36,933 nt of DNA, taken from positions 1-36,933 of IMG/VR virus record IMGVR_UViG_3300034418_010474; one strand, written 5' to 3'. Below, in pieces: positions 1 through 36,933 of this stretch (the stretch's first letter is position 1; each line of letters opens with the position of its first letter). The position numbers and the translations under genes were made by a program. Source of the stretch: a virus. Under the pieces are notes generated by a model that did not search any database, was not told the origin of the DNA, and was given only the letters and a program-made list of their open reading frames with translations.

Positions 1-183
1 AACATGACTTGGTTTGCTCTGTTTGGAATGTTGATGTACCCTGGAATGGTTGTTGTAACTGATTTTGTCGAGTTAGATAAAGCAGCAAATATTCTTGGAG
101 ATATGGCTCCCACATACTTTGTAGCCGTAGCGGGGTTAGTAGCAGCCTTTTTCGGTGCTCAAGCCTGGAGTGGTAAGAAATGA
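1..183 (+). CDS. Small membrane protein, possibly 5'-truncated
   Basis: The reading frame is open from the first base, so the true start may lie outside the window; the first ATG visible is at position 4. About 60 residues are visible. They contain two hydrophobic stretches (around MTWFALFGMLMYPGMVVV and YFVAVAGLVAAFFGA) separated by a short charged loop with an LDKAANILGD motif, and the protein ends in SGKK. This two-helix hairpin with a basic tail fits a holin or another phage inner-membrane protein. The gene overlaps the next one by four bases (ATGA), so the two are probably translated together. A lysis role is inferred from shape and position only; no catalytic motif is present. Confidence 0.6.
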   Translation, partial: NMTWFALFGMLMYPGMVVVTDFVELDKAANILGDMAPTYFVAVAGLVAAFFGAQAWSGKK

Positions 184-356
184 TAAGTTTTATTTTAACA
201 GTATTTGAAGTGTTATACGCGCTTCCCGTAATTTGCTGTGTTTGTTCTGCAATCGCAGCGACTACCCCCACACCCGTAGATGATAAGTTGTGGGCAAAGT
301 TTTATAAAGTAATTGATGTACTCGCACTGAATATAGGAAAAGCAAAAGAAAAATAA
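180..356 (+). CDS. Small membrane-anchored protein, possible lysis component
   Basis: This 58-codon gene starts at an ATG that overlaps the preceding stop codon and ends two bases before the terminase start. The N-terminal half (MISFILTVFEVLYALPVICC followed by VCSAIAA) is one long hydrophobic segment. The C-terminal half (TPTPVDDKLWAKFYKVIDVL, then ALNIGKAKEK) is an amphipathic, charged helix that would lie in the cytoplasm or on the membrane. Overlap with the neighbouring membrane protein suggests that the pair acts together. I recall the TPTPxDD...LALNIGKAK pattern from marine phages but cannot check it here. A holin or holin-partner function is an inference. The gene is short, but its overlapped start and compact packing support it. 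Confidence 0.6.
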   Translation: MISFILTVFEVLYALPVICCVCSAIAATTPTPVDDKLWAKFYKVIDVLALNIGKAKEK

Positions 357-358
357 TT

Positions 359-1663
359 ATGGCTGTAGAAATTAGTAGGAGAGACTTGGTCTCCCAGCAT
401 ATTGTCGATTTTCAATCTGAGACGAGGTTTCTCAAACTTCCAGTAGATCCATACCTGGATTTGCTCGGCGTAACACCTCTTCCGTCTCAAATGGCGATCA
501 TAAATGCGATAAATAATAACAAGTATCGCTTTGTCACTGCAGCAATATCGCGGCGTCAAGGCAAGACATATATCGCAAATATAATTGGACAATTAGTATC
601 GTTAGTCCCTGGTTCACATATTCTAATAATGTCACCAAACTACGCCTTGTCTCAGATTTCTTTCGACTTACAACGACAACTTATTAAGCACTTTGACTTA
701 GAAGTTGCAAAAGATAACGCAAAAGATAAAGTAATTGAGTTGACTAATGGGTCTACAATAAGAATGGGGTCTATTAATCAGGTCGATTCCTGTGTAGGTC
801 GTTCATATGACCTCATTATTTTTGACGAAGCAGCTTTGGCAGACGGAAAAGAAGCTTTTAATGTCGCATTACGTCCTACTCTGGACAAGGATAACTCAAA
901 AGCACTGTTTATTTCGACTCCACGAGGAAAAAATAACTGGTTTGCAGAGTTTTTTAACAGAGGGTTTACAGATGAATTTCCAGAATGGGCTTCGATACGA
1001 GCAACTTATAAGGATAATCCGCGCATGTCTGAAACTGATATCTCGGAAGCTCGAAAAAGTATGTCCGAAGCCGAGTTTCGTCAGGAATACGAAGCAGATT
1101 TCAATACCTACGAAGGACAAATTTGGAACTTTAATCACGAAGAATGCATTGAAAATCTGGAAGAACTCGACACCTCGAAAATGGATATATTTTCAGGCCT
1201 TGATGTGGGGTATCGCGATCCCACCGCTTTTTGCGTCATAGGATATGACTGGGATTCGGAAAAATATTATTTACTGGATGAATATTTAGATGCAGAAAAA
1301 ACTACAGAACAGCATGCCGCAGAAATTCGCAGACTTGTGGAAAAGTGGAATATTGATTATATCTACATTGATTCGGCAGCTCAGCAAACTCGGTTTGACT
1401 TTGCTCAAAATTATGATATATCCACCATTAATGCCAAAAAGTCTGTTCTGGACGGCATCGCTCATGTGGCTGCTATTGTTGACAATAATAATCTTCTCGT
1501 AGACCAAAGATGTAAGGAAAGTTTAGCAGCACTCGATCAATATCAGTGGGACCCCAATCCGAATTTGGCACGAGAAAAACCAAAACATAACATGGCGTCA
1601 CATATGGCCGATGCGTTACGATATGCAATGTATTCATTTGAGACGTCTTCTACTGGTTTCTGA
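359..1663 (+). CDS. terL: Terminase large subunit (packaging ATPase and nuclease)
   Basis: This 434-residue protein is the motor that translocates DNA into the prohead and cuts the concatemer. The ATPase domain carries a Walker A motif SRRQGKT (residues 64-70), a Walker B YDLIIFDE (150-157) and a coupling-type motif ISTPRG (185-190). The C-terminal RNase H-like nuclease shows the expected acidic residues: D282 in LDVGYRDPTA, D338 in YIYIDSAAQ and D418 in HMADALRYAMY. The length is in the usual 400-600 residue range. The start sits two bases after the upstream stop and has no strong Shine-Dalgarno sequence, which suggests translational coupling. No small terminase subunit is visible nearby. 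Promoter P1 lies directly downstream, so terL is transcribed from outside the window with the membrane genes. Confidence 0.97.
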   Translation: MAVEISRRDLVSQHIVDFQSETRFLKLPVDPYLDLLGVTPLPSQMAIINAINNNKYRFVTAAISRRQGKTYIANIIGQLVSLVPGSHILIMSPNYALSQISFDLQRQLIKHFDLEVAKDNAKDKVIELTNGSTIRMGSINQVDSCVGRSYDLIIFDEAALADGKEAFNVALRPTLDKDNSKALFISTPRGKNNWFAEFFNRGFTDEFPEWASIRATYKDNPRMSETDISEARKSMSEAEFRQEYEADFNTYEGQIWNFNHEECIENLEELDTSKMDIFSGLDVGYRDPTAFCVIGYDWDSEKYYLLDEYLDAEKTTEQHAAEIRRLVEKWNIDYIYIDSAAQQTRFDFAQNYDISTINAKKSVLDGIAHVAAIVDNNNLLVDQRCKESLAALDQYQWDPNPNLAREKPKHNMASHMADALRYAMYSFETSSTGF

Positions 1664-1685
1664 AGGGACCACAGAAAAATAGTAG

Positions 1686-1714
1686 TTGACAATTTAGTTC
1701 CCTCACGATATAAT
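1686..1714 (+). promoter_or_regulatory. Promoter P1, perfect sigma70 consensus
   Basis: TTGACA at 1686-1691 and TATAAT at 1709-1714 are separated by exactly 17 bases. The element lies in the 80-base gap after terL. The predicted transcription start near 1721 gives a leader of about 23 bases before the HNH gene. The bases just before the -10 box are CGA, identical to promoter P2. Confidence 0.9.
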
Positions 1715-1743
1715 TTCGTTAATAAAAAGTAGTAGATTTAAAG

Positions 1744-2109
1744 ATGACAGAGCTAAAACGAGATCCCGTAAAGTATATTCGGGATAAGGCAAAAGCAAGA
1801 TATGAAAAAGGAACAGAGTGCTATATCTGTGGAACTGATGCCGAACTCGACTTTCATCACTATTACAGCTTGAGTCCGTTACTTCAAAAGTGGGTCAAAG
1901 AGAAAGGCTACTTTATGGAGGACATTCGGAACTTTCGGGATGAGTTTATAAATGAGCATATTGAAGAACTGTACGAAGAAACTGTCACCATATGCCATGC
2001 GCACCACTTAAAATTACATTCTATTTACGGGCGAAACCCAACACTACATTCAGCGCCTAAACAAAAACGTTGGGTAGAGATTCAAAGAGGAAAGCATGGC
2101 TTGGTATAA
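1744..2109 (+). CDS. HNH-type zinc protein, putative endonuclease
   Basis: The 121-residue protein has two zinc-knuckle pairs, CYIC (C26, C29) and CHAHH (C84, H87 or H88), flanking an LDFHHYYSL motif (H38, H39). This is the layout of HNH/beta-beta-alpha-metal nucleases, where the first His of the HH pair is the general base and the Cys/His pairs bind structural zinc. Position next to terL matches the HNH proteins known to assist terminase in cos cleavage in HK97-like phages, so a packaging role is the leading inference; a free-standing homing nuclease is the alternative. It is the first gene after promoter P1 and overlaps the portal start by 14 bases, so it is part of the head operon. Specific DNA target unknown. 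Confidence 0.8.
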   Translation: MTELKRDPVKYIRDKAKARYEKGTECYICGTDAELDFHHYYSLSPLLQKWVKEKGYFMEDIRNFRDEFINEHIEELYEETVTICHAHHLKLHSIYGRNPTLHSAPKQKRWVEIQRGKHGLV

Positions 2110-3289
2110 CTTCTGGAAAGATGAAAGTGTAGAGGAGAAATTAAATCCCGCACAGCCATACTTTGACCATAAGATTGAAGCTCCTCGTGAAAAGCACGTT
2201 AACTATGAGCGAGCTTACGAAGACTTAGAGATTGTAAATCGCGGCGTTAACATGATTGTTGACGACTGTGCAGAAATTGACGCAAAAGTCGGTGGACAAC
2301 TAAATATAACAAGTGTTGTCAAGAATATTAAAAGATCGCGTGTTAATCTTTTATTGAATAAAGAACCGAATCTTTTTCAAGATATTAGCACCTTTCGACG
2401 TAATTTAATTACTGATTACTTACTTGATGGAAATATTTTTATTTATTTTGATGGAGTACATCTCTATCATCTCCCAGCAAGTAAAATGCACATTCATGCA
2501 AGTGAAACTACTTATATTGAGAAGTTTACTTATAATGAAACAATTAATTACTCTCCGAATGAGATTATTCATGTAAAAGAAAATTCTTTTTACTCAATCT
2601 ATCGAGGAGTATCAAGATTAAAGCCTGCACTTCGTACTATGGTTCTTATGAAAAATATGCGAGAGTTTCAGGATAACTTTTTTAAGAACGGAGCAGTTCC
2701 AGGTCTTGTACTCAAATCACCAAATACTCTTTCAGAGAAAATTAAAGAGCGAATGATTCAGTCTTGGACTGCACGGTATCGACCAGATGCAGGGGGTCGT
2801 AGACCTCTTATTCTCGACGGCGGAATTGAAGTGGATAGTATTTCAAATGTCAACTTTAAAGAGCTTGACTTTCAATCCGCAATTACAGAAAACGAAAAAA
2901 TTATTTTGAAGTCGCTGGGTATTCCGCCGATTCTTTTAGATTCTGGAAACAATGCGAACCTTCGACCAAATATGAGACTTTACTACTTGGAGACAATTCT
3001 TCCAATAGTAAGAAAACTAAATTTTGCTTTAGAAAGGTTTTTTGGGTTTGAAATTATCGAAGATGCCACCAATATTCCTGCGCTACAGCCGGAGTTAAGA
3101 GACCAAGCACAGTACTACTCTGCTCTAGTGAATACAGGAATTATTACCCCAAATGAAGCAAGAGAAGCAATTAATTTTGCCCCCATTGAAGGATTCGACG
3201 ATCTGCGAGTACCTGCAAATATTGCAGGAAGTGCGGTAAATCCAGATGAAGGTGGTAGGCCCACAGAAGAAGGAGAAGATAATGGCTAG
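2096..3289 (+). CDS. Portal protein, HK97 family
   Basis: The 397-residue product is the dodecameric ring at the unique capsid vertex through which DNA enters and leaves. Family features visible are the DNFFKNGAVPGLVLKSP segment near residues 195-210, the YRPDAGGRRPLILDGG loop, and the helix region EKIILKSLGIPPILL followed by MRLYYLETILPIVRKLNFAL, all characteristic of HK97-type portals. The length is near the lower end of the family (about 380-430). The C-terminus is acidic and probably disordered (GRPTEEGEDNG). The start ATG lies inside the end of the HNH gene, downstream of GAGGAAAGC, a reasonable ribosome-binding site. The next gene overlaps by eight bases. Confidence 0.95.
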   Translation: MAWYNFWKDESVEEKLNPAQPYFDHKIEAPREKHVNYERAYEDLEIVNRGVNMIVDDCAEIDAKVGGQLNITSVVKNIKRSRVNLLLNKEPNLFQDISTFRRNLITDYLLDGNIFIYFDGVHLYHLPASKMHIHASETTYIEKFTYNETINYSPNEIIHVKENSFYSIYRGVSRLKPALRTMVLMKNMREFQDNFFKNGAVPGLVLKSPNTLSEKIKERMIQSWTARYRPDAGGRRPLILDGGIEVDSISNVNFKELDFQSAITENEKIILKSLGIPPILLDSGNNANLRPNMRLYYLETILPIVRKLNFALERFFGFEIIEDATNIPALQPELRDQAQYYSALVNTGIITPNEAREAINFAPIEGFDDLRVPANIAGSAVNPDEGGRPTEEGEDNG

Positions 3290-3605
3290 AGCACGGGCTC
3301 GAATGGCAGTGTTGCAAGATATTGCAATGCATATGCTTGAAGTAGGTCATGTAATGACTAGACATGAATGGGAAAAAGATTCAAATGTTCCAGTTAGAAT
3401 CGGACTTATTTTTAATCTTTTTGGTAACTGGCCTCGAATGGTAGGCATTCTTGAAAATGAAATGCCTGATGCTTGGAAGCAGATTAATGCTCCCAAGCAA
3501 GCTCCGAAGCCAAAAACTGACCCAAAGCCTAAGGCGGCCCCTAAAAAGGACCCACTTGAAGCTTTGAGCAAGGCTGCTCCGGCAGACACTAAGAGTGAAG
3601 ACTGA
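3282..3605 (+). CDS. Small unknown protein between portal and protease
   Basis: I chose the ATG at 3282 because AGGAG (3271-3275) lies six bases upstream; an in-frame upstream ATG at 3246 lacks such a site. The 107-residue product has an ordered N-terminal part (residues 1-68, with EVGHVMTRHEWEK and FNLFGNWPRM) and a low-complexity Lys/Pro/Ala tail (KQAPKPKTDPKPKAAPKK). It overlaps the portal by eight bases and the protease fusion by one (TGATG), so it is a genuine head-operon member. I do not recognise the family. The position and basic flexible tail would suit a minor head, decoration or scaffold-interacting protein, but that is inference only. Confidence 0.8.
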   Translation: MARARARMAVLQDIAMHMLEVGHVMTRHEWEKDSNVPVRIGLIFNLFGNWPRMVGILENEMPDAWKQINAPKQAPKPKTDPKPKAAPKKDPLEALSKAAPADTKSED

Positions 3606-5596
3606 TGGAAAAGATTTTTAATCTTACCTCCACCTTTAAAGCACTAGATGAGGACGATGGAAGCGTTCATATCTGCGGTATGGCAAGTACACATGATGAG
3701 GATCGTGCAAATGATGTTATTATGGCAGAAGCTTGGACAAAAGGTGGACTTCGCAATTTTGAAAAGAACCCTATTATTCTTTTCAATCATGATTATAATA
3801 AGCCTATTGGTAGAGCCACAGGACTTAAAGTCACTGATAATGGACTTGAACTAAAGGCAAAAATTTCTAAATCTGCGCCAGATTCTGTGGCACAGTTAGT
3901 AAAAGAAGGCATTCTTGGAGCTTTTTCTGTTGGTTTCCGAGTCAAGGATGCTGATTACCTAGCGGAAACTGACGGTTTAAAGATTAAGGATGCTGAGTTG
4001 TTTGAAGTATCGGTTGTATCGGTACCTTGCAATCAAGCAGCAACTTTTTCTCTGGCGAAGTCATTTGACTCTATGGAAGAGTATAATGAGTTCAAGAAAA
4101 CTTTCACCAATCGTGTAGATCTAGCCGGTCAGTCTCTGGCTAAGGACGAAAAATCATCGTTAGCTAGTGACACACCGGACGAAGCGGAAAAATCCGCGAG
4201 AGAGGAGATCAAAATGTCGGAAGAAGTAAAAACTCCCGAAATCGACTTGGAAGCTTTTGCGAAGAAAGTAGCAGAGGAGACTGCTGCTAAGATCGCAATG
4301 AAGCAAGCTGAGTCAAAGGCTGCCGAAGAAAAGGCTGCCAAAGAAGCTGCTGAAAAAGCTCAGGCAGATGCCGAAGCTAAAGCTCAGCAAGAAGAAGAAG
4401 TTAAGACAGCTATTAAGACAGGCATCGAGTCAGGTGCTGACCGTTTGTTGGCTGATGTGCAAGCAGATCTGAACAAGCGTAATGCTGATATGGAAGAGAC
4501 TCTTGCCAAGTATAAGCGTGAGCTCGAAGAGAAGTCAGAAGAAATCGCTAAGATGCGTGATTCAAAGCGTGTATTCGCTGACCGCGCTGAAAAGTCTGAC
4601 ATCAGTAAGTGGGGTCGTGACTTTTTGACCGCTCATATGCTGGGTGTAATGACTCGTAAGGGTTGGAACACTGATTTTGCTCAGGACCTGCAGCAGAAGG
4701 CTGGCGTAAACTACGCTGCTAACGCCGCTGACATCGACCAGGAAGTTTCTTCTCTGATCGAAAAGGAAATCATGCATGAGCTGAAAGTAGCTCGACTGTT
4801 CCGTGAGATTCCTGTCAATGGTGGTGCAACTGTACTGCCGATCCAAACTGACGCAGGCAAAGCTGCTTGGGCAACCGCAGCTACCAGCGGCAACTTGGAA
4901 AACCGTCCTCAAGTAACTGCTAACCAGTATAACGCTAAGCAAGTAGTACTTAATGCTTATCGTCTGGTTTCTAGCACCTTTATGGACAATGACGTAGACG
5001 AGCAGGTACTCATCAACTTGATGCCTATGCTGATCGAATCAGTAGCTCGTGCTCATGGTCGTGCAGTAGAAGACGTTATCCTAAATGGTAACGGTACTAT
5101 CTCTGGTCTCGACAACTATGCAGCTGCGCACAGCACTACGCTGTCAATCGGTTCTGCAACTCGACTGACTTCAGGCGTTCTGCTGGCAGCTCGCGAAGAC
5201 ATGGGTAAGTATGGTCTGAACCCTGCTGATATGGCTTTCGTTGTTAGCCAGAATAGCTACTTTGACCTGTTGAATGATGCTAACTTCCAGACTCTGGATG
5301 AAGTTGGTTCTGATTTGGCAGCACGAGTAGTGGGCACTATCGGTGCAGTTTACGGTACTCCCGTAGTTGTATCTGAAGAGTTCCCGTCAGAGGCTGCAGG
5401 CGCTCCGGCTGCTTTCGCAGTTAATACCCGTAACTACGTTACTCCTCGACTCCGAGGTGTATCAGTTGAGCAAGACTACGAAGTCATGAACCAGCGTCGT
5501 GTAATCGTAGCTTCTCAGTCACTTGGCTTCGAAGAAATTCTGCCTGGTGATGGTGCAGGTAACGAGCCTTCTGTTAAGATTGATTTCGCAGCTTAA
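3605..5596 (+). CDS. Prohead protease-scaffold-major capsid fusion protein
   Basis: Three functions lie in one 663-residue frame. Residues 1-155 are an HK97-type (S78) prohead protease with candidate catalytic H62 (ILFNHDYNKPIG) and S108 (GAFSVGFR) and the conserved ELFEVSVVSVPCN strand. Residues about 205-330 are a charged, Ala/Glu/Lys-rich coiled coil like the HK97 delta (scaffold) domain, rich in EEKAAKEAAEKA repeats. Residues about 335-663 are an HK97-fold major capsid protein (ISKWGRDFL, LFREIPVNGGATVLPIQTD, QDYEVMNQRRVIV). In HK97 these are separate genes. A strong internal start at 4214 (annotated separately) can give capsid without protease. The fused protease would be needed only in small amounts and presumably cleaves itself and the delta domain after assembly. 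A terminator follows. Confidence 0.95.
   Translation: MEKIFNLTSTFKALDEDDGSVHICGMASTHDEDRANDVIMAEAWTKGGLRNFEKNPIILFNHDYNKPIGRATGLKVTDNGLELKAKISKSAPDSVAQLVKEGILGAFSVGFRVKDADYLAETDGLKIKDAELFEVSVVSVPCNQAATFSLAKSFDSMEEYNEFKKTFTNRVDLAGQSLAKDEKSSLASDTPDEAEKSAREEIKMSEEVKTPEIDLEAFAKKVAEETAAKIAMKQAESKAAEEKAAKEAAEKAQADAEAKAQQEEEVKTAIKTGIESGADRLLADVQADLNKRNADMEETLAKYKRELEEKSEEIAKMRDSKRVFADRAEKSDISKWGRDFLTAHMLGVMTRKGWNTDFAQDLQQKAGVNYAANAADIDQEVSSLIEKEIMHELKVARLFREIPVNGGATVLPIQTDAGKAAWATAATSGNLENRPQVTANQYNAKQVVLNAYRLVSSTFMDNDVDEQVLINLMPMLIESVARAHGRAVEDVILNGNGTISGLDNYAAAHSTTLSIGSATRLTSGVLLAAREDMGKYGLNPADMAFVVSQNSYFDLLNDANFQTLDEVGSDLAARVVGTIGAVYGTPVVVSEEFPSEAAGAPAAFAVNTRNYVTPRLRGVSVEQDYEVMNQRRVIVASQSLGFEEILPGDGAGNEPSVKIDFAA
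4203..4207 (+). promoter_or_regulatory. Internal ribosome-binding site for capsid alone
   Basis: AGGAG at 4203-4207 lies exactly six bases before an in-frame ATG (4214) in the middle of the protease-capsid frame. It is as good as any ribosome-binding site in the window and sits precisely at the protease/scaffold boundary, so it is unlikely to be chance. Confidence 0.8.
4214..5596 (+). CDS. Internal-start major capsid protein with scaffold domain
   Basis: Translation from the internal ATG at 4214 gives 460 residues beginning MSEEVKTPEIDLEAF, the start of the coiled-coil scaffold segment, and ending with the capsid protein. This is close to the size and layout expected of an HK97-type capsid precursor (delta domain plus shell domain). 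It has its own consensus ribosome-binding site, and it is in the same frame as the fusion (203 codons downstream of its start). From about 4440 onward the sequence favours CTG for Leu and CGT for Arg, unlike the A/T-ending codons of most neighbours, as expected for the most abundant virion protein. The likely outcome is many copies of capsid plus a few protease-capsid fusions. Direct proof would need protein data. Confidence 0.8.
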   Translation: MSEEVKTPEIDLEAFAKKVAEETAAKIAMKQAESKAAEEKAAKEAAEKAQADAEAKAQQEEEVKTAIKTGIESGADRLLADVQADLNKRNADMEETLAKYKRELEEKSEEIAKMRDSKRVFADRAEKSDISKWGRDFLTAHMLGVMTRKGWNTDFAQDLQQKAGVNYAANAADIDQEVSSLIEKEIMHELKVARLFREIPVNGGATVLPIQTDAGKAAWATAATSGNLENRPQVTANQYNAKQVVLNAYRLVSSTFMDNDVDEQVLINLMPMLIESVARAHGRAVEDVILNGNGTISGLDNYAAAHSTTLSIGSATRLTSGVLLAAREDMGKYGLNPADMAFVVSQNSYFDLLNDANFQTLDEVGSDLAARVVGTIGAVYGTPVVVSEEFPSEAAGAPAAFAVNTRNYVTPRLRGVSVEQDYEVMNQRRVIVASQSLGFEEILPGDGAGNEPSVKIDFAA

Positions 5597-5616
5597 TAGA
5601 AACGCTTTTTATAAAC

Positions 5617-5644
5617 TGGGGAGGGTTTCCTCCCCAAGTTTTTA
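5617..5644 (+). terminator. Intrinsic terminator after the capsid gene
   Basis: A perfect 8-base-pair stem, TGGGGAGG (5617-5624) with CCTCCCCA (5629-5636), has a GTTT loop and is followed by AGTTTTTA. It ends 11 bases before the connector start. No promoter is visible before the neck genes, so these must be expressed by read-through, which would lower their expression relative to capsid. Confidence 0.9.
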
Positions 5645-5655
5645 TTAATTGACTT

Positions 5656-6243
5656 ATGACTGATTTAGTAACCTTAGTACAATATAAAGCTGCCGAAGGG
5701 ATTAACACCCCCAAAAACGACGAGCAGCTCAATTATATTATTCCTTCTGTGAGTCAATTAGTAAAAACTTATTGTGCAAATAGCTTTGTAGACTATTATA
5801 GTACTAATAAAGTGGATACAATTAGTGTAGACTGGGATACTCATATTGTTCAATTAACTGAGAGTCCTGTAAATACGATTGTATCTGTAGAAGAACGTTC
5901 TTCGTATGGAAGTTCTTATTCTACACTAACTACAGGAGCTTTTGAGTACTATTTAGATAGTGTTACGGATAGTGTAATTCGTACAACAAATGGGACATAT
6001 AAGAACTGGGCTCGTGGCCCAGGAGCAGTTCGAGTAACTTATACAGCAGGATATTCTGTTTTACCAGATGATCTTCGTTTAGCAGTTTTTGATTTGATTA
6101 CATACTACTTGAAAGATGAACACAAAGAACGACGGTCTATTGCTGGCGCTAGTATTCAGAATCAAGCAAGTTCAAGTCAGCGTAATAATGTGGCATTTCC
6201 TGACCATATTAAACGCGTACTTGATTTGTACAAGAATTTTTAG
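5656..6243 (+). CDS. Head-tail connector (HK97 gp6-like adaptor)
   Basis: The 195-residue protein matches the gp6-like connector that docks under the portal ring. Typical features are the N-terminal helical part (LVQYKAAEGI...DEQLNYIIPSVSQLVKTYC), a central beta section with paired strands (DTHIVQLTESPVNTIVSVEE, GAFEYYLD), the GPGAVRVTYTAGYSVLPDDL motif and a C-terminal helix ending in VLDLYKNF. It lies between capsid and the gp10-like neck gene, the standard place. The start ATG follows the terminator closely and has only a poor ribosome-binding site. The stop overlaps the GTG start of the next gene by one base, which suggests coupled translation. Confidence 0.88.
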   Translation: MTDLVTLVQYKAAEGINTPKNDEQLNYIIPSVSQLVKTYCANSFVDYYSTNKVDTISVDWDTHIVQLTESPVNTIVSVEERSSYGSSYSTLTTGAFEYYLDSVTDSVIRTTNGTYKNWARGPGAVRVTYTAGYSVLPDDLRLAVFDLITYYLKDEHKERRSIAGASIQNQASSSQRNNVAFPDHIKRVLDLYKNF

Positions 6244-7631
6244 TGAGCAAGGCAACTGTATCTAAAAGAATATCGAATCAGCTTCTTAAAAAGTTATCCG
6301 CAGAGTACAATAAAGAAGTAAGAAAAGATGCCCAAAGTAAAAGACCTCAAATACTTCAGCTTTATGACTTAAATTTTATAAATGAAACTTTAGACCAATT
6401 TATTGAAAGAGGTAAGGGAAGTAAACAAATAAAGAATGTTAAAATTACAAAAAGTGATATAGATAAAGCCAGAAATATTGCAAAACGATACCAGTCAAAT
6501 TTTGTTCGTTCTAGAAAATATAAAGATGTCACTCAAACTTTAGAATTTGCTCATATTCAAGAAGTTTTACCCAATGTTGCAAAAGATATAGTCGAGGGAA
6601 AAAGTTTTATCATCTCTAGTTTTTCTACTACTGGAGCGATTAAAAAAGAAATAGTAGATTTTGTTCTTAAAGATAAAAGTAAATCACTAAGAGCGAGAGT
6701 AAAAGCAAAAATAGATAGAGGACATGGAGCCGCAGGAGGTACTGCAGTTTCTTCTTTGCAAATAGCTTCTGCAGCTTCTTTGGCTTCTTCTAAAGGTATA
6801 GATTTAGCTGCAGCCCCGGGTCTTGACGATTATTTAATTAATCAATTCACAGAATATGGAATTAGCTTAAAAAATATAGAAATAATAAAAGAAGTATTAG
6901 TCGAATATGAGTCTTTAGTAACTCCAAAAGGAGATTTAAAAGCAGAATATATTCCAATAATTACTTTTCAAGATTTTTATACAAATAGAGGAATAGATGC
7001 TAGGGAAGAAAAATTAATACTAGAAATTGTAAGAAAATTTTTTACTGAAACAATATCTGCGGATGCTCTTGTAAATATGCAAGGATCTAAAAGTTTAAAA
7101 GAGCAAATAGAGGCAGTAATAGCACTTCCTATTGTTAAAGTTGCTTTAAAAAATAAAAATGTAAAAAGTACTATTAAAAAAAGTACATCAGAGTCTGCGG
7201 GTAAAAAGAAAGCCCCTAGTAATACGTTGAATTCAGGAACTGCAGTTATTGCAGCAAAAAGAAAAGCTGCAAAAAAATCTTTTAGCAGAAAACCTGCTAA
7301 AGATACTCAAAGATCTATGTTTTCGATAATAGCAATGATTAATAGAAAATTGCCAACAACTGTAGAAAAAAACATGAAATATCCCACTCTAGAAAATAGA
7401 AGTGGAAGATTTGCAAATAGTGTTAGAGTATTAGATGTAATAGAAACACGAAAAGGCTTTCCTAGCTTTGGTTATACTTATGATAAAGAACCTTATCAAG
7501 TATTTGAAATGGGACGAGGAGCTCCCCCGTGGGCAACCCCTGACAGAGATCCAAGAAGTCTTATTGATAAATCTATCAGGGAAGTTGCAGCAGAAATGGC
7601 GTTAGGAAGATTTTATACTAGGAGACTATAG
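6243..7631 (+). CDS. Neck/tail-completion protein with long N-terminal extension
   Basis: Translation begins at a GTG that overlaps the preceding TAG. Of 462 residues, only the last 110 or so (from about MINRKLPTTVEKNMKYPTLE through VFEMGRGAPPWATPDRDP) resemble the HK97 gp10-like tail-completion proteins, which are normally 110-150 residues long. The first 330 residues are Lys-rich and mostly helical, contain a Gly/Ala/Ser stretch (KIDRGHGAAGGTAVSSLQIA near residues 156-175) and a Lys/Ser/Ala linker before the gp10-like part (about 310-350). I do not recognise this extension. The gene is strikingly AT-rich compared with the capsid gene. Position between connector and tail terminator supports a neck role; whether the extension is structural or enzymatic is unknown. 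Confidence 0.75.
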   Translation: MSKATVSKRISNQLLKKLSAEYNKEVRKDAQSKRPQILQLYDLNFINETLDQFIERGKGSKQIKNVKITKSDIDKARNIAKRYQSNFVRSRKYKDVTQTLEFAHIQEVLPNVAKDIVEGKSFIISSFSTTGAIKKEIVDFVLKDKSKSLRARVKAKIDRGHGAAGGTAVSSLQIASAASLASSKGIDLAAAPGLDDYLINQFTEYGISLKNIEIIKEVLVEYESLVTPKGDLKAEYIPIITFQDFYTNRGIDAREEKLILEIVRKFFTETISADALVNMQGSKSLKEQIEAVIALPIVKVALKNKNVKSTIKKSTSESAGKKKAPSNTLNSGTAVIAAKRKAAKKSFSRKPAKDTQRSMFSIIAMINRKLPTTVEKNMKYPTLENRSGRFANSVRVLDVIETRKGFPSFGYTYDKEPYQVFEMGRGAPPWATPDRDPRSLIDKSIREVAAEMALGRFYTRRL

Positions 7632-8089
7632 TGGCGGTAGATATAAGTAGACAATACACTAGCCGACGGTCTGCTATTACCAAAGCTTTAGCAGATAAAA
7701 TTGCAGAAATAGACGGTAGAGGTGTATACCATACTGCAGTTGCTGAAACCAGCTCTCGTCTTAAATTCTGGGATGAAGTTGAAGAATTTCCTGCTGTTCA
7801 TTTAAATGCAGGGTCCGAAACTCGGGAATACCAAGGCGGAGGCTATAAAGATAGATTTCTAAATATTACAATTCGATGTTATGTAAATCAAGAAGATGCA
7901 GTAGATGCTCTTGATGAGCTACTCGAAGATGTGGAAACAGTTTTAGAAAAAAATAGTAGATTTGCTTACTATGATAGAATGGGCTTAGAGCAAACTACTC
8001 AACAAATCACTATTATTAGTATTGATACTGATGAGGGTGTGTTAGAGCCTTTAGGAGTTGGAGAAATTCTTATTGAGGTTCGATACTAG
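7631..8089 (+). CDS. Tail terminator-like protein
   Basis: The 152-residue product is placed and sized like lambda gpU and the related tail-terminator family, the hexamer that caps the growing tail tube and binds the neck. It shows the typical pattern of an N-terminal helix (RRSAITKALADKIAEI), a strand with AVHLNAGSETREYQGGGYKD, the strand FLNITIRCYV, a long acidic helix (EDAVDALDELLEDVETVLEK) and a final strand ending in GEILIEVRY. It starts at a GTG overlapping the upstream stop. A leader of 62 bases separates it from the tail tube gene. Family assignment is from shape and order rather than a unique motif. Confidence 0.75.
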   Translation: MAVDISRQYTSRRSAITKALADKIAEIDGRGVYHTAVAETSSRLKFWDEVEEFPAVHLNAGSETREYQGGGYKDRFLNITIRCYVNQEDAVDALDELLEDVETVLEKNSRFAYYDRMGLEQTTQQITIISIDTDEGVLEPLGVGEILIEVRY

Positions 8090-8093
8090 AAAC

Positions 8094-8130
8094 GGCTGGC
8101 ACGAACAAACGTTCACGTCCAAGCCTTTTC
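8094..8130 (+). other. Imperfect hairpin before the tail tube gene
   Basis: GAAC (8103-8106) pairs with GTTC (8111-8114) around an AAAC loop, and GGCT (8094-8097) pairs with AGCC (8122-8125), with mismatches between, followed by TTTTC. It could be a weak terminator or a leader structure that stabilises the tube mRNA. A clear AGGAG ribosome-binding site follows at 8140-8144, seven bases before the ATG. Confidence 0.3.
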
Positions 8131-8151
8131 AAAGTTCATAGGAGATAAACT

Positions 8152-9726
8152 ATGGCTCAACAATTATACTTTAGTAGAGACTCAAAGCTCTATGTAGAGT
8201 TTGATAGTAAGTTGTGGGAAATTCCAGTATTAGATGGATTTAGCTTCTCGCAGTCTACTAATACCTCTGATATTACCCTTGCAGAAATGCAGGGCGCAGA
8301 TGGAATTAGTCGCCGAGGTCGTCGACTTTTTACGGACTCTCTTGCTCCGGCAGAATGGTCTTTTAGTACATATGTACGCCCTTTTTATACTGGCACAGAG
8401 CATCATGCAGTAGAAGAAGTTCTTTGGGGAATTATGGCAGGTGCAGATAAGTTTGGATCAGTTTCTTCAGCAGGATCAATTGATGCACTAACTCTTACAA
8501 CTGATACTGCAACAGATCGTACTCAAGGTACTTATCTTGTGGACGCCGCAGATACAACTTATAGCGGGACTTTGGGCACAGGTGCAACTTTTCAAATTTC
8601 TGTAAATGCTTCGGGTACAGCAAATGCAGTCCAAGTAGTCAGTGGTGGTACCGACTATACCGCTGCTGAGACTTTTACAGTTCCTGCTAGTCTTGTAGGT
8701 GATGGTACAGGTACCCTAACTGTAACAATTTCTACAGTTGATGCTGCTAGTAGTAATGCTTTTTATCGAAATCTAAATGTAGATGCAAATTCTGATTTTG
8801 ATGAGCTTGTTTCCATGCCTACAAATGCAAATAATACAATTAATTTTGGACAATCAAACAGAGCTGTACTTGCAACTTGTAATCTTTATTTTGTAATGGA
8901 AACAAGTACAACTAAACCAATGGTATATAAGCTCGTAAATGCCCAAATAAATGAAGCTTCAATTGATTTCGATGTAGATGGTATTGCTACAATTAACTGG
9001 TCAGGTTTTGCAAAAAATATTATAGATATGCAGTCAGCTGGGGATGTATTTGTACAATCTGGTACAAGTTTTGCAACTTCTAGAACAGCAGGAGATGTAA
9101 TCCTTGATAGCGCAGACGACCTTAAACTAGGTCTTTATACTGCGGCAACTTCAGGAGTTATGGCAATTGATGCAGGAGTTGACTCAACTGCAGCATTTAT
9201 TCGAAACCGTTTAACACAATGTATTGTAAATACTACAGATACTACTGCATTCCCTTCTGGAGATTATTATCTAACTCTTACCGGAGGAAATGTAACGGTT
9301 TCTAATAACATTACATATCTGGTACCTGAGGAATTAGGTAACGTAAACCTTCCGATTGAAGGTGTAACAGGCGGTCGAACAGTAACAGGCACCTTTAATT
9401 GTTATTTGACTCTTGATACTGCGGGTGCAGATAGAGGTTCTTCAGTTGATTTATTTAATGATATGACTACTGCGGGACAAGGTTTGGACAAGGTTGTAAA
9501 TGATTTCCAAGTTACTTTCCAAATTGGTGGTGCTGCTGCGGATGTTCCTCGTTTGTATATAAATATGCCGAAAGTCCATATTGATGTGCCGGTTCACTCA
9601 GTAGAAGATGTTATTTCTGTTGAAACTGGATTTGGTGCTTATACAGATGACTTTAATAAGGCAGATGAGCTTGTAATTACTTATTTCGGTGATACAGCTT
9701 CTGCAAATCAGCAATCCTATCCATAA
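8152..9726 (+). CDS. Major tail tube protein with inserted domains
   Basis: The 524-residue protein is the expected tail tube subunit. It follows the terminator-like gene, has a strong ribosome-binding site and a terminator behind it, and begins with a tube-like segment (KLWEIPVLDGFSFSQSTNTS, ITLAEMQG, LAPAEWSFSTYVRPF) that recurs in long-tailed phage tube proteins. It is two to three times the size of a minimal tube protein. Residues about 112-195 form a Gly/Thr-rich beta module (QGTY, TYSGTLGTG, SGGTDYTAAETFTVP) that breaks the tube fold and is also found in the L-like protein. A later Ser/Thr/Gly-rich part may be a surface domain. The C-terminal VPVHSVEDVISVETGF segment should return to the tube core. 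Confidence 0.85.
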   Translation: MAQQLYFSRDSKLYVEFDSKLWEIPVLDGFSFSQSTNTSDITLAEMQGADGISRRGRRLFTDSLAPAEWSFSTYVRPFYTGTEHHAVEEVLWGIMAGADKFGSVSSAGSIDALTLTTDTATDRTQGTYLVDAADTTYSGTLGTGATFQISVNASGTANAVQVVSGGTDYTAAETFTVPASLVGDGTGTLTVTISTVDAASSNAFYRNLNVDANSDFDELVSMPTNANNTINFGQSNRAVLATCNLYFVMETSTTKPMVYKLVNAQINEASIDFDVDGIATINWSGFAKNIIDMQSAGDVFVQSGTSFATSRTAGDVILDSADDLKLGLYTAATSGVMAIDAGVDSTAAFIRNRLTQCIVNTTDTTAFPSGDYYLTLTGGNVTVSNNITYLVPEELGNVNLPIEGVTGGRTVTGTFNCYLTLDTAGADRGSSVDLFNDMTTAGQGLDKVVNDFQVTFQIGGAAADVPRLYINMPKVHIDVPVHSVEDVISVETGFGAYTDDFNKADELVITYFGDTASANQQSYP

Positions 9727-9747
9727 TATAATACATAATACTTATTT

Positions 9748-9770
9748 AAACCCGCTTCGGCGGGTTTTTT
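9748..9770 (+). terminator. Intrinsic terminator after the tail tube gene
   Basis: AAACCCGC (9748-9755) pairs perfectly with GCGGGTTT (9760-9767) around a TTCG tetraloop, then a T run continues to 9770. This is a textbook strong terminator. It separates the head/tube transcript from the tail operon driven by P2 25 bases further on. Confidence 0.95.
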
Positions 9771-9794
9771 CTTTCCAGGTGTTAAAAATAATTC

Positions 9795-9823
9795 TTGACA
9801 TTTTTCCTGGCCTTCGATATAAT
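9795..9823 (+). promoter_or_regulatory. Promoter P2, perfect sigma70 consensus
   Basis: TTGACA (9795-9800) and TATAAT (9818-9823) are exactly 17 bases apart. The start of transcription near 9830 gives a leader of about 36 bases with AAGGA (9855-9859) ahead of the chaperone ATG. This promoter should drive the whole tail operon to about 26866. Confidence 0.92.
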
Positions 9824-9865
9824 ATGTGGTATAAATCAATAACAAATCTTTTTTAAGGAACAATT

Positions 9866-10294
9866 ATGACAGATAAGAAAGAGCCTATCTCTCTCGCGAG
9901 TCTTATGACTCCAAGTAAAACAGTATCAATTAACTTTCCTGGGTATGAAGGATTTACAGTTAATTTGTGCCATTTGGCTCGAGAAGAACTTTTAAATCTT
10001 CGAAAACGTTGTTTAAGTACGAAGTTTAACAGAAAAACAAGACAGCCTGAAGAAGAAATAGATGATGAAAAGTTTTTAGTAGAATATTGTGCTGCAGTAA
10101 TTAAAGGGTGGAAGGGTTTAAAATTTCGATACCTAGAAGAGCTTCTTTTGGTTGATGTTTCTAAGCTTGACCCCGATGATGAACTGCCTTTTACAAAAGA
10201 TAATGCAGAACTTCTTATGAAGAATGCAAATAATTTTGATACTTGGGTAACAGAAACAGTAGGTGATCTCGAAAATTTTACCAGCAACAAGTAG
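9866..10294 (+). CDS. Tail assembly chaperone, G-like product
   Basis: This is the unshifted product (142 residues), the equivalent of lambda gpG. It binds the tape measure protein before tube polymerisation and does not stay in the virion. The N-terminus (ISLASLMTPSKTVSINFPGY) and the helical body (CHLAREELLNLRKRCLS, FLVEYCAAVIKGWKGLKF) resemble known G-type chaperones, including the WKGLKF motif. The frame ends at TAG 10292-10294, shortly after a slippery heptamer that permits extension into the T frame. The length is very close to that of lambda gpG (about 140). Promoter P2 and AAGGA at 9855-9859 lie upstream. Confidence 0.88.
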   Translation: MTDKKEPISLASLMTPSKTVSINFPGYEGFTVNLCHLAREELLNLRKRCLSTKFNRKTRQPEEEIDDEKFLVEYCAAVIKGWKGLKFRYLEELLLVDVSKLDPDDELPFTKDNAELLMKNANNFDTWVTETVGDLENFTSNK

Positions 10295-10713
10295 AGGAAA
10301 TTCTTCGTCTACTTGAAAGATATGTAAAAGAATCATCTTCTAGTATAGATGTTGAACAGTACTTAAAAATTTGCGAACAATTAGGTCAAGAACCTGATCC
10401 ATCTAAAATGCCGCTCGATTCTTCTGATTTTCCAGAGGAAGTTCAAGTGGCATTTTTTGTATTTAGTCTCCTCTCAGATAAGTGGGATGGGATGTCAGGA
10501 ACCTATCTAGGAAAAGATTGGTCATCTTGTGAATATATTTTTAAACTACATAAAATAAGTAATAAAAAAGATATATTTTTTATTATGAAACTGTGGGAAG
10601 GAGTAGTTATGAAATATAGAGCAGAAGAAGCAGAGAGAAAACGTAAAGCAGAGGAGCGTAAGTCTAAATCTGCAGGAGGTGGAAAAAACTACACCCATAA
10701 TGTGCGCGGCTAA
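9866..10713 (+). CDS. GT-like chaperone made by -1 frameshift
   Basis: The -1 frame relative to G is open from 10267 to its TAA at 10711-10713 and has no credible start of its own; the only ATG, at 10408, is internal and has no ribosome-binding site. A slip at 10273-10279 joins 138 G residues to 144 T residues, with a junction reading ENF then YQQQVEEILRLLERY, for 282 residues in all. That matches the lambda gpGT arrangement in order, frame direction and size. The T part ends in a charged helix (KYRAEEAERKRKAEERK), as expected for the segment that recruits tube subunits. The stop overlaps the tape measure ATG by one base (TAATG). Confidence 0.88.
10273..10279 (+). promoter_or_regulatory. Slippery heptamer for -1 frameshifting
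   Basis: The sequence A AAT TTT, read in the G frame, fits the X XXY YYZ rule (AAA, TTT, T). After slipping, the tRNAs re-pair on AAA and TTT. It is 13 bases before the G stop codon and falls inside the overlap between the G frame and the open T frame (10267-10294). Confidence 0.8.
10288..10315 (+). promoter_or_regulatory. Frameshift-stimulating hairpin
   Basis: CAAGTAGA (10288-10295) pairs perfectly with TCTACTTG (10308-10315). After one G-G mismatch, GAA (10297-10299) pairs with TTC (10304-10306) around an ATTC loop. The stem begins eight bases after the slippery heptamer, the usual distance for a structure that stalls the ribosome on the slip site. Confidence 0.7.
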
Positions 10714-13700
10714 TGGCAAAAAATAAGGTAATGATCGATGTAATTGTAGACGATAAAGGTACTACAAAACGCGTTGCTGTTGATGCTAAAAAATTAGGTG
10801 CGGCACTAGATGATACCGCCCGATCTGCAATAAATACCGAAAAAAATGCAAAGGGATTGGCCGGTACTGCTTCTGCTGGTGCTAAAAACTTTTCTAAGAT
10901 GGCGCAAGGGATTACGGGAGGCATTGTTCCCGCATATGCTGCTTTTGCTGCACAAATTTTTGCCTTAACTGCTGCCTTTAACTTTCTGAAAAGAGCGGCA
11001 GATTTAGAGAATTTAAGACAATCACAAATTTCTTATGCTCAAACGACAGGTCAAGCAGTAAATACAATTACAGAAAGACTAAAGCAAGCCTCCCAAGGCA
11101 TGCTAGGTTTTAGAGAAGCTGCTCAATCGGCTGCGATCGGAGCTGCAAAAGGGTTTTCTTCTTCTCAACTAGAAAGATTAGCAGAGGGGTCTGTAAAGTT
11201 ATCCGCTCGTCTAGGTAGAAGCTATGAGGATACTTATGATCGTTTAGTACGAGGTATTTCAAAAGCAGAACCTGAACTTCTCGATGAATTAGGAATTACG
11301 CTAAGATTAGAAACAGCTACAAGAAGATACGCTCAATCTTTAGGAGTTAATCAAAAAGCTTTAACAGAAGCTCAACGAAGTCAAGCTGTTTATAATGAAG
11401 CACTTAGGCAGCTTAATCAACAAACAGTAGGGGCCCCAGCTTTAGCAAATCAATTTGAAGTACTTTTAAAAACTTTTGAAGAAATTGCACAAAATATTAC
11501 TTCAAAACTCTTACCTTTATTTACATCTTTAGCAGATTTTATAAATAAAAATGCAGATGCGGCTGCTGTTGCATTTGCTGCTCTTGGTACTCTTATACTT
11601 GTAAATATTGCAGGCTTAAAAGATGGAATTAAAGCTTCGTTAGTAAGTTTAGCAGGATTTGCTGGATCTAGTATTGGGCTCGTGGGTAAAACGGCTGCTT
11701 TAACAGGTAAAGTTGTAGGAACTGGACTAGAGCCTATAATTAAAGAAATAAAAGAAGCAGAGGATAAGTTGCTTGTAGCCGCAAAAGATTCTGCAGCTAA
11801 AGCACGGAATGCTGCAAAAACTCTTGTAAGCACTGGGGCAAAAAGTACAACTTTACAAAAAATTGCAGAAGGAATCGAAGTAACCCCTCAAGCCTTAGGT
11901 AAGTTAAGAAAAGATTTAGCAAGAGTTAAAAAAGAAATACAAGAAACAGGAGAAACAGCGTCTTCTGCATTTGCCGGAGCTACGGTGGACTCTATAGAAG
12001 CGGTAGAAAAAGAGTTAAAAACTCTTGGACGAACAAGTCTTACTACAGGGCAGAAAATTAAAAAGGCAATGGCAATCACTGCCGCTGGAGGAGTAAAGCT
12101 TCTTAGAGGAAGTGTAACACTTGCTTCCTATGCTTTTAAAGGGTTAGGAACTGCAGCTAAAGTGTCTGGCGGCGTAATTAATAAAGCCATGTCCTTGGCA
12201 ATGAAAGGAACTTTTATTCTTGCAGGAATACAAGCGGTATATGAATTATTTCAAAAATTGGCAGAAACACCTTTAACTTTTGTAGAGAATGTAGAAGCCA
12301 TTGCAGCTAAAGTTATAAAAATATTCGAAGGAATAATTAATTTTGTAATTGGAGGAATAAATAGAATTGGAGAAGCTTTACCAGATAGATTTAAATTTGA
12401 AGTAGATACGGTAGACTTATCTGATCTTGCTGCAAATGTTAAAAATGCTACAGACACCGTTCTCTCTTTCGCAGGTACTAGTAGAAAAGCTCTTGCAGAA
12501 AGAGAAGCCCAAAATAAAAAAGAGGCAGAAATTAAGAAAAAAATTGATGAACAAAATGAAGCTTTAAGAAGACAACAAGCTATTGTACAAGCATTAAATA
12601 AGGATTTAGGAATAGCGAAGTTAGAAACGATAGAGCAGAGAAGTCAATTTATAAATACCCAGAGTATAGAAAAGCAAATCGAAGCCTATTTAAATGCACG
12701 AAATCAACTTCAAGAAGCTCAAAAAAGGGCTCCTAACTTAACGGGCCGTGAAAAAGTTGAAAATTTATACGAGCAAATGAATGCAGAAGCAACTATTAAG
12801 ATGGCTCAAGAAAATATTCTTGGAGTTCTGGAGCTAGCCCCTAAGCTAAAAGAAACTATTTTGGAAAGCTTAGGTATTGCAACTTACGAAGAAGCTCTTA
12901 ATAATCCAGAAATCTTGAAAAAACTAGGAGAAATATTTGCAAAACAAGGCGAAGAAAGTGCAAGTTCATTTATTCGAGAGCTTTCAAGTATCAAAGATGG
13001 AGCAAACCAACTATTGCAAGATTTAGGAGGGGGAGATATAGTAGCTGCAAGAGATACACTACAAGCACGTCTTAATTCTATTAAAAATATGGCAGGAACC
13101 CTAGGGGAAGATGAATTAACAAGCACCGCCGCAGGAATCAAAGAATTAAAACAGCAGCTAGCAGATGGCGGTTATACAGAAGAAGCGGACAAACTTTTAG
13201 AAACTTTAAATAAACTGATAGATGCAAGAAATCGATTGGATGTAAAACAGGCAAATTTAAAGGTACAAAAAGTACAAACAGAACAGCTTCCGGGGGCCTT
13301 AAGAACTCAGGGAACTTTAGAAAACAATGCAACAGAAGCAGCTTTAAAATTAGAAGAAGCTCGACTAGCTTTATTAGAATATTCGGCAGTTTCAGCAAAT
13401 GAAAGACAAATCAGCGAAGAAGTTTTTCAAGATAATGTTAGAAAGCGAGCATTTGCAATTCAAGAAGCTATAGAAGCAAAACGAATCGCAGATAGAAATC
13501 TAAGCGAAATTGGACAATTAGGAAATGCAGTAAGTGACTCTTTAGCCTCAAGTATGCAAAGTGCTTTTGACGGACTTATTCAAGGAACTATGTCTGCAAA
13601 AGAAGCTTTTGCAAGTATGGCAAAAAGTATGTTGCAAGCAATTGCAAAGGTTATTGCAGAACTTCTTGTTGCAAAACTATTAACCGCAGCTCTTGGGGGT

Positions 13701-14108
13701 ACTTCTTTCGGAACTTTTTTAGGAATTCCTGCAAGAACCGGCGGTATATTTGAGCAAGATCCTTCAATGCGTTACGGCGGGGTTGCAGAAAAAGTACAAG
13801 CATATGCGGGAGGAGGAATTGCAAAAGGACGACAAGCAGGATATCCTGCAATTCTTCACGGTACAGAAGCAGTTGTACCTCTTCCTAATGGAAAAGAAAT
13901 TCCAGTACAAATGACTAAAGGATCCGGGAGCACTAACAACGTTGTAGTAAATGTAACTGTCGACTCAAATGGAAATGCGCAGCAAAATACTTCTGCCAAC
14001 CAACAACAAGGTGCAGGATTGGGTAAAGCTATAGCTATGGCTGTACAAAAAGAACTTCAAAATCAGAAACGGTCTGGGGGTATTCTTAGTCCGTATGGAG
14101 CAGCATAA
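10713..14108 (+). CDS. Tape measure protein
   Basis: The 1131-residue protein sets tail length and threads through the tube lumen. It has the expected layout: a charged N-terminus, hydrophobic segments near residues 66-95 (GIVPAYAAFAAQIFALTAAF) and 283-302 (AAAVAFAALGTLILVNIAGL), another near 485-515, long helical and coiled-coil stretches around 590-720 and 850-930, and a C-terminal region with SMQSAFDGLIQGTMSAKEAF followed by a Gly-rich part (YAGGGIAKGRQAGYPAILHG, then EAVVPLPNGKEIPV). That last pattern is common at the ends of phage tape measures. By the lambda rule of about 0.15 nm per residue, the tail would be roughly 170 nm. Start overlaps the T stop (TAATG); end overlaps the M-like gene in the same way. 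Confidence 0.95.
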   Translation: MAKNKVMIDVIVDDKGTTKRVAVDAKKLGAALDDTARSAINTEKNAKGLAGTASAGAKNFSKMAQGITGGIVPAYAAFAAQIFALTAAFNFLKRAADLENLRQSQISYAQTTGQAVNTITERLKQASQGMLGFREAAQSAAIGAAKGFSSSQLERLAEGSVKLSARLGRSYEDTYDRLVRGISKAEPELLDELGITLRLETATRRYAQSLGVNQKALTEAQRSQAVYNEALRQLNQQTVGAPALANQFEVLLKTFEEIAQNITSKLLPLFTSLADFINKNADAAAVAFAALGTLILVNIAGLKDGIKASLVSLAGFAGSSIGLVGKTAALTGKVVGTGLEPIIKEIKEAEDKLLVAAKDSAAKARNAAKTLVSTGAKSTTLQKIAEGIEVTPQALGKLRKDLARVKKEIQETGETASSAFAGATVDSIEAVEKELKTLGRTSLTTGQKIKKAMAITAAGGVKLLRGSVTLASYAFKGLGTAAKVSGGVINKAMSLAMKGTFILAGIQAVYELFQKLAETPLTFVENVEAIAAKVIKIFEGIINFVIGGINRIGEALPDRFKFEVDTVDLSDLAANVKNATDTVLSFAGTSRKALAEREAQNKKEAEIKKKIDEQNEALRRQQAIVQALNKDLGIAKLETIEQRSQFINTQSIEKQIEAYLNARNQLQEAQKRAPNLTGREKVENLYEQMNAEATIKMAQENILGVLELAPKLKETILESLGIATYEEALNNPEILKKLGEIFAKQGEESASSFIRELSSIKDGANQLLQDLGGGDIVAARDTLQARLNSIKNMAGTLGEDELTSTAAGIKELKQQLADGGYTEEADKLLETLNKLIDARNRLDVKQANLKVQKVQTEQLPGALRTQGTLENNATEAALKLEEARLALLEYSAVSANERQISEEVFQDNVRKRAFAIQEAIEAKRIADRNLSEIGQLGNAVSDSLASSMQSAFDGLIQGTMSAKEAFASMAKSMLQAIAKVIAELLVAKLLTAALGGTSFGTFLGIPARTGGIFEQDPSMRYGGVAEKVQAYAGGGIAKGRQAGYPAILHGTEAVVPLPNGKEIPVQMTKGSGSTNNVVVNVTVDSNGNAQQNTSANQQQGAGLGKAIAMAVQKELQNQKRSGGILSPYGAA

Positions 14109-14563
14109 TGGCTAAATATTATCAATTTACAATAGATTATACCGAGTTAAATACTCTTTTAGGTGCTAAAACTCCTGTTCGTACTAGTAGTGATAATTAT
14201 GTAATTACTGCAGATCGTGGGTTTTCTCGACAAGTTGCTTTTAATGTTTTAACAGCTAGTTTCGGTGACGGGTATGAGCAAAGAGCAGAAAATGGAATAA
14301 ATAGTAAGCAAGAACAAATTTCATTAACTTTTAATAATAGATACTATACAGAAGGTAATTTAATTGCTGCATTTTTTGATTTGAAAAAAGCATCAAATTT
14401 TTTACTAAAAGTTACAAATACAAAAGATGTAGAAAGTTCTTCACCCACTGATGTAGCAGAAGATATTCGTGTAGTCTGTGACGGCTATAATGTGGTATAT
14501 CCTACAGAAGACTTAATTTCAATTCAGACAACTTTACGAAGAGTGTATGAGCCTGCCGCATGA
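14108..14563 (+). CDS. Minor tail protein, lambda M-like
   Basis: The 151-residue product matches the phage minor tail protein family of lambda gpM, a tail-tip component. The diagnostic segment is the SFGDGYEQRAENGINSKQEQ run followed by ISLTFNNRYY near residues 56-85, after a beta strand VITADRGFSRQVAFNVL. The end carries the usual IQTTLRRVYEP strand. It sits exactly where M lies in lambda, between the tape measure and L. The ATG overlaps the tape measure TAA by one base, and its own end overlaps the L-like start by four bases (ATGA), so the tip genes are translated as a chain. Confidence 0.9.
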   Translation: MAKYYQFTIDYTELNTLLGAKTPVRTSSDNYVITADRGFSRQVAFNVLTASFGDGYEQRAENGINSKQEQISLTFNNRYYTEGNLIAAFFDLKKASNFLLKVTNTKDVESSSPTDVAEDIRVVCDGYNVVYPTEDLISIQTTLRRVYEPAA

Positions 14564-15789
14564 CAGATTTAATAGATACAGTACAAAAAACAGCTTTAGA
14601 CGATGCTTTTATCGAGCTTTTTGACATAAATCTTAAGTATAAGAATAATCAAGGAGCTACTGTAACAGAGTTAATTCATTTAGTTGATGGGTTAAACACG
14701 GAAGACCAGTACAATGTATGGATGCCTTATGAGCAAAGCGATGGAACAAGAATTTGGGCAGAATACTTAGCCTGCCCTATTTCTATAGAAGGTATTTCTA
14801 TAGATAGTACAGGAGCCGCATCCAGACCAACTTTAAATATTGCAAATATAGCTTCTTTAGCTCGTAATATATCAGGGTACCCCTATCCTGGTACTAGAAC
14901 TAATAGCGATGGTGCAGATAATGAAACAAACTTTGATGACATTTTAAAAGATTTACAAATTATAAAAAATGAAGATGTTTTAGGTTCTACAGTTACTTAT
15001 AGAAAAACTCTTTTAAAAAATACCTTTGTAAAAGAAACAGACACCACTGCTACTCCTAGTGTCGATAGATGGTATGCTCAGAATCACCCTACAAAAAGTG
15101 GTACTTCAGGAACTCATTATCTATACAATACTGCACCTAGTCCTGTAGAATTTCCAGCGCAAAAGTTTGTCTTAGACAGAGTAGCTACGGAAACGAATAT
15201 ATTAGTATCTTTCGAGCTCGCAAATCCTTTAGATGTTCAGGGTTTGCAAGTTCCAAATCGATATGTAATTGGAAAGTATTGCCCTTGGGCCTATAAAGGA
15301 GCTGTAGCGGGGTCAGTAAAATCTGGATGTCCTTGGAAAAATAATGGAATGAGAACTATATCAGTAACTACTGATTCAAGTGGTGCGACAGATGGAACTT
15401 ATGGTATAAATCACAATACTGCAAATATTACATACTCAGGTACAGACACAGACACTCTTCCAGCCGACTGGGCTTTAACAGTTACAGTAGCAAGCGGGTC
15501 TTCCACAGTTGTTATAAATAATCCAGGACATAGTTTTGAAAGCAATGAAACTATAACTATACCCACTTCAATTATTGGTGGCACTACCAATTTAGTAATA
15601 CGAGTAGATACTCGAATGAATTTTGATATTGACGATAACTATGTTTCAGACCCTGCGAATGATGTTTGCGGAAAAACAGTAAATTCTTGTAAAACTCGAT
15701 TCCACCCTAAATATACTGGGTCTGTTCATACAGCTACAGATATTGCTCTTCCTTTTGGAGGCTTTCCAGGAAGTCGTAAGTTTAAATAA
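14560..15789 (+). CDS. Minor tail protein, lambda L-like, iron-sulfur type
   Basis: The 409-residue protein corresponds to lambda gpL, a tail-tip protein whose C-terminal domain binds a [4Fe-4S] cluster through four cysteines. Four cysteines are present in the right C-terminal context: C241 (IGKYCPWAYKG), C257 (KSGCPWKNNG), C370 (NDVCGKTVNSC) and C377. The usual C-terminus is also seen (CKTRFHPKY and FGGFPGSRKF). Unusually, about 110 residues separate the second and third cysteines. They hold a Gly/Thr-rich beta module (residues about 265-352) that closely resembles the one inserted in the tail tube protein. Length is correspondingly greater than lambda gpL (about 230), with further extra sequence near residues 105-200. 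Confidence 0.92.
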   Translation: MTDLIDTVQKTALDDAFIELFDINLKYKNNQGATVTELIHLVDGLNTEDQYNVWMPYEQSDGTRIWAEYLACPISIEGISIDSTGAASRPTLNIANIASLARNISGYPYPGTRTNSDGADNETNFDDILKDLQIIKNEDVLGSTVTYRKTLLKNTFVKETDTTATPSVDRWYAQNHPTKSGTSGTHYLYNTAPSPVEFPAQKFVLDRVATETNILVSFELANPLDVQGLQVPNRYVIGKYCPWAYKGAVAGSVKSGCPWKNNGMRTISVTTDSSGATDGTYGINHNTANITYSGTDTDTLPADWALTVTVASGSSTVVINNPGHSFESNETITIPTSIIGGTTNLVIRVDTRMNFDIDDNYVSDPANDVCGKTVNSCKTRFHPKYTGSVHTATDIALPFGGFPGSRKFK

Positions 15790-16481
15790 TGCTTGAAGAA
15801 ATACAAGAACATTTCGAAAAAGAGTATCCACGCGAAGGATGTGGAGTTATTGGAATTGTGAAAGGAAAAAAACAATGGTTTCCTTGTACAAATGTTGCAG
15901 AGGGTGATGAAGATTTTATACTTTCATCTGATGATTACTTTAAAATTGTTAAAAAGTGTGATATATTTGCAATTGTACATAGTCACCCAGATACTTCAAA
16001 TGAGCCTAGTGTTTCTGATATAAATAATTGTAATGCTCTGGGAATTCCTTATTGGATTTTTAGCTATCCAAGTATGGAACTAAATATTGTAGAACCTGAA
16101 GAAAAAATGCATCCGTTAATTGGCAGAGAGTATAAGTTTGGAGTACAAGACTGTTTTGAAGCAATGAGGGATTACTTAAAGAGTCAAAATATTGATATAC
16201 CTCCGAGAATACCTTTTGAAGATAATTGGTGGGATAGAGAATTAGATTATTTTTCAGAAGAAATTATAAAACAATGGGGAGGAATAAAAGTCTCTTTAGA
16301 ACAAATACAAAAAAATGATGTTCTTATATTTAAAGTAAAGCATAATGTTCCGGATCACTGTGGTGTTTATATTGGAGATAATAATTTCTTTCATCACGCA
16401 GAAAATAGATTATCTTGTAGAGAACCTTTAAATGAGTTTTGGGTAAAAAGTTTAGACGGAGTTTATAGATATGGAGCGTAA
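15789..16481 (+). CDS. Tail tip peptidase, lambda K-like (JAMM plus NlpC/P60)
   Basis: The 230-residue protein has two peptidase domains, as in lambda gpK. The N-terminal JAB/MPN domain (about 1-105) shows the JAMM zinc motif: E16 in REGCGVIG, then HSHP (H64, H66) and D77 in PSVSD. The C-terminal NlpC/P60 domain (about 113-230) has catalytic C122 in KFGVQDCFEAM, a His in VPDHCGVYIG (H190) and further His residues at 202-203 (NFFHHAENRLS). The NlpC domain probably cuts cell-wall peptide links during DNA entry. The JAMM domain may process the adjacent I-like protein, which has a ubiquitin-like N-terminus. Start and end overlap both neighbours (one and eleven bases). Confidence 0.94.
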   Translation: MLEEIQEHFEKEYPREGCGVIGIVKGKKQWFPCTNVAEGDEDFILSSDDYFKIVKKCDIFAIVHSHPDTSNEPSVSDINNCNALGIPYWIFSYPSMELNIVEPEEKMHPLIGREYKFGVQDCFEAMRDYLKSQNIDIPPRIPFEDNWWDRELDYFSEEIIKQWGGIKVSLEQIQKNDVLIFKVKHNVPDHCGVYIGDNNFFHHAENRLSCREPLNEFWVKSLDGVYRYGA

Positions 16482-17190
16482 AGTATATTTAGAAGGAGCA
16501 ATAGCAAAAAAATTCGGCTCTGAGTTTACAATTTATGCAGAATCTGTAGCAGATGTATGGAGATGCTTAAATTGTAATTTTCCAGAACTTCGAGAGTATC
16601 TTGTTGAGTGTCACGAAAAAAATATAGGATTTCTCTGCCAAGTAGGAGATAAAGGACTTGATGATGAAGAAGAAATGCTGCTAAAAATGGGGGAAGGGGA
16701 TATTTTTATATCTCCTCAGCCCGCAGGCTCTAAAAGTGGTTTAGGAAAAATACTTGCAGCAGTAGCAATTGTAGCAATTATGTTAACCCCCGGCCTTAGA
16801 GAATACTTTGTTACTGCTAGTTTAACTGCAGTGGGGCCGGCTGGAGTAACGTTTTCCTATGGCTTAACAACAGCAGGTTTAATTGCTGCGGGAGTAGCAG
16901 TAAACTTAGCACTTACAGGAATACAGCAGATGATGGCTCCTGACCCAGCTGTGGACTCTCCAGATACTTCGGCCGGAGAAAACTCATATTTATTTCAAGG
17001 AAGCGAACAATCGGTTTTAGAAGGAGACCCAGTTCCTGTTGCATACGGAGAATTACGCATTCCAGGCCGTCCAATAGGATTTGAGTTAAGAAATAAACAA
17101 AATGTGTATAGTAACTACTACTATAACGGAGGCTACGGATACGTTCCGGGGGACCCTCGATACTATGCTCGATTTTCATTTAGAATTTAG
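16471..17190 (+). CDS. Tail assembly protein, lambda I-like
   Basis: The 239-residue protein fits lambda gpI by position between K and J and by content. Residues 1-82 form a beta-grasp-like domain (RKVYLEGAIAKKFGSEFTIY, GDIFISPQPAG), the part described as ubiquitin-like in this family. Two hydrophobic segments follow (about 92-105, LGKILAAVAIVAIML, and 133-150, TTAGLIAAGVAVNLALTG). The DSPDTSAGENSYLFQGSEQS region and the GDPVPVAYGELRIPG motif, shared by I-type proteins, come next. The C-terminus is Tyr/Gly-rich (NYYYNGGYGYVPG). It overlaps gpK by eleven bases and ends 15 bases before J, which has its own AAGG site. Confidence 0.9.
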   Translation: MERKVYLEGAIAKKFGSEFTIYAESVADVWRCLNCNFPELREYLVECHEKNIGFLCQVGDKGLDDEEEMLLKMGEGDIFISPQPAGSKSGLGKILAAVAIVAIMLTPGLREYFVTASLTAVGPAGVTFSYGLTTAGLIAAGVAVNLALTGIQQMMAPDPAVDSPDTSAGENSYLFQGSEQSVLEGDPVPVAYGELRIPGRPIGFELRNKQNVYSNYYYNGGYGYVPGDPRYYARFSFRI

Positions 17191-17205
17191 ATAAGGAAAA
17201 TATTA

Positions 17206-20200
17206 ATGGTAACTCCTGTAAAAAGTAATCAACAACATATTTTTATACACGATGCTTTGTGCGAAGGCCCTATAGATGGACTTTTGTACGGAGATGCTTC
17301 TATTTTTCTTAATGGAAATCGAGTAAAAGATATTGATCCGGATGCTCCTTGGACTCCTGCAGGGGGCAAGATATATTTTGACTCTTCCGTAGATATAGCA
17401 GGCGATGTTAGCGCTGCAACTATACCTTCCACTATGGTAGGGATTCCAAAAAATTCTAATTTTATAGTATTACGAAGTGCAGGAATTAGTAAAACGAGCT
17501 CAAGTGCGGAAGGAACTAGTGGGAATATCTCTATTACAGGGACATCTGATTTTTCTATTGAATACAATACCTATAATCAAGGAGCTTCTGTTCCTTTACA
17601 ATACCCCACTGCGGGCTCTTTACCTTCCACTATAACGCCTTCAAATGGGGGGTCTGGGTACACGAGTGCTCCCACTGTAAAAGTAAAGTATAATGTTACG
17701 AACTTGGAAGTACCTAATGTTAAATATAATGCCACTATAACCAACGGAAGTGTAACAGCCATTACTTTGGATGCAAATATTAATAGTGGAAACACTGGGC
17801 TAACCGGGGTTTTTCGATTCGAAATAAGTTCCCCCGAATTAATTGATAATAGATTTATTGCTCTCGCAGACCCTACTACTAATGATATAATTGCAATCGG
17901 AGAAGGCAAGTGGTCTTCTGGAAGTACTTTAACATTTATTCCTTCTACAGTTAATTATAATCAAAATTATTGGTTAGCAAATAATAATATACCTTATAAA
18001 GTTCAAGTTATAGAAACTATAGAAATAACGCAAATAGACTCTACTTCCATTACTCTTGTTGATCCCCCTTCTTTAGGAGCAGGTACTTACTCTTTTACAC
18101 TAACAGGATCTAGGTCTCCAAGTGCTTCAGAATTAGATGCAGAAAATCCAGGATCTTCTGAAAATTTTGTAGCTCAATTTAGAGCTGGCAATACATTTCA
18201 AGACCCAATTACTGAATTAAATGGTGTTGGTGGAGGAACTTCCTATACCGTAGCCACAAATACTTTAACAAATATTATTTTAAGGCAGATAAACTACACA
18301 GTATGGAACACTAATAACCCAAATGATACCTTAACGGGGGTGCAAGTACATTCGACAACTGGCTACCCCGAAGGGCAAACTATTACTAGTGAAGGTAATA
18401 CAGAGCCTTTTGAAATTCAGGGAAGCAATTTTTCTGTAAATCCAGATGTTGTTAAAAGTTTAGATGAAGTTAGAATTTCTATAGGGTATAATTCATTACA
18501 AGCCATTCGTAAAGATAATGGTGACGATATATATAATTATGCTAAGTATCTTATTCAAATTGCAAGAAAGCCCCCGGGAGCCACCGAGTATGAAAAATAC
18601 AAGCATGCTTTTGAATCTGCCGATGGAACTTCTGTAGGTCAGATTGAACATTCAGGAAAAGACAGAAGTGCTGTTTCTTTTGAACACTACATTGATCTTT
18701 CTATAATTAAACCTTTTGAAGATTTTAAAATTCGAATATTTAGACTAACTCGACCAAAAGGGCGAGGGGTAAGGCAAGGAGGAGGAGACCAACCCCCAGA
18801 TTGGGATACAGATCAAGGCGATTCAACTTCTTCTATTACCAATGTCGTAGGAATAAATAAAGATAAATTTTCTTATCCGTATACCGCTCATGCAGGACTA
18901 TTTTTAGACTCTAAAGAGTTTACTTCTGTTCCTAGTAGAAGTTATGAAATTCGAGGAATGAAAGTAAAAGTTCCTCAAGGATATTTACCCAGAGAATACA
19001 GCACTGCTACCCAAAATAAGCCAGACGCTAATGGCACTGCCTATACAGTTCCTACTTACCCCAATTTTTGGTCGGGCTCTTTTAGCGACGAATTATATTA
19101 TACAAATAACCCTGTATGGGTCTTTTTAGATCTTATTACAAATGATCGTTTTGGGGCGGGAGAATGGATAAAGCTTTCCGACATAGATATATATTCTCTG
19201 TATAGAGTTTCAAAATATTGTGATGAGCTAGTTCCTGACGGAAAGGGGGGATATGAGCCTAGGTTTACAGCAAACTTGTACCTAGCAAAAGCGACTGATG
19301 TATATAAAGTTGTTAAAGATATGGCAACTATTTTTTCATCTATTGTGTATTGGATGGATGGAAAATTATCTACAGTATTAGATGCGCCGGGAGACCCTGT
19401 ATATAGTTTTTCCAAGGCGAATGTTCTTGACGGAGCTTTTGTATACGAAAGTACAGGGCAAAAAACAAGAGTTAATCAAGTTGTAGTAACTTGGAACGAC
19501 CCGAGTATTGGATATGAACAATCAAATGTTATAGTTGAGGATAGAAACGATATTGTTTCGTCTGGAAGAGTTATAAGTCAAAATGCTGTTGCTTTTGGCT
19601 GTACTTCCGAAGGGCAAGCACGAAGATATGGCAAATGGAAGCTTTTTACTGCACAAGGCCAAAGTGAAATTGTATCATTTAGAACTTCTTTTGAAGGTCT
19701 TTTTCTTAAGCCTGGAGATGTAATCGAAGTACAAGATGCTTCACGTTATGGGTCAATGCTTAGTGGCCGTGTTGCTGGAGTAACTACTGATGGTAGTAGT
19801 AACCATGTCGTTACAGTAGATAGACCTTTAACTTTAGATGCTAATAATACTTATAACTTAAATGTTCTTATAACAGAGCCTGCCGCGTTTTATGTGGGGG
19901 AAGATAGCCTTGAGCTAAGCAACACTGGAGTAGTAGTAAGCAGCGGAGGAACTCCATACTCTAGAGGCGATAGAATAATTACAGGTCTTTTTATTTGGGA
20001 TGAGGTGGACGAAGAGTACCAATCAACATTTATTGATACAGAAGAAAAAGCAAGTAACGCTTTTTACAGGGATGGAGCTACTACCTATAGGCCAATAGAA
20101 CTTTCTTGGAAAAAAGATACTTTTGTTGAAAGTAAGTCCGTAACTTCCTCTACTAACACCTCTGTTAGCGGGAACGCGGAAATAACTATATCGGGAACTT

Positions 20201-23200
20201 TTGAAACTGCTCCCTCAGTTAGCTCTGTATGGATGCTAGAAGAATTTTCTAGTGGTGTAAAAACAACAGGCTCTCCCGATCTTTATAAAGTTCTTGCAAT
20301 CGCACAAGATGAAAAGAATATTTATAGTATTTCCGCAGTAGAGCATTATAATGAAAAATACGCATTTGTAGATGATCCTGACTCTATCATAGACATTCCA
20401 GATGATGTTTATCCTACAGAACCAGAAACTATTATAAGCCCAACATCTGTTCGTATTTTACAAAATTCAAATGCTACTCGACCAAATGAAGAGTTAACTA
20501 TAGAGTGGGATTACCCAGAATTTGATAATAATGGCGATCCCACAAATAGGTTTTTAGATAGTTTCGAAGTATTACATACTATTCCTGGAAGGCAAAGTTC
20601 TTTCTTTACAGATAATAGAACTCGATCTTTATTTTTAGAAAACGTACCAGATGGTACTTATATGTTCCGAGTGCGCGCAATTTCTGTTTCTCAGAAGAAA
20701 TCGCCTTGGACATCTTTTAAATATACTGTTGATGACCCTTTTGGAGATAAAGTAAATAGAATAAAAGGAATTCAAACAGAAGGTCTTACTTCTGTATACC
20801 CGTTTATTACAAATGAAAGCCCCTCTACGGGAGGAAACTTACGGGGGGAATTTGATGGTACTTTGGGCGGGTATCCGAATAACGAAGATGGTTATAAAAC
20901 AGGGGATATTGTCACTAACATCAGTGGAGATTATAAATATCTTCCTTCTAGTATTAATGGTGGAGATCCTACAGATTTAACAACTTGGAAGGACTATAGA
21001 GGAGGTATTTTAAAATTTAGTGGCTCTAATAGTGTTACGATAGCTCCTAGTAGATTTAGGCGAAATAAGTCAGTAACTTTTGGCTCTTCTGCAAATATAG
21101 ATTGTAATTTTCTAAGAAAACCCTCTGATGAGTATTTTGGAGATTCTTCAGATGATGGAAGATTTTCTTATATAGCTGTTAATAATGATACAGAAGAGTT
21201 ACTAGCTGTAAGTAATACTGTAGATAGGGATTTTGGTGTTTTTTACTGGTATGATGTTATTCATGCCGACAACCCCTCAAATACAGGAGTTTATAAGCAT
21301 TGGAAAAATTTTAATAATACTCCTACTATTAGTATTACTGAAGATTCAAATAAAGTTACAGGGACTAATTTCGACGAGTTGGATAGTAATACTCCGATTT
21401 TATTTACAAAAGAACTTACTGCTAATGCTACAAATATTTCTTTTACTGCAAGTACAAAAACTATATCGTTACCTAGCCAGTATACCGCTGTTGAGGCTAT
21501 AAGTGATTTAATAGAAATAGAATCTTCTTCGGGAATTAATCAAGGAAGATTTACTATTGTTTCGAGAACATCCACTACAATTGTTGTAAAAGAGGCTTTA
21601 ATTGATGAAAGTGTGGGGGCCACAATAACTATACAGCAACCACTATTTATCGCAAAAGTTGCAAGAAAAGAATCCTCCACTGTAATGTATCTTGATCGGC
21701 TTGCTCCGATGACAATCAGATCGGTAGATAACCACAAAGTATTTAAGCCGCAGTATAACCCAGACTATCGTAATGATGTAATTGTAGGAAGAATAAGAAA
21801 TAATAATAGTCTTGGCAGAGGAAGTTTTCAATTTGATAACTTTTTAACTTTTGATCCTAATTTAGGCGGAGGAAGGGAAGTTCAAGTTGATAGTAATGTT
21901 GCATTTTTGCAATTTAATGCAGATCAAGAACAAGTTCTTGCACCAGATAATATAACTGTTACTGCAACTGCTTATGGTTTTGATAATCCCCAGTTTAAAA
22001 TAACTTATGGAGACCCTACTACTGAGCCTACTGATTCTAATGGTGGGTATACTATATTTGAACCCGCAGATACAACTCACAATACTCCCAGTGGAGGAGC
22101 TGTAGCAGTATACAAAAAAGAAATATGGGATGGTTCTAATCCTATAACATGGGGAACCGGTGGAAATATAGAAGTTCATGTATCTGTTATAGAAGAAGAA
22201 GACCCCGGTGATACTTCAAAACAAGCAATAGATTCTATATCAATTCCTCGAGTTGGGGATGTAGCTGCCGGAGAAGGTGGTCGCACTGTATTTCTTGAAT
22301 TAGAAGATTATGATATTGTTTACGGTTCAGGCGGTACACAACCTATATGGACAGGAGGCCCAACAGCTTCTGATTATATTTCTTCTCCTTTTACAACCGA
22401 CAGTCTAAGAATTACTGCTACCGCCGGGGCAGGTTTTGGTGATCCTATATTTAGATTTAAAGTAGGTGGAGTAGTTGTGCCTAAGACTACTGGAGGTGCA
22501 GACTGGTTTGACCCCGGTGGAGATATAGGCTTTGTTGACTGGCCTGTTCCTTATAGGTTATCTACAACCACAAATGGAGTAACAACCACTCCTTTTGGCT
22601 CCGAAGACGGAGGCAGTCTTATTGTAGTTGTAGACGTAGCAGAAAAACCCGACAATTGGACTTCAACTGTGCCGGGCTCGGGAGACAATACAAACGAACC
22701 TGCGACAGAGGATATTTATGCAAAAGATGTAGATAATATTTTAGCTCTTCGACTAGGTGCTGGAGGTATTGCCGCGAATTTCACAAATGATAGTCATGTA
22801 GTTGCCTGTACTCCAGAAGGCGTAGTAGTAAATAATGCAAATAATCAAGTTGTTAACTCTGGCGGAGTAATGAAAGTTTTCGAGGGTGGGGTCGCTTTAA
22901 AGTATGTTGCTAGTAACCCCAATCATGGAGAGTGGACTATTTCTGGTACTTCTACCACCGAAGACTATAATCAGAATACCGGTAAAGGCATACAGGTAGG
23001 CGCATTTACTCAAACCCAAGAATCGGGAGGAGATTATGTAGCAACTGTAGCTGATCATGTTTTTATAGGTTCTTTAGGAGACGATCCCTTTGAAGAACAA
23101 GAGTCAATTACATACGAAATCACAGTGCCTCAAGGAGCTGGAAAAACTGATTTGACTCTTGATGTATCTCAAACATTTGCTCTTGTAAAAGCTGGCCAAG

Positions 23201-26200
23201 GCGGGGTAGGACAAGTTTATTTATATAAAAGCGCAGCAGCTACTGCAACTCCTTCCAGCCCCTCTGCATCTTTTCCTCAAGTTAAAGTAAATCTTCAAAC
23301 CGGAGCAATTGATACAACTGGAACAGATCCTAATGGAGATGCCGTTTATGATGGAGACGATGAAGGATGGTACACAAGTGCTTCAGCAGCACAAGCTGTA
23401 GGCACTGCTGGACAGGTTGTATGGGTTGTTGCTGCCGCAGCCTCTGGATTTGAAACTTTTGATTATATAGAGAATGATGAGTGGACAACAGCGGCACAAT
23501 TTAATGGAGAGAATGGATTAAACTCAGCAACAATAGAAATATTTCAAGGAACAAATTCTTTAACTGCTCCCACTCTTCCTGAAGATATAGATTATACTTT
23601 TTCCTCGGGAGCTATAGCAGCAACGGGTAGTGGTACAGGATTGGGTTCCTGGTCTACAGATATGCCTGCCCCTTCAAAAACCGCTAAGTATGTTTGGAGA
23701 AGCGCGGCAGCTGCAATTAGTAACTCATCCACTGTCACAATTGATGGTACTGGCAGCGACCCTGCTGGAGAAGATTGGAGCACTCCTGAAATAGTTGCTC
23801 GTTTTTCTGCTGCCGATAAGATAATAGAGTACTATAAAAATACAACAACAAATACGGCTCCTACAACTCTGCCTGATATTACTTACGATTTTGATGACGA
23901 TAGTATTACTGTAACAGCGCTGTCAGGTTGGAGCCAAGACGCCTCCGGAGTAGATTCTACAAATTTATATGAATGGAGAGTAGATAAGAGAGTTGTCTAT
24001 CCCGATTCAGGTTCTACTGTAGCTATTAGTGGAAATGACTGGAACGGGCCTATACTCTTTTCTGCATATGGAGAAGTTGGAGAAGCAGCATACTCTGTTA
24101 GTGCAACAAATGTTAATCATACTTTTGTTGGCCAATCTGATGGCCTTGTAGATACTAATGATTTTTCATGTGGATTTGTTGTAAGAAAAGGAAGTCAAGC
24201 ATATACTTTTGCTGCGACTGGTACTGCTGCAAATACTTATTTTGTTACTACTTCTAGTCCTGTTAATTGCGTACCTTCTGTAAATTCTAGTACAGGAGCG
24301 GTTACCATAACAGGAACTTCTGATATTTTAGACACTTCCAGTGTTAAAACAGCAAGTTTTACTATACAAGTTCTAGACTTAGGCGATTCAAATGCTATTA
24401 TGGGAGAATTTGATGTAAGTCTGTCTAAAATTATTCTTACTCGTGGTGGTGGTGATTTTACAAAAACCTCTGCAACTAATGCCGCAGCTTGGAAAGGAAC
24501 CTTAACGAATGCGGCGGCGGTTGAAGCAGCGGCTTTTGTTATAGCTAATTCCGGGGACGGTTTTATAGTTCCAAATGATCGTGTTACAATGACAGATGGA
24601 ACAAATGCAGCAACGCGTATATATACTGGAGCAAGAACAGACACCTCGAGTACTGTCACTGCGGGCTCCTTTAGTAGTGTAGTAACAGAACTATTTGATG
24701 GAAGTGTTATTGTATCTGGGACTCTTTCAGCCGATAGACTTGCTGCAAATACTACTACCACAAATCAATTAAATGTTGGTAGTATATTGCAGGTAGGATC
24801 GCCGTCCGGGCCTGCTGCAGACGGCAAAGTGTACTCTGTAGGAAAAACATCTTATACGGATAATACTGCCGGATTTTATATGGACGGTAGTGGTAAAGTA
24901 AATATTGGTAATTCCTCTAATTTCATGAAATTTGATGGCAGTACTTTTAGTTTTGGAGGTGCTGGAGGCGGTACTCAAGCAGTAAAGTTTGTACAAATCT
25001 TTAAGATTAATGACAGTACTTTAGGATTCACTACAGGAAATGATGCAACAGATCAAACCTATTCTTCCCCATTAAATGGATTAGAGTCTGGCTGGAGCAC
25101 AACTATACCCACACCTGCTACAGGTGAAAGTATTTATGTAGCATCTAGAACCTTCACTTCTGACGGACAATCTCCTCAAACATCCTCTTGGGACGGTCCT
25201 ACTTTATATTCTTATATAGGCACTGATGGTGCTATCGGTCCGCAGGGCCCAGTAGGTCCTATTGGTCCAACGGGTGGTACAGGTCCTGCTGGAACCGGAG
25301 TTAATATTTATTTTACACGTACTAGTGGAACTCCAACGGCCACTGGGACTGCTGCTACTCCATCAGGCAATGTTACATGGTCTGATTCACCTCCTACAGG
25401 TACTACAAAACTATGGGCTGTAAAGGGTACTAGCACTAATGGTACTACTTGGACTTGGGGGTCTCCCTACGCTCTAGAAGGTACTTCTGCAGTAGAACAA
25501 TATGTATACCAGATAAAAAGTAATGGGGGAGCTGCAACGAGTAACCCTCCCGCAGATGGAACATATAACTTCAGTAACGGTAATTGGAGTGCTCCTAGTG
25601 GCTGGCAAAAAGGGGTTCCGACTATAACTGCAGATAATGAAGTAGTATATGTATCTTATGCGGTAGCTACGGGTACTCCTACTACTACAAACGCTACACT
25701 TGATTGGTCAAGCGCTGCAGTATATGCTAGAAGAAATGATGGTGCTATCGGTCCGCAGGGCCCAGTAGGTCCTATTGGTCCAACGGGTGGTACAGGTCCT
25801 ATCGGTCCGCAGGGCCCAGTAGGTCCAGTAGGTCCAGGGGGTCCGGCAGGCCCCACAGGCCCACTTGGGCCTAGTGGTTCTGCTTTTTACAATGTAGATG
25901 TTAATACTACTACAGCGGCAAGTTCACTTACCCCTACGAATGCTCAGGTATTGGCAGTAATTGGCAGATATGCCGTAGTAGGAGACATAGTTGTTCTTAC
26001 TACAAATAATACTACCACTCCTTCTTACGGCTGGAGATGTACAGTGGCACAATCTTCTTCAAGTAATGGCAGTTGGACTGCTGCTGCTACATTTATCTCA
26101 GGAGATTTAATCGTAGATGGAAGCATTGGAGCAAGTGAAATAAAAGCAAATGCAATTGATGCAAACCAGTTAGCAATTTCAAATGCAAATGCGGGAGGAA

Positions 26201-26304
26201 CTGGTATTTTTATGTTCTCTGGAACAGGCGGTCCAAAAATAAATATATATGAAAGTGGTACTCTTCGAGTTAAATTAGGAAACTTATCAACGACTGGCGA
26301 TTAA
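17206..26304 (+). CDS. Giant J-like tail tip/host-specificity protein with collagen stalks
   Basis: At 3032 residues this is nearly three times lambda gpJ (1132). The N-terminus has the J signature ([15 protein letters not shown]). Residues about 560-800 contain the tail-hub segment ([40 protein letters not shown]). A fibronectin type III-like domain lies around 1075-1175 (ELTIEWDYP to [13 protein letters not shown]). The C-terminal 1000 residues hold at least six related beta modules of about 95 residues (Y/F-x-K...TYDF...GW...P...W), around residues 2003, 2109, 2205, 2594, 2699 and 2765. Two collagen-like Gly-X-Y runs follow (2675-2698, 8 triplets; 2846-2893, 16 triplets). [20 protein letters not shown] and [20 protein letters not shown] are linker motifs typical of J-like tails. 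It is followed one base later by an oxygenase. Confidence 0.94.
23212..25740 (+). repeat. Degenerate beta-module repeats in the J-like protein
   Basis: At least six protein-level repeats begin near 23212, 23530, 23818, 24985, 25300 and 25497. Each runs from a hydrophobic strand (such as QVYLYK, IEIFQG, VQIFKI, YVYQIK), through a Pro/Thr-rich loop and TYDF- or TYNF-like strand, to GW and a final W-x-x-x-x-x-Y/F strand. They are diverged at the DNA level, so they are old relative to the exact 63-base repeats beside them. Confidence 0.7.
25225..25287 (+). repeat. 63-base exact direct repeat, copy 1 (first collagen run)
   Basis: This 63-base block is identical to 25738-25800. It encodes [20 protein letters not shown] plus the next Pro. 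With the following triplets it forms a collagen-like run of eight Gly-X-Y triplets (25228-25299). Confidence 0.95.
25738..25800 (+). repeat. 63-base exact direct repeat, copy 2 (second collagen run)
   Basis: This block is identical to 25225-25287. It is followed directly by a partial third copy (25801-25826, matching 25234-25259), giving an uninterrupted run of 16 Gly-X-Y triplets from 25741 to 25884. Every proline in the run is in the second position of its triplet. Confidence 0.95.
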
Positions 26305-26305
26305 A

Positions 26306-26866
26306 ATGAAAAAAATAATAGATACTCCTCTCTCTTTATGGAGAGGAGAGTTTTCTTCCGAAATATGTAGAAAAATAATAGCAGAAGGTTTAGAGTTAGA
26401 CTTAGAAACTGCAGGAATTGATAAAACCATAGATACAAATATTCGTAAAAATAAAGTGGGCTGGTTCGAAGAAAACGGTTGGGTAGATAACTTATTATTT
26501 AATTATGTATCTAAAACAAATATGTTAAATGGTTGGAATTTTCATATAACCGATAAAGAAAAACCGCAGTTTACAGTTTATGAATCGAATGAGTTTTATA
26601 ATTGGCACAGAGATTGTGACGTAACTCTACCTCTGCAAAGAAAAATTTCAGTAACGGTTCAATTATCAAATCCTTTTACTTACGAAGGAGGAGACTTTAA
26701 TATAAAAGACTATTGGGGGCAAAACGATTTAGATATTCATCCTGATAGTAAAATAGAAGGAACTATTATAATATTTGCTTCGAGTCTTTTACATACAGTC
26801 TTTCCTGTTACACAAGGTGTTAGGTATTCATTAGTACAGTGGTATTCAGGGCCAGATTTTATATAA
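26306..26866 (+). CDS. 2OG-Fe(II) oxygenase, prolyl-4-hydroxylase-like
   Basis: The 186-residue protein has the double-stranded beta-helix motifs of 2-oxoglutarate/iron(II) dioxygenases. The iron triad is H101 and D103 (YNWHRDCD) and H163 (SLLHTVFPV), and R173 (QGVRYSLVQWYSGP) should bind 2-oxoglutarate. YEGGDFNI (126-133) is the strand typical of PKHD/prolyl hydroxylases. Such enzymes hydroxylate proline or other residues using O2, 2-oxoglutarate and Fe(II). The gene starts one base after the J-like stop and ends just before promoter P3, so it is co-expressed with the collagen-containing tip protein rather than with the fibres. That makes the tip protein an attractive substrate, but the substrate is not shown by the sequence; oxygenases of this kind in marine phages may have other targets. 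Confidence 0.9.
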   Translation: MKKIIDTPLSLWRGEFSSEICRKIIAEGLELDLETAGIDKTIDTNIRKNKVGWFEENGWVDNLLFNYVSKTNMLNGWNFHITDKEKPQFTVYESNEFYNWHRDCDVTLPLQRKISVTVQLSNPFTYEGGDFNIKDYWGQNDLDIHPDSKIEGTIIIFASSLLHTVFPVTQGVRYSLVQWYSGPDFI

Positions 26867-26884
26867 CCACCAAAAAAATAAAAC

Positions 26885-26913
26885 TTGACATAGAATGTCC
26901 CCTTTGTTATAAT
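26885..26913 (+). promoter_or_regulatory. Promoter P3, perfect sigma70 consensus with extended -10
   Basis: TTGACA (26885-26890) and TATAAT (26908-26913) are exactly 17 bases apart, and TGT precedes the -10 box, giving an extended -10 element. The predicted start near 26920 leaves a leader of only about 15 bases, containing AGGAG (26922-26926) before the ATG at 26935. It should drive the fibre genes. Confidence 0.92.
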
Positions 26914-26934
26914 TTCATCATAGGAGAACTTTAA

Positions 26935-27306
26935 ATGAGCGCAGCAACTTATAACTTATTCATTGACCAAGGGTCCGACTTTGCTATTGACTTGGTAATT
27001 AAGGAAAACGGTTCCGCAATGGATTTGACCAATTACTCCGGTCGGGGACAACTGCGCTCAACTCATGAGTCAACTACGATTGTGGGTTATTTTAAAGTTA
27101 CAAAGACAAATCCTACAGGAGGCTCGTTAAAGGTAGAAATTCCAAACGGTAACTGGACGGACTCTGGAGGTACTGTTCGGCAGGGTAGCAAAGATATAGC
27201 GGCTGGGCAGTATGTGTATGATTTAGAAATTTTTACGAATGCAGATGCAGTAGTTAAAAGGATTATGCAAGGAACTGCTACAATCAATCCGGAAGTTACA
27301 CGATAA
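26935..27306 (+). CDS. Small virion protein at head of fibre operon
   Basis: The 123-residue product begins AATYNLFIDQGSDFAIDLVI and ends MQGTATINPEVTR. It is predicted to be a compact beta sandwich: alternating strands with LTNYSGRGQLRS, TGGSLKVEIPNG, AGQYVYDLEIFT. I recall this YNxxIDQGxxF...GxATVxPEVTR pattern from marine phage structural clusters, and its layout resembles N-terminal attachment domains of baseplate or fibre proteins, but I have no specific function. It is the first gene after promoter P3 and has AGGAG nine bases upstream. It overlaps the next gene by one base (TAATG), so the two are made together and may form part of one fibre-attachment complex. Confidence 0.75.
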   Translation: MSAATYNLFIDQGSDFAIDLVIKENGSAMDLTNYSGRGQLRSTHESTTIVGYFKVTKTNPTGGSLKVEIPNGNWTDSGGTVRQGSKDIAAGQYVYDLEIFTNADAVVKRIMQGTATINPEVTR

Positions 27307-27704
27307 TGGCAGGCCCAACTACAATTGAAGTTACAGAAAATGTAACATCTATCACAGCTACTGGCGATCAGATATCTATTGATCTTACTGATGATGTTAC
27401 TACAATTCAGGCATATAACTTAGCAGTTCCTACAGCGGTTCCCGGAGTAATTGACGCTTCAAGTGTGACTGTAACGGGATACAACACAATTTCTACAGGA
27501 TTTTTAGACGAGGCTCTAAAAGTTCTTGCAGACCAAAGTTTTCGTGGTGGTAGCACCCCAACTACAAATGTAGAAGAGGGCGATACTTGGTACGATACTT
27601 TAAATAATATTTTTTACGTTTACCGGACAATCAATGGTATCACAGACTGGTACCCCCTGCTTGCAACGCAAACAGATAGTCGATTAGACGGAGGGGCCTT
27701 TTAA
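27306..27704 (+). CDS. Small fibre-associated structural protein
   Basis: This 132-residue protein has a Thr/Val-rich N-terminal half (TIEVTENVTSITATGDQISI) followed by a tighter C-terminal unit with GDTWYDTLNNIFYVYR and ITDWYPLLATQ. The latter motif is frequent in phage fibre and adaptor proteins, where it describes a short beta hairpin. It ends in LDGGAF, nearly the same as the end of the following protein (LDGGTF). The start overlaps the preceding stop by one base. A structural role in the fibre complex is inferred from operon position and composition. No enzymatic motif is visible. Confidence 0.72.
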   Translation: MAGPTTIEVTENVTSITATGDQISIDLTDDVTTIQAYNLAVPTAVPGVIDASSVTVTGYNTISTGFLDEALKVLADQSFRGGSTPTTNVEEGDTWYDTLNNIFYVYRTINGITDWYPLLATQTDSRLDGGAF

Positions 27705-27724
27705 GGCTGCTGGAGACCATTTAA

Positions 27725-28942
27725 ATGGCCACTACTCAAACTATTCAAATTAAGCGCAGTACAACCACCGCTGCTCCCAGCACCAGCCTAGCGGCAGGCG
27801 AACTCGCGTACTCAAGTAACTCTGATAAACTTTTTATCGGGCATCCCGATGGAACCACTGGTAATATTGTAATTGCATCTACCGCTCCTCTTACAGTCGG
27901 AGGCGATTCAGGTACTGATGTAACTATTAATATTCAAGATCTTCTTGATATTACTGGCGATACCGGTATTACTACTACTATTGCTAAGTCAGGAACTACA
28001 GCAACACTTAGTGTAGATCTTGACGATACTGCTGTAACTCCTGGAAGTTATGGCTCTTCTACTGCGATTCCTACTTTTACGGTCGACCAGCAAGGTCGTT
28101 TGACCGCAGCGGGCACTGCTTCGATTACTACAAGTCTTACTATTCAATCTGACGACGCGGTAGACAATGTTGTAGCTCTTGCCACAGATAAGTTAAAGAT
28201 TCTTGGTGGAACCGGTATTACTACAAGTAACACTGGTGATGATGTAACAATTACTGGAGATGATGCTACTACATCTACAAAAGGTATTGCATCTTTTAGC
28301 TCTGCTGACTTTTCTGTTTCTTCAGGAGCGGTTAGCATTGCAACTGGAGGAATTTCAAATACTCAACTTGTAAATGACTCTACATTCCTTGGAAGCACAG
28401 AACTTACTTTAGGCGATACGACAGGCACTACATCCACTATTGATGGCATGCAAGTTATTCATGGTATTGATGGTTCGGGCACAGATGCTGCCGGTACAAA
28501 TCTTACCTTTAAAGCGGGTGCTGGTACTGGAGCAGGTGCGGGCGGTTCAATTATTTTCCAAACTGCTGATGGTGCTACAAGCGGTACAGGTGTAAATTCT
28601 TTCACTTCTGCAATGACAATTGCAGACGATGGTGCTGTAACAATCGCGGGTGATCTTACTGTAAATGGTACAACTACTACTGTTAATTCAAACACTGTTG
28701 AAATTGGGGATAATATTATTCTTCTCAACCGTGATGAAACGGGCACTCCTTCACAAAATGCGGGTATTGAAATTGAGCGAGGCACAGCAACAAATGTTTA
28801 CTTGCGTTGGAATGAGACTTCCGACATTTGGCAGGTATTTGAGCCCGATCCGAATAATAGCAATACTTTGACTACCGCGAATCTGTTGACAACTGTCAAC
28901 TTTGAGACTCAGATTACGACACTCGACGGCGGTACATTCTAA
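27725..28942 (+). CDS. Tail fibre-type structural protein
   Basis: The 405-residue protein opens with IQIKRSTTTAAPSTSLAAGE followed by LAYSSNSDKLFIG, the common phage fibre N-terminal signature also seen in the next large fibre. The remainder is Gly/Thr/Ser/Asp-rich beta repeat (GGTGITTSNTGDDVTITGDD, DLTVNGTTTTVNSNTVEIGD) and closes with a TWY-like unit (YLRWNETSDIWQVFEP) and LDGGTF. Such proteins form trimeric beta shafts. The start is preceded by GGAG at 27712-27715 and lies in a 12-base palindrome (27717-27728). Its N-terminal signature and the DGTTTT/NGTTTT linker suggest descent by duplication from the same ancestor as the 1343-residue fibre. Confidence 0.82.
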   Translation: MATTQTIQIKRSTTTAAPSTSLAAGELAYSSNSDKLFIGHPDGTTGNIVIASTAPLTVGGDSGTDVTINIQDLLDITGDTGITTTIAKSGTTATLSVDLDDTAVTPGSYGSSTAIPTFTVDQQGRLTAAGTASITTSLTIQSDDAVDNVVALATDKLKILGGTGITTSNTGDDVTITGDDATTSTKGIASFSSADFSVSSGAVSIATGGISNTQLVNDSTFLGSTELTLGDTTGTTSTIDGMQVIHGIDGSGTDAAGTNLTFKAGAGTGAGAGGSIIFQTADGATSGTGVNSFTSAMTIADDGAVTIAGDLTVNGTTTTVNSNTVEIGDNIILLNRDETGTPSQNAGIEIERGTATNVYLRWNETSDIWQVFEPDPNNSNTLTTANLLTTVNFETQITTLDGGTF

Positions 28943-28957
28943 ACAATATAATCCTTC

Positions 28958-28969
28958 GCGTATATACGC
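28958..28969. other. Perfect 12-base palindrome in fibre intergenic gap
   Basis: GCGTATATACGC lies between the stop at 28942 and the fibre start at 28990, followed by AGTTTTAAAGAGGAAG. It could be a short RNA hairpin, a weak terminator or a protein-binding site. No matching copy was noticed in the other gaps. Confidence 0.35.
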
Positions 28970-28989
28970 AGTTTTAAAGAGGAAGCCAA

Positions 28990-31900
28990 ATGGCACAGAC
29001 GATTAAGCTAAAGCGCTCGGCTACGTCGGGCGCAATACCTACTACATCCAATTTAGCACTTGGCGAAGTTGCAATCAACACTTATGATGGCAAAATGTAC
29101 ATCAAAAAAGATGTTGGAGGCACCGAGTCTATTGTAGAAATTGGCGGTGTCGGTGGAAATTCGGTTTCTTATCTAGAAGCTGGAATGATTGAGTATGAAT
29201 ATACTGCAACTTCCAATCAAACTACTTTTTCTGGCTCTGACAATAATTCTGCTACTCTTTCTTACACCGCGGGCTCTATACTTGTATTTCTCAACGGAGT
29301 ATTTCAAGATGACGGAGTTGACTATACTGCAACAAACGGCACTTCTGTAGTATTCGGCACTGCTCTTGCTGCAAATGACGAAGTACGAATAGCTGCATTT
29401 ACAAATGTAACAACTACCACTAGTTTACAAGACCCTACAAAACTTGATGCAATTACTACTGTAAATGCTCAGGCTGCATACAGTCTTACCTTAAATTCGT
29501 CTGCATATACTCCTTCTTCTCAAAACGCTCTTATAGTATCTCTCAACGGTATAACCCAGGAGCCTGGCGACTCTTTCACAATTTCTGGTTCTACAATTAC
29601 ATTTGATCCTGCGCTCGTAACAGGCGACGTGGTCGACTATATCGTAGATATGGGTCGAGCCGTTACAATTGGTGAGTATAGCGGAGATTTAGCAGTTGGC
29701 GGAAACTTAACCGTTGGCGGGGAATCCACATTTTCAGGCGATATTACAATGTCTGGATTTCCAGAATCTAGCTATGAACTAAAGGGGGACATAGATGGTG
29801 GAATTAGGTTTACTGCTCAAGCTGGTGAAGCTTTAAGTAAGGGTGATGTTGTTTACATTAGTGGTGCGGCGGGTGATAATACTATAGTATCAAAAGCGCA
29901 AGCAAATAGTTCTTCAACTATGCCTGCCTTTGGATTTGCAGTAGCGAATGCTTCAAACGGAGCCTCCTGCCAAATTGTAACTTTTGGCAATCTATATGGT
30001 AGTGGAGGTGCACCCTTAAACACATCCGCTTTTAACGTAGGCGATACTTTATACGTAAGTGCTACTACCGCCGGAGGTTTTACATCAACACCTCCAACCG
30101 GAGAAAGCAACTTACTTCAAAATATTGGTAAAATTATAAGAAGTGCTAGTAGTAATGGTGTTATTAAGGTAGGGGGTGCAGGGCGAACAAATGCTACTCC
30201 GAATCTTGATGACGGCGATATATTTATTGGAAATGCTTCAAATCAACCTGTAACTGCATCTTTAAATACAAAAATAGAAGATTATTTAGATGGAGGCACT
30301 TCTACTCCTGTTTTTTCCACTATAAATTCTGGAAATATTACTACTACTGGCTATATTGCTGGACCTTCTACGTTTACTATCGACCCTGCGGCAGTAGGAG
30401 ATAATACCGGTACTCTTGTAGTTGCTGGTAATTTACAGGTTGATGGTACTACTACAACTATCAACTCGACTACAATGACAGTCGACGATTTGAATATTAC
30501 TCTTGCAAGTGGCGCGGCAAACGCAGCCGCTGCAAATGGTGCTGGTATTACCGTTGATGGTGCGTCTGCTACTTTGACTTATAACTCGACACCTGATGCA
30601 TGGTCGTTTAATAAAAATGTTGGTATTGGCACTGCGAGTCCTGCGGCAGAATTACACATTAACAATTCATCGGGCGCAACGTTCACAAGAATAAGTGGCA
30701 CTACTGCTGCCGTTTTAGATATGTATGGCGGCGCGTCCAACACAAAGCCCATCAGATTTTTTGGCGGTTCTGACACGGAAGCTTATGCTGGTATACGTGC
30801 TCTAAGTAATAATTTGGGGTTATCTTTTGAAACAGGTATTGGTGGGTCAACGGCCGCTACAGAACGTATGCGTATCGACTCCAGCGGCAACGTTGGTATT
30901 GGTACTACGACCACAACTGCTATTAGACTTACTGCAACAACGGCCACCGCAAATCATGTTGGGTTACAAGTAGAAAACTCAAACACCGCAGATAGTTTTG
31001 GCATGGTTGTTAAAGCTGGTAACGACGCAAACGATTACACCGCTGACTTTAGAAGACGAGACAATACAAACATCATGCGTATTCGTGGCGATGGCAACGT
31101 TGGTATTGGCACTACGAGTCCTGTTGTTTCCTCTGGTTACACTTCTTTAACAATCAACGATACAACTAGCGGGTATTTGGTATTACAAAATAATGGTACT
31201 ACCAAAATGGAAGCGTATGTTTCTGGCGGCACACAAGCAACTCTCAGAGGCACTGGCGTTCCTTTAGCTTTTGTTACTACAGCCGCCCATGAAATGACGT
31301 TTGATACCAATGCTACCGAACGTATGCGTATAGACGCCAACGGCAACGTTGGTATAAATACTACGAACCCTCTAGTCCCCCTTCACGTTGAAACTTCTGG
31401 AACTAGCACAACGATGGGAGATAATGCGGCAGTTACTGTGAGGTCAAAAGCCGCTGGACGCGCAAATGCGCTTCAGTTTTCAGATGGAACTACTGCCAAC
31501 TGGATAGGTTCTTTATCAGGGAATTTAGCTTTTGCAACCACCAATACAGAACGTATGCGCATCAACTCCAGCGGCCAAGTTGCTATAGGTCAAACAACAC
31601 ACTCAAATACCAATGTAAAAATTGACTTGCATAACTCTGGCAGCGGAGTAGGAACTCAAATTGCTTTTTATAATGATCATAACAGCAGCGGCTATTTTAT
31701 TGGTCAAGCAGGAAATACAACCGGCCACATAATTTATTACAACGTAGCCAATACAGCTCAAGATTTTTATAATAACAACGCTTTTGCCATGACGTTATCT
31801 GCAGACGGCAAATTAGGTATTGGTATTACGAGTCCTGCCACTAATTTACATATTTTGGATTCAAATCCAGTAGTAAGATTGCAATCTAGCGGTGCAGGTA

Positions 31901-33021
31901 CTGATAATACTTTAAGTTTCCTTAGCAGAAATATTTCAAATGTAGGCGCGTACGCCGATATTATTGCAGAGGGTGCGGGACATAATTCTACAAACGCGCC
32001 AATAGTATTTACTCAAGGTTCTGGTCAGACAGAACGTATGCGCATGGACTCTAGCGGCAACGTTGCTATTGGTGTATCTTCAGTATCCCCAGTAATCTCT
32101 TCATCTAAAACGTTACAAATAAATTCTAGCGGTAATACAACCCTATCTGTAAGAGCTATTGACTCTGTTAATGATAGAAGCGCAATTTTAGAATTATTGT
32201 CGTCAGGTAATGGTGTATCTAAGTCAATCATCTTATACGGTGACACAGATACAACACCAAGCACTGCTTCACCACTAGTCATTCAAAAATACCACTCCGG
32301 CGTGCGCTCAGAGGTAGGCAGATTTAACACTTCGGGGCATTTAGTTTTAGGCGACTCAACTACAGCATATTATAGATTAAAGTCAGGTGCTACTGGCACA
32401 GACGGCGGCATGCAATGGATGTTCAATAGTGATGCCACTGTTTACGCTTCCCTGACCTTGCCTTATGACACTCGAGCCACAACAGGATTACACTTATATT
32501 CAGGCTATCCGATTACATATACAGTTCCGAGCAATCTAGCGCACAAGTTTGTAGCGGGCAGCAGTGAGGCCGCTCGCATTGACGCAGGCGGCATCAAGTT
32601 CAACGGCGACACAGCCGCCGCAAATGGGCTAGACGATTACGAGGAAGGGAATTGGACACCTACGGTATCAACAGCATCTTCAGTAACCATCTATCGAGCA
32701 CAATATACGAAAATCGGCAGAACAGTTACAGTATCTTGCTATATTGCTTGGACTAATAATCAAAATAACAATACTGATACTTGGCAAATTGGTGGTTTGC
32801 CATATTCAAGTGCTCTTATTTATAATTATGAAGCAGCTGCAATAGGATATACTGGAGCAGTTAAATCAGATGATTTTTTACTTATTAAACATTCAAATTC
32901 TTCGTATTATTATCTTCATAGAAGTAGTGGAGGTAATTCTGCTGTATTTTCAAACGCAGATATAACTACCAGGGGTTTAAATGTAATTATTTTTACGGGA
33001 ACATATCAATTGCCGAGTTAA
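28990..33021 (+). CDS. Large tail fibre with GIGT-type repeats
   Basis: The 1343-residue fibre starts with the LKRSATSGAIPTTSNLALGE attachment signature. Two tandem beta units follow (about residues 55-140 and 160-215, with LVFLNGVFQDDGVDYTA and LIVSLNGITQEPGDSFTI). A region with GDVVYISGAAGDNTIVSKAQ is next, then a shaft of repeated TERMRIDSSGNVGIGTTSP-type units (residues about 540-1030), and finally a tip starting near DDYEEGNWTPTVST. The GIGT repeats often precede an S74 chaperone domain in other fibres, but here no S74 domain is seen; instead a YTKIGRTVTVSCYIAW head, frequent at phage fibre tips, ends the protein. The last 300 bases are much more AT-rich than the preceding shaft. A GAGGAAG ribosome-binding site is at 28979-28985. 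Confidence 0.9.
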   Translation: MAQTIKLKRSATSGAIPTTSNLALGEVAINTYDGKMYIKKDVGGTESIVEIGGVGGNSVSYLEAGMIEYEYTATSNQTTFSGSDNNSATLSYTAGSILVFLNGVFQDDGVDYTATNGTSVVFGTALAANDEVRIAAFTNVTTTTSLQDPTKLDAITTVNAQAAYSLTLNSSAYTPSSQNALIVSLNGITQEPGDSFTISGSTITFDPALVTGDVVDYIVDMGRAVTIGEYSGDLAVGGNLTVGGESTFSGDITMSGFPESSYELKGDIDGGIRFTAQAGEALSKGDVVYISGAAGDNTIVSKAQANSSSTMPAFGFAVANASNGASCQIVTFGNLYGSGGAPLNTSAFNVGDTLYVSATTAGGFTSTPPTGESNLLQNIGKIIRSASSNGVIKVGGAGRTNATPNLDDGDIFIGNASNQPVTASLNTKIEDYLDGGTSTPVFSTINSGNITTTGYIAGPSTFTIDPAAVGDNTGTLVVAGNLQVDGTTTTINSTTMTVDDLNITLASGAANAAAANGAGITVDGASATLTYNSTPDAWSFNKNVGIGTASPAAELHINNSSGATFTRISGTTAAVLDMYGGASNTKPIRFFGGSDTEAYAGIRALSNNLGLSFETGIGGSTAATERMRIDSSGNVGIGTTTTTAIRLTATTATANHVGLQVENSNTADSFGMVVKAGNDANDYTADFRRRDNTNIMRIRGDGNVGIGTTSPVVSSGYTSLTINDTTSGYLVLQNNGTTKMEAYVSGGTQATLRGTGVPLAFVTTAAHEMTFDTNATERMRIDANGNVGINTTNPLVPLHVETSGTSTTMGDNAAVTVRSKAAGRANALQFSDGTTANWIGSLSGNLAFATTNTERMRINSSGQVAIGQTTHSNTNVKIDLHNSGSGVGTQIAFYNDHNSSGYFIGQAGNTTGHIIYYNVANTAQDFYNNNAFAMTLSADGKLGIGITSPATNLHILDSNPVVRLQSSGAGTDNTLSFLSRNISNVGAYADIIAEGAGHNSTNAPIVFTQGSGQTERMRMDSSGNVAIGVSSVSPVISSSKTLQINSSGNTTLSVRAIDSVNDRSAILELLSSGNGVSKSIILYGDTDTTPSTASPLVIQKYHSGVRSEVGRFNTSGHLVLGDSTTAYYRLKSGATGTDGGMQWMFNSDATVYASLTLPYDTRATTGLHLYSGYPITYTVPSNLAHKFVAGSSEAARIDAGGIKFNGDTAAANGLDDYEEGNWTPTVSTASSVTIYRAQYTKIGRTVTVSCYIAWTNNQNNNTDTWQIGGLPYSSALIYNYEAAAIGYTGAVKSDDFLLIKHSNSSYYYLHRSSGGNSAVFSNADITTRGLNVIIFTGTYQLPS
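30616..32073 (+). repeat. GIGT-type shaft repeats in the large fibre
   Basis: About seven copies of a unit encoding ERMRIDSSGNVGIGTTSP or variants occur near 30616, 30860, 31070, 31315, 31545, 31800 and 32030. The DNA core GGCAACGTTGGTATTGG is well kept in several copies. Spacing is irregular (200-250 bases), with unrelated beta sequence between copies. Confidence 0.85.
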
Positions 33022-33024
33022 TTA

Positions 33025-33043
33025 CCTCAATCGGAGATTGGGG
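33025..33043 (+). other. Hairpin in the leader of the 84-residue gene
   Basis: CCTCAATC (33025-33032) pairs with GATTGGGG (33036-33043), eight pairs including one G-T, with a three-base GGA loop. No T run follows, so it is unlikely to terminate. It lies just before AAGGAG (33051-33056) and could adjust translation or protect the mRNA end. Confidence 0.4.
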
Positions 33044-33063
33044 CGGACAAAAGGAGAAAAGCA

Positions 33064-33318
33064 ATGGCTTTAACAGAGAGAACAGAAGAAGATAAAATTG
33101 AAATCGTAGGCACATTCAAGCACGTGCAGGTTCGAACAGCTACAATTATTGAAAGAGATGGTGAAGAAATCTCACGAAGTTTTCATCGTCACGTAGTACA
33201 ACCAGGCGACGATATAACAAATGAAAGCGCAGAAGTGCAAGCAATTTGTGCAGCAGTACACACCGCAGATATTATCGCAGCTTATCAAGCATCACAAGCA
33301 GAGGCACCTACGCCTTAA
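33064..33318 (+). CDS. Small conserved-looking protein between two fibres
   Basis: The 84-residue protein (MALTERTEEDKIEIVGTFKH, then VQVRTATIIERDGEEISRSF, then HRHVVQPGDDI) is a beta-rich unit followed by a helix (EVQAICAAVHTADIIAAYQA). It has no signal peptide or catalytic motif. A strong AAGGAG (33051-33056) and its own leader hairpin suggest good expression. I recall similar small genes beside fibre genes in marine phages, but the function is unknown; a fibre assembly or attachment factor, or a small capsid-external protein, is possible. The next fibre gene begins 14 bases after its stop. Confidence 0.75.
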   Translation: MALTERTEEDKIEIVGTFKHVQVRTATIIERDGEEISRSFHRHVVQPGDDITNESAEVQAICAAVHTADIIAAYQASQAEAPTP

Positions 33319-33332
33319 TTAGGAATTAGGAA

Positions 33333-36300
33333 ATGGCAAAATCTAAAGGTCGCCGCTTAGCAGAGTGGCTAAGAAATCTTGATAGTAATTCGAAAGCGTC
33401 TTCCGATACTATTGCAGATGATAGTATTTCTACGGCTAAACTACAGACGGATGCGGTTACTAACCCAAAAATTGCGGATGGTGCGATTCATACTGCAAAT
33501 CTTGCTGATGCAAATGTAACTTTTGCTAAACTGCATACTGCGCTCGTAGTTACTGAAAGCGATGCAATTAGTAGTAATGATAATGATACTACTGTTCCTA
33601 CGTCTGCGGCTGTTATTGATTATGTAGCAACTCAAATTGCGACAAAAGATAACTCTGATGAAATTACAGAAGGCTCTACAAATCTTTACTTTACGAATGA
33701 AAGAGTAGATGATAGAGTAAACTCTTTACTTACTGCGGGCACTGGAATTACTCTTACCTATGATGATACTGCGAATACTCTTACAGTTGCGGGGGCAGCT
33801 CAATATGGAGATTCCGATGTAAGCGCTCACTTAAATACATCAACAGCTTCTAGTGGGGAATATTTAAGTTGGAATGGTAGTGATTTTGATTGGGCAACAA
33901 TACCTGCAGGATACACAGATTCCGATGTAGCAAGCTATCTTTCTACAAATGGATACGGCACTTCGAGCAGTATTATTGCTTCAATTACTGACAGCGCACC
34001 TACTACTCTTGATACACTAAATGAATTGGCTGCAGCCCTGGGGGATGATGCTAACTTTTCTACAACAACAGCGACATCATTAGGTAATCGTTTAAGAATT
34101 GATGTTAATAATCAAAATCTTACTGGTGCCCAGCAAACAAATGCACTAACTAATCTTGGTATTACAGCAACTGTTGCGGAACTGAATTATGTAGATGGTG
34201 TAACTAGCAATATTCAAACACAGCTAAACTCAAAAGGTACATCGTCGTTTAGCGGTGCATATGCTGATTTGACTGGTAAACCTACTATTCCGACGAATAA
34301 TAACCAGCTAACGAATGGTGCTAATTATATTACTGGCATTACAAGTAGTATGGTGACAACTGCTCTCGGTTTTACACCAGGTACATCATCGTTTAGTGGT
34401 GCTTATGCTGACTTGTCTGGTAAGCCTACTATCCCAACAAATAATAATCAGCTAACGAATGGTGCTGGTTATTTGACACAATCTAGTGCTTTTAATAACC
34501 AAGGACAAGCACATTCTGCGAGAACATCTTTTGCGTCTGGATCTCCATCATTTCCTTTCGGATTTAATTTTGTACAAGGTAATACAAATGGACCTGGAGT
34601 CAATGCCGCTAATCAATATTATTCTCTTTATACGGGTCTTGGTTCCCAATATCCAGCAACCGGTTCGGGGTCTTATGGTATGGAAGTGGCCATACCAAGA
34701 AATGTCACATCTCCTTATATAGCTATTCGATTTAATGAAGCTAATAGTCTAGGGTCGTGGCAAAAAATATCGGCTGGTTATGCAGACTCTGCTGGCAGCG
34801 TTGCGTGGAGCAATGTAACTGGTAAGCCAACTATCCCAACAAATAACAATCAGTTGACGAACGGTGCTGGTTATCTCACATCATTTGATATTACAACTCA
34901 GACAGATCCTAAATATCTAAGAAGCGATGCCAACGATACTGGCACAAATATCACTCTCAGTTCTTTAATCCTTGGCGATGCCACATTATCACACTCTACT
35001 TCACACACTTGGAAAACATTAACTATTCAAAACGCTGGGGATAATAACGAGGCGTCTATACACGGGTTAGATAGCACCGGAACTCAGCAGTTTTTAATTT
35101 ATGGAGGTAGCGGCTCTCAAGGATTTTTAAGTTCGGCATATGCGTGGAGATTTAAAGTTCCTGTCAGCGGTTCTCTTAATCGCGATAATGCATATACTTT
35201 GTGGGATTCAGGTAACGACGGCTCTGGCTCAGGTTTAGATGCTGATAATCTCGATGGGTATACTTGGAGTAGTTATGGCAAAGATGTAAATGCTACTAAC
35301 TTTAATATAAATTCAGCAAATGGTAATGCTTTACGATTCTGGGGCGGTAGCACTGACTATCAAATTGCCATGTCAGCACAGAGCGCGACTGGCTATGGTC
35401 GTATGGCATACGAAACTACTTCTGATTATAACATGTATTTTCGTATGTCTGGAACAAACCTAAATAGAGGTTTTGTATTTCAAGATAGTACAAATAATCG
35501 CTTTGGTATAGATCAAAGCGGGAATGTTCGAGCAGAGGGAGTAATTTCCTCAAATAATAAGCAGGCAATGAACTGCGCGCATTGGAGCGCGAACGGTACA
35601 ACTACGGGCGCTATTAAGATAACTCTGCCCGGTTCATATAGTAGCGCATATTCAATGCCCGTTATTGAAGTAACAACATATAGGTATAGTGGCGACGCGC
35701 ACGTTATATATACTATTTCAGGCCATAATTGGAATAATGGAGTCTGGTATAACACTGGAGTTACCGCAGAAGGCGGCAATCCTCTTAATGTCCGATTAGG
35801 GCATGATGGTACAAATGATTGCATTATTATCGGTGATACAAATACGTCTTGGTCTTACGGGTCTGTAACTGTAGCTCTTAAATGTCACCCCTCTATCTAT
35901 GCGTCTGCACAAAACATGACGTCAGGCTGGGGAATTTCACAAATTACTTCATTGCCTGCGGGCGTTACAGTCCAGACTATAAAGAAGCTATGGCACACCG
36001 GTAACGACGGCTCTGGTTCAGGCTTAGATGCTGATTTACTAGATGGGCTTAATAGCGGCAGTTTTCTGAGGTCTGATGCCGCGACCTCCGGTACCACTAT
36101 CACTGCTACGGACGCTTTTAGATCTAACAGATTTGAGGATCAATCTGGTACGTTCTTATTTAGAGTTAATGGCACCTCTGGAACCACACGGCATATAAAT
36201 TTATGGGATAGCGCTAGCGACCCGTCTAATGCAGACGGCTCGGGGGTAAATGGAATTTCTTGGGGTGAAAGAACTGACAGCAATCCATACTACATTATCT

Positions 36301-36933
36301 ACGCTGACAAGCTGAACACTTACGGCGGAGATTACTCGAAGCTAATACTGTCTTGGCATACTGGGATGCTTATTGGAGCCGCGTCCGCATACGGAGGTAC
36401 ACGTTTTTATAATAACTCTCCGTTTCTCGGTAGCGAAATTATGTCTGTCGGCAAGGGCGACAGCAATGTCCGAGTAGAATACAACCTATATGTAGGTGGT
36501 CAGATTGCTTGGCACGCTGGCAACGATGGTTCTGGTTCTGGTCTTGATGCTGATACTGTAGATGGTATTCAGGGTTCGTCGCTTATGCGTCTTGACGCCA
36601 CCCAAACAATTCCTGATGGTGTTAGACACATTTATGAATGTTATGGAAACATTGCAACATCCTCTGGTTCTCAAAGCTCATTAGAAATTTTTAATAATGG
36701 TGCTGGCACTGATGCGTTTCTAACCTTCCATGTTGGCGGAGACTTTGCCGCTTATTTTGGTTTAGATGGCGGCACTAATGATCTTGCGTATGGTGGTTGG
36801 TCAGCGGGCGCGGCAAGTTATAAAGTTTGGCACGCCGCCAATGACGGCTCTGGTTCTGGATTAGATGCGGATACGTTAGACGGCTATCAGGGAAGTAACT
36901 ATATTGGCCTAAATGGCAGTAGTTATTATCAGC
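33333..36933 (+). CDS. Second large tail fibre, incomplete at window end
   Basis: The frame opens at ATG 33333, after AGGAATTAGG, and stays open for 1200 codons to the last base, so the protein is at least 1200 residues. The N-terminus (MAKSKGRRLAEWLRNLDSNS) is followed by alternating linker motifs (DDSISTAKLQTDAV, ITEGSTNLYFTNERVDDRVN), then SAPTTLDTLNELAAALGDD and VAELNYVDGVTSNIQTQLNS. Near-identical ADLTGKPTIPTNNNQLTNGA units follow (34236-34868), and then at least four GNDGSGSGLDADxLDG units. All are hallmarks of phage tail fibre shafts. The C-terminal receptor-binding tip lies beyond the window. Together with the 1343-residue protein this gives the phage two long fibres. Confidence 0.92.
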   Translation, partial: MAKSKGRRLAEWLRNLDSNSKASSDTIADDSISTAKLQTDAVTNPKIADGAIHTANLADANVTFAKLHTALVVTESDAISSNDNDTTVPTSAAVIDYVATQIATKDNSDEITEGSTNLYFTNERVDDRVNSLLTAGTGITLTYDDTANTLTVAGAAQYGDSDVSAHLNTSTASSGEYLSWNGSDFDWATIPAGYTDSDVASYLSTNGYGTSSSIIASITDSAPTTLDTLNELAAALGDDANFSTTTATSLGNRLRIDVNNQNLTGAQQTNALTNLGITATVAELNYVDGVTSNIQTQLNSKGTSSFSGAYADLTGKPTIPTNNNQLTNGANYITGITSSMVTTALGFTPGTSSFSGAYADLSGKPTIPTNNNQLTNGAGYLTQSSAFNNQGQAHSARTSFASGSPSFPFGFNFVQGNTNGPGVNAANQYYSLYTGLGSQYPATGSGSYGMEVAIPRNVTSPYIAIRFNEANSLGSWQKISAGYADSAGSVAWSNVTGKPTIPTNNNQLTNGAGYLTSFDITTQTDPKYLRSDANDTGTNITLSSLILGDATLSHSTSHTWKTLTIQNAGDNNEASIHGLDSTGTQQFLIYGGSGSQGFLSSAYAWRFKVPVSGSLNRDNAYTLWDSGNDGSGSGLDADNLDGYTWSSYGKDVNATNFNINSANGNALRFWGGSTDYQIAMSAQSATGYGRMAYETTSDYNMYFRMSGTNLNRGFVFQDSTNNRFGIDQSGNVRAEGVISSNNKQAMNCAHWSANGTTTGAIKITLPGSYSSAYSMPVIEVTTYRYSGDAHVIYTISGHNWNNGVWYNTGVTAEGGNPLNVRLGHDGTNDCIIIGDTNTSWSYGSVTVALKCHPSIYASAQNMTSGWGISQITSLPAGVTVQTIKKLWHTGNDGSGSGLDADLLDGLNSGSFLRSDAATSGTTITATDAFRSNRFEDQSGTFLFRVNGTSGTTRHINLWDSASDPSNADGSGVNGISWGERTDSNPYYIIYADKLNTYGGDYSKLILSWHTGMLIGAASAYGGTRFYNNSPFLGSEIMSVGKGDSNVRVEYNLYVGGQIAWHAGNDGSGSGLDADTVDGIQGSSLMRLDATQTIPDGVRHIYECYGNIATSSGSQSSLEIFNNGAGTDAFLTFHVGGDFAAYFGLDGGTNDLAYGGWSAGAASYKVWHAANDGSGSGLDADTLDGYQGSNYIGLNGSSYYQ
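34236..34466 (+). repeat. Tandem 87-base repeats in the second fibre
   Basis: Positions 34236-34322 and 34380-34466 are near-identical 87-base units encoding GTSSFSGAYADLTGKPTIPT and then NNNQLTNGA. A shorter 48-base third copy lies at 34821-34868. Differences are mainly at third codon positions, so the protein sequence is under selection. Confidence 0.9.
35205..36870 (+). repeat. GNDGSGSGLDAD shaft repeats in the second fibre
   Basis: Four copies encoding W-x-x-(G/A)-NDGSGSGLDAD followed by a Leu/Val-Asp-Gly occur near 35205, 35994, 36511 and 36829, all in frame with the 33333 gene. This unit is well known in phage tail fibres. Intervals shorten towards the window end (about 790, 520 and 320 bases). 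Confidence 0.85.

Follow-up and report, generated by a model that had tools for sequence, protein, structure and literature searches.

The window analyzed here is the entire 36,933-nt stretch of the IMG/VR record IMGVR_UViG_3300034418_010474, a marine tailed-phage fragment with a siphovirus-like gene order: terminase, portal, protease/capsid, adaptor, tail tube, tape measure, minor tail proteins, tail assembly protein, and the J-type tail tip protein. The gene for this tip protein, the presumed substrate, is followed by a gene for a 2OG-Fe(II) oxygenase (Table 1). As originally predicted, the oxygenase gene begins one base after the stop codon of J, and a new promoter, which matches the sigma-70 consensus at 12 of 12 positions, lies behind it. 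Because this promoter directly follows the oxygenase gene, the two genes form the end of one transcription unit. In the loci L005 to L008, the start codon of the oxygenase gene overlaps the final base of the J stop codon.

Table 1. Positions of the tail tip gene, its collagen-like segments, the oxygenase gene and the downstream promoter in the window
Feature	Position	Strand	Evidence or remark
J-type tail tip / central tail fiber protein, 3,032 aa, presumed substrate	17206-26304	+	phrog_31 E=9.9e-136, PF13550 E=4.8e-22
73-nt DNA repeat within J, copy 1	25215-25287	+	copy 2 at 25728-25800, 95% identical
Gly-X-Y run 1 of J, 9 triplets, aa 2672-2698	25219-25299	+	0/10,000 shuffles
Gly-X-Y run 2 of J, 16 triplets, aa 2846-2893, Pro only at X	25741-25884	+	0/10,000 shuffles
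Same DNA repeat, copy 3, partial	25782-25854	+	71%
2OG-Fe(II) oxygenase, 186 aa, proposed to hydroxylate prolines of the tip collagen	26306-26866	+	PF13640 49 bits (cut-off 27); phrog_61 E=9.6e-30; model pLDDT 92.4
H101 and D103 codons (HxD iron ligands)	26606-26614	+	invariant across 40 relatives
H163 codon (third iron ligand)	26792-26794	+	invariant across 40 relatives
R173 codon, H+10 (2OG carboxylate binder)	26822-26824	+	invariant across 40 relatives
Consensus sigma-70 promoter TTGACA-17-TATAAT, start of the next transcription unit	26885-26913	+	12/12 match

Two collagen-like runs of eight and 16 triplets had been predicted in J. The longer run was confirmed, while the first was counted as nine triplets, or as eight if it is begun at GAI. 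When the C-terminal residues of J were shuffled 10,000 times, a run of at least eight triplets never resulted, so that the runs in the window are beyond chance. Proline is present at the X position in 18 of the 25 triplets and at the Y position in none, in agreement with the original prediction that all prolines are in the second triplet position. Lysine is absent from both runs and was thus ruled out as the target residue in the window. As the runs are short, J scores below the threshold of the Pfam Collagen family (PF01391; 23.4 bits vs. a cut-off of 27.2). The collagen module was recently duplicated within J at the DNA level, and the duplication covers part of both runs.

The enzyme belongs to the 2OG-Fe(II) oxygenase superfamily, with a PF13640 score above the cut-off and the HxD...H triad. 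The original prediction had assigned to it the motifs of prolyl 4-hydroxylases, and the triad (H101, D103, H163) was indeed borne out; the arginine (R173) is also present, but it is not the signature of the animal collagen enzymes. In animal collagen prolyl 4-hydroxylases (C-P4H), a lysine at position H+10 binds 2OG, whereas PHDs, prolyl 3-hydroxylases, and lysyl hydroxylases have an arginine there. A C-P4H identity was therefore rejected, given that all relatives have Arg173 and not lysine at H163+10. It also fails with regard to the domains, because the window enzyme is a single domain of 186 aa that lacks a peptide-substrate-binding domain and a PDI partner. An assignment to LH3/PLOD does not apply either, as the enzyme lacks the PLOD GT domain (PF25342) and its collagen lacks lysine.

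An AlphaFold2 model based on the alignment of the 40 relatives (pLDDT 92, pTM 0.89) has the double-stranded beta-helix fold of the prolyl hydroxylase structural group (PPHD/PHD/vCPH). The top Foldseek matches in the PDB were the Pseudomonas putida P4H (4j25, E=1.5e-12), 5c5t, 6t8m, and PHD2, together with the Dictyostelium and Trichoplax PHDs, with PiuC interspersed. The best fold matches, PPHD of P. putida (4j25, 4iw3) and the HIF PHDs (TM 0.67-0.76), have an arginine at the 2OG-binding position, like the window enzyme; however, they are only 16-22% identical to it, and EF-Tu and HIF, rather than collagen, are their known substrates. In a sequence-profile search of the PDB, PiuC-type PKHD hydroxylases came first (PiuC/YbiX; 3dkq, 9ghl, 9qn1; E=1.8e-12) and the P4Hs were weaker, but the PiuC proteins are longer (225-243 aa), function in iron uptake, and have a TM of about 0.6, lower than that of PPHD. 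Virus-encoded hydroxylases of the same fold class are vCPH of Paramecium bursaria Chlorella virus 1 (PBCV-1; 5c5t), which is about 19% identical to the window oxygenase, and L230 of mimivirus. L230, a lysyl hydroxylase/glycosyltransferase, acts on the collagen-like proteins of the virus itself (PMC9614988). These viruses infect eukaryotes, whereas the window enzyme belongs to a tailed bacteriophage and shares an operon with the tail tip gene.

To assess how regularly the oxygenase and collagen occur together, relatives were gathered from IMG/VR with the oxygenase sequence and with the conserved domain of J, and from cultured phages by tblastn. The loci were dereplicated, those found through a collagen pattern were removed, and the neighborhood was defined as within four genes. 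Outside of a clade located in the replication module, a collagen-like gene lay at most four genes away in 32 of 39 oxygenase loci (five further loci could not be judged), compared with 0 of 23 oxygenases in the replication clade, where the gene lies between those for DNA polymerase and a UvsW-like helicase. The co-occurrence of the oxygenase with collagen-like tip proteins, proposed originally as a check, thus turned out positive. The linked collagen-bearing fibers range from J tips to stand-alone fibers. Seven judged loci with adequate flanks had no collagen, namely L005 and six divergent records of cyanophage or marine origin. Homologous oxygenases beside tip proteins that lack Gly-X-Y runs had been named as evidence against the coupling; this configuration was observed in one of the ten J-linked loci, again L005, the J protein of which retains a short GPPGPPG element at the corresponding place. 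The oxygenase clade of the window comprises four distinct enzymes, three with long Gly-X-Y runs and the fourth with only this GPPGPPG, and according to the J tree it is found on two distinct J backbones, both collagen-bearing.

Could the adjacency simply reflect hitchhiking, with collagen fibers and oxygenases both accumulating in the variable tail-fiber region of marine phages? Tail-fiber regions are indeed hot spots of gene exchange, and cyanophages hold arrays of oxygenases near fibers without collagen. However, the fraction of genes with collagen within four genes was 0/508 on contigs of the helicase-linked clade, 0/302 in the loci of cyanophages, and about 10% in J loci without the oxygenase, so that random genes of comparable tail loci are far from the 82% observed for these oxygenases. 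Hitchhiking would also not link the proline of the collagens to the small oxygenase and the lysine to a second enzyme (see below), and we regard it as very improbable, even though collagen often occurs without the enzyme. Counted over 33 distinct J proteins, 9 of the 10 with an adjacent oxygenase had six or more triplets in a row, vs. 6 of the 23 without one (Fisher p=0.0015, or about 0.01 with near-copies collapsed, both values ignoring relatedness). L025, the J that is sister to the one in the window and 74% identical to it over the conserved part, has neither the enzyme nor collagen. The J tree contains four independent contrasts, in two or three of which, under most pairings, collagen goes with the enzyme, and in none of which it is opposed, a number too small for significance.

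The dependence is one-way, as expected of a modifier: the enzyme implies collagen, but not the reverse. In a reverse census, in which GPT-type collagen genes were collected by a scan for a ten-letter protein pattern, the oxygenase was near only 9 of the 54 assessable proline-rich phage loci, and other proteins with the HxD...H motif were near 7 of 46. The notion that every phage collagen requires a hydroxylase was rejected on the basis of both counts. Since the remaining 45 of the 54 loci are proline-rich without the enzyme, proline can occur independently of it.

The family is not restricted to collagen. The nearest kin beyond the clade of the window are the helicase-linked enzymes, which have no collagen nearby. 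The cyanophage phrog_61 2OG-Fe(II) oxygenases belong to the same family as the window enzyme, and several of them are encoded among tail-fiber genes, but many adjoin uvsW in genomes without collagen; in T4-like cyanophages with a uvsW-adjacent homologue, a search for PF01391 yielded no match at all. These helicase-linked relatives and collagen-free cyanophages indicate that the family has more than one substrate. For the cyanophage enzymes, modulation of 2OG/nitrogen or DNA repair had been proposed earlier, with collagen unmentioned (PMC3037559). The first tree had seemed to back a convergence, with a separate gain of the collagen linkage by the window clade, but this claim was dropped, as the AU test (p=0.40) is compatible both with one origin and with repeated recruitment. 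With the window protein as the query, no cellular relatives were found in the genome-contig collection, while the profile of the main collagen clade retrieved alphaproteobacterial homologues (40-44% identity). Only one of about 17 of these bacterial loci has a collagen neighbor, with 100 triplets (L385); other homologues are next to unrelated or repeat proteins.

These other substrates bear on the possibility that the target of the window oxygenase is a protein of the host, such as EF-Tu, the substrate of the Pseudomonas prolyl hydroxylase, with an effect on translation in infected cells, and that the slot behind the tip gene is merely a convenient place in a late operon. Homologues encoded in replication modules or by cyanophages without collagen must indeed act on something else, and the top fold match is the P. 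putida P4H, also when bound to EF-Tu. Nevertheless, modification of a host protein appears unlikely to us, as it leaves unexplained both the collagen next to the tail-linked members and the tracking of proline with the enzyme described in the following.

In many loci, the next gene encodes a protein of 580-635 aa with GT25, PLOD-GT (PF25342 E=1e-44), and 2OG-oxygenase domains, the last of which scores around the PF13640 cut-off. This protein matches human LH3, COLGALT1, and the mimivirus proteins L230 and R699. An LH3-like enzyme was predicted for the cyanophages S-CAM9 and S-PRM1 from their lysine-rich collagen, and the 614-aa neighbor in S-CAM9, a "hypothetical protein", then matched with E=7.6e-47. 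S-CAM9 and S-PRM1 have the small oxygenase in addition, and their collagen carries proline at X besides lysine at Y. Roseobacter phage CRP-6 and S-8S53/55/56 also encode the LH3-like enzyme. The open-access literature yielded no report of an LH3-like enzyme in phages or of a phage collagen-oxygenase operon pairing; hence, the former is apparently unreported.

The composition of the collagens follows the enzymes that are encoded next to them. Collagens adjoining the LH3-like enzyme have lysine at Y in 14-51% of the triplets (disregarding a reverse-strand artefact in L339). In all records that additionally encode the small oxygenase, proline at X amounts to 13-54%, whereas without it proline at X is 0-6% in six of six records (CRP-6, L337, L346, L347, L350, L351). 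Five of these six are fragments and CRP-6 is a complete genome, so that the absence of the small oxygenase is firmest in CRP-6. A seeming exception was accounted for: in L344, the small oxygenase is encoded elsewhere in the 56.6-kb record. Among the lysine-rich loci without a linked LH3-like gene, L258 turned out to have both enzymes in its record. The tree of the LH3-like enzyme contains three independent contrasts that all point the same way, too small a number for significance (the best p value of a sign test is 0.25), and the effect is nearly all-or-none. Overall, 73 of the 74 collagens near a small oxygenase contain more than 10% proline. Over the hundreds of phage loci covered, the linkage and this covariation of residues together support, by comparative genomics, the originally predicted coupling of the oxygenase to a collagen-bearing tip.

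The scarcity of proline where the small oxygenase is missing from phages with the LH3-like enzyme indicates that proline is the likely target. The register of the prolines is not constant, with X in the window, mostly Y in L006, and a mixed or largely Y pattern in L008 and L009, although the oxygenases are sisters. Furthermore, threonine is the residue found most often at Y in the large clade linked to collagen, and L005 retains the enzyme with a mere GPPGPPG element. These three features would fit a modification of the tail protein that is not on Gly-X-Y proline, but on another residue, such as threonine, asparagine, or aspartate, or within the globular part of J. Such a target is improbable in our view, because proline is common to all linked collagens and is the only residue that vanishes without the small oxygenase.

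The position of the prolines had also been raised as an objection to their hydroxylation, as the animal enzyme favors the third triplet position. However, X-position proline with threonine at Y is the dominant register of the oxygenase-linked phage collagens, which answers this concern. In peptide work by Bann and Bachinger, stable triple helices were reportedly obtained with Gly-4Hyp-Thr repeats but not with Gly-Pro-Thr repeats; if so, hydroxylation at X would stabilize the helix. In addition, the P4H of Bacillus anthracis modifies both X and Y prolines of (PPG)n peptides (PMC8968730). Taken together, these two precedents leave the objection with little weight. The B. anthracis enzyme is prokaryotic, as is the setting of the window enzyme, but it is chromosomal and lacks a linkage to phage fibers.

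Therefore, we consider it likely that the window oxygenase is a phage protein hydroxylase that acts on the Gly-X-Y prolines of the tail-tip protein whose gene immediately precedes its own. The adjacent genes, the 1-base gap, and the operon position, which is shared by relatives, suggest that the enzyme would be made late, together with its substrate. The reaction would require Fe(II), 2-oxoglutarate, and O2 and would take place on prolines of the nascent chain ahead of trimer folding. The target in the window would be the X-position proline, with 18 sites per chain that would be hydroxylated at either C3 or C4, and hydroxylation may alter the stability or the surface chemistry of the stalk. 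For tailed phages more generally, we lean slightly toward a modular system, in which the small oxygenase would act on X prolines, the LH3-like enzyme would hydroxylate and glycosylate Y lysines, and the composition of the repeats would co-evolve with the enzymes (proline only, lysine only, or both), with the window representing the proline-only type.

Bacteria and viruses have been held to lack collagen prolyl hydroxylases, and the collagens of prophages to compensate for this via X-position proline (PMC3368898). Collagen hydroxylases have been described in viruses of eukaryotes, namely vCPH of PBCV-1 and L230 of mimivirus (PMC9614988), while viral prolyl hydroxylases have been termed cryptic in their role, with one in collagen mentioned as a possibility (PMC9301287). 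Judging from the gene sequences, phages, too, probably modify their own collagen fibers chemically. If this is true, animal-style collagen modification would extend to bacteriophages and would be tied to tail fibers, and thereby to host attachment. A large family of phage oxygenases that is now filed under auxiliary metabolic genes would gain a substrate, and compact hydroxylase-collagen pairs would become available for producing hydroxylated collagen in bacteria. The cultured phages S-PRM1, S-CAM9, and CRP-6 make this reading testable.

Within the small 2OG-Fe(II) oxygenase family, a distinct clade is encoded between the genes for DNA polymerase and a UvsW-like helicase (L014 and about 22 more distinct loci), the same placement as in T4-like cyanophages. 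These helicase-linked members need a substrate other than that of the collagen-linked ones. Among the latter, gene order within the module varies: in L176 and L195 the collagen gene lies immediately 3', not 5', of the oxygenase gene. In two further loci (L359 and L362), weakly related 2OG oxygenases, about seven in number, form an array, and downstream of it comes a 963-aa protein that contains 167 Gly-X-Y triplets.

The larger LH3-like phage proteins combine GT25, PLOD-GT and 2OG oxygenase domains, and are annotated as 'hypothetical protein' in CRP-6, S-CAM9 and S-PRM1. The methyltransferase gene in L172 possibly provides an additional modification of the fibre or glycan.

Coordinates of oxygenase, LH3-like and associated genes in the comparison loci
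Feature	Position	Context
Oxygenase	L014:10001-10573	polymerase/helicase
Oxygenase	L176:10001-10513	collagen 3'
LH3-like	L172:9379-11136	adjoins collagen, Lys at Y
LH3-like	L182:4381-6165	adjoins collagen, Lys at Y
LH3-like	L193:3169-4907	adjoins collagen, Lys at Y
LH3-like (CRP-6 gp58)	L326:6998-8767	adjoins collagen, Lys at Y
LH3-like (S-CAM9)	L124:8540-10384	adjoins collagen, Lys at Y
FkbM-type methyltransferase	L172:11129-11677	directly 3' of LH3-like
SAR116 repeat protein	L382:6880-7938	followed by oxygenase
SAR116 oxygenase homologue	L382:8001-8537	after repeat protein

In SAR116 bacteria, the oxygenase homologues come after a repeat protein (EVPTVDTNEAIASADE...), not collagen; in L382 this protein is possibly an alternative proline-containing repeat substrate. 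In an Erythrobacter genome contig (L385), a 100-triplet collagen protein immediately precedes the oxygenase, and thus the oxygenase-collagen pairing is also present in a bacterial genome or prophage.
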